From positions 6,310 through 70,309 of the forward strand of contig NZ_SOFP01000040.1 of assembly GCF_004402785.1 (NCBI RefSeq): 64,000 nucleotides of DNA, given 5' to 3'. Made by a program: the position numbers and the translations under genes. Position 1 is the stretch's first letter, and every line of letters begins with the position of its first letter. This document shows, in pieces, positions 1 to 64,000 of the stretch. The notes below the pieces were generated by a model that saw only the letters and a program-made list of their open reading frames with translations, was not told the DNA's origin and ran no database searches. The stretch is from Cryobacterium algoritolerans (lineage in GTDB: Bacteria; Actinomycetota; Actinomycetes; Actinomycetales; Microbacteriaceae).

Positions 1-2
1 GT

Positions 3-413
3 GCGCGCGGGATCCTCTCCAACGACACCGGACAAGCACTCGACGTCGGACGAAAACAACGACTCTTCACCGAAAAACAACGCACCACCATGGGCGCACG
101 TGACGGCGGCTGCCTCTGGCCCGACTGCGACCGACCACCATCCTGGACCGAAGCCCACCACCTCAAAAAATGGCTACTCGAACACGGACTCACCGACCTC
201 GCCGACGGAATCTGCCTCTGCCACCCCCACCACCTACCACTCCACAACACACACTGGGAAATCCTCCGCAACGCCAACACCTACCGGCTCAAACCACCCA
301 CGACACTCGACCCGGAACAAACCCTCATCCCACTCCCCAGCAAGACCCACCTCAAGCTCCGCCAGAACAAGCCAGCCATAAAGCGCGGGGCGAGTCAGCA
401 ACCACCCGACTGA
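3..413 (+). CDS. HNH endonuclease (DUF222/13E12-type), C-terminal part
   Basis: The reading frame is open from the left edge of the window, so only the C-terminal part of the gene is seen. The visible protein has a zinc-binding CxxxxC pair (CLWPDC), the EAHHL segment and a CLCHPHH block followed by another His, which together form the HNH nuclease core. This arrangement is typical of the DUF222/HNH proteins present in many copies in Microbacteriaceae and mycobacteria (13E12 repeat family). These are thought to be selfish or repair-like nucleases, but the cellular role is not established. The first in-frame Met is at base 90; because the frame is open upstream, it is probably internal. No partner gene follows; a repeat-rich intergenic stretch begins directly after the stop. 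Confidence 0.8.
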   Translation, partial: ARGILSNDTGQALDVGRKQRLFTEKQRTTMGARDGGCLWPDCDRPPSWTEAHHLKKWLLEHGLTDLADGICLCHPHHLPLHNTHWEILRNANTYRLKPPTTLDPEQTLIPLPSKTHLKLRQNKPAIKRGASQQPPD

Positions 414-478
414 GCCAGGTCTCCTAATAATGTAGATGCTTTCGCCCCCCACCCGGGCGCGAAGCGCCCCCTCCCCAG

Positions 479-699
479 CTCGACAAGTTCGACCACCGGG
501 GTGGGCCGGAGTCTCGACGCGACCGGCTGGTTGGCTCGACCACCGGGTGGGCCGAAGTCTTGACCCGACCGGCTGGGATGCTCGACCACCAGGGTGGGCT
601 ACGGTCTCGACGCCACCGGCTCGGCGGCTCCACCGGCTGGGCAGGGCACGAGTCGCGGCGCAGCGGGCTCTCGACCGGCTCGCCCACCGGCCGGGCACG
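479..699. repeat. 46-bp tandem repeat, about 3.5 degenerate copies
   Basis: A core close to CTCGACCACCGG recurs at 489, 535, 581 and 628, giving a period of 46-47 bp. Each core is followed by a GTGGGC stretch and then a TCTCGAC-GCGACCGGCTGG block. The copies diverge towards the right. The patch fills most of the 313-bp gap between the HNH gene and the sensor kinase gene. A related pair of units lies near the other end of the window at 63583-63645. I know this CGACCACCGG/GTCGAGCCTGTCGA type as a common intergenic repeat in Microbacteriaceae; its function is unknown. Long open frames across it in both directions look like repeat artefacts. Confidence 0.7.
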
Positions 700-726
700 A
701 GTTCGGGAGGGCGGACGGACGGTCGG

Positions 727-3069
727 TCACGCGTCGCGGAGCAGTCCGTCAGGGGTGACCACGAGCATCCGATTGTCGCCGGCTTCGATGACGATCGAGG
801 CGATCGTGGCCCGGTCGGCGGGCAACACCCGGGCGGTCAGGCGACCGGAGTCGAGGGAACCCAGCTGGTCGACAACAGCCGCAGCGACCCTGGCCGCTTC
901 GACGGGCGGGTGGTCACCGCTGTCGTCGAGCAGCGTCACCTCGACACCGCGCAGCCGCGCCGCCCGGGTCGCCGCGACGAGTGGCTCCACGAACAGGGCG
1001 CGGGCGCGCATGGCGTCGCGTAAGGTGGCCTCCACGAGCAGGCACTCTGCCCGCATTTCCGGGCGGATCTCGTCGGACCGCGCGAGATGCTCAAGGGTGC
1101 GCCGGGAGAGTGCGTTCACCTGCGCCAGCTGGGATTCGCGCTCTTCGATTGCGGCGACCGCGGTAGCGGCAGCGGCGGCGTTCAGGACGCGCGCACGGTT
1201 CAGCACGGCCAGGGTGAGCGCGGACCGTTTGAGCCCCACGGCGAAGAGAGTGCCGGCCAGCAGGGTGCCGGCGTGGCGCACGACGAGGAGCACGCCGTCG
1301 ACGACAGTGAGGCCGTTGCTGAGCGCCCAGGAGATTGTGATGGCGGTCATGATCAGGTAGCCGATCCAGGCGAACCCTTCACGGCCCCGCACGGCGAGCA
1401 CGACCAGGAGCAGGGTGATCGCCCCGAGGTACCAGTGCCCGAATGGCGTGCCCTGCACGGCCGTCATCGGGTGGGACACGAGGGCGGCGCACGCCGCGCC
1501 AAGCGCCAGCACGGCGATGGTCGCCGCGAGGGGTAGCTGGTCCGCCCCCGCCCTGGAGATCAGGATGGCCGCCGCAGACACCGCGATGAAGCCCGCGATC
1601 TCCCACGGCAGCCCGAAGAGCGGCTCGTAGTCGCCGAAGGCGAGCAGGGCGTGCACGACGATAAACATGGTGAGGATGCCGAGGGCCAGCGGCCGCGGCA
1701 GACGCACCACAGTGCCCGGATTGTCGATCTCGGTGGTCATGGCGTCGACGAAGGCCGGCACCGGGCGGGCATCCGGGGCCGGCCGGGACGGTTCGGGGGT
1801 CCACGACACCTCCACCTCTGTGCCGGCGCCAGGGCGCGATCGCACCCTCGCCTCGCCGCCCGTCAGGCGTTCCATCCGGCCGATGATGCTCTGTGCGATC
1901 CCCAGCCTTTCGCCGGGGACCAGGGCCGGATCGAAACCGACCCCGTCGTCACGCACGACCACCCGGATCCCGCCCCGGTGCGCCTGCACGTTTACCGTGC
2001 GCATTACCCGATGGTGAGCGCCGAGGGCGGCTGACGCGATGGAATTGCGCAGTGCCTCACCGACCGCACCGAGCAGGGCGGTGACCGCAACGGCCGGCAC
2101 GGCCAGGTGCTCGTCCAGGTCGGCCCGCACTATCGCATTCGGGGACAGCTCGGCGGCGAGCTGTTCCAGACGGCCGGCAACCTCGGGGCCGGGCATGGAC
2201 TGGTTCGACCGGGGCGTCCGGAGGGCGTCGAGGCGGTCGAGGGTAGAGGCGGCGTGACGGGAGAGCATCTCGGTGGGGATGCCGCCACGTCCGGCCATCA
2301 ACAGGGTCGAGATGACGCTGTCGTGAACGAGGGCGTCGATGGTGAGCCGCTCCCGCTTGCGGGCGACCCGGGCAGCCCGGCCGGCCACGGCTGCCCGGGT
2401 GATCCGCGCGGTCTCGTCGACCCTGGCGGCCCCCCGCCTGGCCATGATGGTCAGGCCCACGAACACGCTGATCACGAGCAACGCGTAGAGCGAATCCTCG
2501 ATTCCGACGAGCATCGGATGCGGGTCGGCCGAGGTCGCGGACCGCAGGATCCCGCTCAGCGTGCAGACAAGTGCGGTGTAAGCCCAGCCGACGCGATCCC
2601 GGGTGGCCGCGGCCACGGCGACCGCCGGGATGCCGGTGAGCGAGATGACCCAGGGAATGTCGGCGCCGGCCGGGAGCGGTTCGGCCCGCATGACCAGCCA
2701 GAATCCGAGGATCGCCAGGAAGACGACGCCCTCGGCCAGGGCGAGCGTGCGGAGCAGGCGTAGCGGCCCCCAGGTGGCGAGAATGCCAATCAACACGGGG
2801 AGGCCGAACACCAGCAGCCACGCGGCCAGCGCGACACCCGGGGCGACCGGCCAGGCCTGCGCCCGGAAGGTGTCGAGGCAGAGCAGACCGAAGATCAGGC
2901 CGGTTGGGCCTGTCGCGGTGCAGAGTACCCGGAACTGGCGTTCGGTGGCCGTCCGGCCGGCGGCTTGGCCCGACCTCGGCGTGCGTGTCCGCGTCCGCCT
3001 GGGCAGTCGGTCGATGCTCGTTCTTGGGTGCGGTTGCGGGGGCGGCAGCGCGACGTTCTCGACGCTCAC
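727..3069 (-). CDS. Atypical membrane sensor histidine kinase, double-module fusion
   Basis: This 780-residue protein has two halves. Residues about 48-210 hold five to six membrane segments. A NarX/DesK-like phosphoacceptor box (ALVHDSV, His249) follows, then an HATPase domain with N-box EALRNSI near 338, D-box DDGVGFD near 373 and a PGAGTEV G-box near 413. From about residue 458 a second set of about five membrane segments begins, followed by a cytoplasmic tail (610-780) that lacks a recognisable ATPase motif. The second half resembles in layout the separate membrane protein encoded at 4740-6206. The GTG start overlaps the upstream response-regulator stop by four bases, so the two genes are translationally coupled and form a two-component system. 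The signal sensed is unknown. Confidence 0.8.
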   Translation of the reverse strand: MSVENVALPPPQPHPRTSIDRLPRRTRTRTPRSGQAAGRTATERQFRVLCTATGPTGLIFGLLCLDTFRAQAWPVAPGVALAAWLLVFGLPVLIGILATWGPLRLLRTLALAEGVVFLAILGFWLVMRAEPLPAGADIPWVISLTGIPAVAVAAATRDRVGWAYTALVCTLSGILRSATSADPHPMLVGIEDSLYALLVISVFVGLTIMARRGAARVDETARITRAAVAGRAARVARKRERLTIDALVHDSVISTLLMAGRGGIPTEMLSRHAASTLDRLDALRTPRSNQSMPGPEVAGRLEQLAAELSPNAIVRADLDEHLAVPAVAVTALLGAVGEALRNSIASAALGAHHRVMRTVNVQAHRGGIRVVVRDDGVGFDPALVPGERLGIAQSIIGRMERLTGGEARVRSRPGAGTEVEVSWTPEPSRPAPDARPVPAFVDAMTTEIDNPGTVVRLPRPLALGILTMFIVVHALLAFGDYEPLFGLPWEIAGFIAVSAAAILISRAGADQLPLAATIAVLALGAACAALVSHPMTAVQGTPFGHWYLGAITLLLVVLAVRGREGFAWIGYLIMTAITISWALSNGLTVVDGVLLVVRHAGTLLAGTLFAVGLKRSALTLAVLNRARVLNAAAAATAVAAIEERESQLAQVNALSRRTLEHLARSDEIRPEMRAECLLVEATLRDAMRARALFVEPLVAATRAARLRGVEVTLLDDSGDHPPVEAARVAAAVVDQLGSLDSGRLTARVLPADRATIASIVIEAGDNRMLVVTPDGLLRDA

Positions 3070-3719
3070 GGCTGCCCGGGAATCGGTAGAATGCCGTCTT
3101 CCAGCGCCCGCTTGTAGAGGTCGATCTTCGTGTTGGCGGGGCGACCGACCCGCTCGTACTTCGACCGCACCCGACGGATGTAGTCAATCACCGTGAGTTC
3201 GGACAGCCCGGTCTGCGAGGCCACCAGCGGCGCCTTTGCGCCGGCGGCATAGAGCGAGAGCACCTGGCGTTCACGGGGACTCAGCGCCGCGTCGGCCAGA
3301 TCAGGGTCGCCGTCGAGGGCAGCGGCCCACTCGGTCGACGCAATCGTCTCCCCTGCAGCCGCCCGGCGCACCGCGTCGAGCAGTACGACAGTGGGTTCGG
3401 ACTTGCGCACCACACCGAGCACTCCGCTTCGGGCTGCGGCACGCATCAGCAGGGCGTCGTCGCCGGCGGTGAAGGCGAGCACTGCGGCACCCGTCGCCCG
3501 GAGCCGGTCGACGTTGCTCGTGACGGCGGAGTCGTCGGACAGCCGAAGGTCGAGGATCACGAGGTCGATACCCTCCGCCTGGGCCGGCGAGGCCAAAAGC
3601 TCGGAGACGGTGGCCACCGTGGCCACCACGTGGATCTCGGGGATGGTGGAGAACAGGTCGGCGAAGCCGCGTGCCACGATTTCGTGGTCGTCGATCAGAG
3701 CGACTCGAAAGCGAGCCAT
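3066..3719 (-). CDS. LuxR/NarL-type response regulator
   Basis: The 217-residue protein starts with a receiver domain: acidic pair LIDDHE, phosphoacceptor Asp in ILDLRL, Thr in LAFTAGD and Lys in VVRKSE. It ends with a LuxR-type helix-turn-helix (SPRERQVLSLYAAG, SELTVIDYIRRVRSKY). It is the likely phosphorylation target of the kinase encoded immediately downstream, with which it overlaps by four bases (GTGA). I chose the ATG at 3719 because an AAAGGA ribosome binding site sits seven bases before it and MARFRVALIDDHE is the normal family N-terminus; 22 in-frame codons further upstream look non-coding. Confidence 0.9.
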   Translation of the reverse strand: MARFRVALIDDHEIVARGFADLFSTIPEIHVVATVATVSELLASPAQAEGIDLVILDLRLSDDSAVTSNVDRLRATGAAVLAFTAGDDALLMRAAARSGVLGVVRKSEPTVVLLDAVRRAAAGETIASTEWAAALDGDPDLADAALSPRERQVLSLYAAGAKAPLVASQTGLSELTVIDYIRRVRSKYERVGRPANTKIDLYKRALEDGILPIPGQP

Positions 3720-3854
3720 ATTCGTTCCTTTGTCTGGGGTTTTTCTGGACCTGCCCCAACGAGTGTGCCATGGCCGCCGCCGCACCGACAGCTTTCACCC
3801 CCGTACTGGTGCCCTAAGAAATGACGGCTGTTCAGGCCGTTTTCACCGTCCTAG

Positions 3855-3942
3855 GGTGTAAAGTGGGGGAAACCACTGGGGGGATTGGCGGGGCGCTCGT
3901 GATACGGCAACACACTGAGTGACCGGATCGGCTGAGCGCCCC
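3855..3942 (+). other. Structured intergenic stretch, function unknown
   Basis: Within the 285-bp gap between the response regulator and tdk there is a TAGGGT box at 3852-3857, then a short inverted repeat AGTGG-gggaaa-CCACT (3862-3877), then GGGGCGCT (3890-3897) matched by AGCGCCCC (3935-3942). The order promoter box, small hairpin, longer hairpin could mean a short transcript on the plus strand or the leader/terminator of a tiny unit. No convincing reading frame is present. A similar GTAA-GGGGGAA-CCAC string at 30044-30058 is simply the ribosome binding region of the gene at 30061, which weakens a specific interpretation. Confidence 0.25.
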
Positions 3943-4004
3943 TTCTCCAGTTTTCGGGCGCGGCGCCCATCACGCGCTGGCGCCGAGAAGCGCCGGGCGT
4001 TTGG

Positions 4005-4631
4005 TCAGGCGTTGCCGCGGCTGCGGTTGTTGAGCACGCCGCCGCTTTCTTCGAGGTAGCAGGAGCCGCAGAGCGACTCGTAGGTCACCTCGGTGCCGTC
4101 GATGGCCACCTGATCGCCGTCGAAGACGAACACGCCGTCGATCTTGCGCCCGTTGAACACGGCCTTGCGTCCGCAGCGGCAGATCGTCTTCAGTTCCTCG
4201 AGGCTGTGCGCCACTTCGAGCAGCCGGCGACTGCCCGGGAAGGCCACGGTCTGGAAATCCGTGCGGATGCCGTAGGCCAGCACGGGGATGTTCTCGAGGA
4301 TCGCGATGCGAAGCAGGTCATCGACCTGCGGCTCGGTAAGGAACTGGGCCTCGTCGACGAGCAGGCAGCTGACGTCGAGGCCCGAGTCGGCGAGCACCCG
4401 GGCACGATGCTCGGCGAAAATGGTGAACGCATCCGCCGCAGGGGTGAGCAGGAAGTCGACACCGCGGGTGACGCCGAGCCGGGAGAGGATGCCGCGATCG
4501 CCCTTGGTATCGACCGACGGCTTGGCCAGCAACACCTTGTGCCCGCGCTCCTCGTAATTGTAGGCGGCCTGGAGCATCGAGGTGCTCTTGCCGCTGTTCA
4601 TCGCCCCGTATCGGAAGTACAGTTTTGCCAC
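4005..4631 (-). CDS. tdk: Thymidine kinase
   Basis: Thymidine kinase phosphorylates thymidine to dTMP with ATP in the salvage pathway. The 208-residue protein starts VAKLYFRYGAMNSGKST, which contains the Walker A loop GAMNSGKS, followed by the Walker B-like LLVDEAQF (about residue 91), a QTVAFPGSRRLLEVA lid region and the zinc-binding cysteines CRCG and CGSCY. Length and motif order match type II bacterial TK. The GTG at 4631 is chosen because the family starts at this point; in-frame codons further upstream would add an atypical extension. It sits alone between the two sensor-kinase clusters and in the same direction. Confidence 0.93.
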   Translation of the reverse strand: MAKLYFRYGAMNSGKSTSMLQAAYNYEERGHKVLLAKPSVDTKGDRGILSRLGVTRGVDFLLTPAADAFTIFAEHRARVLADSGLDVSCLLVDEAQFLTEPQVDDLLRIAILENIPVLAYGIRTDFQTVAFPGSRRLLEVAHSLEELKTICRCGRKAVFNGRKIDGVFVFDGDQVAIDGTEVTYESLCGSCYLEESGGVLNNRSRGNA

Positions 4632-4739
4632 TGCTACGAACCCCGCCCCTCGGCCAACCTTGTGCCGCTCATCTGTCGTTCCTGCGACGCCAAAGCACCG
4701 CTCCACCGGTTCAGTCGAACCACTGCCCGGCGCCAGGCC

Positions 4740-5423
4740 TCACTCAGCGTACTTGCCCCGCGCCCGGATGAATGCCCACCGGCCCGCACTCAAGCCGCGG
4801 CGGATGCTCGTCGGCCCGCGTTCGTCGTCGAACTCGAGCATGAGCAGCGGCCGGCGCATCGATACCCGAACCCGGCCGAAGACCACCCGGAGCACGGCGA
4901 GGTAGGGGCGGAGCAGCCGGCGCAGTCGCCGCTCCGGAAGGTCGATGCCGACCTGGATCGTGACGGTGGCGACCCGGCGTTCCCGGGCGGCGAGCTCGGT
5001 GACCGTGGCGGTCGAACCCGGCGCGGTGGCGATCGAACCGGTGGTCGTGGCGATCTGACCCGCTGCCGCACCTCCCGATCCAGCCGTGGCGGCGAGGTTT
5101 GGGGGGGTGCGGCCGGGCCCGGCCTGGCCGGCCGGGCGGTTTAGGAGGTTCGGGCCGGAGCTGGTCCGGGCTGTGCCGTCGGCGACCTGCACGACAAGGC
5201 TGCATGGGTCGAATCCGCGGGCCGAGCAGATCGCCCCGATGAGCGCCGTTATCGCCACCCGGTGATCCGCGGTGAAGGCTGTTGCCCGATGCTCCGGGTC
5301 GGCCACGACAAGCAGCGGTGTGGTTCCACGCTCGCGCAGGCCCGTGCGTTCGCGGTCGACCACCGCGTCCAGCCAGGTCTTGTCGATGTCGCGCACGAGT
5401 TCCTTGCGCAGCGCGCCGGCCAG
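4740..5423 (-). pseudogene. C-terminal part of split kinase-like protein, beyond an amber stop
   Basis: This stretch is in the same reading frame as the membrane-protein gene at 5424-6206 and is separated from it only by a single TAG at 5424-5426; the frame then runs on for about 227 codons. The N-terminal piece ALRKELVRDIDKTWLD and the block TPLLVVADPEHRATAFT resemble, by position, the cytoplasmic tail of the fused kinase (727-3069). The middle contains an Ala/Thr/Gly-rich linker with TATTTGSIATAPGSTAT-like low complexity. The first start codon after the stop is a GTG at 5396, so a separately translated protein is possible. Either the upstream gene was cut by a nonsense mutation, or the stop is read through, or these are two genes. 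No catalytic motif is visible. Confidence 0.55.
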
Positions 5424-6206
5424 CTAGCCGGACCGGATGATGTCGGCCCTGGTGACCTCACCGTGGTCGAGAACGCCGGTCAGAAGCGGGAAGACGCCGG
5501 CTCCGAGGCTCGCCCACTGTTGCTCGACCACGGCGCGGACGACATGGCCCCTGCTCTCTTCGGTGCGGGCGGCCATGGCGCGACGGGCATCCGTCTGCCA
5601 GGTCAACAGCAACCGCACGATACGGCGAGAGTACGCGGCACCGGCGAGCGCGGGTGCCAGCACCTGGCTGACCGCCACGATCACGTAGATCTGCGGCGGC
5701 ACGACGATGCTGAGGAACGGCGCCTGGGGCACGGTGACGGCGGCCACGACTGCGCCCGCGACCGACCCGGAGAGAGCGATCTCCCGCCACGGCCGGTAGG
5801 GCGCGAGCGCGAGCAGGAGCAGTCCGATGCTGAGCGGACCGAAGTCGTCCTGGATCAAGGTGTTGTGGCCCCAGCGGGCGGCCTGGTCGAGCAGGTGCGC
5901 CGAGACGGCGAGGCCGACCATGACCAGGTGCAGGGGCCGGTCGAACGGCGCGTGGTCGGGCCGGCTCGCGGCCACGAGGGTACCGGCCGCGGCAACAGAT
6001 GCCACGATGGCGAGCACGGAGAGCAGCGGATGCTGGATCTGGCCGGCCTGCAGCGCCGTGCTGGTGGCCGCGTAGGCGACCACGATCAGCGCGACCACGG
6101 GCGCGAGCGGCCAGGCAGCGAGGGCGCCGAGCGGGTCGAGTCTCTGCTGGGTGAGGGTGCCCTGTTGAGCGTGGGGCCGCGGCTGAGCGAGGGGTGTGAC
6201 GGTCAT
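5424..6206 (-). CDS. Membrane protein of split sensor-kinase module
   Basis: The 260-residue product has about five hydrophobic segments between residues 30 and 190, followed by a cytoplasmic helix-rich region (YSRRIVRLLLTWQTDARRAMAART) that ends abruptly at an amber codon. Its ATG at 6206 overlaps the stop of the upstream kinase gene (ATGA), so the two are translationally coupled. Its layout (short N-terminus, five membrane helices, basic helix, ADIIRSG end) matches residues about 450-640 of the fused kinase at 727-3069. I infer it is the second half of a sensor complex. The abrupt end and the open frame after the TAG suggest the natural protein was about 490 residues. Confidence 0.65.
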   Translation of the reverse strand: MTVTPLAQPRPHAQQGTLTQQRLDPLGALAAWPLAPVVALIVVAYAATSTALQAGQIQHPLLSVLAIVASVAAAGTLVAASRPDHAPFDRPLHLVMVGLAVSAHLLDQAARWGHNTLIQDDFGPLSIGLLLLALAPYRPWREIALSGSVAGAVVAAVTVPQAPFLSIVVPPQIYVIVAVSQVLAPALAGAAYSRRIVRLLLTWQTDARRAMAARTEESRGHVVRAVVEQQWASLGAGVFPLLTGVLDHGEVTRADIIRSG

Positions 6207-7429
6207 CGTGTGCCCTGACCGTCCGGGGCTGCGGCGGGGGCTGCGGCGGGCACACTCAGCAGTACCGACGTGCCGGCGTCTGGCCGGGTCAGGACCGTCA
6301 CCGATCCGCCGAGCCGCTTGATCCGTCGGCGCACCGCCTGGCGGAGGCCGAGCCGGTCGGCACCGGTCTCCGACTCCGTGAAGCCACGGCCGGCATCCAT
6401 CACCATTACCGAAAAGATGCCGCCGTCGCCGCCGATGTCGACCTCGGCTGACACAATCCCCGCGTGCAGGATCACGTTGATCAGGCACTGTTGCACGGCC
6501 AGGCCCAGCTCACGGTCGACCACGGGGTCGAGGCGGCCGAGCGCGGACCGGTCACCGATGACGTCGACCACGAGTCCCCGATCGCGGCACCGCTCAATCG
6601 CCAGGTAGACCTCGCTGGTGAGCCAGGCATCCGCCCCGGGAGAATGGGAGACGCGGTGAGCGTCGGCGTCGGTCAGCCAGTCGGTGCCGCGCAGCCTGTG
6701 CAGGGCGGCGCGGATGCTGCCGGACAGGTTCTCCGTGAGCGGGCCGGCGCGGGCCCGGGACAGGGCAATCAGCTCGTTGAGGGTGGTGTCCTGGTTAAGG
6801 TCCAGGGCGCGCAAGTCGAGGTCCTGACGGAGGAGACGGGACTGATCGGCGTGCACCGCCCGGTGGATCGCGGACTGGGCGGCACGGTGCGGACGACGGG
6901 CGGTGCCGGCGAGCAGCAGCACGGCGACGAGGAACAGGCAGGCGGAGATGGTGAACCCGTCGGGCAGGTAGGTCACCTCGGCTTCCGCCGCGGCGATCAC
7001 CGTGACGGTCTCGGCCAGCACAAACCCGGCCGTGCTCCAGAGCACCCCGGTGAGCGCACCGGAGCCGGCTCCGCCGACCATGATCAGCGCCAGCTTGGGC
7101 AGCGCGGCGAGGAACATGTTGGACGCGGGGAAGACGTCGGGCAGGCCGAGCAGGTCAGTCGTGTACAGGTAGGTGCCGCCGGTGCCGACCAGGAGGTAGG
7201 CGATGGTGAGCACAACCGTGGGTCGCAGGCTGAGGGTGACGAGGAGCGCGGCCATGGCGAGGACCGAGAGTACGGCCATCCAGAGCAGGCCGGCCTCGTA
7301 GGTAAGGCCCAGGGACAGGGCCGAGAGCAGGGCGCCGGCGAGGCAGGTGAGGGCGAACCAGTGCGATGCGCGCGCAAGCGCACGACTCAGGATCGGTTCG
7401 ACCAGGTGGTCGGGCAAACCCAAGGTCAT
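6203..7429 (-). CDS. Sensor-kinase-like protein with HATPase domain, no clear phosphoacceptor His
   Basis: The 408-residue protein has six to seven membrane segments in the first 180 residues and an HATPase domain near the C-terminus: N-box AVQQCLINVILHAG, D-box VMDAGRGF and G-box RPDAGTSV. In the helix where the fused paralogue has ALVHDSV, this protein has LNELIALSRARAG, with no His. That means it may not autophosphorylate in the usual way, or it works with its neighbour. No response regulator gene is next to it. The ATG at 7429 has a strong AGGAGG site seven bases upstream. It heads an apparent operon with the membrane protein at 5424-6206. Confidence 0.75.
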   Translation of the reverse strand: MTLGLPDHLVEPILSRALARASHWFALTCLAGALLSALSLGLTYEAGLLWMAVLSVLAMAALLVTLSLRPTVVLTIAYLLVGTGGTYLYTTDLLGLPDVFPASNMFLAALPKLALIMVGGAGSGALTGVLWSTAGFVLAETVTVIAAAEAEVTYLPDGFTISACLFLVAVLLLAGTARRPHRAAQSAIHRAVHADQSRLLRQDLDLRALDLNQDTTLNELIALSRARAGPLTENLSGSIRAALHRLRGTDWLTDADAHRVSHSPGADAWLTSEVYLAIERCRDRGLVVDVIGDRSALGRLDPVVDRELGLAVQQCLINVILHAGIVSAEVDIGGDGGIFSVMVMDAGRGFTESETGADRLGLRQAVRRRIKRLGGSVTVLTRPDAGTSVLLSVPAAAPAAAPDGQGTR

Positions 7430-7611
7430 CGGGGCCTCCTCTGCCTTGGTTGAGTATTCCACGCAGCCGGGAAGCGCGGCGGAAGAATTCGCCGGTCAGG
7501 TCACATGAACGCGAGCGCGGGCAGTGCGGCGGGATGCGGGCTGCGACGCGGGCGACTGCGGCAACGGAGACCGCGCGGGCAGGCGCTGCGCCGGGCATCC
7601 GTTCGTGACGG

Positions 7612-9646
7612 TCAGAACAGGGTGGGCGCCAGCTCAGGAGGGAGTTCCTCCGCGATCAGGGACCGCCGGGTTCGGGCGGACGCTGCGGACCGTACCGGGG
7701 CGTCCGGGAGCCCGAAGGCGAGGATGCCGGGGTTTCCACCGGCGCGGATTGCGGAGGTGGGGATTGCGGCGTCAGGATTGCCGGACTGCAGGCGGCTGCG
7801 GGCGCTCGAGCGCACGCCGCAGGTCGCGGTATCTTCCCGGCCGCGCTCGAGGCCGTGCGCGCGGATCAGCGGCTTGATTCGCGCCGCCAGCCAGATCCGG
7901 TACACCTTCGGGGCGTACGCGGCCGTCGCGTACAGCTCCTGGTAGCGCGGCATCAACTCGGGGTGGTCGCGGGCCGGCCACTGCAGGTACCAGTCCTTGA
8001 CCTCGGGGCGCAGGTGCAGCGCGGTATACATGATGTTCGACGCGCCGGCCGCCTTCGCCTGGCACAGCGCGGCATCCAGGTGCGCCTTCGGGTCGGTGAG
8101 GAACGGCAGGATCGGCAGGATCGGCATCATGAACACCGAACAGTCGACCCCGCGCTCGCGCACCGCGGTAGCGGCCCTCCGCCCGCTGGTACGGGTCGGT
8201 GTTCGTGCCGAGGGCCACCGGATGCCGGCCCCAGCTCGGTTTCGCCAGCTCCTTCCGCAGGACCTCGGCCACGTTGACCTTCACGATGATCTCGTTGTTG
8301 AAGTCTTTGCCGGAATCGAGTTCGAGGTAGGTGTGCGTGGGCCGGGCAAAACAGTTGTGGCTGATGACACCGTTCGCGATGAAATCGCCGGTACCGGTCG
8401 TGATGTCGATCATGTCCATCGTTGTGCCCAGGTCCTCAATGGACACGATCTGCAACTTTGCCGCCGACTTGACTGCGGCGCCGGCGCCGGCGATGGAGAG
8501 TTCCCGGTCGATGGCGGGCCCGACCAGGCTGAAGAACCGAGAGCGCATGGGCAGCCCGCCGGTGACCCGAACGCAGCGGACCCCATTCGGCCGGGCATTC
8601 TCCAGCACGTGGACGATGCCCACAGCAAACATCGAGCCCCGGATGTTGTCGAGAATTGCCTCATCTTTGTTGCTGATCCGCAGAATACCCTTAGAGCACG
8701 AACCCTCGGCGTCGAAAACACCGGCCAGATACCCGGCGTGCCAGTCGCCGTCGGGGTCTCGCGGCCACTGGATGAGCTCGGTGATCCGGTCATCAAAAGA
8801 CGCCTTGCCGGAGTGGATGGAGGTACGGGGGCGCCGGCTGACGGATGCCGCCGAGAACGGCCGGGTCTGAGTGCCCACTCCCTCCTGGCCGAGGAACAAA
8901 CGAGATCGGTTGAGGGCCTCGATGTCGGTCAGGGCGAGCCGGAAATGCCGTACCTTGCCTCCGCCGCCTGTGCGCCGGGGGTAGCCCCGAGCGATCACCA
9001 TCCCGTCGCCACGAATCATTCCGGTCAAGTATCCGCGCCGATAGCTCGGCTCGAAATACTTCGGCTGCGTGGCCTCCGTCAGCCCGGTGAGCCCGAAGCC
9101 CATCAGCATGTTGTTCATGGTCAGATAGGGCCGCTGCCCGTCCCCGCTCATGGCGCCCGTGACGAACTTCCACCCCCGCTCGGTGAGGAAGCGATGGTCG
9201 CCACTGGCCACCACTTCGGTTTCATCCGCGAGGGTGATGCGATAGCCGCTTTTGCGGGTATTCCACGAAGCGAGCACCGTCGTCTTCACGTATCGCCGAT
9301 ATGCGCCCACGGTCACAGTGCCGATGATGCCCTCGCCAACCCTGACCTCCCAAAGTGGCTTCTGCCGACCATCCGCCATCAGGATGAGCGTTTCCGGGCT
9401 CAGAGAATAGGAGCAGGCATGAGAGCAGCCCCGGTAGGGGTTGATGGTCCAGCCGAACGGCATCGCGCTCTGGCCGGGCACCCGATTGAGCACCGACTTG
9501 GCGAGCACCTCGTGAAAGACGATCCCCGCGAACTCGGGCGTGCGTACGCTGCGCACGAGGTTGTTCAGCGGGCCAGCCCGGGCAGCGCGCCGGCCTGCTC
9601 CGTGCTCAGTTCCTGTGCGTTCCACCTCATGCAAGTATTCGGACAC
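7612..9646 (-). pseudogene. Rv2578c-family radical SAM protein, intein-containing, internally deleted
   Basis: The first 80 residues and the sequence after the intein match the Rv2578c family of radical SAM proteins (NLVRSVRTPEFAGIVFHEVLAKS, NPYRGCSHAC, CFARPTHTYLELD, VALGTNTDPYQRAEGRYR). The iron-sulfur motif CxxxCxxC is formed only after intein removal. After GRYR (about base 8168) the frame changes: the original frame runs into unrelated residues, while the continuation RERGVDCSVFMMPILPFLTD lies in another frame and ends with the family-typical TLF at 7612. From memory of the family, about 70-75 codons of the barrel, including the SILTKG region, are missing. I therefore call the gene broken. 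A GTG at 9646 is the probable start. A sequencing or assembly deletion cannot be excluded. Confidence 0.75.
8354..9406 (-). other. Intein with LAGLIDADG homing endonuclease
   Basis: The 351-residue insert begins with Ser (SLSPETLIL, splicing block A) right after GCSHACSY and ends with GVISHN, followed by Cys+1 of the host protein. The penultimate His and terminal Asn needed for C-terminal cleavage are present, and an ASGDHRFLT segment fits the block B TxxH-type motif. Two dodecapeptide motifs, YLTGMIRGDGM and YLAGVFDAEGS, about 100 residues apart, identify a LAGLIDADG homing endonuclease. The insertion point places the third cluster cysteine of the radical SAM motif as the +1 residue. The intein frame is open from end to end, in contrast to the damaged host gene. 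Confidence 0.88.
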
Positions 9647-9688
9647 ATGTTCGAGAATTGATCAAGCGGCGCCCCAAGCCGCTCCCGG

Positions 9689-11158
9689 CTACGCGGTCAG
9701 GTTCAGCGCGGCTGCGGTGGCGGCGAGCGACGCGGCCGCGGCGGCCGGGTCGTCGGAGAGCTTCGTGCCGAGGCTCGGGATCATCTCGCGCAACTTGGGC
9801 TCCCAGGCGGGGTACTGCTCGGGGAAGCAGCGCTTGATCAGGTCGACCATGATCGGCGCCGCGGTCGACGCGCCAGGGGACGCACCGAGCAGTCCGGCGA
9901 TCGTGCCGTCGGCCGAGGCGATGACCTCGGTGCCGAACTGGAGCACTCCGCCCTGCTCGGGGTCTTTCTTCATGACCTGCACGCGCTGGCCGGCGGTGAT
10001 GAGCTCCCAGTCGGTCAGCTTGGCAGTTGGCACGAACTCCTGCAGCGCCTTGAGCTTCGTGGCTTTCGAGGCGAAAACCTCTCCGAGCAGGTATTTCATC
10101 AGCCCGAAGTTATGCGCGGCCACGGCAAGCATCGGCCCGATGTTGTGCGGACGGATCGAGAACGGCAGGTCGAACCAGGTGCTCGACTTCAGGAACTTGG
10201 GCGTGAAGCCGGCATACGGGCCGAACAAAAGCGAAGCCTCTCCATCGACGATCCGGGTGTCCAGGTGTGGCACCGACATCGGCGGGGCTCCAACGGCGGC
10301 CTTGCCGTAGACCTTGGCCTGGTGCCGGGCGACGATTTTCGGGTTCGTGGTGCGCAGGAACTGCCCACTGATCGGGAAGCCGCCGAAACCCTTGACCTCA
10401 GGGATGCCGCTCTGCTGCAGCAGGGCGAGCGCGCCGCCGCCCGCGCCGACGAAAACGAAGCGGGCGTTCACCTGGCTCGGGTGCCCGCCGACCAGGCGGC
10501 GCAGGTTCAGCCGCCAGCTGCCATCCGCGAGCTGTTTCAGGCCGGTGACCTGCTGGTTCACGTGGATGCCCGCGCCGGACTCGGCGAGGTTCTCAAAGAG
10601 GTAGCGGGTCAGGGCACCGAAGTCCACGTCGGTGCCGGAGACAATCCGGGTGGCCGCGATTTTGTGCCCCTTGGGCCGGTTGCTGGTGAGCAATGGAGTC
10701 CAGGCGCCGATCACGGCGGGGTCCTCGCTGTACTCCATGCCGTGGAACAGCGGCTCATTCTCGAGCGCCGCAAACCGCTTGCGGAGGTAGGCCACGTTGT
10801 CCTTGCCGCGCACGAACGTCATGTGCGGGGTGGAGTTGATGAAGTTGGTGGGCTCAGGCAGCGCGCCGGTCGTGACGAGGTGCGCCCACAGCTGGCGACT
10901 GATCTGGAACTGCTCATTGATGCTCACGGCCTTGTCGGCCGTGACGGAGCCGTCCTTGGCCGCGGGCATGTAGTTGAGCTCGCAGAGGGCCGCATGGCCG
11001 GTGCCCGCGTTGTTCCACGGGTTGGAGCTTTCCTGGGCGACCTCACCCAGACGCTCATAGACCTCGATGCTCCAGTCGGGCTGCAACTGCTTGATCAGGG
11101 TACCGAGGGTGGCGCTCATGATGCCGCCACCAATTAATACGACATCGACCTTCGCCAT
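9689..11158 (-). CDS. mqo: Malate:quinone oxidoreductase
   Basis: This FAD enzyme oxidises malate to oxaloacetate and passes electrons to the membrane quinone pool, replacing or assisting NAD malate dehydrogenase in the TCA cycle. The 489-residue sequence shows the N-terminal dinucleotide-binding segment VVLIGGGIMSATLG, the family blocks SSNPWNNAGTGHAALCELNY and INEQFQISRQLWAHLV, and the C-terminal GLLGASPGASTAAPIM. Length is normal for Mqo. The ATG at 11158 gives the usual MAKVDVVLIGGG start; a GTG three codons upstream is a possible alternative. It is a peripheral membrane protein and stands alone here. Confidence 0.95.
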   Translation of the reverse strand: MAKVDVVLIGGGIMSATLGTLIKQLQPDWSIEVYERLGEVAQESSNPWNNAGTGHAALCELNYMPAAKDGSVTADKAVSINEQFQISRQLWAHLVTTGALPEPTNFINSTPHMTFVRGKDNVAYLRKRFAALENEPLFHGMEYSEDPAVIGAWTPLLTSNRPKGHKIAATRIVSGTDVDFGALTRYLFENLAESGAGIHVNQQVTGLKQLADGSWRLNLRRLVGGHPSQVNARFVFVGAGGGALALLQQSGIPEVKGFGGFPISGQFLRTTNPKIVARHQAKVYGKAAVGAPPMSVPHLDTRIVDGEASLLFGPYAGFTPKFLKSSTWFDLPFSIRPHNIGPMLAVAAHNFGLMKYLLGEVFASKATKLKALQEFVPTAKLTDWELITAGQRVQVMKKDPEQGGVLQFGTEVIASADGTIAGLLGASPGASTAAPIMVDLIKRCFPEQYPAWEPKLREMIPSLGTKLSDDPAAAAASLAATAAALNLTA

Positions 11159-11208
11159 TGGATTCACACTTTTCAGTGTATCTCCGGCGAACGGATGCTC
11201 CGTGCAGC

Positions 11209-11721
11209 TCACCGCGTAACGGTCGCCCCTGGCTGCTGGCCGCGCGGTGTTTTCCGGGCGGAGGCCTGGCCCGCAGCCGGCTTGATCCGCCGGTAGGTCG
11301 CCAGGTACCGGTCAACCGGGATGCTCGCGACCGTGCGCGCGATGATGCCCAGGTCGACGTCGGCGAGGGTCTTGAACCTCAGGCAGCTCTTGCCCATGTT
11401 CAGCTTGCGGCCGGTGGCTGCCCATTCGGCGCGGAACGCGGCATCCGCCTCCGGGTCGCCGTAGAGCCCCATCAGGTGGAGCGAGCTGTAGTTCTTCTGG
11501 GCGGCGACGCTGACGTAGGCCAGCGGCTGACCGTTATAGGTGTTCGGGTAGGTCTCCAGCGGGATCACCCAGCCGGGTATCCCCCAGTACATCCCCAGCA
11601 CGTAGCCGGGCGGCATGGCGTCGCGCACAGTGTCGATCACCGGGTAGAGCACGACGCGCTGGTCCGGCTCCAGGTCGGCGAAGTAGTTCTCGACCTCTGC
11701 GGGTACGGGCTCAGTGCTCAT
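11209..11721 (-). CDS. DUF1801 (YdhG-like) protein
   Basis: The 170-residue protein reads like the DUF1801/YdhG family: an N-terminal region PAEVENYFADLEPDQRVVLYPVIDTVRDAMPPGY, an aromatic MYWGIPGWVIPL strand and a C-terminal MGKSCLRFKTLADVDLGII. Family members have an iron-chaperone-like (frataxin-like) fold but their physiological role is uncertain. The C-terminal 25 residues are basic and low in complexity (QASARKTPRGQQPGATVTR). A GGGGAG ribosome binding site directly precedes the ATG. The gene lies 50 bp upstream of mqo in the same direction, so the two may share a transcript. Confidence 0.7.
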   Translation of the reverse strand: MSTEPVPAEVENYFADLEPDQRVVLYPVIDTVRDAMPPGYVLGMYWGIPGWVIPLETYPNTYNGQPLAYVSVAAQKNYSSLHLMGLYGDPEADAAFRAEWAATGRKLNMGKSCLRFKTLADVDLGIIARTVASIPVDRYLATYRRIKPAAGQASARKTPRGQQPGATVTR

Positions 11722-11772
11722 CTCCCCAGAATAACCGGTGTCGCAGCCCGGCCGGCGGCCGACGTGCGGCGA

Positions 11773-14181
11773 TCAGGCCGCCGGCAACTCGGCGGGGACG
11801 ACGAGTTCGGCGGTCGGCACGGGAATGACCCGCGGCACCACGGCGGCAGCGCCATACTGCTCGAGGCGGCTCAGGGTGTGCTCGAAGCTTTCCGGCACGC
11901 CGAAGTGGAAGCCCTGGGCGCTGCGGATGCCGAGCGCGCTCAGGTGCGAAGCCATGGTCTCGTTCTCCACCCCCTCGACGATCATCGAATATTCGAGGTT
12001 GTCGCCGAAGCCCTGCAACGCGGTGAGCACCTCGCGCTGCCGGATGTCGTCAAGGTCGTCGACCAGGCTCTTGTCGATCTTGAGGATATCCATCGGCATC
12101 CGCACCAGCGAGTCGACCGAGGAATCCTGGGAGCCGTAGTCGTCCAGCGCGATCAGCAGGCCGAGATCGCGCATCCGGTCGGCCTGGGCGCGGATGGCCG
12201 GGGTCACCTTGGCCATCGACCGCTCATTCAGCTCAAGGCAGAGCGAGATCCCGGGATAGCGGTCGGCGAGGTCCTCGACAAACGTGCCGACGCGCTCGGG
12301 CAGGATCTGGCCGGCCTCCACGTTGAAGGTCATGCAGACCACGCGAGGTTCGACCAACCGGAAGTCCGCGGCCGCCGCCATGGCCTTCACCGCGACCTGC
12401 CGGGTCATCGCGTCGAGTCGGCCCAGGCCCTTCGCCTTCTCCACGATCGACGGCGGCGACAGCGGGCCCAGGTCGGGGTCGGTGTAGCGCACGAGGGCCT
12501 CAAACGCCCAGATCTGGCCGGTCACCAGGCTGACGATGGGTTGGAAGGCGAGTTCCAGCAGGTCCTCGTCGATGGCCCTGGCGATGATGTCGTTCATCTG
12601 GCTCGAGCGGTGGCTCGAGATGTTGATGCTGCTCTCGTTGGCGGAGCCGCCGCGCCGCCGGGTCTTCTTGATCGCGAGCATGGCCCGATCGGCGTCCTGC
12701 ACGAGCTGGGTCACGTCGGTCTCCCGATGGGCTGAGTACGCCAGCCCGATGCTCATCATCGGGTGGACCGTGGTCGTACCGACGGTGAGGGGTTCTCCAG
12801 TGGCGGCGAGGATGCGTTCGGCCACGAGCTTCGCTTCACCGAGGGAGGTGAGGTGGGTCAGGATGACCACGAATTCGTCACCACCGACCCGGGCGACCAG
12901 GTCGTCGGGGCGCACGACTGCCCGTAGACGTCGGCCGAGTTCGCGCAGGACCTCGTCGCCGGCCGAGTGGCCGTGCCGGTCATTCAGGCGTTTGAAGTCG
13001 TCGAGGTCGAGGAAGAGCACCGCTAGGGCCTCGGAGTAGTCCCGATGGTCGTTGATGTTCGCGAGCGCCTCCTGGAAGGCGCCATAGTTGGGCAGGCCGG
13101 TGAGCGGGTCGGTGTTCGCGCGCAGGGTCAGCCCCGCGACGTTCTGGCCGGCTTTGACCACCATTTCAGCGGTCGTGACCAGGGCGTCAAGGGCCCGGCG
13201 GTCGTTTCTGGTGAATGCACCGTCCATCGCATCCCGGCTGACCACGATGTACCGGTCTGCGCCCGGCGCCACGAACGACAGCGGCAGGCTGATCTCGCCC
13301 GGCCGAGCCGGCTCCTCCCGAACGACGACCGCCTCGACCCCGACCGAGTCGGCGACGGCCTGGCAGAGCGCCTCGGCGATCTCAGCCCCTGACCGAGCAC
13401 CGGTCTCGACATCCGCGCTCAGAGCGCTGGCGCCGGCGACCAGGCCCGCCAGCCGACGCCTCATGTCGGCGAAGACCGAGACGACCTTGACGACCGCGGC
13501 CACGATCACAATTCCGAGGAGAACCTCGAGCGTGTTCACGGTCGGACTCACCTCGACCAGGAACGGCGGTCCCTCGCTGCTCCACAGCGCCGCCAAGACC
13601 GCGATGAGGGCAGCACCGACGACCGTGCCGGTCATTCGGAGGAGGTCGAGCAACGGGCGTCCGCCACGATCGACGGAAGAATCGATGATCTGCTTGCGCA
13701 GGATCTCGACCAGGAGCACGAACCCGAGGTAGCCCACACTCGCTGCCGCCACCGCGGCGAGATCGATGAGCCCGAAGGCCAGGAACCAGGTGAAGAGGAC
13801 CGCGGCAAGGAATCCGCCCAGGCTCTGAAGTCCGGCGCTGTAGAGGGCGACCGTGACGCGGCCTGCCTCAAGGAGGACTGCGAGGAACACCCCGAGAGCG
13901 ATGACCCCGATCGCCGTCTCGGTCGGCATCAGGGAGGCCAGGGCAGGGAGAGCGAGAACAGGGAGGGCGACCATCGGGCTGCGGTGCGCGACACGGCCAA
14001 GCCGTAACCAGGTGAGCTCGAGCACCCCGGCACAGAGCGCTCCGACGGCAGCGACTGCCCAGCGCTCCGGCGGAGCCGAAAGGAGGGAGGCCACCGCTGC
14101 GATGATCATCAGGATGGCGACAGCACCGAACGCTGCGAGTCCGGAGCGCCGTACGATCGCTTCCACCGAAAACCCGCCCAT
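11773..14181 (-). CDS. Membrane GGDEF-EAL cyclic-di-GMP enzyme
   Basis: The 802-residue protein has eight to nine membrane helices in the first 270 residues, a GAF-like sensor stretch (about 280-370), a GGDEF domain with intact RVGGDEF and an EAL domain with FEALVRY, ELNERSM and DDYGSQDSS. The GGDEF domain also has the inhibitory RxxD site (RPDD) exactly five residues before GGDEF, so feedback inhibition by c-di-GMP is expected. Both catalytic signatures look intact, so it could make or degrade c-di-GMP. The ATG at 14181 (MGGFSVEAIV) is chosen because the upstream extension is low-complexity. It appears monocistronic. Confidence 0.88.
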   Translation of the reverse strand: MGGFSVEAIVRRSGLAAFGAVAILMIIAAVASLLSAPPERWAVAAVGALCAGVLELTWLRLGRVAHRSPMVALPVLALPALASLMPTETAIGVIALGVFLAVLLEAGRVTVALYSAGLQSLGGFLAAVLFTWFLAFGLIDLAAVAAASVGYLGFVLLVEILRKQIIDSSVDRGGRPLLDLLRMTGTVVGAALIAVLAALWSSEGPPFLVEVSPTVNTLEVLLGIVIVAAVVKVVSVFADMRRRLAGLVAGASALSADVETGARSGAEIAEALCQAVADSVGVEAVVVREEPARPGEISLPLSFVAPGADRYIVVSRDAMDGAFTRNDRRALDALVTTAEMVVKAGQNVAGLTLRANTDPLTGLPNYGAFQEALANINDHRDYSEALAVLFLDLDDFKRLNDRHGHSAGDEVLRELGRRLRAVVRPDDLVARVGGDEFVVILTHLTSLGEAKLVAERILAATGEPLTVGTTTVHPMMSIGLAYSAHRETDVTQLVQDADRAMLAIKKTRRRGGSANESSINISSHRSSQMNDIIARAIDEDLLELAFQPIVSLVTGQIWAFEALVRYTDPDLGPLSPPSIVEKAKGLGRLDAMTRQVAVKAMAAAADFRLVEPRVVCMTFNVEAGQILPERVGTFVEDLADRYPGISLCLELNERSMAKVTPAIRAQADRMRDLGLLIALDDYGSQDSSVDSLVRMPMDILKIDKSLVDDLDDIRQREVLTALQGFGDNLEYSMIVEGVENETMASHLSALGIRSAQGFHFGVPESFEHTLSRLEQYGAAAVVPRVIPVPTAELVVPAELPAA

Positions 14182-14321
14182 GTTTCCAAACAGTAGTGCA
14201 CCTACCTGCCTGCCTGCGCCCCCCACTCCCGGTGTGCCCGGGGAGGATAGGCGGACCCTTCCCACGGCCGTGCGAGCGGATCGGCGCCGACCGGATCCGG
14301 CGTCGGCAGGATCCGCTCGGG

Positions 14322-15440
<1,119 letters not shown>

Positions 15441-16778
15441 CTAGCGGCCGGTGCCGCCGTGCACGATCGCGTCGTCGGTGGCGTCGAGCCCGAACGCAGT
15501 GTGCACCACCCGAAGCGCCTCGTTGATGGTATCGGCGCGCGTGACGACGGAGATTCGGATCTCACTGGTCGAGATCATCTCGATGTTGATCCCGGCCTCG
15601 TAGAGCGCCTCGAACAGGCGGGCCGAGACACCGGTGTTGGTGCGCATCCCGGCGCCGACAAGGGCGAGCTTGCCGATCTGGTCGTCGTACTGCAGGCCGG
15701 CGAAACCCACGTTGTCCTGCTCGTTGGTCAGCGCAGTGAGCACCTGTTGGCCCTCCGACTTGGGGAGAGTGAAGGAGATATCGGTCAACCCGGTGGACGC
15801 GGCTGACACGTTCTGCACGATCATGTCCACGTTGGCGTTCGTCTTCGCGACGATCTTGAAGATCTGCGCGGCCTTGCCGGGGATGTCGGGGACACCGACG
15901 ACCGTGACCTTCGCTTCGCTCAGGTCGGCGGCGACCCCGGCGATGATTGGCTCTTCCACTTTCTCTCCATTCGCGGATACGGGATTGGGCTGGGCGGCCT
16001 CGGGAACCGAGGAGATCGGGATGGCGCTGGTCGGGCTGGTCGTCTCCGAGTTGTAGACGATGGTGCCGACGTTGTTGTTGAACGAGGACCGCACGTGCAG
16101 GGTCACCCCGTGCCGCCTGGCGTATTCCACCGCGCGAATGTAGAGGACCTTGGCGCCGGCGGCGGCGAGTTCGAGCATTTCCTCACTGGTGATCCGGTCG
16201 AGCTTGCGAGCGCGCGGCACCACGCGAGGGTCGGCCGTGAAGACGCCGTCGACATCGGTGTAGATCTCGCAGATGTCGGCGCCGAGGGCGGCGGCGAGGG
16301 CGACGGCCGTGGTGTCGGAGCCGCCGCGGCCGAGCGTGGTGATGTCCTTGGTGTCGCGGTTGAAGCCCTGGAAGCCGGCGACGATCGCCACCGCGCCGTC
16401 GTCGAGTGCGTCGCGGATGCGGCCCGGCGTCACGTCGACGATGCGCGCGGCGCCGTGCTGGGCATCCGTGATCATACCGGCCTGGCTGCCGGTGAAGGAG
16501 CGAGCGTCGTAGCCCATGCTCTTGATCGCCATCGCCAGCAGCGCCATCGAGATGCGCTCGCCCGCGGTGAGGAGCATGTCCAGCTCGCGCGGGGCGGGGA
16601 TCGGCGTGACCTGGTGGGCCAGGTCAAGGAGTTCATCGGTGGAGTCGCCCATGGCGGAGACCGCGACGACGACCTCGTTGCCGGTTTTACGGGTGTCGAC
16701 GATGCGCTTGGCCACGCGCTTGATGCTTTCCGCGTCGGCGACGGATGAACCGCCGAACTTCTGCACGATCAAGCTCAC
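15441..16778 (-). CDS. lysC: Aspartate kinase
   Basis: Aspartate kinase catalyses the first step of the aspartate-family pathway, ATP-dependent phosphorylation of aspartate. The 445-residue protein begins VSLIVQKFGGSSVADAESIKRVA, contains GRGGSDTTAVALAAAL, and ends in two ACT domains (VTVVGVPDIPGKAAQIF, LALVGAGMRTNTGVSARLF) that normally bind lysine and threonine for feedback inhibition. The GTG at 16778 is chosen because a CAGGAG site lies seven bases upstream and the family starts there, although 41 more in-frame codons exist upstream. A short Pro/Asn-rich linker (residues about 260-285) precedes the ACT pair. In relatives an internal start makes a separate beta subunit; that was not resolved here. 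Confidence 0.95.
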   Translation of the reverse strand: MSLIVQKFGGSSVADAESIKRVAKRIVDTRKTGNEVVVAVSAMGDSTDELLDLAHQVTPIPAPRELDMLLTAGERISMALLAMAIKSMGYDARSFTGSQAGMITDAQHGAARIVDVTPGRIRDALDDGAVAIVAGFQGFNRDTKDITTLGRGGSDTTAVALAAALGADICEIYTDVDGVFTADPRVVPRARKLDRITSEEMLELAAAGAKVLYIRAVEYARRHGVTLHVRSSFNNNVGTIVYNSETTSPTSAIPISSVPEAAQPNPVSANGEKVEEPIIAGVAADLSEAKVTVVGVPDIPGKAAQIFKIVAKTNANVDMIVQNVSAASTGLTDISFTLPKSEGQQVLTALTNEQDNVGFAGLQYDDQIGKLALVGAGMRTNTGVSARLFEALYEAGINIEMISTSEIRISVVTRADTINEALRVVHTAFGLDATDDAIVHGGTGR

Positions 16779-16967
16779 GTCGGACTCCTGAACATCGGAT
16801 AGGCGGGCACGGCCCAAGATCTCATCATAAATGCGTTTGTATTCGGCGGCGGCAATGTGACGCTGTGCATCGGGTGGCGGTGGTCCGATCGGGTGGTCCA
16901 ATCGCGTGGTCCGACCGTGAGGACGAAGAATCGCGGACTCGCCTCGGCGGGCATCCGTCGGTGCCGG

Positions 16968-17567
16968 CTAGTGCGTGACGGTGCGGCGCCCCTCGAAGGC
17001 CCGGCCAAGGGTGACCTCGTCGGCGTATTCGAGGTCGCCACCGACCGGCAGCCCCGACGCGAGCCGGGTGACCTGGATCTCCAATGTCGTGAGCAGCCTG
17101 GACAGGTAGGTGGCAGTGGCCTCGCCCTCGAGGTTGGGGTCGGTGGCGATGATGACCTCCTGCACCGTGTTGTCGGCGAGCCGTTGCATCAGTTGACGGA
17201 TGCGCAGGTCGTCGGGACCGATGCCGTCGATGGGGCTGATGGCCCCGCCGAGCACGTGGTAGAGCCCCTTGAACTCCCGGGTGCGTTCGATCGCGACGAC
17301 GTCCTTGGCCTCCTCGACCACGCAGATCATGGCCGGGTTGCGCCGGGGGTCGCGACAGATCAGGCAGGTCTCCTGCTCGGAGACGTTGCCACAGATCGAA
17401 CAGAAGCGCACCTTGTCGCGCACCTCGAGCAGCACGTTCGCGAGCCGGGTCACATCGAACTGTTCGGTCTGCAGGATATGGAATGCGATGCGCTGGGCGG
17501 ATTTCGGGCCGATGCCGGGGAGCCGGCCGAGTTCGTCGATCAGTTCCTGAACGATGCCTTCGTACAT
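16968..17567 (-). CDS. recR: Recombination mediator protein RecR
   Basis: RecR works with RecO/RecF to load RecA on gapped DNA. The 199-residue protein shows the N-terminal helix-hairpin-helix [20 protein letters not shown], a four-cysteine zinc finger ([19 protein letters not shown]) and the Toprim domain ([34 protein letters not shown]). The start lies three bases after the dnaX stop, so the two are cotranscribed, as in most actinobacteria. The 190-bp gap to lysC downstream probably contains the lysC promoter. Confidence 0.96.
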
Positions 17568-17570
17568 GGA

Positions 17571-20174
<2,604 letters not shown>

Positions 20175-20280
20175 GGGTCAATCGTAGTCGGCGCCACTGA
20201 CAGTGCGCCCCGGGGTGTGGACGGTGCCGCGAAGCATCCGTCGTCACCGGCCCATTGGCGGCGCGGGCCTGCGTGCAACG

Positions 20281-20319
20281 CGCGTACGGCCGCCCCGGAA
20301 ACCGGGACGGCCGTACGCG
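20281..20319 (-). terminator. Hairpin terminator after ackA
   Basis: CGCGTACGGCCG (20281-20292) pairs perfectly with CGGCCGTACGCG (20308-20319). The 15-base interior itself can pair as CCCGG-AAA-CCGGG, so the whole forms one long hairpin with a single mismatch. It lies 10 bp after the ackA stop on the minus strand. There is no T-tract, as is common in high-GC actinobacteria. Confidence 0.75.
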
Positions 20320-20329
20320 TGATGAAGCT

Positions 20330-21544
20330 CTAATTCGAGGGGTGGGTGCGGTTGATCGTCGCGAGGGTCTGACGCGCGATCTCCAGCTCCTCGTTCGTCG
20401 GGATGACGAGCACGGTGACCTTCGAGGCATCCGTGGAGATCACGCGGGACTTGCGCGACTTGGCCTCGTTCCGCACGGGGTCGATCTCGATCCCCATGCC
20501 CTCCAGGCCGGCCAGCGAACCGGCGCGCACGATCGGCGAGTTCTCGCCGACCCCCGCGGTGAAGACGATGACGTCGGCGCCGCCGAGCTGCGCGTAGTAC
20601 GAGCCCACGTAGCCCTTGAGCCGGTGGAAGTAGACGTCGAGGGCGGCCTGGGCGACCGGGTCGCCCGCGATCGAGGCGTCTTCCACGTCGCGCATGTCGC
20701 CGTTGCCGGCGAGCGCGAGCATGCCGCCGCGGCGGTTGAGCAGGTCGTCGAGTTCGGCCGTGTTCATGCCGGCCCGGCGGCGCAGGTGGAAGATGACGGC
20801 CGGGTCGATGTCGCCCGAGCGGGTGCCCATGACGAGTCCCTGAAGCGGGGTCATGCCCATCGACGTGTCGATCGAACGGCCGCCGTCGACGGCACACGCC
20901 GATGCGCCGTTGCCCAGGTGCAGCACAATCGTCTTCAGGTCGGCCAGCGGCCGGTCCAGGAAGGTGGCTACGGCCTCGGAGACGAACTTGTGCGAGGTGC
21001 CGTGGAAACCGTACTTGCGCACGCGGTACCGCGTCGCCAGGTCCTTGTCGATGGCGTAGGTGTAGGCGGCCGGCGGCAGCGTCTGGTGGAACGCGGTGTC
21101 GAAGACGGCAACGTGGGGCACGTTCGGGAAGCTCGCGCGAGCGGCACGGATGCCCTGCACGGCGCCCGGGTTGTGCAGCGGCGCTATCTCGGAGAGGTCT
21201 TCGATGTTCAGTTCCACCAGGTGGGTGATCTCGGTCGGCTCGAAGAAGCGGTTTCCGCCCTGCACCACGCGGTGGCCCACAGCGATCAGGCTCGCGTCGG
21301 ACAGTTGCGGCCCATGCTGGCTGAACGCCTCGATCATCACGGCGAAGCCGGCGGTGTGGTCGACGATCGGCAGGTCGCGTTCTGAGCGGTCCGCCTTGGT
21401 CGGGCCGGCGTTGTGCCGGGAGTGCCCGACCGGCTCGCCGATGCGTTCGACCAGGCCGCTGGCCAGCTCGGTCTCGGTGTCCATGTCGATCAGCTGGTAT
21501 TTGAACGACGACGAGCCGGAGTTGACGACCAGGACGGCGCTCAC
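20330..21544 (-). CDS. ackA: Acetate kinase
   Basis: AckA converts acetyl phosphate plus ADP to acetate plus ATP. The 404-residue protein begins MSAVLVVNSGSSSFKYQLID and shows VGHRVVQGG, YGFHGTSHKFVS, VLHLGNGAS and IVFTAGVGENSPIVR, all normal ASKHA-kinase signatures. Its GTG start overlaps the pta stop by four bases (GTGA), so the two are translationally coupled. A hairpin terminator follows directly. It is the last gene of the phosphoketolase operon. Confidence 0.97.
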   Translation of the reverse strand: MSAVLVVNSGSSSFKYQLIDMDTETELASGLVERIGEPVGHSRHNAGPTKADRSERDLPIVDHTAGFAVMIEAFSQHGPQLSDASLIAVGHRVVQGGNRFFEPTEITHLVELNIEDLSEIAPLHNPGAVQGIRAARASFPNVPHVAVFDTAFHQTLPPAAYTYAIDKDLATRYRVRKYGFHGTSHKFVSEAVATFLDRPLADLKTIVLHLGNGASACAVDGGRSIDTSMGMTPLQGLVMGTRSGDIDPAVIFHLRRRAGMNTAELDDLLNRRGGMLALAGNGDMRDVEDASIAGDPVAQAALDVYFHRLKGYVGSYYAQLGGADVIVFTAGVGENSPIVRAGSLAGLEGMGIEIDPVRNEAKSRKSRVISTDASKVTVLVIPTNEELEIARQTLATINRTHPSN

Positions 21545-23751
21545 GCGGACACCGCCGCGGTCTGGGCTGCGGTTGCGGCCACGGCGGAGAGTGTCGCCGC
21601 CTGGATCGCCGTGATGGCTACGGTGTTGACGATGTCCTGCACAAGTGCTCCTCGGGAAAGATCATTGATGGGTTTGCGAAGGCCCTGCAGGACAGGGCCT
21701 ATTGCCAGGGCGCCCGCACTGCGCTGCACGGCCTTGTACGTGTTGTTGCCGGTGTTCAGATCGGGGAAGATGAACACCGTCGCGCGACCGGCCACGGCGG
21801 AAGCTGGCATCTTCGCTGCGGCGACGTCGGCATCCGCTGCCGCGTCGTACTGGATCGGACCTTCGATCAGCAGGTCGGGGCGGCGCTCGCGCACGAGCGC
21901 GGTCGCTGCCCGCACCTTGTCGACATCCGCGCCCTTGCCCGACTCGCCGGTGGAGTAGGAGAGCATAGCGATGCGCGGTTCGATTCCGAACTCCACCGCG
22001 GTCTCGGAGGCCGAGATCGCGATGTCGGCCAGCTGTTCCGCGGACGGGTCAGGGTTGACCGCGCAGTCGCCGTAGACGAGCACCTTGTCGGCGAGTGCCA
22101 TCAGGAACACGCTCGAGACGACCGAGGTGTCCGGTCGGGTCTTGATGATCTCGAAGCTCGGCCGGATGGTGTGCGCCGTGGTGTGGGTGGCACCGGAGAC
22201 CATGCCGTCGGCGAGGCCGAGCTGCACCATCATCGTGCCGAAGTAGGACACGTCGGTGACGACGTCCATCGCCTGGTCGATGGTGACGCCCTTGTGTGCC
22301 CGCAGCTTCGCGTACTCCTCCGCGAACCGGGTGCGCAGCACGTCGTCGAACGGGCTGACCACCTGCGCCTTGGCGATGTCCAGGCCCAGTCCGATCGCCC
22401 GGGACCGTACCTCGAACTCCTCACCGAGGATGGTGATGTCGGCCACGTCGCGGGCCAGCAGGGTGGCGGCGGCCCGCAGGATGCGGTCGTCGTCTCCCTC
22501 CGGCATGACGATGCGCTTGCGGTTCTTCCTGGCCCGCTCGAGCAGCGTGTACTCGAACATGAGCGGCGTCACCACGTCCGCACGGCTCACCCGCAGCCGG
22601 TCGAGCAGAACGGATGCGTCCACGTGGCCTTCGAAGAGGGCCAGTGCGGTGTCGTGCTTACGCTGCGAGTCCGCGGCCATCCTGCCCGGGGTGTGCGTGA
22701 TCCGCAGCGCCGCCTCGTAGGATCCGAGCTCGGTGCGGATGATCGGCACCGAAGGCGCGAGGCCGTCAACGAGGCGCTCGATCTCGTCGGGGAGCGCGAA
22801 TCCGCCCACGAGCACGATGCCCGCGATCGACGGGAATGTTGCGGAGGAGTTCGCCATCAGCACGGCGAGCAGCACCTGCGGCCGGTCGCTCGGGATGACG
22901 ACGACGGCGCCGTCGAACAGGCGGGGCAGCACGTTGACCATCGACATGGCCGCGACGACCACGCCGAGCGCCTCCCGCGACAGGAGCGCGGGGTCGCCGT
23001 TGACGAGGGTGCCTTTGGTGGAATTGAGGATGCTCTTCATGCTCGGGGCCACGATGTACGGGTCCTCGGGGATCGCCCAGACCGGCACGGAGGCCAGCTG
23101 GCTGCCCGGCGCGTCGATCACACCGCGCACGGAGCCGATCAGCTCGTCGAGACGCTCGGGGTCGGCCCGGTTGATGATCACCCCGAGCAGCGAGACATGC
23201 TCGTCGCGCAGTTCGGCCAGGGAGACGTCGGTCAGCTGACGGATGTCCTCAGGCCCACGCGGGTCGCTCTGGCCGAGCCGGTCGCTCTGGTTGAGTACCT
23301 CGCCCTGGCCGGGGCCGACCCGGCCGCCGAGCACGAGCAGTACCGGCACGCCGAGGTTCGCGGCGACGCGGAGGTTGAACGCCAGCTCGGTGGGGCTGCC
23401 GACATCCGTGTAGTCGCTGCCGACGACCACGACCGCGTCGCACTTCGCTTCGACGGCCTTGTAACGGGCCACGATCCGGCCGAGGGCCGCGTCGGGGTCG
23501 AGGTGCACGTCGTCGTAGCTGACACCGACGCACTCGTCATAGCTGAGCGGTGGTGTGCTCTTCGCCGACCCGGTGGCCAGGTGCGCGAGCAGCAGCTCGA
23601 GCACGTAGTCGGGGTGGTGCACCGACCGGGCGACGGGTCGGAAAACACCGACCCGCTCGACCGAGCGGAGCAGGGTGTCGAGCACGCCCAGCGCAATCGT
23701 CGACTTGCCGGTGTTGCCCTCTGCCGAGGTGATGTAGATGCTGTCGGCCAT
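21541..23751 (-). CDS. pta: Phosphate acetyltransferase (long, DRTGG-type)
   Basis: Pta interconverts acetyl-CoA and acetyl phosphate. The 736-residue protein is the long form: an N-terminal BioD-like P-loop domain (SAEGNTGKSTIALGVLDTLL), a middle DRTGG-type regulatory domain and the C-terminal catalytic domain (KRIVMPEGDDDRILRAA, GMVSGATHTTAHTIRPSFEII, VFLMALADKVLVYGDCAVNPDP). The ATG at 23751 shares one base with the phosphoketolase stop codon; further upstream frame is overlap with that gene. In the operon it can link acetyl phosphate from phosphoketolase to acetyl-CoA. Confidence 0.96.
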   Translation of the reverse strand: MADSIYITSAEGNTGKSTIALGVLDTLLRSVERVGVFRPVARSVHHPDYVLELLLAHLATGSAKSTPPLSYDECVGVSYDDVHLDPDAALGRIVARYKAVEAKCDAVVVVGSDYTDVGSPTELAFNLRVAANLGVPVLLVLGGRVGPGQGEVLNQSDRLGQSDPRGPEDIRQLTDVSLAELRDEHVSLLGVIINRADPERLDELIGSVRGVIDAPGSQLASVPVWAIPEDPYIVAPSMKSILNSTKGTLVNGDPALLSREALGVVVAAMSMVNVLPRLFDGAVVVIPSDRPQVLLAVLMANSSATFPSIAGIVLVGGFALPDEIERLVDGLAPSVPIIRTELGSYEAALRITHTPGRMAADSQRKHDTALALFEGHVDASVLLDRLRVSRADVVTPLMFEYTLLERARKNRKRIVMPEGDDDRILRAAATLLARDVADITILGEEFEVRSRAIGLGLDIAKAQVVSPFDDVLRTRFAEEYAKLRAHKGVTIDQAMDVVTDVSYFGTMMVQLGLADGMVSGATHTTAHTIRPSFEIIKTRPDTSVVSSVFLMALADKVLVYGDCAVNPDPSAEQLADIAISASETAVEFGIEPRIAMLSYSTGESGKGADVDKVRAATALVRERRPDLLIEGPIQYDAAADADVAAAKMPASAVAGRATVFIFPDLNTGNNTYKAVQRSAGALAIGPVLQGLRKPINDLSRGALVQDIVNTVAITAIQAATLSAVAATAAQTAAVSA

Positions 23752-26216
23752 TATTCGTTGTCCCCGCCCGTTTCGATCGCAGTGGTGACGCCGGCTCCGG
23801 CGCCGTGGGCGTCCCACACCCATTCGGTGACCTCGGGGATGTCTTCCCCGTGGTCTCGGGTGTAGGCGCGGGCTCGAAGGCGCGCGTCCTGCATCTCCTG
23901 GCGGAGCAGCCCGGCGCGGGCGCCGAGGCCCGGAACCCGGTCGATGACGTCCATCACCAGGTGGTACCGGTCGAGGTCGTTGAGCATGACCATATCGAAC
24001 GGGGTCGTGGTGGTGCCCTCTTCCTTGTAGCCGCGGGCGTGCAGGTTGGCGTGGCCGTGGCGCTTGTAGCTCAGCCGGTGGATCAGCCACGGGTAGCCGT
24101 GGTACGCGAACACGATCGGTTTGTCGGCGGTGAAGAAGGCGTCGAACTCGGCGTCGCTGAGCCCGTGCGGGTGGTCGGCCTCGGACTGCAGGCGCATCAG
24201 GTCGACGACGTTGACCACACGCACCTTGAGCTCGGGCATGGCCTTCCGCAGGATCGCGGCCGCGGCCAGGATCTCCAGGGTCGGCACCTCACCGGCGGCG
24301 GCGAGCACGACATCCGGCTCGGTGCCCGTGACCTCGGTGCCTGCCCAGTCGAAGATGCCCAGGCCCCGCTCGCAGTGCGCGACGGCCTGATCCATGGTGA
24401 GCCAGTTCGGCGCGGGCTGCTTGCCGGCGACGACGACGTTCACGTAGTCGACGCTGCGCAGGCAGTGGTCGTAGACGGAGAGCAGTGTGTTGGCGTCGAA
24501 CGGCAGGTAGACGCGTACGACATCCGCGCTCTTGTTGACGACGTGGTCGATGAAGCCCGGGTCCTGGTGGGAGAAGCCGTTGTGGTCCTGGCGCCAGACG
24601 TGCGAGGAGAGCAGGTAGTTCAGGCTGGAGATCGAGCGGCGCCACGGGATCTCGCGGGTGACCTTGAGCCATTTGGCGTGCTGGTTGAACATCGAGTCGA
24701 CGATGTGGATGAACGCCTCGTAGCAGTTGAACAGGCCGTGGCGGCCGGTGAGCAGGTAGCCCTCGAGCCAGCCCTGGCACTGGTGCTCGCTGAGCATCTC
24801 CATGATCCGTCCGGCCCGGTCGAGGTTGGTGTCGCCGGGGTGGTACTCGCCGTTCCAGGTCTTGTCCGTGGCCGCGAACACGGCGGGGGCGAGCCGGTTG
24901 GATGCCGTCTCGTCCGGCCCGAAGATGCGGAAGTTGTCGGGGTTGTCACGGATGACATCGGCCAGCCAGGTGCCGAGCACCTTGGTGGCCTCGTCGGTGG
25001 TCGCGCCGGGCGAGGGCACGTCGACGGCGTAGTCGCGGAAGTTCGGCAGCCGCAGGTCCTTGCGGAGCAGGCCGCCGTTGGAGACCGGGTTGGCGCTCAT
25101 CCGCAGGTCGCCGACCGGGGCGAGGGCGGTGATCTTCGCGACCGGGGCGCCGGCCTCATCGAACAGTTCTTCGGGGTGGTAGGAGGCGAGCCAGCCCTCG
25201 AGCAGCCTGGTGTGCTCCAGCGTGTCGCGGGCGTTGCTGAGCGGCACCTGGTGCGAACGCCAGGAGTCGACGACCTGCACGCCGTCGATCGTGGTCGGGC
25301 AGGTCCAGCCCTTGGGGGTGCGCAGGATGATCATCGGCCAGCGGGGGCGCTCGGTGTCGCCGGCGAGGGCGCGGGCCTTGATGTCTGCGATCTCGTTGAG
25401 CACCTCGTCGAGGGTCTCGGCCATCCGCTGGTGCACCAGGAGCGGGTCTTCCCCGTTGAACCCGCCGGAGACGATGTAGGGCTTGTGGCCGTAGCCGCGC
25501 ATCAGGTCCAGGAGCTCCTCCTCGGGGATGCGGGCGAGCACGGTGGGGTTGGCGATCTTGTAGCCGTTGAGGTGCAGGATCGGCAGCACGACGCCGTCGA
25601 CGAGCGGGTCGATGAACTTGTTCGAGTGCCAGCTGGTGGCGAGCGGGCCGGTCTCGGCCTCGCCGTCGCCGACGACGGCGGCGACGAGCAGGTCTGGATT
25701 GTCGAAGGCCGCACCGTAGGCGTGGCTGAGCGCGTAGCCGAGTTCTCCGCCCTCGTGGATCGAGCCGGGGGTCTCCGGTGAGGCGTGGCTGGGGATGCCG
25801 CCCGGGAAGGAGAACTGGCGGAACAGGGCTTTCACGCCGCGTTCGGACTGCTCGATGCCGGAGTAGATCTCGCTGTAGGTGCCGTCGAGGTAGGCGTTGG
25901 CGACCATGCCGGGGCCGCCGTGGCCGGGCCCGGTGACATAAAGGGTGCTGATGGCGCGTTCCTGGATGGCCCGGTTCAGGTGGGCGTAGAGGAAGTTGAG
26001 CCCTGGGGTCGTTCCCCAGTGGCCCAGCAGGCGCGGTTTAATGTGGTCACGATTAAGGGGTTCACGCAATAACGGGTTGTCCAGTAGGTAAATCTGCCCG
26101 ACCGACAGGTAATTTGCGGCCCGCCACCAGGCGTCGACGCTGGCGAGGGTGTTTGCGCTCAGCGGGTGCGTCTGGCGTTGAGGCCAGAGGAAGGATTTAC
26201 CGGACGATTCAACCAT
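23751..26216 (-). CDS. xfp: Xylulose-5-phosphate/fructose-6-phosphate phosphoketolase
   Basis: This ThDP enzyme splits xylulose 5-phosphate or fructose 6-phosphate to acetyl phosphate and an aldose phosphate. The 821-residue protein has the family blocks [61 protein letters not shown], the ThDP motif [21 protein letters not shown] and the C-terminal [29 protein letters not shown]. Length is normal. It is the first gene of an xfp-pta-ackA operon, a complete bypass from sugar phosphates to acetate with ATP. Upstream lies the SRP RNA gene on the same strand, so the xfp promoter must sit within 26217-26352. Confidence 0.97.
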
Positions 26217-26359
26217 GGGTGCCTCCAGGCACTATCGGGGCGTTATCTGCGCCCTACCATCCTAGGAGAAATTGCGGAATCGTTATCTTGGCTAACGGCA
26301 TTTCGGTGGCCTCCCCGCGGGAGACCGATCCCGGCAGAGCGGAAGAATCCACAAAAAAA

Positions 26360-26447
26360 GACTCCTCGCGCACCCACCAGAGCCCGGTTACCCTTGCTAC
26401 GTTTCCGTCCTGGGGGAGTTGGCCGAGATGGCGCCACGCGAGGAGCC
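26360..26447 (-). ncRNA. ffs: Signal recognition particle RNA (small bacterial 4.5S type)
   Basis: On the minus strand the ends pair as CTCCTCGCG / CGCGAGGAG, and the interior carries the conserved asymmetric SRP helix: CCCCCAGGA, the apical loop CG-GAAA-CG, then TAGCAAGGG and AACCGGGCTCTGG. A seven-T run (26353-26359) follows as terminator. No Alu domain is present, so it is the short type expected in actinobacteria. The apical tetraloop is GAAA, rather than the more usual GGAA. SRP RNA binds Ffh and targets nascent membrane proteins to FtsY. Exact ends are approximate. Confidence 0.88.
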
Positions 26448-26592
26448 GATTGCCAGTTTAGGCGGAAAGAGCCGCGCTCCCAAAACCCGCCGGCGGGGAG
26501 TCAATCGTGGCCGATCGCGGCCGGGTGTGACAGCAGCCGACGGAAACAGGTAAGATTCTTTCTTGGTCGTTCCTCACGGATACGGTCGGCCA

Positions 26593-26680
26593 GGAGAATT
26601 CGCCTAGTGGCCTATGGCGCACGCTTGGAAAGCGTGTTGGGTGAGAGCCCTCGGGGGTTCGAATCCCCCATTCTCCGCCA
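26593..26680 (+). tRNA. tRNA-Ser (GGA)
   Basis: The 88-base gene has a perfect acceptor stem GGAGAAT/ATTCTCC, a long variable arm (GTTGGGTGAGAGCCCTC region), the T-loop GGTTCGAATCC and an encoded CCA end. The anticodon loop reads CTTGGAAA, giving anticodon GGA, which decodes UCC and UCU. The long variable arm confirms serine. It lies close to the SRP RNA gene but on the opposite strand, a neighbourhood often seen in actinobacteria. No integrase or duplicated 3' end marks it as an attachment site. Confidence 0.97.
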
Positions 26681-26705
26681 AATAGCAACGTCTCACCGCC
26701 CGGGC

Positions 26706-26945
26706 TCACTCGTCCACGCGGCGGCGCGTCCGCGGCGCGGGCGGCGGCGGCACCTCTTTCGCGGCGACGATGTCCGCGAGTGCGATCGAGACGAGCCCGC
26801 GCTTGGTCTCGACCACGCACTCGGTGTCGTCGCAGGAGCGCAGGTAGCCGACGGCATCTGTCACCCCACCCTCGATGCGTTTGCGCACGACGACCCGGGT
26901 TCCCGGTTCGGCGTCCATTACGAACCGGGCTGCTGCTGCACTCAT
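26706..26945 (-). CDS. Small conserved SH3-like protein
   Basis: The 79-residue product (MSAAAARFVMDAEPGTRVVVRKRIEGG...) looks like the stand-alone N-terminal domain found before the GNAT domain of Rv0428c-like proteins: GTRVVVRKRI, TDAVGYLRS, VVETKRGLVSIALADIVAAKEVPP. It is probably a small beta-barrel, ending in a Pro/Arg-rich tail. Function is unknown. I recall it as a conserved small gene in Microbacteriaceae. The ATG at 26945 is chosen because the domain starts there. Confidence 0.65.
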   Translation of the reverse strand: MSAAAARFVMDAEPGTRVVVRKRIEGGVTDAVGYLRSCDDTECVVETKRGLVSIALADIVAAKEVPPPPAPRTRRRVDE

Positions 26946-26983
26946 TGGGCCGAGCCTACCCGCAGCGGGGCGCCCGGAGCCGG

Positions 26984-27679
26984 TCAGATCAGCCGGCTGA
27001 ACGCCTCGACCCGTTTGGACTCCCCCGCGATCAGGATGATGTCGGTCGCCGCGATCACGGTCTCCAGGGTCGTGTAACTCCACACGCCGTCCCGATTGAA
27101 CGCGGTGACGGTGACCCCGTGGTTGGGCCGGATGCGCGTCTTGCCGAGCGGCACGCCGATTATCTCCCGCGGCGGCGTGGTCTTCACGAGCGCGAAGTTC
27201 TCGCCGATCTCGATGTAGTCCTGCATCACCCCGCGCACCAGGTGGGCGACCCGCTTGCCCATGTCCTTCTCGGGGTAGACGACGTGGCTGACCCCCAGCT
27301 GCTGCAGGATCTCGCCGTGCGGGTCGCTCACGGCCTTCGCCCAGATGTTGGGGATGCCGAGCTTGAGCAGCAGGGACGCCGTGAGGATGTTCGCCTGGAT
27401 GTCACCGCCGATCGCCACGACGGCACTGCTGAACTCGCTCACCGACAGCTGCCTGAGCGTTTCCTCCTTGGTCGAGTCGGCGCGCACGACGTGGGTGAGC
27501 AGCCCATTGTGCGCCTGCACGATGTCCTCGTCGCCGTCTATGCCGAGCACCTCGGTGCCGCTCTCCATCAGTTCGAGGGCGAGGGAGCTGCCGAACCGGC
27601 CGAGGCCGATCACGACGACGGACTCGGCTTCGGCGATGCGGGCAGGGTCGTGAGACCCGAACAGGGTGAACTTAGCCAA
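26984..27679 (-). CDS. ktrA: Potassium uptake regulatory subunit (TrkA/KtrA family)
   Basis: The 231-residue cytoplasmic protein has an RCK_N Rossmann domain (VVVIGLGRFGSSLALELMESG, then IDGDED, VVRADSTKEETLRQL) and an RCK_C domain (PPREIIGVPLGKTRIR...VTVTAFNRDG). In KtrAB systems this subunit binds ATP/ADP and, in its C-domain, often c-di-AMP, and gates the KtrB channel. The start is TTG at 27679, with a GAGAGG site eight bases upstream, and it overlaps the ktrB stop by eight bases. The pair is therefore one transport unit. Confidence 0.9.
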   Translation of the reverse strand: MAKFTLFGSHDPARIAEAESVVVIGLGRFGSSLALELMESGTEVLGIDGDEDIVQAHNGLLTHVVRADSTKEETLRQLSVSEFSSAVVAIGGDIQANILTASLLLKLGIPNIWAKAVSDPHGEILQQLGVSHVVYPEKDMGKRVAHLVRGVMQDYIEIGENFALVKTTPPREIIGVPLGKTRIRPNHGVTVTAFNRDGVWSYTTLETVIAATDIILIAGESKRVEAFSRLI

Positions 27680-29039
27680 TGATCGGCCTCTCTTTCGGTA
27701 GCTCGTAGGCGGTCGGGCGGTCGCGGAGGGCGAGCGCCGACGCGAAGGTGATCGGTCCCAGCCGGCCGATGAACATGAGCAGCATCAGGATGACCTTTCC
27801 TGCCTCGGGTAACCCGGCGGTGATCCCCGTGGACAGGCCGACGGTGCCGAAGGCCGAGATCACCTCGAACAGGAGCTTGTCCATGCTGATGTCCGTCATC
27901 ACCATCAGCGCAGCCGTCGACGCGGTGACGACCGCGACCGCGAGCAGCACGATCGTGATCGCCTGGCGGTGCACGGCGCGGGAGAGTCGTTTGCCGAACA
28001 CGTTGACGGCGGTGTCGCCGCGCACCTCGGCGAGGAGGATGAAGAAGAGCACGCCGAAGGTGGTGATCTTGATGCCACCGGCGGTTCCGGCTGGACCGCC
28101 GCCGATCAGCATCAGGATGTCGGTGCCGAGCAGGCTGGCCGAGTCCATCGCCCCGGTGTCGACGCTGTTGAAACCGGCTGTGCGCGCCTGCACGGACTGA
28201 AAGAAGCCGACCAGGAGCTTGTTCGGCCAGTCGAGCGGCCCGAGGGTCGCCGGGTTGGACCACTCGACGGCCGTGATGTAGACCGTGCCCCCAACCAGCA
28301 GGATCAGGGTGCCGGCCAGCACGAGGCGGGTGTTCATGTTCCACTTGCGGGGCATCCTCAGGTGCCGGCGCAGCTGCACGATCACGGGGAAGCCCAGGCC
28401 ACCGAGGATCACGGCGGCAGCGATCGGCAGGCAGATGAACGGATCCGTGGCGTAGGAGATGAGGTTGTCGGAAAACAGCGCGAACCCCGCGTTGTTGAAC
28501 GAGGAGACGGCGTGGAAGGCGCCGAGCCAGACGGCGCGGCCGAGTGGCTCGCCGTAGCCGATGAGGAAGCGGAGGCCAAGCAGCAGCGCGACGCTCGCCT
28601 CGATCACCAGCGTCATCCGCACGACGCCGAAGACGAGCCCCTTGACGTCGTCGAGGCCAACGCTCTTCGCCTCGGCGGCCGCCGTGATCCGGGAGCGCAG
28701 CGAGAGCTTGCGCATCACCGCGAGCCCGATCACCGACGCGAAGGTCATGATCCCCAGGCCGCCGATCTGGATCAGCAACAGGATGACAACCTGCCCGAAG
28801 GCGGACCATCGGGTGGCCGTATCGACGACGATCAGCCCGGTCACGCAGACCGCGCTGGTCGCGGTGAAGATCGCGTCGAGGAACGACGCCCCGCCGACCC
28901 CCGGGGTGGCGATCGGGAGCATCAGCAGGCCCGTGCCGATCAGGATCGTCGTGGCGAACGCGGCGGCCACGACCTGGGCCGGGTGCGGCCTGAACCGCGG
29001 GGTGCGCGCGGCGGGGCGTGGCGTCGTGCGGGAAGTCAC
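27672..29039 (-). CDS. ktrB: Potassium transporter membrane subunit (TrkH/KtrB family)
   Basis: The 455-residue protein has the TrkH/KtrB layout with about ten membrane segments and four P-loop-like repeats. Selectivity-filter-like pieces include TSAVCVTGLIV, HAVSSFNNAGFALF, GGGPAGTAGGIKITTF and SAFGTVGLSTGIT, each with the conserved glycine expected in this family. It imports potassium together with KtrA encoded downstream. A GTG start at 29039 follows a purine-rich GAGTGAGTAG. The 285-bp divergent gap to 29325 should hold promoters for both directions. Confidence 0.92.
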   Translation of the reverse strand: MTSRTTPRPAARTPRFRPHPAQVVAAAFATTILIGTGLLMLPIATPGVGGASFLDAIFTATSAVCVTGLIVVDTATRWSAFGQVVILLLIQIGGLGIMTFASVIGLAVMRKLSLRSRITAAAEAKSVGLDDVKGLVFGVVRMTLVIEASVALLLGLRFLIGYGEPLGRAVWLGAFHAVSSFNNAGFALFSDNLISYATDPFICLPIAAAVILGGLGFPVIVQLRRHLRMPRKWNMNTRLVLAGTLILLVGGTVYITAVEWSNPATLGPLDWPNKLLVGFFQSVQARTAGFNSVDTGAMDSASLLGTDILMLIGGGPAGTAGGIKITTFGVLFFILLAEVRGDTAVNVFGKRLSRAVHRQAITIVLLAVAVVTASTAALMVMTDISMDKLLFEVISAFGTVGLSTGITAGLPEAGKVILMLLMFIGRLGPITFASALALRDRPTAYELPKERPIIG

Positions 29040-29324
29040 CTACTCACTCTACGGTCGATGCCGCTCAGGCGGGTCGCCGATCGCGATCGGATCTGCGCGG
29101 ATACGGGTTGCCAGCCTTCTCGCAGGATCGGGCGACCGCGTGGCAGAGTTCCGCTTCCCGACTGGGATCGGCGCTGGGCGAACGGTCCGATCTGCGGCCC
29201 AGGGGCCCAATCGGGAGCCCGTGCGCGGGATGTCGACCAATCCGGTTCGGACACGGCCCCGGACCACCATTGCGGCCCGGGGAAATCCGAGGCCGGAAAT
29301 GAACAACGGAAGAGAGCCCACATC

Positions 29325-29897
29325 ATGAACACCATCACGAAGCGTCTCAGTGCATTCGGCATCGCCGGCATCGCAGCATCCGCCATCATCGTCGGCGGAC
29401 TGGCCGCCCCTGCCCAGGCCGCCGAGCAGGCCAGCCCCCAGCTCACCGGCCCCGACAGCTCGTCGTCCGACCAGACCGTCGACTTCGGCCTGCTGAGCGA
29501 CGCCCTGACAGGCCAGCAGGCCACCGGAAACGGCGTCGCCGGCAACGACACCTCCCTCCTCGGCGGCGGCGTGCTCAACGCCCCGCTGGTCAACGGTCCG
29601 GTCGTCGACCGCTCGCTGACCAGCGACGTCGGCGACGTCGCCTCGGGTAACCAGGTCGGCAACGGCACCTCGATCGGAAACGGCAACGACGTCCCGGTTG
29701 CCTCCGGAAACGACACCTCGGTCACCGCTCCGGTCACGGCCCCGGTCACTGCGCCGGTCACTGCGCCGGTCACTGCGCCGGTCGGTTCCGGCAACGACGT
29801 CACCGGCGGCAACGTCGGCGACATCGGATCGTCTGTGAACGACGTGGTCGACGGGTCACTCGGCGGGCTCGGCCTGGGCGCCGTCCTCGGCCGCTAA
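29325..29897 (+). CDS. Secreted low-complexity protein with PVTA repeats
   Basis: The 190-residue protein has a clear signal peptide (TKRLSAFGIAGIAASAIIVGGLAAPAQAAEQ) with cleavage likely after AQA. The mature part is rich in Gly, Asn, Val, Asp and Thr, contains GNGVAGND and GNGTSIGNGND pieces, and a 12-bp tandem repeat encoding (Val-Thr-Ala-Pro) about five times. The end is GGLGLGAVLGR. There is no membrane anchor or catalytic motif. It resembles small secreted actinobacterial proteins of the chaplin/GN-rich type in composition only. Function is unknown. A strong terminator follows 20 bp after the stop. Confidence 0.75.
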   Translation: MNTITKRLSAFGIAGIAASAIIVGGLAAPAQAAEQASPQLTGPDSSSSDQTVDFGLLSDALTGQQATGNGVAGNDTSLLGGGVLNAPLVNGPVVDRSLTSDVGDVASGNQVGNGTSIGNGNDVPVASGNDTSVTAPVTAPVTAPVTAPVTAPVGSGNDVTGGNVGDIGSSVNDVVDGSLGGLGLGAVLGR

Positions 29898-29916
29898 CCA
29901 GCCCAACCAGAACGAC

Positions 29917-29951
29917 GAGGCACGGCTCCTCAGAGGGCCGTGCCTCTTTTC
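29917..29951 (+). terminator. Intrinsic terminator
   Basis: GAGGCACGGC (29917-29926) pairs perfectly with GCCGTGCCTC (29937-29946), followed by TTTT. It ends the transcript of the secreted-protein gene at 29325-29897. Confidence 0.9.
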
Positions 29952-30060
29952 GTGCACCGAAGGCACCAGACGATTGCCCGACCGAACCCCCGGAACGGTG
30001 GCTGGCACACGACGGTGAATTCCGGGATAATCTGACTACACCGGTAAGGGGGAACCACGG

Positions 30061-30618
30061 GTGAAATTCCGCGGAGGGTTGCGCACTCGGGCGCACGCTT
30101 TGCGACCCCACGGCAGGATTCTGCTGCAGTCCGGCCTCTCCGCTCTCGCCCTGATCGCGCCGTTGTCGGCCGTGCTGTTCTGGCTGACCATTCCCACGAA
30201 CTCGTGGCAGCCGGTGGCCCTGGGCGAACTCGTCGTCGTCACGTTCAGCCTGGTCGCGGCCGTCGCCTTCTACCGCACCGTCATCTGGGTGGACGCGGAA
30301 GGCATCTCCGAGCGCGGATTCCTCGGCCGCAACTCCGATTTCTCCAAGGATGAGATCGGCAGCATAGTTCTGCTCGACCTGTACCAGAGCGGCGCGCTCG
30401 ACACGCATCCGCAGCTCTTCGTCACCGGCACCGACGGCCGCCTGCTGATCCGGATGCGGGGCCAGTTCTACTCTCGCGGAGCGATGGAAACCGTGGTCGA
30501 CCTGCTCGACGCGCCTGTCGTGCGCGTGCCAGAGCCGATGACCCTGCAAGATCTGAACCGCGTGCGCCCCGAGCTGCTGTACTGGTTCGAACGCCGCATC
30601 ACCAACCACGCCGGCTGA
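30061..30618 (+). CDS. Membrane protein with PH-like cytoplasmic domain, unknown function
   Basis: The 185-residue protein has two membrane helices (about 22-42 and 52-75) followed by a domain that begins FYRTVIWVDAEGISERGFLGRNSDFSKDEI and continues with beta strands. The layout of a two-helix anchor and a bacterial PH-like domain is common in actinobacteria. I do not recognise a specific family. The GTG at 30061 has an AAGGGGGAA site eight bases upstream and a GATAAT -10 box at 30026-30031. Confidence 0.7.
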   Translation: MKFRGGLRTRAHALRPHGRILLQSGLSALALIAPLSAVLFWLTIPTNSWQPVALGELVVVTFSLVAAVAFYRTVIWVDAEGISERGFLGRNSDFSKDEIGSIVLLDLYQSGALDTHPQLFVTGTDGRLLIRMRGQFYSRGAMETVVDLLDAPVVRVPEPMTLQDLNRVRPELLYWFERRITNHAG

Positions 30619-30634
30619 GGGCGCCCGGCGCCGG

Positions 30635-32519
30635 TCAGCGGCGGCGAGTGCCGAAGATGCCGCTGACGACTCCGGTGAGGATCGACCTCGTGACGGATGA
30701 CCTGAGCACCTGCTCGAGCACGCTTTTCTGCGGGCGTGAACTGGTGCGGTTGCGGGCCCCGCCCTGCGTCTGCTTCATCAGGCGGTCGTACTCGGCCTGG
30801 GCCTTCTTCTCCCCCTTCGCCTGCTGCGCGGCGACGGCATCCTTCTGCTTCTCCAGGTCGGCTGCGGCCTTCGCCTGGTCGAGGGCGACCTGCTGGGCGA
30901 GCGCGACCGGTTGGCGGCCTCCAGCTTGGTCGCCAAGCATCTCACGCGCCGAGTCGCGGTCGATCGCGGCGCCGTAGACGGCGAGCAGCGGGGAGGCGGC
31001 GACGGTGGCGTCGATCTGCTCTGGCGGGGTGGGCGACATCGAGCCCTGCGGTGCGCGGAGGCGGGTCCAGGCGACGGGGCTCGGGGCTCGGGGCGCCCTT
31101 CTCGTTCATCACCGTGACAATGGCCTCACCGATGCCGAGCCCGGTGAGCACCTCCTCGAGGTCGTAACCCGAGTTCGGGTACGTGGAGACGGTTACCCGG
31201 AGGGCCTTGGCGTCATCGGGGGTGAACGCACGCAGCTGGTGCTGCACCCGGGAACCGAGTTGCGCGAGCACGTCGCTGGGCACGTCCTTCGGGGTCTGGG
31301 TGACGAAGAAGATGCCCATACCCTTGGAGCGGATCAGCCGCACGGTCTGGGTAATCGAGGCCAGGAAATCCTTCGACGCGTCCTTGCACAGGAGGTGCGC
31401 TTCGTCGAAGAAGAAGACGTGACTGGGCTTGTCCTGGTCGCCGACCTCCGGCAGGTCGTTAAACGGGTCGGCCAGCAGCCAGATCAGGAAGGTCGAGAAC
31501 AGGGCGGGCTTGTCGGCGACGCCGGGTACTTCGAGCAGGCTGATCATGCCCCGGCCGTCAGGCGTGGTGCGGAGGAACTCAGCGGTGTCGATCTCCGGTT
31601 CGCCGAAGAAGACGTCGGCGCCCTGGTCGGCGAAAACGATCAGTTCGCGCAGGATGACGCCCACGGTGGCCGGGGACAACCCGCCGAGGCCGGTGGGCTC
31701 GCCCTTGCCGGCATCGCTGATCGGGAAGCTGAGCACGGCCCGCGCGTCGGTCCGGTCGAGCAGAGGCAGGACGGCCTGGTCGGCGTGGTGGAAGACCAGG
31801 CCGAGGCTGGACTCCTGGGTGTCGTTGAGGCCGAGCACCTTACCCAGCAGCAGCGGGCCGAAGCCGGTGACCGTGGCGCGCACCGGGATACCACGGCCGA
31901 CCCCGCCGAGCGAGAAGTATTCGGTGGGTGACGCCACACCGGACCAGGCCTGACCAATGCCCGCGGTGCGGGCGAGCAGTTTCTCGTTCGGGGTGCCCAC
32001 GGTGGCGACGCCGGACAGATCGCCCTTGATGTCGGCCGCGAAAACGGACACTCCCGTGCGTGGAGAGCTGCTCGGCAAGCACCTGCAGGGTCTTGGCATT
32101 GCCTTTTCCGGTTGCGCCGGCGACGAGGCCGTGCCGGTTGGTCATCGCCGGCGCGATGCGCACGGGCACGTCTGGCTGGGGGTCGCCGTTGACCAGTGCC
32201 CCCATTTCGAGCGCGGGGCCGGCGAAGGCGTAGCCGGCGCGGATGGTGTCGACCGCAGCGGCGGTGAGCGGGCCGGTGGTCGGCGCGGCAGGCGGCTCAG
32301 GGGCTGCTGCCGGTGCGGGTGCCGGAGCAGCCGGCTCGGGGCTGCTGCCGGTGCGGCAGCTTGAGTGGCAGCCTGGGCCGCGCCCTGGGCGGCTTCCGCC
32401 CGCGCGATGGCCGCTTCGGCCTCGGCCTGGGCCGCTCAAGCGGCGGCGATCGCGGCCTCCGCCTGGGCCTGGGCCTTCAGCTCGGACACCGACTCCACGG
32501 GTTCACTCGGGGTCATCAT
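30635..32519 (-). pseudogene. HerA-like DUF853 ATPase gene, multiply disrupted
   Basis: Across three frames the stretch encodes a DUF853 helicase-like ATPase (HerA-type): an Ala-rich N-terminus, NRHGLVAGATG, VFAADIKGDLSGVATVG, FVTQTPKDVPSDVLAQLGSRVQHQLRAFTPDDAKALR and a C-terminal basic region ending GIFGTRRR. At least four lesions are visible. An in-frame TGA occurs at codon 28 (32436-32438). A frame change lies in the Ala/Pro-rich part near 32340. A one-base insertion in a G-run near 32052 shifts the frame between QLSTHG and SVFAADI. A 7-bp tandem duplication of CGGGGCT at 31075-31088 shifts it again after NEKGAPSP. The Walker A loop reads GATGKGNAKT, so the P-loop Lys-Thr is lost. The gene is very unlikely to be functional. 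Confidence 0.8.
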
Positions 32520-32590
32520 GGCCCGAATACTAGCGCCGGTTCGACCGGCGCGGGCAGGTCATTTCGGGCGGGCTCCGCCGGACCGGCCGG

Positions 32591-33394
32591 TCAGGGCTGC
32601 GGCTCTGGATGGGGCGCCGTCGCATCGGTCGCCGGCCGCACAAAGACGTAGTCGTTGGCGGCGTCGAGTTCGGGGCGGAGCCCCTGGTCCAGGGCATCCG
32701 TGAACAGCGCCCGGGATCGCTCGCGCAGCCGGGCGGCCGCGGCCGGGTCGTCGGCCCGCAGCCGCTCGAAGTCGACGTTCAGCGGCAGTCGCAGGCGCGC
32801 GTCCCAGGCCGGCCGCGGTGCGGCGGCGAGGGCTTCGCGCACCCGGTCGGACTCGAGCAGCCAGCGCACCTCGAAGCGGTCGCTCCGGTCGCTGCCGGTG
32901 ATGACGTCGTCGAGGCGGCCGTAGAAGTCGGGCAGGAACCGCACGACCTCCGCGCCGAGCTTGACCAGGTTGAAGTGCGCGTTGCGGCGGATCAGGGGGT
33001 CGAAGGTCCAACGCATCTCGACGATGTCGTGCTCGAGGCAGACCGCGCGCTGGAACAACTTGAGCGCATAGCCGACGCCGCCGCTGCGCCGCCACGGCAC
33101 CACGGCCGCCATGTGCGAGTGCAGATGGATGCCGTCGCTCCAGCCGAGGAAGCCCAGCGTCGCGCCGACCGCCTTGCCTGCCTCGCCGGCGACGAGCACG
33201 GTGTTCCCGGCGTAGTCGAGGGCGAGCAGCATCGAGCGGTCGGGGCTGCGGCCGGCACCCCAGGTGCGCTCGAACAGGCCGATCACCGGGGTCATGTCGC
33301 CGGGTTCCGCCATCCGCACGGACACCCCTGCGGCCAGGGCTGCGGCATCCGCCAGCCGGTAGGCCTCGGCGACGACTTCGGGCTCAACGCTCAT
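32591..33394 (-). CDS. GNAT-family acetyltransferase-like protein
   Basis: The 267-residue protein has the GNAT core: SVRMAEPGDMTPVIGLFERTW at the N-terminus, a central VLVAGEAGKAVGATLGFLGW strand, HSHMAAVVPWRRSGGVGYALKLFQRAVCLEHDIVEMRWTFDPLIRRNAHFNLVKLGA, which fits the Q/RxxGxG acetyl-CoA loop and following helix. This composition matches the COG3375-type predicted acetyltransferases. The substrate is unknown. I start at the ATG at 33394 (MSVEPEVVAEAYRLAD), six codons inside the longest frame. Confidence 0.72.
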   Translation of the reverse strand: MSVEPEVVAEAYRLADAAALAAGVSVRMAEPGDMTPVIGLFERTWGAGRSPDRSMLLALDYAGNTVLVAGEAGKAVGATLGFLGWSDGIHLHSHMAAVVPWRRSGGVGYALKLFQRAVCLEHDIVEMRWTFDPLIRRNAHFNLVKLGAEVVRFLPDFYGRLDDVITGSDRSDRFEVRWLLESDRVREALAAAPRPAWDARLRLPLNVDFERLRADDPAAAARLRERSRALFTDALDQGLRPELDAANDYVFVRPATDATAPHPEPQP

Positions 33395-33548
33395 GCAACG
33401 AGTAGACCACATCCCCCGCGCGTGGGTAACTCAGGAGATCCGCTGGACTGTGTTCGCAGGCGGCCCGGAACAGGGCATTCCGGCACGGATATCCTGAGTT
33501 GGCCACGGGGCGGGCCGGACACCGGGCAGACGGATGCCCCGGCCACGC

Positions 33549-34922
33549 CTAGTGGCCGCGGCCGGAGACGACGTCGGCGATGCTCGCGATCGGGGAGGTG
33601 GTCTGTCGCCGGGTCAACTCGGCGCGGTCGGCGAACGAGTAGGCCCGGTAGAGCGCGTGCACGGCGAGCCAGCGCAGCGGCTCCGGCTCCCAGTTGCGCA
33701 CGCGATGGTTCACCCAGGGCAGCCCGGTCAGTCCGGTGTCACGCTCGAGGATCAGATCGGTCAGGGTGCGCCCGGCCAGGTTCGTCGTGGCCACCCCGGT
33801 GCCCACGTAGCCGCCGGCCCAGGCTAGTCCCGTGACCGGGTCGAGCCCCACGGTCGCCGCCCAGTCCCGCGGCACGCCGAGCACGCCGGACCAGGCGTGG
33901 TCGATCGCCACGCCGGCCGTCGCCGGGAAGAACCGGGTCAGGATGCCTCGCAGCGCCTCGACCGTGCTCGCCGGGGTGTGCCCGTCGGAGTCGGTCTGCG
34001 AGCCGAAGCGGTAGGGCACTCCCCGGCCGCCGATCGCAATCCGGTCGTCTGCCGTGCGCTGCGCGTACATGTACGCGTGCGCCATGTCGCCGAGGGTCTC
34101 GCGGCCGTTCCAGCCGATGCTCTGCCAGACGGCCTCACTGAGCGGGGCCGTCGCGATCAGCGACGAGTTCATCGGCAGCCAGGCCCGGTGCAGGCCCTTG
34201 AGCCCCGCCGTGAATCCCTCCGTGGCGCGCACGACGAACTCCGCATCCACCGGCCCCCGGCCGGTGACCGCCCGGCGCGGAGTGATCTCGATCACCCGGG
34301 TGTTCTCGTAGATCTCCACGCCGAGCGCCTCGACCACACTGGCAAGCCCGGCCGCAAGCCTGGCCGGGTGGATGCGGGCGCAGTGCGGGTGCCACATCGC
34401 CCCGGTCGTGCCGGCCACGTCGATCCGGGCGCGCGCCGCCGCCGGGGAGAGGAGTTCGACATCCGTCATGTCCCACAGCTGCTCGGCCCGAGCGGATGCC
34501 TCCAACCGCTGTTGCTGCGGCTGATCGTAGGCCACCGTGAACTCGCCGCCCTTGACGATGTCGGCTTCGATACCCTCGGCGGCGGCGACCCGAATCACCT
34601 CGTCAACGGTGTCGTTCATGCTCGTCTGGAACCTGCCGGCGGCCTCACGCCCATGGCTGGCGACATACTGCTCACGACCGCCGGTGACCGAGTTGGTCAA
34701 CCAGCCGCCGTTTCGCCCCGAGGCGCCGTAGCCGGCGAAGCGCTGCTCGAGGATGACGACGCGCAGCGCCGGGGCGGCCTTCTTCAGGTAGTAGGCCGTC
34801 CACAGCCCGGTGTACCCGGCACCGACGATGCACACGTCGGCCGTGATCGGCCCGGGCAGCGGCGGGCGCGGGGCGCTGCGACCGATCTGGTTCCACCAGA
34901 AGGAGACGTCGCCGTTGATCAC
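33549..34922 (-). CDS. FAD-dependent oxidoreductase (DadA/PuuB-like)
   Basis: The 457-residue protein has the FAD-binding loop VCIVGAGYTGLWTAYYLKK, an ASGRNGGW segment typical of the DAO/gamma-glutamylputrescine oxidase group, and the C-terminal LAWAGGYVGTGVATTNLAGRTLTDLIL FAD-contact region. It likely oxidises an amine or D-/N-alkyl amino acid to the imine. The GTG start overlaps the stop of the saccharopine-dehydrogenase-family gene by four bases, so the two products probably act on the same pathway, for example amine or lysine-derived compounds. The exact substrate cannot be read from the sequence. Confidence 0.82.
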   Translation of the reverse strand: MINGDVSFWWNQIGRSAPRPPLPGPITADVCIVGAGYTGLWTAYYLKKAAPALRVVILEQRFAGYGASGRNGGWLTNSVTGGREQYVASHGREAAGRFQTSMNDTVDEVIRVAAAEGIEADIVKGGEFTVAYDQPQQQRLEASARAEQLWDMTDVELLSPAAARARIDVAGTTGAMWHPHCARIHPARLAAGLASVVEALGVEIYENTRVIEITPRRAVTGRGPVDAEFVVRATEGFTAGLKGLHRAWLPMNSSLIATAPLSEAVWQSIGWNGRETLGDMAHAYMYAQRTADDRIAIGGRGVPYRFGSQTDSDGHTPASTVEALRGILTRFFPATAGVAIDHAWSGVLGVPRDWAATVGLDPVTGLAWAGGYVGTGVATTNLAGRTLTDLILERDTGLTGLPWVNHRVRNWEPEPLRWLAVHALYRAYSFADRAELTRRQTTSPIASIADVVSGRGH

Positions 34923-36202
34923 GCGCGCGCGGCCAGCCGGTCTTCCATCCCCCACGCCTCGCCGTAACCACCCTCCTCGATCGGCGCACTCATCAGGTCG
35001 AGGAACGGTTTGGCGTCGAAGGCCTCCGGGCCGAGCACGCCGATGCCGCCCCAGGTGCCGGCCGCCAGCAGTTCCAGCGCGATCACCGGGTTCAACGCGG
35101 TCTGCCAGACCACGCATTGGGCGTCGTACTCCCGCATCGTCCACTCGTTGTCGCTCACGTGATACAGATAGACCTCGCGCCGCCGGCCGCCTGGCCCGGT
35201 GCCGGTGACCCACACCCCGGCGCAGGTCTTGCCGGTCATCCGCGGGCCGATCGTGGCCGGGTCGGGCAGGCTGGCGGCGACGACGTCGCGCGGGGCGACC
35301 ATCGCCGGCCCGGCCGCGCTGCGCACGCGCACCGGTTCGACGCTGTCCAGGCCGAGCAGGTGCAGTGTCTTGAGCACGCCGATGAATTCCTCGCCGAGGC
35401 CGTACTTGAACGTGACCCGCTTCGCGTCGAGCCAGCGCGGCATCAGCAGCACTTCCTCGTGTTCGACATTGACGCACTCGACCGGTCCGATGCCCTCGGG
35501 GAAATCGAACATCTCCGGTTCGCTGAACGGTTCGGTAGTGAACCAGCCGCGGTCCTTCTCGAAGATCACCGGCGGGTTCAGGCACTCCTCGATCGTGGTC
35601 CAAATGCTGAAGGAGGGCGCGAAGATCTCGTTGCCTGCCTCGTCACGCACCACCAGGTTGGCGCCGTCGCGGGTGCCGAGTTCGTCGATCTCGCGGAACA
35701 GGTGGTCGGAGGCGTAGCGGGCGAAGACATCCGAGAGCCCGGGCTCCACGCCCATCCCGACGAGGGCGAGCCGCCCCGCGGTCTCCCAGTCCGCTGCGAG
35801 CGCGAACTGGTCGTCGCCGAGTTTGACACCGGTTTCGGAGTACGGATTCGTCGGGTGCGGCTCGGACAGGCTCACGGCCATGTCGAGGTAGTCGCAACCG
35901 GCGGCGAGCGCCCCGGTGAAAATGGTCGGCACGAACTTGGGTTCGACCGCGTTCATCACGTGGGTGGCGCGGTGTTCGCTGGCCACGGCCGCGACCCGAT
36001 CCGGGTCGCCGGCATCGATCTGTGCCGCCGTGAACCGACTCGCGACCTCGGGCCCGTGCTTGGCCGCGACGGCGACGACGGTGCGTTCCGCCCGGGCAAG
36101 GTCGTAGTCGCAGACGATGACGTGCTCGAAAAACGTGCGGCGGGCGATGATCTTCGCGAACGCGTCGCCGACGCCGCCCGCCCCGACAAGGAGGATTCTC
36201 AT
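34919..36202 (-). CDS. Saccharopine dehydrogenase family protein (LYS9-like)
   Basis: The 427-residue protein has an N-terminal NAD(P) loop RILLVGAGGVGDAFAKII, a family block HVMNAVEPKFVPTIFTGALAAGCDYLDMA and GMGVEPGLSDVFARYA, followed by the C-terminal catalytic part. This matches the bacterial saccharopine dehydrogenase-like group. Members with this layout include carboxynorspermidine dehydrogenase-like and lysine-related enzymes. It is coupled with an FAD oxidoreductase, so a joint role in amine/amino acid turnover is inferred. It heads the two-gene unit. Confidence 0.8.
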   Translation of the reverse strand: MRILLVGAGGVGDAFAKIIARRTFFEHVIVCDYDLARAERTVVAVAAKHGPEVASRFTAAQIDAGDPDRVAAVASEHRATHVMNAVEPKFVPTIFTGALAAGCDYLDMAVSLSEPHPTNPYSETGVKLGDDQFALAADWETAGRLALVGMGVEPGLSDVFARYASDHLFREIDELGTRDGANLVVRDEAGNEIFAPSFSIWTTIEECLNPPVIFEKDRGWFTTEPFSEPEMFDFPEGIGPVECVNVEHEEVLLMPRWLDAKRVTFKYGLGEEFIGVLKTLHLLGLDSVEPVRVRSAAGPAMVAPRDVVAASLPDPATIGPRMTGKTCAGVWVTGTGPGGRRREVYLYHVSDNEWTMREYDAQCVVWQTALNPVIALELLAAGTWGGIGVLGPEAFDAKPFLDLMSAPIEEGGYGEAWGMEDRLAARA

Positions 36203-36250
36203 GGCACGACGCTACCCTGCGGCATCCGCCCCTGTCTGCCCCGTCTTCGG

Positions 36251-36334
36251 TCGAATTCGACGGAGATTGTGGGCGAAAACGTTGTTTTGGGGGTGTTTCA
36301 GGCGTCTTTTCCGGCAATTCTCCGTCGAATTCGA
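36251..36334. repeat. 16-bp inverted repeat, spaced 52 bp
   Basis: TCGAATTCGACGGAGA (36251-36266) is the exact reverse complement of TCTCCGTCGAATTCGA (36319-36334). Each arm contains the 10-bp palindrome TCGAATTCGA. The right arm overlaps the last codons of the PAP2 gene and the left arm lies in the 95-bp gap before the saccharopine-dehydrogenase-family gene. It could be a terminator with a long loop, or a protein-binding pair. Confidence 0.75.
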
Positions 36335-37020
36335 CGGGGTGACGGATGCCGCGCCGCGAGCTGCCGTTCGCCGTCGAGTTTCGCGGCGACCGGCGCCCAG
36401 AGCAGCACGGCCACCCCCACTCCGAGGAGCAGTCCACCGATGGTGTCGGTGAGCCAGTGCGCGCCCAGGTAGGTGCGGCTGACCATCATCACCCCGGTGT
36501 AGAACGCTCCGGCCGGCCAGACCCAGACCCGCGGGAAGAGGATGGCCAGGCAGACGGCCATCGTGGCCGCGTTGGCAACATGGCCGGACGGAAACGAGCC
36601 GAAGTCGCTGGTCACCAGCATGTCCTCCGGTCTGGCCCGCCCGAACAGGTTCTTCAACAGCTGGACGAGGCCGCTGCTCACGACCGTCGCGGCGAGGAAA
36701 TACCCGGCCGCCCATTTTCGTCGAAGCAGGAGGAAGGTGCCGAGGATGAGCACGGGGATGACGATCACGCCTGCGATACCGGCGCCGAGGAAGTTCATCG
36801 CGAGCGACAAGTACTCCCAGACGGGTGCGCGGTGCTCGATGATCTCGTCCATCCACGCGGCGTCGATCCGCAACGGGCGGCCGTTGTCCCGGTACACGAT
36901 GAGTGCTCCGAGCCCGAACGCCAGCGCGACCGCGGCCAGCGCGCTCACGAGCGGCCAGCGCCGGGCGATACGGCGTGCCGCGGGGGCGGCGGCGGTCTCC
37001 GGGGATCTCTCGCTGGTCAT
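36298..37020 (-). CDS. PAP2-family phosphatase, membrane-bound
   Basis: The 240-residue protein has about five membrane helices and the three PAP2 motifs: KNLFGRARP, FPSGH and SRTYLGAHWLTD. Lipid phosphatases of this family dephosphorylate undecaprenyl diphosphate or phosphatidic acid/glycerol phosphate at the outer membrane face; which one cannot be told. The basic C-terminal tail ends inside an inverted repeat. It stands alone in this direction, 79 bp before the MFS gene's end. Confidence 0.9.
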   Translation of the reverse strand: MTSERSPETAAAPAARRIARRWPLVSALAAVALAFGLGALIVYRDNGRPLRIDAAWMDEIIEHRAPVWEYLSLAMNFLGAGIAGVIVIPVLILGTFLLLRRKWAAGYFLAATVVSSGLVQLLKNLFGRARPEDMLVTSDFGSFPSGHVANAATMAVCLAILFPRVWVWPAGAFYTGVMMVSRTYLGAHWLTDTIGGLLLGVGVAVLLWAPVAAKLDGERQLAARHPSPRRIRRRIAGKDA

Positions 37021-37099
37021 CCGTCAATGCTAGATCGTGACGCAGGTCGTACGGCTCGTCCCACACCCGAACTCCCCGTCCGCGCGCCCGAGGTCAGCC

Positions 37100-38377
37100 T
37101 CAGTGTTCGAGGGCGGGCACGGAGCGGGGCCGCACGACGGTCCAGAGCACCACGATCGCGACCAGAGCAGTGGTTCCCATCACCGCGCCCATCGGGATGG
37201 CATTGCCCACGCCGAGCACGCCGACGATCGGCGAGATCAGGCCGGCGACGCCGAAGTTCGCGGCGCCGAGCAGGGACGCGGCGGTTCCTGCCTCGTGCCC
37301 GTGCGCGCTGAGGGCGATCACCTGCACGCTCGGCAGGGTGAACCCGCAGGCCGCGATGAAAAACCAGAGTGGCACCAGGGTGCCCCACAGCCCGGCGCCG
37401 GCCAGGTCGAGCAGCACGATGGCCGCCGAGGTGATCACCAGCACCACGGTGGACACCGCCACGATCCACTGCGGGCCGACGTTGAACCGGTGCATCAGCC
37501 GGGAACTCAACTGCACCCCGGTGACAATACCGAGCGAGTTGACGGCGAAGAGGATGCCGTACTGCTGCGCGCTGAAGCCGTAGACCTCCTGGAACAGGAA
37601 CGACGAGGCCGAGAGGTAGGAGAACAGTCCGGTGAACGTCATCGCGCCGATGATCGCGACACCGACGAAGATGCGGTCGCTGAGCACGGCCCGGTAGCGC
37701 TGGGCGAGGGTGTTGTGCCCGATGGTGTGCCGTTCGGCAGCGGGCAGGGTCTCAACGATCCAGAATGCGACCGCGAGGATGACGACGGCGCCGTAGGCGG
37801 CGAGCACCCAGAAGATCCCGCGCCAGCTCATCACAAGTAGCAGCTGGGAACCGATGACCGGGGCGAGCACTGGCGCGAGGCCGCTGATCAGGGCGAGGCG
37901 GGACAGCATCCGCACCAGCGGCTTGCCGCCGAACAGGTCGCGCACCATGGCGAGGGCGACGACTGCGCCGGCCGCCGCACCGAATCCTTGAAGCAGGCGG
38001 AACACGCCCAGCCAGACGATGTCCTGGGAGAGCGCCGCGCCGACGCTGGCGAGGATGTGGAACCCGGTGGCGAGCATAAGCGGCAGCCGGCGGCCGACGT
38101 TATCGCTCCACGGGCCGACGATGAGCTGGCCGAAGCCGAAGCCGATCATCGTGCCGGTGAGGGTGAGCTGGATGGCCGCGGCCGAGACGCCGAGTTCGTT
38201 CTGCAGGGTCGGGAAGGCCGGAAGGTACAGGTCGATGGTGAACGGGCCGAGCGCGGTGAGCGCGCCGAGGACGAGGACGTAGACGAGGCGCTGGCGCCGG
38301 GTGAGGGCGTCCCCGGGGTGCGGGGCGGTCGACCGGAGCTGGGCCTGGGTGATCACAGGGATGACGGCGGTAGTCAC
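37100..38377 (-). CDS. Bcr/CflA-type MFS multidrug efflux transporter
   Basis: The 425-residue protein has twelve predicted membrane helices, the motif FTIDLYLPAFPTLQNELGVSAAAIQLTLTGTMIGFGFGQLIVGPWSDNVGRR typical of the Bcr/CflA subgroup (bicyclomycin/chloramphenicol export) and a second-half SLGIVTGVQLSSRLMHRF. The transported compound is unknown. A GTG at 38377 is preceded by GAGGAAC. It appears to be a single-gene unit. Confidence 0.9.
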   Translation of the reverse strand: MTTAVIPVITQAQLRSTAPHPGDALTRRQRLVYVLVLGALTALGPFTIDLYLPAFPTLQNELGVSAAAIQLTLTGTMIGFGFGQLIVGPWSDNVGRRLPLMLATGFHILASVGAALSQDIVWLGVFRLLQGFGAAAGAVVALAMVRDLFGGKPLVRMLSRLALISGLAPVLAPVIGSQLLLVMSWRGIFWVLAAYGAVVILAVAFWIVETLPAAERHTIGHNTLAQRYRAVLSDRIFVGVAIIGAMTFTGLFSYLSASSFLFQEVYGFSAQQYGILFAVNSLGIVTGVQLSSRLMHRFNVGPQWIVAVSTVVLVITSAAIVLLDLAGAGLWGTLVPLWFFIAACGFTLPSVQVIALSAHGHEAGTAASLLGAANFGVAGLISPIVGVLGVGNAIPMGAVMGTTALVAIVVLWTVVRPRSVPALEH

Positions 38378-38714
38378 GTGGTGGAGTTCCTCGGTGTCGT
38401 TGGGGAGTGTCTGGTGGGGCGCCGGCCGGGCGAGGCTGACAGGGGCTGGAGACGGCGTTCGGGCACCGAGTCACGGGCGACGCTGCCGGCAGCGGATGAC
38501 GGGGCCGCCGTGTGGGACAAGCGAGCCCGGGCCGTTCCTATTCCCTCTGCCGGGATCCGCGCCGAAGATTGCGCGAATCAGCCCGATCGCGCACAGTACC
38601 CGGCAGGCTGGACAGCCTCGGCCGGGACGCGTCAGGCGGTCGGGGCGCCGCGAACCGGGTGCAGAGCTGAACACCCGGCGAACCAAGACTTCACACCCCC
38701 GGCCGGGCCGCCAC
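38378..38714. other. Intergenic stretch, nothing coding recognised
   Basis: These 337 bp separate the end of the glycerate kinase gene from the start of the MFS gene, both on the minus strand. They must carry the MFS promoter. I see no convincing reading frame, no repeat family member and no strong hairpin; short GC-rich inverted pieces are within chance for this base composition. Confidence 0.5.
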
Positions 38715-39932
38715 TCAGTCGGGCCGGTACGCCGCGGCGAGGCGCGCACTCGCCCGCTCAAGCCAAACGGGTGCGTCTCGGGTCGCTCTCTCATGGCCGC
38801 CGGCGAGGTCGGTCAGGGATATCGCGGCCGCGAACCCGATGGTCGGCGCCTCGATCACGCCGGCAACGAGCATCGCCTGCGCCCCGACGTCGGCGGCGAG
38901 CGCGGCCAGGAAGCCCGGCACCTTCCCCGCGACCGATTGGGCGTCGAACCGGCCTTCCCCGGTCACCACAACGGATGCCACCGCCACCGCCGCCGGAACC
39001 CCCAGAGCCGCCGCCACGGCATCGGCCCCCGGGGCGAGGGTTGCCCCCCAGGCAAGTAACCCGAAGCCCGTCCCGCCCGCGGCCCCGGAACCCGCAATGT
39101 CAGTCGCGGCCGCACCCGCAGTCCCAGTTCCAACCTCAACCCGAGTCCCCGCCCTGCCGTCGCCGACAAACGCCGCCCACCGAGCCAGCCCCGCCTCCAG
39201 CTGCGCCACTTGCTTCGGGCTCGCACCCTTCTGCGGGCCGAAGACGGCGGCCGTGCCCCGCTCGCCGAGCAGCGGGCTGGTCACATCGCTGAGCACGAGC
39301 GCACCTCCCGGCGGTAGCGGACGCAGGCCGGCAAGGTCCACGCTGGCCAGCCGGGCGAGACCGCGGTTGCCCGGCGGCACCGGCCGGCCGGCCGAGTTGA
39401 GAAAGACGCCGCCGAGCACGCTGAGCACGCCCGAGCCGCCGTCGGTCGAGCCGCTGCCGCCGACGGCGAGCAGCAGCCGGGTGACTCCCTGGTCCAGGGC
39501 CGCGATGATGGCCTGGCCAAATCCGAGGGTGTGCGCGTCGAGCGGGCGCAGCCGGTCCTGCAGGGTGATCCCGCTCGTCGCCGCCAGCTCGACGATACCG
39601 GTGCCGTCCGGCAACAGCAGCCAGTGCGCGTGGACCGGGCGGTCATCCGGGCCCTGCACGGTCACCGGCATCCGTCTCGCGCCGGGAACGGCGAGCTCGA
39701 ACGCGTCGGTGGTGCCCTCGCCGCCGTCGGCCATCGGCAGCAGTCGCAGCCGGTCCAGCGGGCGCACGGATGCCCAGCCCGCGGCGATCCGGCGGGCGGC
39801 ATCGCTCGCCCCGATCGTGCCCTTGAACGAATCCGGCGCGATCACGACCACACGAGCGCCGGCCGGGGCCGGGGCATGAGCCCCGGAACGGGGATTCGAC
39901 ACGGGTGACCTCCGATTCTGTTGCGTGGCCAT
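38715..39932 (-). CDS. Glycerate 2-kinase (GlxK/GarK family)
   Basis: The 405-residue protein has the glycerate kinase family signatures VVIAPDSFKGTIGASDAARRIAAGW, LPMADGGEGTTDAF, GSGSTDGGSGVLSVLGG and VVTGEGRFDAQSVAGKVPGFL. It phosphorylates D-glycerate to 2-phosphoglycerate, feeding glycolysis. The ATG at 39932 has GGAG seven bases upstream; the 41 in-frame codons before it are low complexity. A central Gly/Ala/Thr-rich insert (VEVGTGTAGAAATDIAGSGAAGG) is an unusual low-complexity addition. No glyoxylate-pathway neighbour is present. Confidence 0.9.
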   Translation of the reverse strand: MATQQNRRSPVSNPRSGAHAPAPAGARVVVIAPDSFKGTIGASDAARRIAAGWASVRPLDRLRLLPMADGGEGTTDAFELAVPGARRMPVTVQGPDDRPVHAHWLLLPDGTGIVELAATSGITLQDRLRPLDAHTLGFGQAIIAALDQGVTRLLLAVGGSGSTDGGSGVLSVLGGVFLNSAGRPVPPGNRGLARLASVDLAGLRPLPPGGALVLSDVTSPLLGERGTAAVFGPQKGASPKQVAQLEAGLARWAAFVGDGRAGTRVEVGTGTAGAAATDIAGSGAAGGTGFGLLAWGATLAPGADAVAAALGVPAAVAVASVVVTGEGRFDAQSVAGKVPGFLAALAADVGAQAMLVAGVIEAPTIGFAAAISLTDLAGGHERATRDAPVWLERASARLAAAYRPD

Positions 39933-40077
39933 TCTGCTCCGGATGTCCCGGCCCACGCGACCGGCCGCTCCGGCCCGCGCGACCGGCCGCTCCTGTTCCG
40001 CCGCCCGGTTCCCCACTCCCATGTTCCCCACCCGGCAGGCCCGGCACGCCCGCACTCAACACGGCTAGGGTGAGGCG

Positions 40078-41403
40078 GTGACCGACTACGCCGCTCTCCC
40101 CATCGACGCCGTTTCCCGGGCCGCCCTGGCGGCCGACGACCTCGAGCTTCGCCTGGTCGACCCGACGGACGCGCCCGCAGTGAAGCGGTGGCTTCAGGCG
40201 GATGCCCGCGGCTTCCACGATGCCGCTCCGAGCGAGGAGTCGCTCGCGGCCCAGGCCATGGAGGTTGCCGGCGACCGGATCACCGCCGTGCTCGACCCTG
40301 CCGCCGCGGATTTCGCCACGCCCGTCGCCACGGTGCGGTGCTGGCCGATGGACGTCACCGTTCCCGGCGGGAGCCTCTCGGCCTGGGCGATCAGCTCGGT
40401 CACGGTCGCCCCGACGCACCGGCGGCGGGGCATCGCCCGAGCCCTGCTCACCGCCGAGTTGCGCACCGCCGACCGGCTCGGCCTGCCGCTGGCCATGCTC
40501 ACGGTCTCCGAGGCCACCATCTACGCTCGCTATGGCTTCGGACCGGCCGCGTACCAGGCCGGCTACGTGATCGACACGACCCGCGCCCGCTGGGCCGGAC
40601 CGGTGCCGACCGGCCGGCTGCACCTGGTCGCACCCGAGTCGCTCCTCGCCGACGGGCCGCTCGTCTTCGCCCGGTCCAGGGTCCTGGCCGGTGCCACCGG
40701 CGAGGTCGACCGCAGGGAGGTCTGGTGGCGGCAGGCGCTCGGCCTGACGCCGACCATACCGGGCGCGCCGGGGCTCACCCTCCGCGCAGTGCGCTTCGAC
40801 GACGCCGACGGCACCCCCCAGGGGTTTGCTCTCTACCGGGTGGCCCTCGGCCAGAACGCCTACCCGGCCCGGCTCGACCTCACCGACCTGGTCGCGGCGA
40901 CCGACGACGCCTACGCCGCACTCTGGCGCTTCCTGCTCGAGATGGACCTGGTCAGCGAGATCACGGCCCCACTCCGCAGCGTGGCCGAGCCCGTCCGCTG
41001 GCAGGTCGCCGATCCGCGCGCCCTGCGCAAGACCGCCGAGCGCGACCACCTCTGGCTGCGCATCCTCAACCTGCCGGTCGTGCTCGGACGGCGGCGTTAC
41101 GCCGCGCCGGGCACCTTCCACCTCACGGTGAGCGACGACCTCGGATTCGCCGACGGCGAGTTCCTGCTCACCGTGGATGAGAACGGCCGCGGCGACGCCC
41201 AGCCGGCGACCCGGTCGACCGCATCCGACGCCGTGCGGGTCTCCCTGTCGGCCGCGGACCTGGCCAGCGTCTATCTCAGCGGCACAAGCGCGGTCACCCT
41301 CGCCAGGTCAGGCCGGCTCCGCGAGGGCAGCACGGATGCCGCCGCGCACCTCGACGCCGCCTTCCACACGGCGCAGCCGCCGCACCTGAGCACCTGGTTC
41401 TGA
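40078..41403 (+). CDS. Eis-family N-acetyltransferase
   Basis: The 441-residue protein has an N-terminal GNAT domain with a clear acetyl-CoA loop (VAPTHRRRGIARALLTAEL), a central second GNAT-like domain (ERDHLWLRILNLPVVLGRRRY) and a C-terminal sterol-carrier-like domain, ending in a Phe carboxylate (HLSTWF), as in Eis enzymes, where the terminal residue takes part in catalysis. Eis proteins acetylate amines, including aminoglycosides in mycobacteria; the natural substrate here is unknown. A TAGGGT box at 40066-40071 lies six bases before the GTG, so the transcript is probably leaderless. Confidence 0.88.
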   Translation: MTDYAALPIDAVSRAALAADDLELRLVDPTDAPAVKRWLQADARGFHDAAPSEESLAAQAMEVAGDRITAVLDPAAADFATPVATVRCWPMDVTVPGGSLSAWAISSVTVAPTHRRRGIARALLTAELRTADRLGLPLAMLTVSEATIYARYGFGPAAYQAGYVIDTTRARWAGPVPTGRLHLVAPESLLADGPLVFARSRVLAGATGEVDRREVWWRQALGLTPTIPGAPGLTLRAVRFDDADGTPQGFALYRVALGQNAYPARLDLTDLVAATDDAYAALWRFLLEMDLVSEITAPLRSVAEPVRWQVADPRALRKTAERDHLWLRILNLPVVLGRRRYAAPGTFHLTVSDDLGFADGEFLLTVDENGRGDAQPATRSTASDAVRVSLSAADLASVYLSGTSAVTLARSGRLREGSTDAAAHLDAAFHTAQPPHLSTWF

Positions 41404-41482
41404 GCCTCGCGCCGGGGAGATCAGCACCGCCTCCCCGCGAGGTTTGTCCCGAACGCCGGCCACTGGGGCTTGGTCAAACCAA

Positions 41483-41501
41483 AAACTTACGGTGTATGTT
41501 T
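41483..41501. promoter_or_regulatory. Probable TetR operator overlapping a promoter
   Basis: AAACTTAC and GTATGTTT form a nearly perfect inverted repeat with a three-base centre (one mismatch). The sequence lies between a TTGGTC -35-like hexamer near 41470 and the TGTATG/TATCTT -10 region, about 65 bp upstream of the tetR gene. A second GTAAGT at 41507-41512 gives an additional half-site. Autoregulation by the TetR protein encoded next is inferred. Confidence 0.5.
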
Positions 41502-41564
41502 ATCTTGTAAGTAAGAGATGTCGACTCAGTCAGGTCTGTCAACAGGAAAGTGCAGGAGTGCGAA

Positions 41565-42344
41565 ATGGCATCACCGCGCAGGGCAGCGCCAGTGCCACGC
41601 GTCCGTTTGAACCGCGAGCGGGTGATCGCCGCAGCGATCGTCATCGCCGACGCCGGGGGGCTTGAGGCCCTCACCATGCGGCGCCTCGGCGACGACCTGA
41701 ACGTGGAGGCCATGTCGATCTACAACCATGTGGCCAACAAGGACGACCTGATCAACGGGATGGCCGATGCGATCTTCGGTGAGATCGAGTTGCCGTCGCA
41801 CAGCGACGACTGGAAGAGCGCCATCCGCAAGCGCTCGATCTCCTTCCGCGAGGTCCTGGCGCGCCACCCCTGGGCGACCACCGTGCGAGACTCTGGGACC
41901 AACCCGGGACCGGCCACCCTCCGACACCATGACCGGGTGATCGGAACCTTCCGCAACGGCGGGTTCTCGGTGGAGAAGACGGCCCACGCGTTCTCGGCCG
42001 TCGACAGCTACATCTACGGTTTTGCGATGCAGGAGAAGAGTCTGCCCTTCACCACGCCGGAGGAAACGGCGGCGATGGCCGCGATCATGCTGGCGCAGTT
42101 GCCCCGCGGCGAATACCCCTACCTGGCCGAGCTCACGGCCGACCACGTGTTGACGCCGGGGTACTTCTACGGTGACGAGTTCCTGGTCGGGCTCGACCTC
42201 GTGCTTGACGGGCTCGAGACCATGCTGGAAACCGACCAGCGCCGCGGCTCACAGCCGCCTCACAGCCGCGCCGCAACTCGTCCATCGGCGCACGCCGTAA
42301 CCTTGAATCGACGTGTCAGTCCAGACGAAACGGTGCACAGCTAG
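41565..42344 (+). CDS. TetR-family transcriptional regulator
   Basis: The 259-residue protein has the TetR helix-turn-helix (RERVIAAAIVIADAGGLEALTMRRLGDDLNVEAMSIYNHVANKDDLINGMADAIF) and a C-terminal ligand-binding domain like the TetR_C (tetracycline repressor-type) group. The last 35 residues are unusual, rich in Ser, Arg and Thr. The start ATG gives MASPRRAAPVPRVRLNRERV. The next gene begins directly after its stop, so the regulator may be cotranscribed with the DsbA-like gene. The inducer is unknown. Confidence 0.85.
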   Translation: MASPRRAAPVPRVRLNRERVIAAAIVIADAGGLEALTMRRLGDDLNVEAMSIYNHVANKDDLINGMADAIFGEIELPSHSDDWKSAIRKRSISFREVLARHPWATTVRDSGTNPGPATLRHHDRVIGTFRNGGFSVEKTAHAFSAVDSYIYGFAMQEKSLPFTTPEETAAMAAIMLAQLPRGEYPYLAELTADHVLTPGYFYGDEFLVGLDLVLDGLETMLETDQRRGSQPPHSRAATRPSAHAVTLNRRVSPDETVHS

Positions 42345-43223
42345 ATGAACAGCAACGCCTACGGCAAGCCAGTCCCCCCGAAGAAGGACCGCCGCGAGCA
42401 GGCGCGCGAAAGCGCCCGGCTCATGCGCGAGGAGCAGCACAAGCGCGACAAGCGCAAGAGCCTCTTCCTGCGCGGTGGAATCGGCGCCGGCCTGCTCGCC
42501 GTCGCGGCGATCGTCGTCCTGGTAATCGTGAACAGCGTCGGCCCAGCCGTCGGCGGCCCGGCCAACATGGCCAGCGACGGAATCCTGCTCACCGGCAACG
42601 GATCGGTGATCAAGGCCACGCCGACGAAGGCCCTCGCGGCCGACGCCAAGCCGATCGCGACCGACCGCACCGCCCTGACCAAGACCGCTAACATCGCGAT
42701 CTACGTCGACTATCTATGCCCGTATTGCGGCCAGTTCGAGGCCACCAACGGCGCACAGATCGCGAGCTGGGTGACGGCAGGAAACGCCACGCTCGAGTTT
42801 CACCCGATCTCAATCCTCGACTCCAACTCCGCGGGCAGCAAGTATTCCACCCGGGCCGCCAACGCGGCCGCCTGCGTGGCGAATTACCGGCCGGACGACT
42901 TCCTCGCGGTGAACACCGCCCTGTTCGCCAGACAGCCCAAGGAAAACACCGCCGGGCTCACCGACGCCGCACTGGCCAGTCTGGTCAAGACCGCCGGAGT
43001 CACCGACAAGAAGGTGGACTCTTGCATCACCGACCGCACCTTTGCGAGCTGGCTGGGCACCGCCACCAAGCGCGCGCTGGCCGGCCCGCTGCCGGATGCC
43101 GACATCAAGAAGGTCAGCGGCACTCCGACCGTGCTGGTGAACGGGGTCACGTACAAGGGTGCGCTCGACAACGCGACCACGTTCTCTGATTTCGTCACCG
43201 CCCAGGTCACCGCGGCGAAGTAG
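42345..43223 (+). CDS. Membrane-anchored DsbA-family thiol oxidoreductase
   Basis: The 292-residue protein has a charged cytoplasmic N-terminus, one membrane helix (about residues 44-66) and an extracytoplasmic thioredoxin-fold domain with the CPYC active site in YVDYLCPYCGQFE and the cis-Pro loop in SGTPTVLVNG. This is the actinobacterial DsbA/MdbA-like layout, so it probably forms or isomerises disulfides in exported proteins. The ATG abuts the tetR stop codon. Two further cysteines (CVANY, CITDRT) are present. Confidence 0.88.
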   Translation: MNSNAYGKPVPPKKDRREQARESARLMREEQHKRDKRKSLFLRGGIGAGLLAVAAIVVLVIVNSVGPAVGGPANMASDGILLTGNGSVIKATPTKALAADAKPIATDRTALTKTANIAIYVDYLCPYCGQFEATNGAQIASWVTAGNATLEFHPISILDSNSAGSKYSTRAANAAACVANYRPDDFLAVNTALFARQPKENTAGLTDAALASLVKTAGVTDKKVDSCITDRTFASWLGTATKRALAGPLPDADIKKVSGTPTVLVNGVTYKGALDNATTFSDFVTAQVTAAK

Positions 43224-43232
43224 GTTCGCCCC

Positions 43233-43559
43233 ATGCAGGTGTTCGGCCAGACCGTCGACGACGAGACCCGCTGTGTGCACTACCGCACGTCGGCGGACAT
43301 CGTGGCGATCAAATTCGCCTGCTGCGGTCGGTTCTACCCCTGTTACCACTGCCACACGGCCGGGGAAACCCACCCGGCGAGACAGTGGCCGGCGTCGGAG
43401 TGGTCTGAGCCGGCCATCCTCTGCGGTGCGTGCGGGCGCATCCTGAGCATCACCGAATACCGGCAGGTCACCCGGTGCCCGCACTGCCTGGCCGCGTTCA
43501 ATGAAGGATGCCGCGCGCACGCGCACCTGTACTTCGAGCTTCCAGAGCCCTCCGCCTGA
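43233..43559 (+). CDS. CHY-type zinc finger protein
   Basis: The 108-residue protein shows the CHY zinc finger: CVHY, FACCGRFYPCYHCH, LCGACGRIL and CPHC, with eight or more Cys/His ligands for two or three zinc ions. Small bacterial CHY proteins are of unknown role; the yeast relative Hot13 acts on metal state of mitochondrial import proteins. It begins 10 bp after the DsbA-like gene, so a link to thiol/zinc homeostasis is plausible but inferred only from position. Confidence 0.82.
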   Translation: MQVFGQTVDDETRCVHYRTSADIVAIKFACCGRFYPCYHCHTAGETHPARQWPASEWSEPAILCGACGRILSITEYRQVTRCPHCLAAFNEGCRAHAHLYFELPEPSA

Positions 43560-43640
43560 TCTCGTAGTCGGCCTGCCGCCCGGGGTGGCCCCGGCATCGA
43601 GCCGCGGGCGGTAAGCGCCGCCGGGCATCGCGGTCTGCGC

Positions 43641-44330
43641 TTACTGCGGCCCGGCCCGCTCGGTCAGCCAGGCGAACGGATCGGTGGGGGTGACCCCGTC
43701 GAGCAGGATCTCGAAGTGCAGGTGCGGCCCGGTGCTCTGCCCGGTCGAGCCAACGGCGCCGAGTTCGTCGCCGACGGATACGGCCTGGCCGACGGCCACG
43801 GCGAGCGAGCCCTCCTGGAAGTGCGCGTAGACACTGCTGACCTGCCGCCCGTCGATCGTGTGGTCGAGCACAGCGTGCACGCCCAGGCCACCGTCGTCGT
43901 AGGCCGACACTTCGCGGACGACGCCGTCGGCAATCGCATGAACGGGGGTTCCCTCGCCCGGCAGCAGGTCGAGCCCCTTGTGGAACGTCGAGCAGCCGGC
44001 GCACGGCGCGTCTCGCGGACCAAAGGTGTCGGACAGTCGCGCCGCCGTTGGGAACGGCCAGCGCACGGCCGGTCCGGTCGCGGCGGCGGTGCTCGCCACG
44101 GCGACCGGCGCCTGGCCGACGGAGTAACCGTCACGCGCGATCGTCGCCTCGAGCACGTCGCCCACAGCCAGGCCCTGCGCCTGACCGGCCTCCGCCGCCG
44201 TGACGCTGAGCGGCAGCCCGGCGGCGGCAGCCCGATCGACGGCCTGGGCCGGGATGGCAAGCACCGTGATGAGCAGGGCTGCGAACACCATGGACAGGAA
44301 AGCGAACGTGGCCGGCCTACGCGTCCGCAC
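43641..44330 (-). CDS. Secreted M23-family metallopeptidase
   Basis: The 229-residue protein starts with a signal peptide (FAFLSMVFAALLITVLAIPAQA) and ends in a lysostaphin-type M23 domain: FGPRDAPCAGCSTFHKGLDLLPGEGTPVHAIADGVV with the HxxxD zinc ligands, and GPHLHFEILLDG with the third ligand. It probably cuts peptidoglycan cross-links during growth. The GTG at 44330 is preceded by AAAGG. A probable c-di-AMP riboswitch lies about 90 bases upstream of the start, on the same strand, which fits control of a cell-wall hydrolase. Confidence 0.88.
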   Translation of the reverse strand: MRTRRPATFAFLSMVFAALLITVLAIPAQAVDRAAAAGLPLSVTAAEAGQAQGLAVGDVLEATIARDGYSVGQAPVAVASTAAATGPAVRWPFPTAARLSDTFGPRDAPCAGCSTFHKGLDLLPGEGTPVHAIADGVVREVSAYDDGGLGVHAVLDHTIDGRQVSSVYAHFQEGSLAVAVGQAVSVGDELGAVGSTGQSTGPHLHFEILLDGVTPTDPFAWLTERAGPQ

Positions 44331-44419
44331 AGGCGCCTTTCGTCGGCGTGCACAGGCGAGTCGGCGTGTTCACGCCAGGCACAGGGGAAATGAGGTGGGG
44401 CATCGTGGAATCTCTCGTC

Positions 44420-44550
44420 TAGGGTCGGGAAGCGAAGACCTCAGCAGACGGAGATGCGTTCACGGCAAGGAGTTGGCCCAAGGGAACGACGCTCCCTCGT
44501 CGGGAAGTGTCCTGGGGCACACCTGGATCGGCATCGGGTCAGGCGCGCAA
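44420..44550 (-). promoter_or_regulatory. Probable c-di-AMP riboswitch (ydaO/yuaA type)
   Basis: On the minus strand the leader of the M23 peptidase contains GGGCCAACTCC (44469-44479) and, after about 20 bases, CCGTCTGCTGAGG (44439-44451). These match in order and spacing the conserved GGGCTAACTC and CCGTCAGCTAACC segments of ydaO riboswitches. Further upstream are CCTGACCC, CCAGGTGTGCCCC and the hairpin CGACGAGGGAGCGTCG, at the place of the first ligand pocket helices. In actinobacteria this class typically controls cell-wall hydrolase genes. The boundaries are approximate and the 5' half matches less well. Confidence 0.6.
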
Positions 44551-44641
44551 GACTTGAGAATATCTCAACGCCCTGTGAAAGCCATGACCGTGCCGCCGGA
44601 CTCCGCCGCGCGCTCGCCCGGCGATGGTAGCCCGGCTGCAG

Positions 44642-45025
44642 TCAGACGGCGGCGAGCAGCGCCGCCAGCGAGTCGAGCGCCCCCGGCACGAGGCGGTAAT
44701 ACGCCCAGGTGCCGCGCTTGTCCCTGGTCAGCAACCCTGCCTCGACGAGCACCTTGAGATGGTGCGACACGGTCGGCTGGCTGAGTCCGAGCGGTTCCGT
44801 CAGGTCGCAGACGCAGGCCTCGGCATCGACATGGGCGGCCACCATCGAGACCAGGCGCAGCCGCGCCGGGTCGGCGAGCGCCTTGAGCGACCTGGCCAGC
44901 TCGTCCGCGGCCTCCGCTCCGATCGCGTCCCGGCGGGCCGGCGGCGAGCAGGCGGTGTCCGTCTCGGCGATCACGGCATCGTCGCGCAGGCTTGCCGCGA
45001 TGGGCTGGATCTCGATGAACGACAT
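44642..45025 (-). CDS. arsR: ArsR-family regulator, arsenic-type
   Basis: The 127-residue protein has a winged helix (ARSLKALADPARLRLVSMVAAH, GLSQPTVSHHLKVLVEAGLLTRDKRGTWAYYRL) and the metalloid-binding cysteines CVCDL directly before the recognition helix, the position of the arsenite site in classical ArsR. A further Cys near the N-terminus (ETDTACSPP) may be the third ligand. The gene is divergent from the arsenite exporter. The ATG at 45025 is chosen for its GGGGGA site; a start six codons upstream (MGDTIQM) is possible. Confidence 0.88.
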   Translation of the reverse strand: MSFIEIQPIAASLRDDAVIAETDTACSPPARRDAIGAEAADELARSLKALADPARLRLVSMVAAHVDAEACVCDLTEPLGLSQPTVSHHLKVLVEAGLLTRDKRGTWAYYRLVPGALDSLAALLAAV

Positions 45026-45051
45026 CTGGATAGTATCCCCCATAAATTGAC

Positions 45052-45065
45052 ATCCATCGATGCAT
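45052..45065. promoter_or_regulatory. Probable ArsR operator
   Basis: ATCCATCGATGCAT is a nearly perfect palindrome (one mismatch) centred in the 96-bp gap between arsR and the ACR3 gene. It also contains the 8-bp perfect palindrome CATCGATG. Its position suits repression of both divergent genes by ArsR. Confidence 0.45.
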
Positions 45066-45121
45066 TCGCCAGACTCCATACCGACGCCGCTCGAACCAGT
45101 GGCGCAGATCGACGGAGCCGC

Positions 45122-46231
45122 ATGCCATCCCCCGAACCGACCACCGAGTCGTCCGCCCGCCTCGGCTTCACCGATCGGTTGCTGCCGGTGTGGATCCTCT
45201 CGGCGATGGGCGTCGGGCTGCTGCTGGCGGTCTTCACCCCGGCCATCGGCGACGCCCTCGGCGCCGTCACGATCGGCTCGGTCAGCGTCCCGATCGCCGT
45301 TGGGCTTCTGGTCATGATGTATCCGGTGCTCGCCAAGGTGCGTTTCTCGGATGCCCGCGCCGTCGCCGGCGACCGTCGCCTCCTCCTCTCCTCACTGGTG
45401 TTGAACTGGCTCATCGGCCCTGCCCTGATGTTCGCCCTGGCCTGGATCTTCCTGCCCGACCTGCCCGAGTACCGCACCGGCCTGATCATCGTCGGCCTCG
45501 CCCGTTGCATCGCCATGGTGCTGATCTGGAACGAACTGGCCTGCGGCGACCGGGAGGCGGCCGCGTTCCTCGTCGCCGTCAACTCCGTCTTCCAGGTCGT
45601 CGCCTTCGGCGCCCTCGGCTGGTTCTACCTGCAGGTGCTTCCCGGCTGGCTCGGCTTGTCGACCACCAGTGCGGTGTTCTCGTTCTGGGCGATCACCGCC
45701 AGCGTGCTGGTCTTCCTCGGCATCCCGCTGCTGGCCGGCTACCTGTCCCGCCGGGTCGGCGAGGCCACCCGCGGACGGGCCTGGTATGAGGACCGTTTCC
45801 TTCCCAGGGTCGGCCCGCTCGCCCTCTACGGCCTGCTCTTCACAATCGTGCTCCTCTTCGCCCTGCAGGGCCGGCAGGTCATCGACCGGCCGCTGGACGT
45901 CGCCCGGATCGCCCTGCCCCTGCTGGTGTACTTCGCGGTGACGTTCCTCTGCGGATTCCTGCTCGGTCGGCTGGTCGGCCTCAGTTATCAGCGCACGACC
46001 ACCCTCGCCTTCACCGCCGCCGGCAACAACTTCGAGCTGGCGATCGCCGTGGCCGTCGGCACCTTCGGCGCGTCGAGCGGCCAAGCCCTGGCCGGGATCG
46101 TCGGCCCGCTGATCGAGGTTCCGGCTCTGCTCGCCCTCGTCTACCTGGCCCTCTGGCTGCGCTCCTGCCTGTTCCCCGGCTCGGCGCCCCCGCTATTCAC
46201 CGCCACCGAACCGGTCCCCGAACGGGTTTAG
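45122..46231 (+). CDS. acr3: ACR3-family arsenite exporter
   Basis: The 369-residue protein has ten membrane helices and the ACR3 signature GLARCIAMVLIWNELACGDREAAAFLVAVNS, with the conserved cysteine in helix 4, and FTAAGNNFELAIAVAVGTFG in helix 9. It exports arsenite using the proton-motive force. The ATG at 45122 begins MPSPEPTTESS; the frame is open far upstream through arsR on the other strand, which is accidental. It is divergent from arsR. A fragment of arsC follows. Confidence 0.92.
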   Translation: MPSPEPTTESSARLGFTDRLLPVWILSAMGVGLLLAVFTPAIGDALGAVTIGSVSVPIAVGLLVMMYPVLAKVRFSDARAVAGDRRLLLSSLVLNWLIGPALMFALAWIFLPDLPEYRTGLIIVGLARCIAMVLIWNELACGDREAAAFLVAVNSVFQVVAFGALGWFYLQVLPGWLGLSTTSAVFSFWAITASVLVFLGIPLLAGYLSRRVGEATRGRAWYEDRFLPRVGPLALYGLLFTIVLLFALQGRQVIDRPLDVARIALPLLVYFAVTFLCGFLLGRLVGLSYQRTTTLAFTAAGNNFELAIAVAVGTFGASSGQALAGIVGPLIEVPALLALVYLALWLRSCLFPGSAPPLFTATEPVPERV

Positions 46232-46271
46232 CCTCTTCTCACCACTGCCCTGCACGCCCACTCGAGATGAA

Positions 46272-46367
46272 GAACTGGCCAGAGTATCGAGTCCGTTCGC
46301 CCGATCCGCGACGAGATCAAGGCCCGGATCGAGAAGCTGCTCGCCGAGATCCTCCCGGCCGCCTGAC
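46272..46367 (+). pseudogene. C-terminal remnant of an arsenate reductase gene
   Basis: Forty bp after the ACR3 gene the frame reads RTGQSIESVRPIRDEIKARI and ends EKLLAEILPAA-stop. This matches the last helix of low-molecular-weight-phosphatase-type ArsC proteins (SVRxxRDEI). A TGA lies directly before it and no catalytic CxxxxxR loop is present, so the rest of the gene is lost. It implies that the operon once was arsR / acr3-arsC. Confidence 0.6.
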
Positions 46368-46441
46368 CCTCGCCGGCGAGTTCGACCTTTCCGGTCATGG
46401 TCGACCGCCCGTGGGCCGGTCAGGGCCGGAAAGGGGAGACC

Positions 46442-48526
46442 CTACCTGCGCACCAGCTTCGCCACGGTGAAGCCGCCGGGTGCCACCGTCACCGTGCTGG
46501 ACGGTCCGCCCGTCCGGTCGCCTCGCCCGGACGCCGCCGGTCTGCCGATCGCATCGAACGCCTGCTGCTGCAGTCGGAATCCGCGCGGTACATCCACCGT
46601 TCGCAGGGCCGTCTCCCCGTCCGCGCTGACGTAAACGGTGCTGTTCCCGGCAGGCCCGGTCACCGAGATGGTGGAGACGAGCGGCTGCACCAGAAGGGCG
46701 TCCACGGCGGCAGGACCGTCGGTGGCCCCCACGAAGGCGGTGACACCGGCCGGGAGGGAGCGCTGGAGCGTGAGCGGAAAGAGCCGGCCCGGCGCATCCG
46801 TGATTCCCTGCGCGCCCGCACCGCCGTTGGCGGTACGGCCCAGCCTTGCCGTACCGGCGGACCAGGTCGTGGTGCCGGAGGGCGCCTCGGCCTGGTTGAC
46901 GATCGGGTACACGTTGCGCGCCTGGTCGGCGGCGGGAACGGGGATGCTCACGGTGTCACCGGCGGCCAGGGCGACGTATGCTCCGCCCGAGAGATTGGCC
47001 TCGCCGGTCCACGCTGATGCGGGCCGGACAACGGCGCCGGTCCCGGTGATCGTGCCGGCCTCGGCCTCGACGACACTCAGGCCGTTGGTGCCGACCGTCC
47101 TGTTGATGCCGAGTGCCTTCGCTTTCAGCGTGAGGTTCGCGTCCAGCGCCAGCATGGTGAGCAGGGCGTGGACGGTTGATTCAGCGCCGGAGTTGGGGTT
47201 GACCCGGCCGTCGTGTTCGATGCCGTCGATGGCGGAGCCGGTGGCCGGATCGTAGGCAGGCAGCCCGCTCCGGTTGGCGCCGAAGAACCAGCCGGCGGTG
47301 ACGGCGGCCAGGTCGATCAAGCCGGGGGCGTTCGCTGCTTTGGCCGTGGCGACCAGGCCCTGCACCCGCGAGTCGACGCCGTAGGCGATCTGCGCCTCAC
47401 CGGGGGTGGGGCTCCAAGCGTTGTCCGGTCCGCCGGCGGCGAGCAGCTGCGCCGTGAACTGGGCGGAATCCCTCACGGCCGCGCCGAGCAGGTCGGTCCG
47501 GCCGAGCGTGGCGGATGCTGTCGCGACGGCGGCAGGGGCCATGCCACCCCAGGCATGCCAGAGGGTCTGCGACTTGTTCCACGGCATGATCGCCCCAAAC
47601 GGCCACTCGTTCACCGATCCTGAGGACATCGCGGCGACGCCCTCCGTCAGCTGGGTGAGAGTGGTGCTCGCCGCAGTGTCGGAGGGCGCCGCCGCGACGT
47701 AGGCGGAGAGTCCGAGCGCTGCCTCGGCCGAGGCATCCGCCCCGCCCCCGATCAGCCAGGCTGGCACCTTCACGCCGTCGGCCACATCGAACCGGCCGAA
47801 TTTGGCCAGCGACTGGCGACCGAGCGCGTCGAGGGAGAGATGCAGCCGGTCCTGGAGGAACGCGGCGAACTTCGGATCGGCGACCGTGAAGGCTGCGTAC
47901 CCCTCGCCGAGGGCCCAGACCGTGCGGGCAACCCAGTACGACTCGGCGGAGTCGCTCGGATCGGGCAGCTCCCTGGGCGTTGCGCTCGGCGTCAGCGTTC
48001 CGTCGGCCTGCTGCCAGAGCACGACGTTGCCCGCGTTCGGGCCGGTGGAGGTCTGCAGGTAGGTCAGGGCGCGGAGCGTCTGCATCGCGTGCTCCCGACT
48101 GCCGGCGTCGCCGGTCTGCTGCCAGTGGCGCAGGTAGACGACCGCGGTGCGGGCGATGTCGTCGGCGTTGTACGCTCCCTGACTCCAATGGCCGGTGGCC
48201 GGGTTGAGCGACCCGCCGCCGACGCGGCCGTAGCTGCCGTCGGGCAACTTGTTCGAGTAGGTCCACGGCGCCTGGGCGGTCGGCGTGGACTCGATGCCGT
48301 AGGTCGTGTGGCCCTCGATGGCCGTGAGTGGCACAACGCCCAGGAGAAAGTCGAGATGCGCGAGGTTGGTCAGGGGCGCCGAGGCTCCCTGCCCACCATC
48401 GGCGACGGATGTCAGTGGCGATGCGGCCGCGGCGGCCGGGCCCGCCCCGAGCAGAAGCATCGACAGGGCGGCCGCGAGCGCGACGACCGTGAGGGTGGAT
48501 GATGCGCGAACGGCGGTGTACGTCAT
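46442..48526 (-). CDS. Large secreted protein, probable carbohydrate-active enzyme
   Basis: The 694-residue protein has a signal peptide (STLTVVALAAALSMLLLGAGPAAAAA). The mature N-terminal 430 residues form many helical repeats (YNADDIARTAVVYLRHW, SAESYWVARTVWALGEGYAAF, MPWNKSQTLWHAWGGMAPAAVATASA), fitting an (alpha/alpha)6 barrel as in several polysaccharide lyases and hydrolases. The C-terminal part, starting VVEAEAGTITGTGAVV and continuing GGAYVALAAGDTVSIPVP, resembles a CBM6/35-like carbohydrate-binding module. I cannot name the family. Two LacI-type palindromes just upstream support a carbohydrate-controlled role. The ATG at 48526 is preceded by AGGAG. Confidence 0.7.
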   Translation of the reverse strand: MTYTAVRASSTLTVVALAAALSMLLLGAGPAAAAASPLTSVADGGQGASAPLTNLAHLDFLLGVVPLTAIEGHTTYGIESTPTAQAPWTYSNKLPDGSYGRVGGGSLNPATGHWSQGAYNADDIARTAVVYLRHWQQTGDAGSREHAMQTLRALTYLQTSTGPNAGNVVLWQQADGTLTPSATPRELPDPSDSAESYWVARTVWALGEGYAAFTVADPKFAAFLQDRLHLSLDALGRQSLAKFGRFDVADGVKVPAWLIGGGADASAEAALGLSAYVAAAPSDTAASTTLTQLTEGVAAMSSGSVNEWPFGAIMPWNKSQTLWHAWGGMAPAAVATASATLGRTDLLGAAVRDSAQFTAQLLAAGGPDNAWSPTPGEAQIAYGVDSRVQGLVATAKAANAPGLIDLAAVTAGWFFGANRSGLPAYDPATGSAIDGIEHDGRVNPNSGAESTVHALLTMLALDANLTLKAKALGINRTVGTNGLSVVEAEAGTITGTGAVVRPASAWTGEANLSGGAYVALAAGDTVSIPVPAADQARNVYPIVNQAEAPSGTTTWSAGTARLGRTANGGAGAQGITDAPGRLFPLTLQRSLPAGVTAFVGATDGPAAVDALLVQPLVSTISVTGPAGNSTVYVSADGETALRTVDVPRGFRLQQQAFDAIGRPAASGRGDRTGGPSSTVTVAPGGFTVAKLVRR

Positions 48527-48545
48527 TGTGGGTCTCCTGGTTCGA

Positions 48546-48585
48546 GTGCTGAACCGGTTCAGCACTGTTAACTAAACCGGTTAAG
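48546..48585. promoter_or_regulatory. Two LacI-type operators upstream of the secreted enzyme
   Basis: GTGCTGAACCGGTTCAGCAC (48546-48565) is a perfect 20-bp palindrome with the central CCGG-type core AACCGGTT typical of LacI-family regulators. CTAAACCGGTTAAG (48572-48585) is a second, slightly imperfect copy of the core, 27 bp away centre to centre. Both sit 20-60 bp upstream of the start codon. No LacI gene lies in this window, so the regulator is encoded elsewhere. Confidence 0.75.
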
Positions 48586-48748
48586 TTGAATGCTGTCAAG
48601 AGAAATCGCCCAGAAAGGCCCCCGAACACGGGACGAATGGACCTCGGATGCCGCACACGCCACCCCAGGCGGCGATCGTGCGCCGTGGCCGTCGGAGCCG
48701 ATCCGAAGCGCGCAGTCCATTCCCAGCGGGCGGTTCTAGCCTCGGGGC

Positions 48749-49117
48749 ATGGGAGCCAGCATTCCAGAGGAGATCGACAGCGGCAACAACCCCGGTCACC
48801 CGATCCGGCGCCTCCTGCTGCGTTGCCGCGCCTGGGTGGAGCTTCATCGCAGGGTGCGCTGGATCTACCGCATCCTGGTCGGTCTGCTCGGGGCCGGGAT
48901 CGTGGGCATCGGCCTCATCCTCGTCCCCCTGCCCGGCCCCGGCTGGCTCATCGTCTTCCTCGGGCTCGCGGTCCTCGGCACGGAGTACCCGGCGGCTCAT
49001 CGGGTCGGGGCTTTCCTCAAGCGCATCCTGACCCGACTCTGGGCCCGGTGGCGAAACCGCGCCGCCGCAACCCGCGTGGCCCGAGAAGCAACCCGCGGCA
49101 CGGCCACCACCGACTAA
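48749..49117 (+). CDS. PGPGW-motif transmembrane protein (TIGR02611-like)
   Basis: The 122-residue protein has a charged N-terminus, two membrane helices and between them the hallmark PLPGPGWLIVFLGLAVLGTEY. This is the actinobacterial TIGR02611/PGPGW family, whose function is not known. A TAGCCT box (48737-48742) six bases before the ATG suggests a leaderless transcript. Its end overlaps the convergent marR gene by four bases. Confidence 0.85.
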   Translation: MGASIPEEIDSGNNPGHPIRRLLLRCRAWVELHRRVRWIYRILVGLLGAGIVGIGLILVPLPGPGWLIVFLGLAVLGTEYPAAHRVGAFLKRILTRLWARWRNRAAATRVAREATRGTATTD

Positions 49118-49638
49118 GTGGCCGGTCCCGCCTGTCGGCGCGGCCGGCGGAGGGTGGACCGTTTCGGCTGGGATTTGAGCTGCGTGCGCACCGAGTCGAG
49201 GATGTCCGTGACCGCGAGCAGGTCGGCCTGGCTGATCCGGTCGAACAGCATCTCGCGCACGAGCCGCACGTAGCCGGGGTTGCCGGCTGCCAGGCACTCG
49301 GCGCCCCGGGGAGTGAGGTGCGCGACGACCGACCGCTCGTCGTCGCCGGCCGGGCGGCGGGCGACCAACCCCTTCCTCTCCAGCTGGTCGACCTGGTACG
49401 TCAGACCGCTCCGGGAGACGGTGAGATCGTCGGCGATGTCGGTCATCCTTCGGCCCCCCTCCACCCCCTCGCCGATGCGGGCGAGGATCTCGAACTGGGC
49501 CAGGGTGAGGCCGACGGCATCCCGAAGCTGCCGGTCGGCGGCGTATTGCACGATGTTGGATGTCTCGAAGATCGCCGCCCACGCGCGCATCTCATCCGGG
49601 GTCACCGCCGGTTGGAAATCATCCGGGGGAATACTCAT
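49114..49638 (-). CDS. MarR-family regulator beside ohr
   Basis: The 174-residue protein has the MarR winged helix (LTLAQFEILARIGEG, GGRRMTDIADDLTVSRSGLTYQVDQLERKGLVARRPAGDDERSVVAHLTPRG). It is divergent from an Ohr gene, the usual place of OhrR, but it lacks the N-terminal redox cysteine of OhrR; the only Cys is in GAECLAAGN. So it is either a non-thiol sensor or responds to another ligand. The tail is basic (SQPKRSTLRRPRRQ). Confidence 0.82.
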   Translation of the reverse strand: MSIPPDDFQPAVTPDEMRAWAAIFETSNIVQYAADRQLRDAVGLTLAQFEILARIGEGVEGGRRMTDIADDLTVSRSGLTYQVDQLERKGLVARRPAGDDERSVVAHLTPRGAECLAAGNPGYVRLVREMLFDRISQADLLAVTDILDSVRTQLKSQPKRSTLRRPRRQAGPAT

Positions 49639-49654
49639 CGGTCACTCCTAGTTG

Positions 49655-49668
49655 TTTCGAATACGAAG
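49655..49668. promoter_or_regulatory. Probable MarR operator
   Basis: TTTCGAATACGAAG contains TTCGAA and TACGAA, an inverted repeat with one mismatch, in the 87-bp gap between the divergent marR and ohr genes. It is 58 bp upstream of ohr and 17 bp from the marR start. Confidence 0.4.
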
Positions 49669-49725
49669 CACTTCCGTGAGGGCCTGTTCCTAGTGTCCCT
49701 CTCCCCCAGCAGAAAAAGGACCTTC

Positions 49726-50193
49726 ATGAGTACCCCCACCGCACTGAGCACCGCCGCCCCAACCAGCACCGCCGTCTACACCGCCTCCGCCACATCCTGG
49801 GGCGGCCGCACCGGCAAGGTCGTCACGAGCGACAGCAAGCTTGACCTCGACCTGTCAATGCCGGCCGAGATGGGCGGCGACGGCGGGCCCGGCACGAACC
49901 CGGAGCAGCTGTTCGCCAGCGGCTGGGCGGCCTGCTTCCACAACGCGCTGAAGGGCGTCGCCCGGCAGCGGAAGCTGGACGTGGCGGACTCGGCGGTCAC
50001 CCTCACCGTGCACCTGGTCGGCGGCATGGCCACCGGCTTCGATTTCGAGGTCACCATCGAAGCCCAGCTGCCCGGCATCGACGCCCGGGCCGCCCAGGAG
50101 GTCCTTGAGGCCGCGCACCAGGTCTGCCCGTACTCCCGCGCCACCCGCGGCAACATCGCCGTCACCCTCGTCGTGGTCGACGACGAGGACTAG
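49726..50193 (+). CDS. ohr: Organic hydroperoxide resistance protein (Ohr/OsmC family)
   Basis: Ohr reduces organic hydroperoxides with two cysteines. The 155-residue protein has YTASATSWGGRTGKVVTSDSKLDLDLSMP, NPEQLFASGWAACFHNALKGVA with the peroxidatic Cys, and EAAHQVCPYSRATRGNI with the resolving Cys. Length is slightly above the usual 140 because of an N-terminal Thr/Ala stretch. The ATG is preceded by AAAAGGA. It is divergent from a MarR regulator. Confidence 0.95.
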   Translation: MSTPTALSTAAPTSTAVYTASATSWGGRTGKVVTSDSKLDLDLSMPAEMGGDGGPGTNPEQLFASGWAACFHNALKGVARQRKLDVADSAVTLTVHLVGGMATGFDFEVTIEAQLPGIDARAAQEVLEAAHQVCPYSRATRGNIAVTLVVVDDED

Positions 50194-50252
50194 GCACGGG
50201 GCGCGGCTGAGCCTCCCAGCGCTCTCCCGCCGGGCCCCGATAGGGTTTCCCC

Positions 50253-51140
50253 ATGATGCACCTCGGTACGCCGCGCCGCAAACTCCTCGCGCTGGTGACC
50301 GCAATCGTCGTGGTCGTCGTCGGCTCCGGCTTCGCGCTCGGCGGCTCGATCCGCCGGATTGAGACGATCGCGGCGCCGGCGGCCTTCGACCCTGGCACGA
50401 TTATCAGCGACTACAACTTCTTCAACCCCGACGCCATGACCGAGGCCGACATCCAGTCGTTCCTTGAGCACCGAAGGTGCGTCGCCCGGGCGGACGCGCC
50501 GTGCCTCTGGGAGTTCAGGGAGGCCACCACGGCCCAGCCCACCCAGGGCGCCGGGCATTGCGCGGCCTATCACCCGGCCGCCGCCGAGCGCGCGAGCCGC
50601 ATCATCGCCAAGGTCGCGAAGGCGTGCACCATCAGCCCGCGGGTGCTGCTGGTGCTCCTGCAGAAGGAGCAGTCCCTGCTGACCCGACCCAGCGCATCCG
50701 GCTATCTGCGCGCGACCGGGTACGGCTGCCCCGACACCGCCGACTGCGACACGGAGTATTTCGGCTTTTTCAATCAGGTCTACCGGGCGGCCTGGCAGTT
50801 CCGGCAGTACACCCAGGAGCCGGACCGTGCCTACAAGGTGGGCGTCGTGGATGTCGGCTACAACCCTGACCCCACCTGCGGGGCGTCTCCGGTGCGCATT
50901 CGAAACCAGGCCACGGCCAACCTCTACAACTACACGCCGTACCAGCCCAACAAGGCCGCCCTGGCCCAGCCGGGAGACGACGGCGACGGCTGCTCCACCC
51001 ACGGCAACCTGAATTTCTGGCTGTTCTACACGGCCTGGTTCGGCCCCGCGCAGACGGAGGGCTATCCCACCGTCTTCGGGTCCTGCCTGAACCTGGTCGG
51101 CGGCCAGCCGTGCCGCGCGCAGGAGTTCTGGCCGCGCTGA
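50253..51140 (+). CDS. Secreted/anchored conserved protein, lysozyme-like region, unknown function
   Basis: The 295-residue protein has an N-terminal signal or anchor helix (LLALVTAIVVVVVGSGFALGGSI) and a conserved extracytoplasmic region: IISDYNFFNPDAMTEADIQSFLE, SPRVLLVLLQKEQSLLT, ATGYGCPDTADCDTEYFGFFNQVYRAAWQFRQYT and NLYNYTPYQPN. I recognise this as a widespread actinobacterial secreted family; the KEQSL segment resembles the catalytic helix of lysozyme-like transglycosylases, but the function is not established. Eight cysteines suggest disulfides. A TAGGGT box six bases before the ATG points to a leaderless transcript. Confidence 0.65.
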   Translation: MMHLGTPRRKLLALVTAIVVVVVGSGFALGGSIRRIETIAAPAAFDPGTIISDYNFFNPDAMTEADIQSFLEHRRCVARADAPCLWEFREATTAQPTQGAGHCAAYHPAAAERASRIIAKVAKACTISPRVLLVLLQKEQSLLTRPSASGYLRATGYGCPDTADCDTEYFGFFNQVYRAAWQFRQYTQEPDRAYKVGVVDVGYNPDPTCGASPVRIRNQATANLYNYTPYQPNKAALAQPGDDGDGCSTHGNLNFWLFYTAWFGPAQTEGYPTVFGSCLNLVGGQPCRAQEFWPR

Positions 51141-51213
51141 GGCAGCACGCTCGCCTTTCGGGCATGGCCGGTGCGGTTCGGGCGACCTCAGTGCGTTTCG
51201 GGCATCAGGATGG

Positions 51214-51390
51214 TCAGCACGAGGTCAGCGCCGAACAGCCCTGGGCGGCGGTGAGGAGAGCGGCGTCGAACGAATTGAGGTCGACGAGCACGCCGTTGAG
51301 ATCGTGTTCGAATTTCTGCTGCACACCGATCCGCGGGTTGGCGGCGGTGTTCCAGCCGCCGTACCCGAATTCACTGACAAAGCGGATTCA
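51214..51390 (-). pseudogene. Possible C-terminal gene fragment
   Basis: On the minus strand a frame of about 58 codons reads RFVSEFGYGGWNTAANPRIG, then a charged helix (QQKFEHDLNGVLVDLNSFDA) and ends ALTSC-stop. It has normal codon bias and amino acid composition, but a TGA directly precedes it and no start codon is present. It may be the end of a secreted enzyme gene that lost its front. I cannot name a family. It occupies part of the 416-bp gap before gntR; the rest of the gap (51391-51540) shows only promoter-like sequence. Confidence 0.35.
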
Positions 51391-51556
51391 CCGAAGAGGA
51401 TCAATTCACACGAGAGCGCTGCAGCCTGACAAACTCATTTCCCGTGCAAACTCCAGTCCGCGGCAAACGGACGCGCGGCCTGGACCGGGAGCCCACTCCG
51501 CGCGTCCCAATGTCGGACCGTACAACAATGTGGGCAGGAGCAATAGACTGGCGCCC

Positions 51557-52231
51557 ATGCAAGGTTTGACGAAGATGTCCGTTCAGCGCGTCAGCACCGC
51601 GGAACACGTGCGAGACCACATCACGACGCTGATCCTCGCAGGCGAGCTGAAACCCGGCACTCCCCTGCGGGAAAACGCGATCGCCACCGCTCTCAGCGTG
51701 TCCCGCAACACCGTTCGCGAAGCCGTGTTGCTGCTCGGCCAAAGCCGTCTCATCCGTCACGAGATGCACCATGGGGCGATCGTCGCCGAGCCGACCAAGG
51801 ATGCGCTGATCAACCTCTACGACGCTCGTCGCGGACTCGAGGTGGGCGCCGTCTCCCTCCCCGCCGACGCCGAGAACATCGCCGGGATCAAGTCAGCACT
51901 CGACGACCTGGAACGCGCCGCCACGGAGGGCGACGACCGCGAGATCGTCGCGAAGGACCTCGCGTTCCATGCCGCCACGGTTCGCAATTTCCGCAGCGAG
52001 CGCATCGACGCCTTCTACGCCCAGATCGCGGTGGAACTCTCCTTCTTCCTCAACGCCCTCGCCGCCTCGCGTCTCGACTACGCAGAGGACGAGTCTTTCC
52101 TGGACGAACACCGGCGCATCTACGAGGCGATCGCTGCCGGGGACAGGGCGGGCGCCGCGCGCTTCGTCCAGGATCACATCAACGAAACCATTCGCCGGCT
52201 CCGCGCCCGGCTCGACGCCGCCGAAGCCTAG
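51557..52231 (+). CDS. GntR-family (FCD-type) transcriptional regulator
   Basis: The 224-residue protein has a winged helix (AEHVRDHITTLILAGELKPGTPLRENAIATALSVSRNTVREAVLLLGQSRLI) and a C-terminal FCD helical domain (EVGAVSLPADAENI, DLAFHAATVRNFRSERIDAFYAQ, DEHRRIYEAIAAGDRAGAARFVQDHI) whose Asp/His residues bind metal and carboxylate ligands. It faces the decarboxylase gene convergently and is the likely controller of the module up to 57618. A TAGACT box lies seven bases before the ATG at 51557, suggesting a leaderless transcript. A GTCGGAC half motif at 51512-51518 could allow autoregulation. Confidence 0.88.
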   Translation: MQGLTKMSVQRVSTAEHVRDHITTLILAGELKPGTPLRENAIATALSVSRNTVREAVLLLGQSRLIRHEMHHGAIVAEPTKDALINLYDARRGLEVGAVSLPADAENIAGIKSALDDLERAATEGDDREIVAKDLAFHAATVRNFRSERIDAFYAQIAVELSFFLNALAASRLDYAEDESFLDEHRRIYEAIAAGDRAGAARFVQDHINETIRRLRARLDAAEA

Positions 52232-52232
52232 C

Positions 52233-52267
52233 CGTTCTTCCCGGACCCCCACCGCCCGGGAAGAACG
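52233..52267. terminator. Bidirectional terminator between convergent genes
   Basis: CGTTCTTCCCGG (52233-52244) pairs perfectly with CCGGGAAGAACG (52256-52267), loop of 11 bases. It starts one base after the gntR stop and ends nine bases before the decarboxylase stop, so it serves both. Confidence 0.88.
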
Positions 52268-52275
52268 ACGCACCG

Positions 52276-53904
52276 TTACGGAAAGTCGAGGGTGATGACG
52301 GTGGGACCCGGGCGCCCGAGGGCCGCGCGGGCACGGGCGGCAGCATCCTGGGCATTCGCGGCGCGCTCGCCGGTCGCCCCGATCGCGTTCGCCAGGGCCA
52401 CCAGGTCAGGCACATGCAGGTCCACGCCCACCGGGGCGATGCCCCGTGCCGCCTGCTGGTCGCGGATCTCGCGGTATCCGCCGTTGTTCGCAACAACGAC
52501 CACTATCGTCAGACCCTGCTCGACGACGGTGATCAGCTCCTGGATTGAGAACATGAGCGCCCCGTCCCCGAGGAGCGCGATGACCGGCGCGTCGGGCCTG
52601 GCCACCTTCGCGCCGATCGCGGCGGGGAGGGCGTAACCGAGTGTGGCAACGCGCGGCATATAGAGGAACGAGTTCTTCGACGGGACGGGGAAGAAGTGCA
52701 CGGTTCCGAAGTAGGTCACCTGCGAGGAATCGCCCGTGATGATTGTGTTCTCGGGCAGGGCCAGGCGGAGCTCATTGTTGATGTCAAACCAGAGTTCGCC
52801 GTCGGAGCGAGCTTCGGCCGCGAGGGCCGCCTTGAGCTCGGCCAGATCGCCGGCCGCTGCATCGGAAGGTTCAGCGAGGGCGCCCTGCTGGTCGAGAGCC
52901 GCCTGGATCGCGGTCAGCGCTTCGGCGGCATCCGCGTGGATGGCAATCCGCGCCGGCGCGTTGAGGGCCAGCTGGCTCTGGGCGATGTCGATGCGGATGA
53001 CATGGGGCGACGTGATCTTGCCCTCCCACAGATCGGAGTCACCCAGTTCGCTTCCGATCACCAGCAGCGCGTCGCTGGCATTCAGCCAGTCCTGGGCCGC
53101 CTTCAGGCGAATCTGCGCCCCCAGCGAGAGAGGGTGATCCTCCGGCAGCACCCCCTTGCCGTTACAGGTCGAGATCACGGGTGCCGAGAGCGCCTCGGCA
53201 AGCCGGCGCACCTGCGCGTCGGCTCCGCGAGAGCCGCCGCCGACGATGATCGCCGGGTGGCTGGCGCCGCCGAGCAGCTGGGCAGCCCGATGCACGAGCG
53301 CGTCGTCCAGCGACGGGGTGGGCGTGGAACCGGCTCTGGCGATCCGGCCGTCCCAGTCCTGGCCGAGCACATCGCTCGGGATCTCCACGTAGACCGGCCG
53401 CGGACGCCCCGTGCGCATGACCTCGAAGGCGTGGGCGATCGCCTCGGTCGCTTCCCGCGGCGTCCTCGCCCGGGTGCTCCACTCTGTCATGCTCGCCATG
53501 GCGGCGAGGGTGTCCTTCGTGTCGTGGAGCTCGCCCCCGTCGAGGTGCTCCGTGCCGGAGGGTAGTCCCGATGAGATGATGAGAACCGGACGGGATTCCG
53601 CGTAGGACGTGCCCGCGGCGACCATGGCGTTCAGCGTGCCAGGGCCGCTGGTCGTGATGACAACGCCCGGCTTGCCTGCGACCTGGCTGTAGCCGTCCGC
53701 GGCGTAGCCGGCGCCCTGCTCGTGGCGATGGGTGACCGGCCTGATGCCCAGGCGCACGAGATGCCGGTAGATCTCGAGGTTGTGGGTGCCCGGGATGCCG
53801 AAGATCGTATCGACCCCGTGCGCCTGCAGGGTCTCGGCGACCGCCGCCCCGCCGTTGTGGTGGAGGGTAGTCGGGGGTGCGTCAGTCATCATTGTCGTCA
53901 ACAT
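52276..53904 (-). CDS. ThDP-dependent 2-oxoacid decarboxylase, possibly guanidino-oxopentanoate type
   Basis: The 542-residue protein has the three domains of the acetolactate-synthase-like ThDP family: the N-terminal Pyr domain with the catalytic Glu in THRHEQGAGYAADGYSQVAGKPGV, the middle domain, and the PP domain with LLGDGALMFSIQELITVVEQGLTIVVVVANNGGYREI. The PP motif has the normal GDG-NN spacing. The combination GTHNLEIYRHLVR and LHDTKD is reminiscent of 5-guanidino-2-oxopentanoate decarboxylase (AruI) rather than of biosynthetic acetolactate synthase, and no small subunit gene is present. With an amino acid transporter and a 2-hydroxyacid dehydrogenase next door, a 2-oxoacid catabolic role is likely. 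The exact substrate is inferred. Confidence 0.78.
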   Translation of the reverse strand: MLTTMMTDAPPTTLHHNGGAAVAETLQAHGVDTIFGIPGTHNLEIYRHLVRLGIRPVTHRHEQGAGYAADGYSQVAGKPGVVITTSGPGTLNAMVAAGTSYAESRPVLIISSGLPSGTEHLDGGELHDTKDTLAAMASMTEWSTRARTPREATEAIAHAFEVMRTGRPRPVYVEIPSDVLGQDWDGRIARAGSTPTPSLDDALVHRAAQLLGGASHPAIIVGGGSRGADAQVRRLAEALSAPVISTCNGKGVLPEDHPLSLGAQIRLKAAQDWLNASDALLVIGSELGDSDLWEGKITSPHVIRIDIAQSQLALNAPARIAIHADAAEALTAIQAALDQQGALAEPSDAAAGDLAELKAALAAEARSDGELWFDINNELRLALPENTIITGDSSQVTYFGTVHFFPVPSKNSFLYMPRVATLGYALPAAIGAKVARPDAPVIALLGDGALMFSIQELITVVEQGLTIVVVVANNGGYREIRDQQAARGIAPVGVDLHVPDLVALANAIGATGERAANAQDAAARARAALGRPGPTVITLDFP

Positions 53905-53960
53905 TGCTCCATCGTAGGACAATTATCGGCAAAGACGTCATAATGTTCTACATTCATGCA

Positions 53961-53979
53961 ATGATCGTCTGACCATCAT
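53961..53979. promoter_or_regulatory. GntR-type operator in the divergent promoter
   Basis: ATGATCGTCTGACCATCAT is a 19-bp palindrome centred on T with one mismatched pair. The core GTCTGAC matches the LldR/PdhR-type GntR consensus (GGTC-n-GACC). It lies 27 bp upstream of the substrate-binding-protein gene and 57 bp from the decarboxylase start, so the GntR protein encoded at 51557 could control both directions. Confidence 0.7.
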
Positions 53980-54005
53980 CCCGATTTCACGCTCAAGGAG
54001 GAGCC

Positions 54006-54923
54006 ATGCTGTCCATGAAAATGCGCGGTACGCGAAAGGCAATTGTTCTCGGGGTGACCCTTGCGGTTTCCGCGACCCTGCTGGCCGGATGCTCGGCGGA
54101 AGCCGGCAAGGCGGCCGGCACGGACCCGTCCCCCACGGCGGACTCAACCCTCCGCGCCATGCTCCCCGCGGACATCAAGGAGGCGGGCGTGCTCAAGATC
54201 GGCACCGAGGCCTTCTACCCGCCGTTCGAGTACCTGGACGCCGACAACAGCACCGTCGTCGGGCTCGACATGGCCCTCTTCCACGCGATCGGCGCCGAAC
54301 TCGGCCTCAAGGTCGACGTTACGAACATGGCCTTCGACGGCCTGCTCCCGGCCCTCGACGCCAAACGGATTGACGTCGTCGTTGCGGCCATGACCGACAC
54401 GAAGGCGCGCCAGGCGAAGTACGACTTCGTCGACTACTTCCTCACCGGCCAGGGCATCGTCGTCCCGGCCGGCAACCCCAAGGCCATCACGGGCGTCGAA
54501 GGCCTGTGCGGCCGGAAGGTGGCGGCCCTGGAGGGCTCGACCCAGGTCAGCCTGCTGGAGAAGTTCAACACCGCAGAGTGCGCTGGCAACGCGATCACCG
54601 TCACGGCGTTGGCCACCGACGCGGACGCGATGCTGCAAGTGCACAGCGGCCGTGCCGACGCCTCCTTCTCCCAGGATGCCGTCGCGCGCTACAACGCCGC
54701 GGCGGACGGCGGCAAGGGCAAGTTTGAAATCGGCAACGACCAGCCGCTCCTGCCCGTCGTCATGGGGCCGATGTTCACCAAGGAAGACGCCGGCCTTCGG
54801 GACGCAGTCAAGGCGACCGTCGAAAAACTGATCGCCGACGGCACGTACCAGTCCATCCTCGACAAGCATGACCTGGGCTCAGGCGCGGTCACCGAGGTAA
54901 TGGTCAACGGCGGCACCCTGTAA
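54006..54923 (+). CDS. Amino-acid ABC transporter substrate-binding lipoprotein
   Basis: The 305-residue protein has a lipoprotein signal with lipobox LLAGC (Cys about residue 29), then a family 3 solute-binding fold: VLKIGTEAFYPPFEYLDADNSTVVGLDMALFHAIGAELGLKVD, FDGLLPALDAKRIDVVVAAMTDTKARQAKYDFVDYF and ALEGSTQVSLLEKF. These match polar amino acid/opine-type binding proteins. The ligand is probably an amino acid such as arginine, lysine or a derivative, which would fit the decarboxylase. It is the first gene of the transporter operon; its stop overlaps the permease start. Confidence 0.9.
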   Translation: MLSMKMRGTRKAIVLGVTLAVSATLLAGCSAEAGKAAGTDPSPTADSTLRAMLPADIKEAGVLKIGTEAFYPPFEYLDADNSTVVGLDMALFHAIGAELGLKVDVTNMAFDGLLPALDAKRIDVVVAAMTDTKARQAKYDFVDYFLTGQGIVVPAGNPKAITGVEGLCGRKVAALEGSTQVSLLEKFNTAECAGNAITVTALATDADAMLQVHSGRADASFSQDAVARYNAAADGGKGKFEIGNDQPLLPVVMGPMFTKEDAGLRDAVKATVEKLIADGTYQSILDKHDLGSGAVTEVMVNGGTL

Positions 54924-55876
54924 TGAGCGGCCTGCCGGCGCCCACTGACGCGAAGACTCCGATTCGTGCCATCCCAGTCCGACATTGGGGACAGCAGGTC
55001 TCGGGCGTCATCGTGCTCGCCGCGCTGGTTGCCTTCATCTACGCCGTCGCCACAAATGAGAACCTGGACTGGTCCATCATCGCCGCGAACCTGTTCGGTC
55101 CGACGATCCTGAGCGGGCTGTGGGTCACCATTTCCCTGACCGTGCTGTCTCTGATCATCGGTGCCGCCCTCGGCGTCACCGTGGCGGTCATGCGCCTGTC
55201 GCCGAACCGGGTGCTGAACTCCGTCGCGGGAGGCTACATCTGGGCCTTCCGCGGCACCCCGGTGCTCGTCCAGCTTCTGCTCTGGTTCAACCTGGCCCTG
55301 TTCTTTCCGCGGCTCGGGCTGGGCGAATTCAGCCTCGACACGAACACGGTCATCACGGCTTTCGTGGCCGCGCTGCTGGGGCTCGGCCTCAACGAGGGCG
55401 CCTACATGGCGGAGATCGTTCGCGGCGGCATCCTCTCGGTAGACCACGGCCAGAGCGAAGCCGCCATGGCACTGGGGATGCGCCGCCGGTCGACCATGTT
55501 CAAGATCGTGCTGCCACAGGCCATGCGGGTCATCATTCCGCCGATGGGCAATGAGCTCATCACCATGCTGAAGATGACCTCGCTCGTCACCGTGATCGCG
55601 GCGCCGGACCTGCTCAACCGGGCGCAAGTCATTTCGTCACGCAACTTCTACATTTTCGAGCTGCTCATCGTCGCCAGCATCTGGTACCTCGCCCTGACGA
55701 CGATCTCCACGCTGATCCAGATGCGACTGGAGAAACGGTTCGCCAGGGGGGTCGCCGGAGTCGCGCCTCGCCGTCGTCGAATCCTGCTCAATCTCAAGCC
55801 AGGCCGGGTCACCTCTCCGGTGATCACGCCGGGCGACCGGCCCGTCGTCTACGCGAAAGGTGGAGCGGGCTCATGA
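54923..55876 (+). CDS. Amino-acid ABC transporter permease
   Basis: The 317-residue protein has five to six membrane helices and the HisM/GlnP permease signature: [35 protein letters not shown] and the EAA loop [34 protein letters not shown] that contacts the ATPase. A single permease suggests a homodimer. It overlaps the binding-protein gene by one base and the ATPase gene by four. The C-terminal 45 residues are basic and unusual for the family. Confidence 0.93.
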
Positions 55877-56637
55877 GCGCTCCCATGGTCACAGCAGAAA
55901 ACGTGCACAAGTCCTTCGGCCACGTCGAAGTACTCAAGGGCATCGACCTTGAGGTTCGCACGGGTCAGGTCTTCTGCGTTCTCGGACCGTCGGGCTCGGG
56001 AAAGTCCACCTTGCTGCGCTGCATCAACCACCTCGAGCGCATCGACGCGGGCCGACTGTCCGTTGACGGCCAGCTCGTCGGGTACCGCGAGCGGTCGGGC
56101 AAGCTCTATGAGCTGAACGAGAACGAAGTCGCCGACCAGCGACGCGACATCGGAATGGTGTTCCAACGCTTCAACCTCTTCGCCCACATGACCGCGTTGC
56201 AGAACGTGATGCTCGCGCCGATGGATGTCCGGCGCCTGCCGAAGGCGGAGGTTCGTGAGCACGCCATGCAGCTCCTCGGACGCGTCGGCCTCGCAGACCA
56301 GGCTCAGAAATATCCGTCGCAGCTTTCCGGCGGACAGCAGCAGCGCGTCGCGATCGCCCGGGCCCTCGCCATGAAACCCAAGCTCATGCTCTTCGACGAG
56401 CCGACGAGCGCGCTGGACCCGGAACTCGTCGGCGAGGTGCTCGACGTCATGCGGGACCTCGCCGCAAGCGGCATGACGATGATCGTCGTCACCCATGAGA
56501 TCGCCTTTGCCCGCGAGGTCGGCGACCACCTCGTTTTCATGGATAGCGGCGTCGTCGTCGAGCAGGGTGCCCCAAGGGACGTTCTCTCGAACCCGCAGCA
56601 CAAGCGCACCCAGACGTTCCTGTCGAAGGTCCTGTAG
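55873..56637 (+). CDS. Amino-acid ABC transporter ATP-binding protein
   Basis: The 254-residue ATPase has Walker [13 protein letters not shown], the Q-loop VFQRFNLF, the signature [16 protein letters not shown], Walker [15 protein letters not shown] and the switch VTHE. It belongs to the GlnQ/HisP group. The ATG overlaps the permease stop by four bases and its own stop abuts the next start codon, so all four genes 54006-57618 form one operon. Confidence 0.96.
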
Positions 56638-57618
56638 ATGACGAAGCCCTTGGCGATCTACACCGACAACGAGGACATCGACCCGACCCCGGGCATCCGC
56701 CTTCTGGAACAGAGCGGCTTCACAGTTCGCTTCCTGGAAACGCTCGACCCCGAGCGGATCCTGGCGGAGTCGCGAGGCGCCCAGGCCTTGCTGGTCGGCT
56801 ACGCGCCGATTCCGGACTGGGTGATCGCCGGGCTGCCGGACCTGCGGATCATCTCGCTCATCTCGATGGGATTCGACCACGTCGACCTCGACGCGGCGCG
56901 CTCGGCCGGCGTGTGGGTGACCAACCTGCCCGGTGTCGCGACCGAAGAAGTCGCCACCCATGCGCTCGGACTCATCCTGGCGACGACCCGGGATTTCCCG
57001 TTCTTCGAGCGGGTCGCCGGCGAGGACTGGAACGCGCGTCCGGCCAGGACTCCGCCCCGCCTCAGCCAGAAGACGCTGGGGCTGATGGGGCTGGGCCGAA
57101 TAGGCGCGAAGCTGGCCGGGTTCGCATCATCGCTGTTCGGGGAGATCATCGGCTACGACCCTTACCTCGCGCAGAATCCGGAGGCGACCGCCCGGCTGGA
57201 GTCCCTGGGCGTGCACCTGGCGGGATTCGACGAGGTGCTCGCCTCCGCCGACGTGCTCTCCCTCCACCTGCCGCTGACGCCGGAAACGCGCGGGATCATC
57301 AATGCCGAGTCGCTCGCGCGGATGAAACCGGGTAGCTACCTGGTCAACGTCAGTCGAGGCCAATTGATTGACACGCCCGCTCTCGCACGCGCGCTGGACA
57401 GCGGGCAGATCCGCGGGGCGGGACTCGATGTGCTCGACGCCGAGCCGGCTCCCGCCGATCATCCGCTCCTCGCCCACGAACGCACCATCGTCACGCCCCA
57501 CGTCGGATTCCTTTCCGACCACACGCTCGCGGAGTACGTCCGCATCCAGGCCCAGAATGTCATTTCTCTCTCTGCGACGGGCGAGCCCGAGACGGTTCCG
57601 GTGGTCGACCCGCGCTGA
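56638..57618 (+). CDS. D-2-hydroxyacid dehydrogenase
   Basis: The 326-residue protein has the NAD-binding Rossmann loop GLMGLGRIGAKLAGFASS, the catalytic Arg in NVSRGQLIDTPAL, the Glu in LDVLDAEPAPADHPLL and the His in TPHVGFLSDH, the classical phosphoglycerate dehydrogenase/lactate dehydrogenase-type triad. It interconverts a 2-oxoacid and a D-2-hydroxyacid. It starts directly after the ATPase stop. In the module it may reduce the product of amino acid deamination, or oxidise an imported hydroxyacid that the decarboxylase then uses. Confidence 0.9.
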   Translation: MTKPLAIYTDNEDIDPTPGIRLLEQSGFTVRFLETLDPERILAESRGAQALLVGYAPIPDWVIAGLPDLRIISLISMGFDHVDLDAARSAGVWVTNLPGVATEEVATHALGLILATTRDFPFFERVAGEDWNARPARTPPRLSQKTLGLMGLGRIGAKLAGFASSLFGEIIGYDPYLAQNPEATARLESLGVHLAGFDEVLASADVLSLHLPLTPETRGIINAESLARMKPGSYLVNVSRGQLIDTPALARALDSGQIRGAGLDVLDAEPAPADHPLLAHERTIVTPHVGFLSDHTLAEYVRIQAQNVISLSATGEPETVPVVDPR

Positions 57619-57933
57619 CTTCGCACGGGAACTCCGCGCAGAGCGTAATCTCCGGTGCGCACACAAGCTGGGCGGACTGGATACGGCCCTTCCGCCCGCC
57701 GTCCTCGCCGGTCGGACGCATCCCCCGGTGAGAGCCGAATCCCGGCGCCGGCGGTTACACGCTGGGTCGCCGCGGTCCGGCCGACGCGCCGAGGGGCTGC
57801 ATCCGTTTGCGACCGGGTTTCTCTGCCCGCAGTGACGGGCCGCACAATTCGCCTGCCTAGACTCGCCCGGTGACTACGTGCGGCCCGCCCGGGTTTTTCG
57901 CCGAAACGGTCGCCGCAATCGAAAGGAACCACC
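57619..57933 (+). promoter_or_regulatory. Intergenic stretch with a promoter for the secreted protein gene
   Basis: These 315 bp lie between the hydroxyacid dehydrogenase and the secreted protein gene. A TTCGCC and a TAGACT box (57858-57863) form a plausible promoter. The stretch CCCCGGTGAGAGCCGAATCCCGGCG resembles pieces of B12 or FMN riboswitches but the rest of neither motif is present. No reading frame here is convincing; a GTG at 57870 gives a frame into the next gene that is probably an artefact. Confidence 0.45.
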
Positions 57934-58779
57934 ATGAACGAGAACAAGATCTTCCAGTCGCCCCGCGCATCCCGCACGAAGCGCCTCACCATCGGGGCAG
58001 CATCCGTTCTGGCTGCGGGCGCTCTTCTCGGTGCAGGCGTGCAGGGTGCGAGCGCTACCCCACTCACCCCGGCGCCCGGGCACACGGCCAGCTCCAGCGC
58101 ATCCGCCGAGTCAACCTCGGGCGACGCGTTCCTCGCTTCGATTCAGAAGGAGCTCCGCGGCGACCTCTCCCACGGAAAGAGTGTGAACGAGAAGGCGCAG
58201 AAGGTCGCGGCCACGCTCGTCGACCACGCCGAACTCTTCGCGAGCCTGCCGGCAAATCTGCAGGCCGACCTGACCACCCTCAAGGACGCGTCAGCGGCCG
58301 ACCGGGCCGCCGCGGTGCAGACCATCCAAACCACCGCCCTGGACGGTGGCTACGGCGAACAGATCGCCAAGGTCGCGCTGGCCGTGAAGAACGACCCCAC
58401 GCATCCGCTGGCCGCCGCGCTGCACAGCGCACTCGGTGAGGACACCGCGACGGGCACGGATACCGCCCCCTCGGTCACGAAGCTGGCCCTCGGCGTTGTC
58501 GACAACCCCGCGCTGTTCTCGAAGCTCCCGGCCGAGCTGCAGTCCGCCCTGACCGACCTGAAGAATGCTCCGGCCGCCGAGCAGGATGCCGCAGCCCAGG
58601 CGATCGAAAAGGCCGCGCTGAACGGCGACTACGGTCACGACATCCAAAAGATCGTCGAGCGTATCCAGGCCGGCGCAAAGTCGCACTCGCAGGGCAAGAA
58701 CGAGGCCGGAGCCGATACGCACAGCGACACCAAGCCGGGCAGCACTGACACCGGTGCGCACGCCAAGGCCGGGAACTGA
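57934..58779 (+). CDS. Secreted protein with a duplicated helical domain, unknown function
   Basis: The 281-residue protein has a signal peptide (RLTIGAASVLAAGALLGAGVQGASA). The mature protein contains two copies of a roughly 60-residue unit: TLVDHAELFASLPANLQADLTTLKD...QTTALDGGYGEQIAKV and GVVDNPALFSKLPAELQSALTDLKN...EKAALNGDYGHDIQKI. The two are about half identical by eye. The C-terminus is a hydrophilic tail rich in His, Ser, Lys and Gly. There is no enzyme motif or membrane anchor. I do not recognise the family. An AAAGGA site precedes the ATG, and a long perfect hairpin terminator follows. Confidence 0.8.
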   Translation: MNENKIFQSPRASRTKRLTIGAASVLAAGALLGAGVQGASATPLTPAPGHTASSSASAESTSGDAFLASIQKELRGDLSHGKSVNEKAQKVAATLVDHAELFASLPANLQADLTTLKDASAADRAAAVQTIQTTALDGGYGEQIAKVALAVKNDPTHPLAAALHSALGEDTATGTDTAPSVTKLALGVVDNPALFSKLPAELQSALTDLKNAPAAEQDAAAQAIEKAALNGDYGHDIQKIVERIQAGAKSHSQGKNEAGADTHSDTKPGSTDTGAHAKAGN

Positions 58780-58800
58780 CCCTCCCGAAGCGAATTACCA

Positions 58801-58837
58801 CCAACGGCCGGGAGCGCACTGCGCTCCCGGCCGTTGG
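58801..58837 (+). terminator. Perfect 17-bp hairpin terminator
   Basis: CCAACGGCCGGGAGCGC (58801-58817) pairs perfectly with GCGCTCCCGGCCGTTGG (58821-58837) around a three-base loop. It lies 21 bp after the stop of the secreted protein gene. No T-run follows. It marks the left border of the mobile-element pocket. Confidence 0.88.
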
Positions 58838-58855
58838 CTTACCCGCGCCCTGCGG

Positions 58856-59038
58856 CTACCGGGCGTTGCTCGTGACGCTGCCGTGACGGTGGGCCTGCAC
58901 CTGGTGTTCGATGCGCACCCCGCCGGTGTATTGCCCCGCGTTGCCGGTCGCCACCAACGCCTCGAACCGGTTCCAGGCATCCCGTGTCATTGCCCGGCTC
59001 AGCTCTTCGCCCAGCGCGGTGTCGAGGTTGAACCTCAT
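58856..59038 (-). CDS. Small open frame, doubtful hypothetical protein
   Basis: The 60-residue frame (MRFNLDTALGEELSRAMTRDAWNRFEALVATGNAG...) has a soluble, helical composition that looks natural, but the ribosome binding site is poor and there is no recognised family. Upstream on the same strand (59039-59220) another frame carries TARQATARMACQSAGLAERQ, shifted relative to it. Both may be fragments of one decayed gene beside the IS elements. The rest of 58840-59450 holds no recognisable gene. Confidence 0.3.
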   Translation of the reverse strand: MRFNLDTALGEELSRAMTRDAWNRFEALVATGNAGQYTGGVRIEHQVQAHRHGSVTSNAR

Positions 59039-59224
59039 CCTGGTGTTGAGCCTCGACCTCAAGGCCCATGCACGTCCGTGCGCGCGCGTCGCGGAGCCAG
59101 GTTTCCCGGATTGCCTTCGGCAAACCTGGTGAGGTCAGCGGCCGCTGACGCTCGGCCAGTCCCGCCGACTGGCACGCCATGCGGGCGGTGGCCTGGCGCG
59201 CCGTGGGCATGTCGACGGTGTACC

Positions 59225-59275
59225 AACCGGTTGTCGACACAAGCCGCTTGTCGACGCAAGCCGGTTGTCGGTTCC
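59225..59275. repeat. 17-bp tandem repeat, three copies
   Basis: AACCGGTTGTCGACACA, AGCCGCTTGTCGACGCA and AGCCGGTTGTCGGTTCC follow each other without spacing, each 17 bp. The common core is GCCGGTTGTCGAC. They lie about 180 bp left of the IS110 non-coding end. Confidence 0.65.
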
Positions 59276-59454
59276 AGGTGGGGTGCGATTGTTGGCTGCG
59301 AGGTGCTGGCGCGTCTGCCCGACACCTCGCATAGCGGACGTGACGATGGCAGAAGGCACGGCCCGCTCCGGCCCAGGCGACACCCCGGCGAGACCGTGGG
59401 TCGTCGTTGCGTGCGCCGCCACGGGTAAGCCTCTGTAATGGCTTTTAGCTGGTC

Positions 59455-59700
59455 TGGTTATCAGCTGGCAGGCTGGTCGTGATGCTTGCAGGAGTGTGAC
59501 TCACTAAGCCTCTGACCGTTCTTCAGAACGTGTCTTGGGATTGACTTGTCCGCTTCCTGCATCGTGTCGGGGCCGGCCTGTGGCCCTCGACGTGACTTGA
59601 TTAGAAGCCTGCCCGAACCCCTCACGGGGACCGTGGCTCATTACAGAGATGTCCGTGAGGAATCCCAGACCGGCACGTAATAACACCCGCATTTTCGAAT
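59455..59700 (+). ncRNA. Probable IS110 bridge RNA region (left non-coding end)
   Basis: The 250 bp before the IS110 transposase carry no gene but several stable hairpins: CGTTC-TTCA-GAACG (59517-59530), GTCGGGGCC paired with GGCCCTCGAC (59566-59591) and CCCC-TCAC-GGGG (59618-59629). IS110-group elements are known to encode a structured RNA of roughly 150-200 bases in this position, which pairs with donor and target DNA and guides the DEDD recombinase. The position, length and structure fit. The exact ends, the guide loops and the strand limits cannot be fixed without knowing the element ends. Confidence 0.55.
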
Positions 59701-59715
59701 GGTGAAGGAGTTATC

Positions 59716-60759
59716 GTGACCATCGTCTCACAAGAATTCGACCACGTCATCGGGGTCGATACCCATGCCAAAACCCACACGTTAGTCGTCCTCGATTCCC
59801 ACGGTGCCAAGCAAGCCGGGGACACTTTCCCGACGAGCCCGGCTGGGCTCAAACGCGCCCACGCCTGGATGCTGCGCCATGCGCCTGGGCGCATGCTGGC
59901 GGCGATGGAAGGTACCGCCTCCTACGGCGCCCAGTTCAATGATCTGTTGGCACGGGAAGGCATCGCCGTCGCTGAAACACGACCTCCCAAGCGCGGCGTC
60001 CGCCGCGTCGGCAAGACCGACCAGATCGACGCTGAACTCGCCGCCCGCCACGCCCTCGCCCTGCCAATCGAACGGGTAATCACCCCCCGCACGCACACCG
60101 GCGACCACGCCGCTTTGAGCGTGCTGCTGACTGCCCGCAACGCCATCAGCACCGCCCGGACGGCCACCATCAACCAGCTCACCGCATTGCTTCGCGCGCA
60201 CTGGCTCGGCATCGACGCACGCCGGCCCATCACCGCGACTCAGGTCACCCAGATTGGCCAGTGGCGTGCCCATCCCAGCGATGACGTCGGCGCTGCCACG
60301 ATCCGCGAGGAAGCCATCCGTGAGGCGCAGGAGATCATCCGCCGTGACGGCGAGCTCAAGCACAACGAGGCAGGCCTCCGAAAGCACGTCAAAACCATCG
60401 CGGCCTGGCTTCTCGACGAACCCGGCGTCGGCCCCTTCGTCGCTGCGGAACTCATCGTCACTTGGTCCCACAAGGGCCGCATCCACGGTGAGGCGGCGTT
60501 CGCCCGTTTCGCGGGCGCTGCGCCGATTCCCGCGTCGTCGGGGAACACAACTCGCTACCGCCTCCACCGAGGCGGTGACCGGCAACTCAACCGCGCCCTC
60601 TGGGTCGTCGCGTTCAACCGCTACCAGCACGACCCTGAAACCCTGGAATACGTCGCCAAGAGGACCAAGGAAGGCAAAACCCGCAACGAGATACTTCGCT
60701 GCCTCAAGCGCTACATCTCACGCTCACTCTTCAGAAAACTCGACACCCAAACAGCTTGA
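59716..60759 (+). CDS. IS110-family transposase
   Basis: The 347-residue protein has the RuvC-like DEDD domain of IS110 transposases (VIGVDTHAKTHTLVVLD, MEGTASYGAQFNDLLAREG, KTDQIDAELAARHAL) and the C-terminal Transposase_20 domain (LLDEPGVGPFVAAELIVTWSHKG, FARFAGAAPIPASSGNTTRYRLHRGGDRQLNRALWVVAFNR) with the catalytic Ser in PASSGNT. It looks complete. A GAAGGAG site precedes the GTG. Downstream, 21 bp after the stop, the terminal repeat of an IS1380 element begins, so its right end may be lost or interrupted. Confidence 0.93.
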   Translation: MTIVSQEFDHVIGVDTHAKTHTLVVLDSHGAKQAGDTFPTSPAGLKRAHAWMLRHAPGRMLAAMEGTASYGAQFNDLLAREGIAVAETRPPKRGVRRVGKTDQIDAELAARHALALPIERVITPRTHTGDHAALSVLLTARNAISTARTATINQLTALLRAHWLGIDARRPITATQVTQIGQWRAHPSDDVGAATIREEAIREAQEIIRRDGELKHNEAGLRKHVKTIAAWLLDEPGVGPFVAAELIVTWSHKGRIHGEAAFARFAGAAPIPASSGNTTRYRLHRGGDRQLNRALWVVAFNRYQHDPETLEYVAKRTKEGKTRNEILRCLKRYISRSLFRKLDTQTA

Positions 60760-60780
60760 CAAAAACCATAGAAGCGTCAA

Positions 60781-62357
60781 TCCACCGATCGGGATTGGGA
60801 TCTAACGGCGCGTTAAACAGAGAATGCCCGTCTTATCAAGGAAAATTGTACTTACCACAGAACAATTCGACTGATTCAGAGGGGCATCTCGTAGATTCAA
60901 GTTTCGCACACCACCCGCGCCGTGTCGCACGTCTTCGATGACGCCAACCTCGTGTCGTCTGCGGGGTTGGTGCCGGCGATGAAACTGGCCGAGAAGGCCG
61001 GTCTGCGGCACCTGGCTGACAAATGGTTGAGCGTGCCCACGGACAAGGGCGCCCACGCCGGGCTGAAAGTCGCCTCGCTGGTCGCGGGGATGGTGGCCGG
61101 CGCGGACTCCATCGATGATATGGCCGTGTTGCGCCACGGCGGGATGCGGAAGCTCTTCGCCTACCTCTACGCACCGTCGACGCTCGGGTCGTTCCTGCGC
61201 GCGTTCACGTTCGGCCATGTGCGCCAGCTTGATGCGATCGCGTCCCGATTCCTGATCAGCCTCGCCGCCCAGAGCCCGCTGATTGTTCCGGAACCGGGCG
61301 ACGACTATGTGTTCCTGGACGTGGACGACACTTTTCAATCGAGGTCCACGGGCACCAGAAACAAGGCGCCAGCTTCGGCTACTCCGGGGTCCAGGGTCCG
61401 GGGTTTGAACGCGATCCTCGCGACAGTGAAAACAGTCACCGGCGCCCCGATCATTCTCGCTCAACGCCTCCGCCGGGGCGCCGCCTCGTCCCCGCACGGC
61501 GCGACCCGGCTGATCCGGGACGCTCTCACCACCCTCCGACGCCTGCCCGGGATGGCCGCCGCCCGGATCTTGTTCCGCGCGGATTCCGCGTTCTACACGT
61601 TCGCGGCCATCCACGCCGCACTGTCCGGCGGCGCGGACGTCTCCGTCACTGCCCGCCTCGATTCCGCCGTCAGGAAGCGCATCGCGGCCATCCCGGCGAC
61701 CGGGTGGACGCCGATCAAGTACACGCACGCGATCTTCGACGAGGACACCCGAACCTGGATCTCCAACGCCCAAGTCGCCGAGATCCCCTACACCGCGTTC
61801 ACCTCACGGAAAAAGTCGGACCACATCCCCGGCCGCTTCGTCGTGCGCCGGATCCCGGAACTGAACAAGCACAAACTCGCCGGCCAGACCACGCTCTTGG
61901 ACCTGCACCGCTTCCACGCGTTCTTCACCACCAGCACCCTGGCCCACCTGCCCTCCGGTGTATTCGCCGCCAACGCGGCCTGGCTGGTGCTGGCCGTCAT
62001 CGCCTTCAACCTCACCCGCGCCGCCGCCACGACCGCCGGCACCGGCCTGGCCCGGGCCACGACCGCGACCATCCGCCGGAAACTGATCAACATCCCCGCA
62101 AGGATCGCCTCCTCAGCCCGGCGCATCACGCTGCACCTGCCCGAGAACTGGCCCTGGGAAACCGGTTGGACCCACCTCTTCGACCACGCCTTCACACAAA
62201 CCAGCCCCACCCCGACGTGACCCGCCCACCCCGACCCGGCACGACCTGGAAGCCAAGTGGAACACCACGAGCAGCGAGGCTCAGCGCACAACCACGCCCC
62301 AGCATGCCGCCGCAACTCAAATCAGAAAACGACTCCCCGCCTCAGCCGATCGGTGGA
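60781..62357 (+). mobile_element. IS1380-family insertion sequence
   Basis: The outer ends carry a perfect 12-bp inverted repeat: TCCACCGATCGG at 60781-60792 and CCGATCGGTGGA at 62346-62357. The length, 1577 bp, fits the IS1380 family, and the single gene inside encodes its transposase. No clear target duplication is visible next to the ends. The element sits directly beside the IS110 gene. Confidence 0.8.
60895..62220 (+). pseudogene. IS1380-family transposase, probably inactive
   Basis: The frame encodes an IS1380 transposase: SHVFDDANLVSSAGLVPAMKLAEKAGL, DYVFLDVDDT with a catalytic Asp pair, RADSAFYT and the C-terminal LPENWPWETGWTHLF. Two defects are visible. The normal N-terminus IQVSHTTRAVSHVF begins with ATT instead of a usual start codon and a TAG directly precedes it; the first usual start is the GTG at 60922. 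Between VDDT and GLNAIL the frame is scrambled: one base is missing near 61332-61340 and seven (AGGGTCC) are inserted at 61393-61399. In the other frame this stretch reads EVHGHQKQGASFGYSGVQG, the expected conserved motif. A functional enzyme is unlikely. Confidence 0.75.
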
Positions 62358-62545
62358 AAAAGGCTAAGAGGAGCCCGTCCCCGGTCGAACATACCCGGCG
62401 GACCACCGGCTCGACGTCCCCGCATGCGAACGACTTCAGCAGCGTGACCGGTCACAGTGTGTGTGACGTCGTCACGCAACGGTTCCGTGTCACTCTCGGC
62501 GGGCGGCCCTGGGCCGTTAGACGTCTGAGACGACAACTTCGGTGC

Positions 62546-62578
62546 TGCCGCGGGCGATGCGATCACCTGCCCGCGGCA
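62546..62578 (-). terminator. Terminator after nrdF
   Basis: TGCCGCGGGC (62546-62555) pairs perfectly with GCCCGCGGCA (62569-62578), loop of 13 bases, 9 bp beyond the nrdF stop on the minus strand. The preceding 62358-62545 holds no gene; it contains only short GC-rich palindromes such as GTGACGTCGTCAC. Confidence 0.8.
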
Positions 62579-62587
62579 CCACCTGTT

Positions 62588-64000
<1,413 letters not shown>

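Follow-up and report, generated by a model that had tools for sequence, protein, structure and literature searches.

A probably non-splicing intein at its family's usual site in a broken Rv2578c-family radical SAM gene of Cryobacterium

The curated NCBIfam model NF038136 is named 'intein-containing Rv2578c family radical SAM protein'. MoaA is also a radical SAM enzyme. In the intein of Pyrococcus abyssi MoaA a disulfide between Cys-3 and Cys1 controls splicing, according to the available parts of two papers (PMC3922620, PMC10663303). Class 1 inteins are described, in the portion of the source at hand, as having Cys or Ser at position 1, a block B His, a terminal His-Asn and Cys, Ser or Thr at position +1, with Ser1 permitted in the class generally (PMC4031507). 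The outcomes given for Ser1 in the accessible text of two further papers differ: C1S substitution inactivated several inteins (PMC10189870), GOS-TerL is a natural, working intein with the pair Ser1/Cys+1 (PMC11766414, PMC10189870), and the same pair renders the closest GOS-TerL homologue inactive (PMC11766414). In the excerpted text of one of them an NX histidine marks Ser1 inteins, and GOS-TerL is listed without it (PMC10189870). Arth_1007 of Arthrobacter FB24 is presented, in the available part of the paper, as the first decayed intein pseudogene known to its authors to be retained in a genome (Tori and Perler 2011, PMC3196547). A literature search that covered few subscription journals returned, among the matches listed, no intein in an Rv2578c-family protein or in a radical SAM cluster motif.

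In the window, by which we mean the whole 64,000-nucleotide stretch of Cryobacterium DNA that was analysed, an intein occupies exactly positions 8354-9406 of the reverse strand, within the CxxxCxxC motif of an Rv2578c-family radical SAM gene. The insert is an open frame of 351 amino acids contained in a longer one (7772-9646, reverse strand, 624 amino acids) that starts with GTG at 9646; its first residues are SLSPETL and its last FIANGVISHN, with NPYRGCSHACSY upstream and CFARPTHTYL downstream. The insertion point reads GCSHACSY / CFAR, which confirms the earlier note's statement that motif cysteines 1 and 2 belong to the N-extein (CSHAC, 9413-9427, reverse strand, the second being Cys-3) and that the third is Cys+1 (8351-8353, reverse strand); the intein thus precedes the third cysteine, as in the NF038136 allele. 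In profile searches the intein alone matched NF038136 at E 1.4e-63 and the whole frame at E 9.5e-143, with the model spanning both intein junctions. Together, the flanks, the NF038136 match and the empty site of a related genome (G020, see below) bear out the placement of the intein inside the CxxxCxxC motif of an Rv2578c-family radical SAM protein.

The window intein has no stop and carries Ser1, the block B His (in GDHRF), a block F Asp, the terminal His-Asn (8354-8359, reverse strand; within an SHN end), Cys+1 and two LAGLIDADG-type motifs, the features of a class 1 LAGLIDADG intein. The first motif, GYLTGMIRGDG (9002-9034, reverse strand), was read by eye; no separate Pfam match falls on it, and the aligned full-length inteins conserve it. 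The second, GYLAGVFDAEG (8702-8734, reverse strand), falls within the match to Pfam LAGLIDADG_3 (PF14528; 27.4 bits, cut-off 22.5), which covers intein residues 221-271. Scores for the intein N-terminal region (TIGR01445, 20.6 bits) and for Pfam Intein_splicing (25.9 bits) lie below their cut-offs of 24.5 and 35.8, respectively. A search of solved structures with the intein gave weak matches only, to inteins (best E 0.0025) and to antibody light chains, the latter presumably by chance. A 6-base in-frame tandem duplication (8471-8491, reverse strand) gives the intein two residues beyond the other aligned inteins. The insert is an intein.

To compare the locus with its family, 103 distinct inteins, that of the window included, were extracted from 182 loci by a sequence pattern that demanded GCxxxC-x-Y/F before the intein and Asn-Cys-x-Ala-Arg/His at its end and left the first residue and the residue before the Asn free, so that the shared site and Cys+1 hold by construction among these 103. 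His precedes the Asn in 103 of 103. The 37 loci without an extracted intein comprise 36 empty-site loci (G020 counted twice) and one weak match, L027. A stricter pattern left out ten loci with an intein match, of which nine fit on reading and the tenth was L027. Apart from this weak match, every one of the 182 loci that matches the intein carries it at the same bond, mini-inteins included; the reading of the site as an unusual one is therefore rejected. The earlier note had reserved the question whether the site is the usual one for an alignment with other Rv2578c-family inteins, and the answer is yes: the insertion site is the ordinary one for the intein-bearing Rv2578c family. Record titles of the intein loci include Cryobacterium, Microbacterium, Agromyces, Promicromonospora, Nesterenkonia, Blastococcus and others.

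Within Cryobacterium the intein is present in 12 of 57 genomes (that of the window included), nine times at full length and three times as a mini-intein of 158-162 amino acids, and the site is empty in 35 of the 47 genomes with a match to the gene. The gene of G020 has an empty site, and its flanks, the adjoining mqo included, align with those of the window to either side. The mini-inteins (L010, L011 and L012, in G016, G015 and G055) lack an endonuclease part and occupy the same site, and their host genes score above the family cut-off. Some loci stand out by their record titles. L122 and L124, titled Bordetella parapertussis (MAG) and Proteobacteria bacterium, have an intein of the same kind at the same site, with extein motifs that differ from most others (NPYQGCEHGCIY and NPYRGCESGCVY); L122 may be a misassigned bin. 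L072, titled Stenotrophomonas maltophilia P13, has an actinobacterial-looking intein and extein, the intein being 55% identical to that of the window, which suggests a contaminating contig.

In marked contrast to its family, the window intein begins with Ser, encoded by TCT (9404-9406, reverse strand). Residue 1 is Cys in 102 of the 103 distinct inteins (99 TGC, 3 TGT), and all of the other 11 intein-bearing Cryobacterium genomes have TGC, from which TCT differs at two bases. Cys1 characterises the family as sampled in this analysis and is no part of the NF038136 definition; with one occurrence in 103, Ser1 was rejected as a common variant of the family. When the 69 full-length inteins were aligned, the window intein departed from two otherwise invariant columns, the others departing from 0-5. 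The earlier note had reported the LAGLIDADG motifs and all splicing residues to be present. This holds for the motifs, the His-Asn end and Cys+1; as regards Ser1, which class 1 formally allows, the statement is misleading given Cys1 in 102 of 103. Ser in place of Cys1 probably stops or greatly slows the first splicing step, and the window intein is, judged from its sequence, probably non-splicing.

The host gene is broken on both sides of the intein. On the N-extein side the stretch at 9407-9558 (all extein coordinates are on the reverse strand) is still in frame with the intein; at 9559-9579 the frame shifts relative to four relatives (G020, G040, G048 and G002), and the native-like frame stops there. 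A native-like start, ATG at 9630, opens a frame of 21 codons that then meets a stop (9565-9630), and the GTG at 9646 is unlike the native start, eight aligned relatives having MRW... there. On the other side, the C-extein after Cys+1 is in frame with the intein at 8170-8350 and then reaches the junction of a 221-base deletion (8166-8169), defined by comparison with G020, G040 and G048, which carry the word ACCG at either end of the sequence absent here; the loss may have arisen by short-repeat deletion between these ACCG words. Since 221 is not a multiple of three, the C-extein frame shifts at the deletion, and the remaining C-extein (7612-8163, matching NF038135 positions 216-316) is out of frame with the intein. 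It also contains a 9-base in-frame tandem duplication (8104-8124).

These lesions are reflected in the profile scores. A functional gene would have a complete, in-frame NF038135 domain; the best score in the window reaches 215.8 bits where the cut-off is 430, with about positions 141-215 absent and the rest out of frame. The whole protein scores 477.1 bits against NF038136, short of the cut-off of 700, and the match extends no further than position 397 of the 574 in the model, the point at which the C-extein is interrupted. The family cut-off is exceeded in 45 of the 57 Cryobacterium genomes, that of the window counted among the 57; the window gene reaches about half of it, in two out-of-frame pieces. 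Among the 103 distinct inteins, that of the window is alone in being followed by a C-extein frame of less than 220 amino acids. A profile search of its own genome for a second copy of the host gene found just two pieces, both of this locus, and a second intact copy is thereby rejected. In 10 of the 57 Cryobacterium genomes no match to an Rv2578c-family gene was found at E 1e-5, so the gene appears dispensable. The earlier note's picture of a working enzyme that depends on splicing is accordingly unsupported for this copy, with Ser1 for Cys1 and a C-extein that lacks 221 bases and is frameshifted. We also came across an empty-site copy in G007 (L153) that consists of two overlapping out-of-frame pieces; this is a single-contig genome with a completeness of 83, which makes sequencing errors likely, and it was rejected as a second natural pseudogene.

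Polarised extein changes bear on the age of the decay. The ratio of nonsynonymous to synonymous changes is 10:15 in the window and 2:10, 2:12 and 8:33 in G020, G040 and G048, respectively; window against pooled relatives (12:55) gives a one-sided Fisher p of 0.029, in a comparison that was chosen after the fact. This is consistent with a gene that was constrained over most of its branch and released recently. Extein tip lengths (0.053 in the window, 0.026 in G020, 0.029 in G040 and 0.084 in G048, whose gene is intact) do not settle the age of the decay. The intein itself gives no comparable signal, its dN/dS being hardly raised (0.144 for window-G002 against 0.136 for G002-G051). This counts against recent decay, as do the open intein frame with its retained motifs and catalytic residues, its departure from just two invariant columns, and an extein tip shorter than that of the intact G048 gene. 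In simulations of 1,500 runs per substitution count, the 351-codon frame stayed stop-free in 0.80 of runs at 10 neutral substitutions and in 0.64 at 20, so the open intein frame needs no selection and was rejected as proof of it; it would fit recent death rather than selection.

The synonymous divergences of inteins and exteins disagree, and the inteins therefore appear to move between alleles of the gene, as a homing element would. In G004, G041 and G031 (L005, L006 and L007) the intein dS is 0.016-0.031 and the extein dS 0.17-0.27, and these near-identical inteins look like a sign of recent homing or gene conversion; between G042 and G004 the relation at synonymous sites is reversed (intein 1.53, extein 0.36). 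The window extein forms a group with G020, G040 and G048, whose genes have the site empty, at a bootstrap of 97, and pairs with G048 at 84; the window intein, among 15 compared, is closest to those of G002 and G051. As dS from G002 is similar for intein (0.69) and extein (0.80), either an old inheritance followed by loss in the sisters or a horizontal gain could account for the window intein.

Overall, we consider it likely that the window intein is a copy of a known, mobile LAGLIDADG element that has decayed only recently; the fixed insertion point of this element is one bond inside the CxxxCxxC motif of Rv2578c-family radical SAM genes. In working relatives, going by class 1 intein chemistry, Cys1 would attack the upstream bond, Cys+1 would take over the N-extein, and Asn would cyclise and the exteins join, while the endonuclease would cut empty alleles and the intein be copied in. 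In the window, Ser1 replaces Cys1, by which the first step would probably be stopped or greatly slowed. Separately from this change, the start frame of the host gene is gone, and so are 221 bases of the C-extein. With these parts lost, even perfect splicing could not yield a radical SAM enzyme, and the precursor is presumably expressed little or not at all. A reading that we hold to be improbable is that the intein is still active and that only the host gene is dead, with Ser1 and Cys+1 supporting slow class 1 splicing through an oxyester, as in GOS-TerL. The other catalytic residues are indeed kept, and a natural Ser1/Cys+1 intein does splice in the accounts available to us (PMC11766414, PMC10189870); yet the window alone has Ser where 102 of 103 distinct family inteins have Cys, the same accounts report that the pair makes the closest GOS-TerL homologue inactive (PMC11766414) and that C1S inactivated several inteins (PMC10189870), and the exteins seem to retain no function through which splicing could be selected.

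The lesions could instead be sequencing or assembly errors in a draft genome whose true gene is intact and has a normal intein. The assembly (3,715,409 bases) is in 87 contigs, an error could account for a small shift or for a single codon, and the ends of the deletion share a 4-base word; against this, completeness is 100 and contamination 0.92, TCT is two bases away from the TGC of the 11 other intein-bearing Cryobacterium genomes, and the 221-base deletion, the 9- and 6-base duplications and the raised nonsynonymous share all occur together in one gene. The lesions cluster in the Rv2578c-family gene, with mqo and a sensor-kinase-like gene as the neighbours examined closely for comparison: the adjoining mqo is intact (507 of 507 residues, 96% to G020), and the sensor-kinase-like gene (6203-7462) is in one frame in the window and matches G002 in one frame and G020 (L154) in two, the frame shift thus appearing to belong to G020. 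The stretch at 4740-5396 aligns to G020 at 62% with four gaps. We regard errors as quite improbable. It is still more improbable that the locus is maintained as a free-standing homing endonuclease for which splicing and the host protein are no longer needed: the endonuclease part is open, both LAGLIDADG-type motifs are kept and relatives bear signs of recent movement, but the native-like start meets a stop, and chance alone would be expected to leave a frame open when few changes have occurred. The reading that we retain is that of a known intein allele at the family's ordinary site, whose first nucleophile has changed and whose host gene died recently.

The earlier note had also held that the enzyme cannot bind its cluster until it is spliced. 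The precursors of the 102 Cys1 inteins read CxxxCx[YF]C, in which the final Cys is Cys1 of the intein, and as Cys1 occupies the position of the third cysteine, CxxxCxxC is spelled both before and after splicing; the claim is thus unwarranted for the family, in which Cys1 stands in for the third cysteine, and would hold for the Ser1 copy alone. Capture of Cys1 by a 4Fe-4S cluster, or a Cys-3/Cys1 disulfide as in MoaA, might block the first step in the intact family and make the intein an iron-sulfur or redox gate, an idea that we think conceivable and on the whole unlikely. The window copy would have no such gate, because Ser1 replaces Cys1, and would, if the idea were true, be a natural loss of it. 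Since the precursor regains the cluster motif through Cys1, the intact relatives allow a test of whether splicing is under iron-sulfur or redox control.

How the locus compares with known systems can now be stated. Its striking insertion site is settled as the usual one of the family, and host family and intein are the same as in the NF038136 allele, from which the window differs in its score (477.1 against 700), in Ser1 and in its broken extein. With GOS-TerL it shares the residue pair Ser1 and Cys+1; according to the available text, GOS-TerL is natural, active and split, in which the window intein differs from it. The MoaA intein of Pyrococcus abyssi, as described in the portions of the papers at hand, shares the Cys-3/Cys1 spacing with the 102 Cys1 inteins in a different host protein, and a disulfide of this type is impossible in the window copy, where Cys1 is lost. 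Arth_1007, in the available part of its description, likewise has lost catalytic residues and lies at a locus without a working host protein; unlike the window intein, it belongs to class 3, its exteins total 66 residues and its failure to splice has been demonstrated (PMC3196547). For the window, the failure to splice is predicted from sequence, whereas its host family, its lesions and its close intact relatives are known. Compared with Arth_1007, the sole published intein pseudogene that we found and one without recognisable exteins in the text available (PMC3196547), the window therefore adds a known host family and close references, and shows an intein decaying along with its host gene in a genus that also contains intact, empty and mini-intein relatives.
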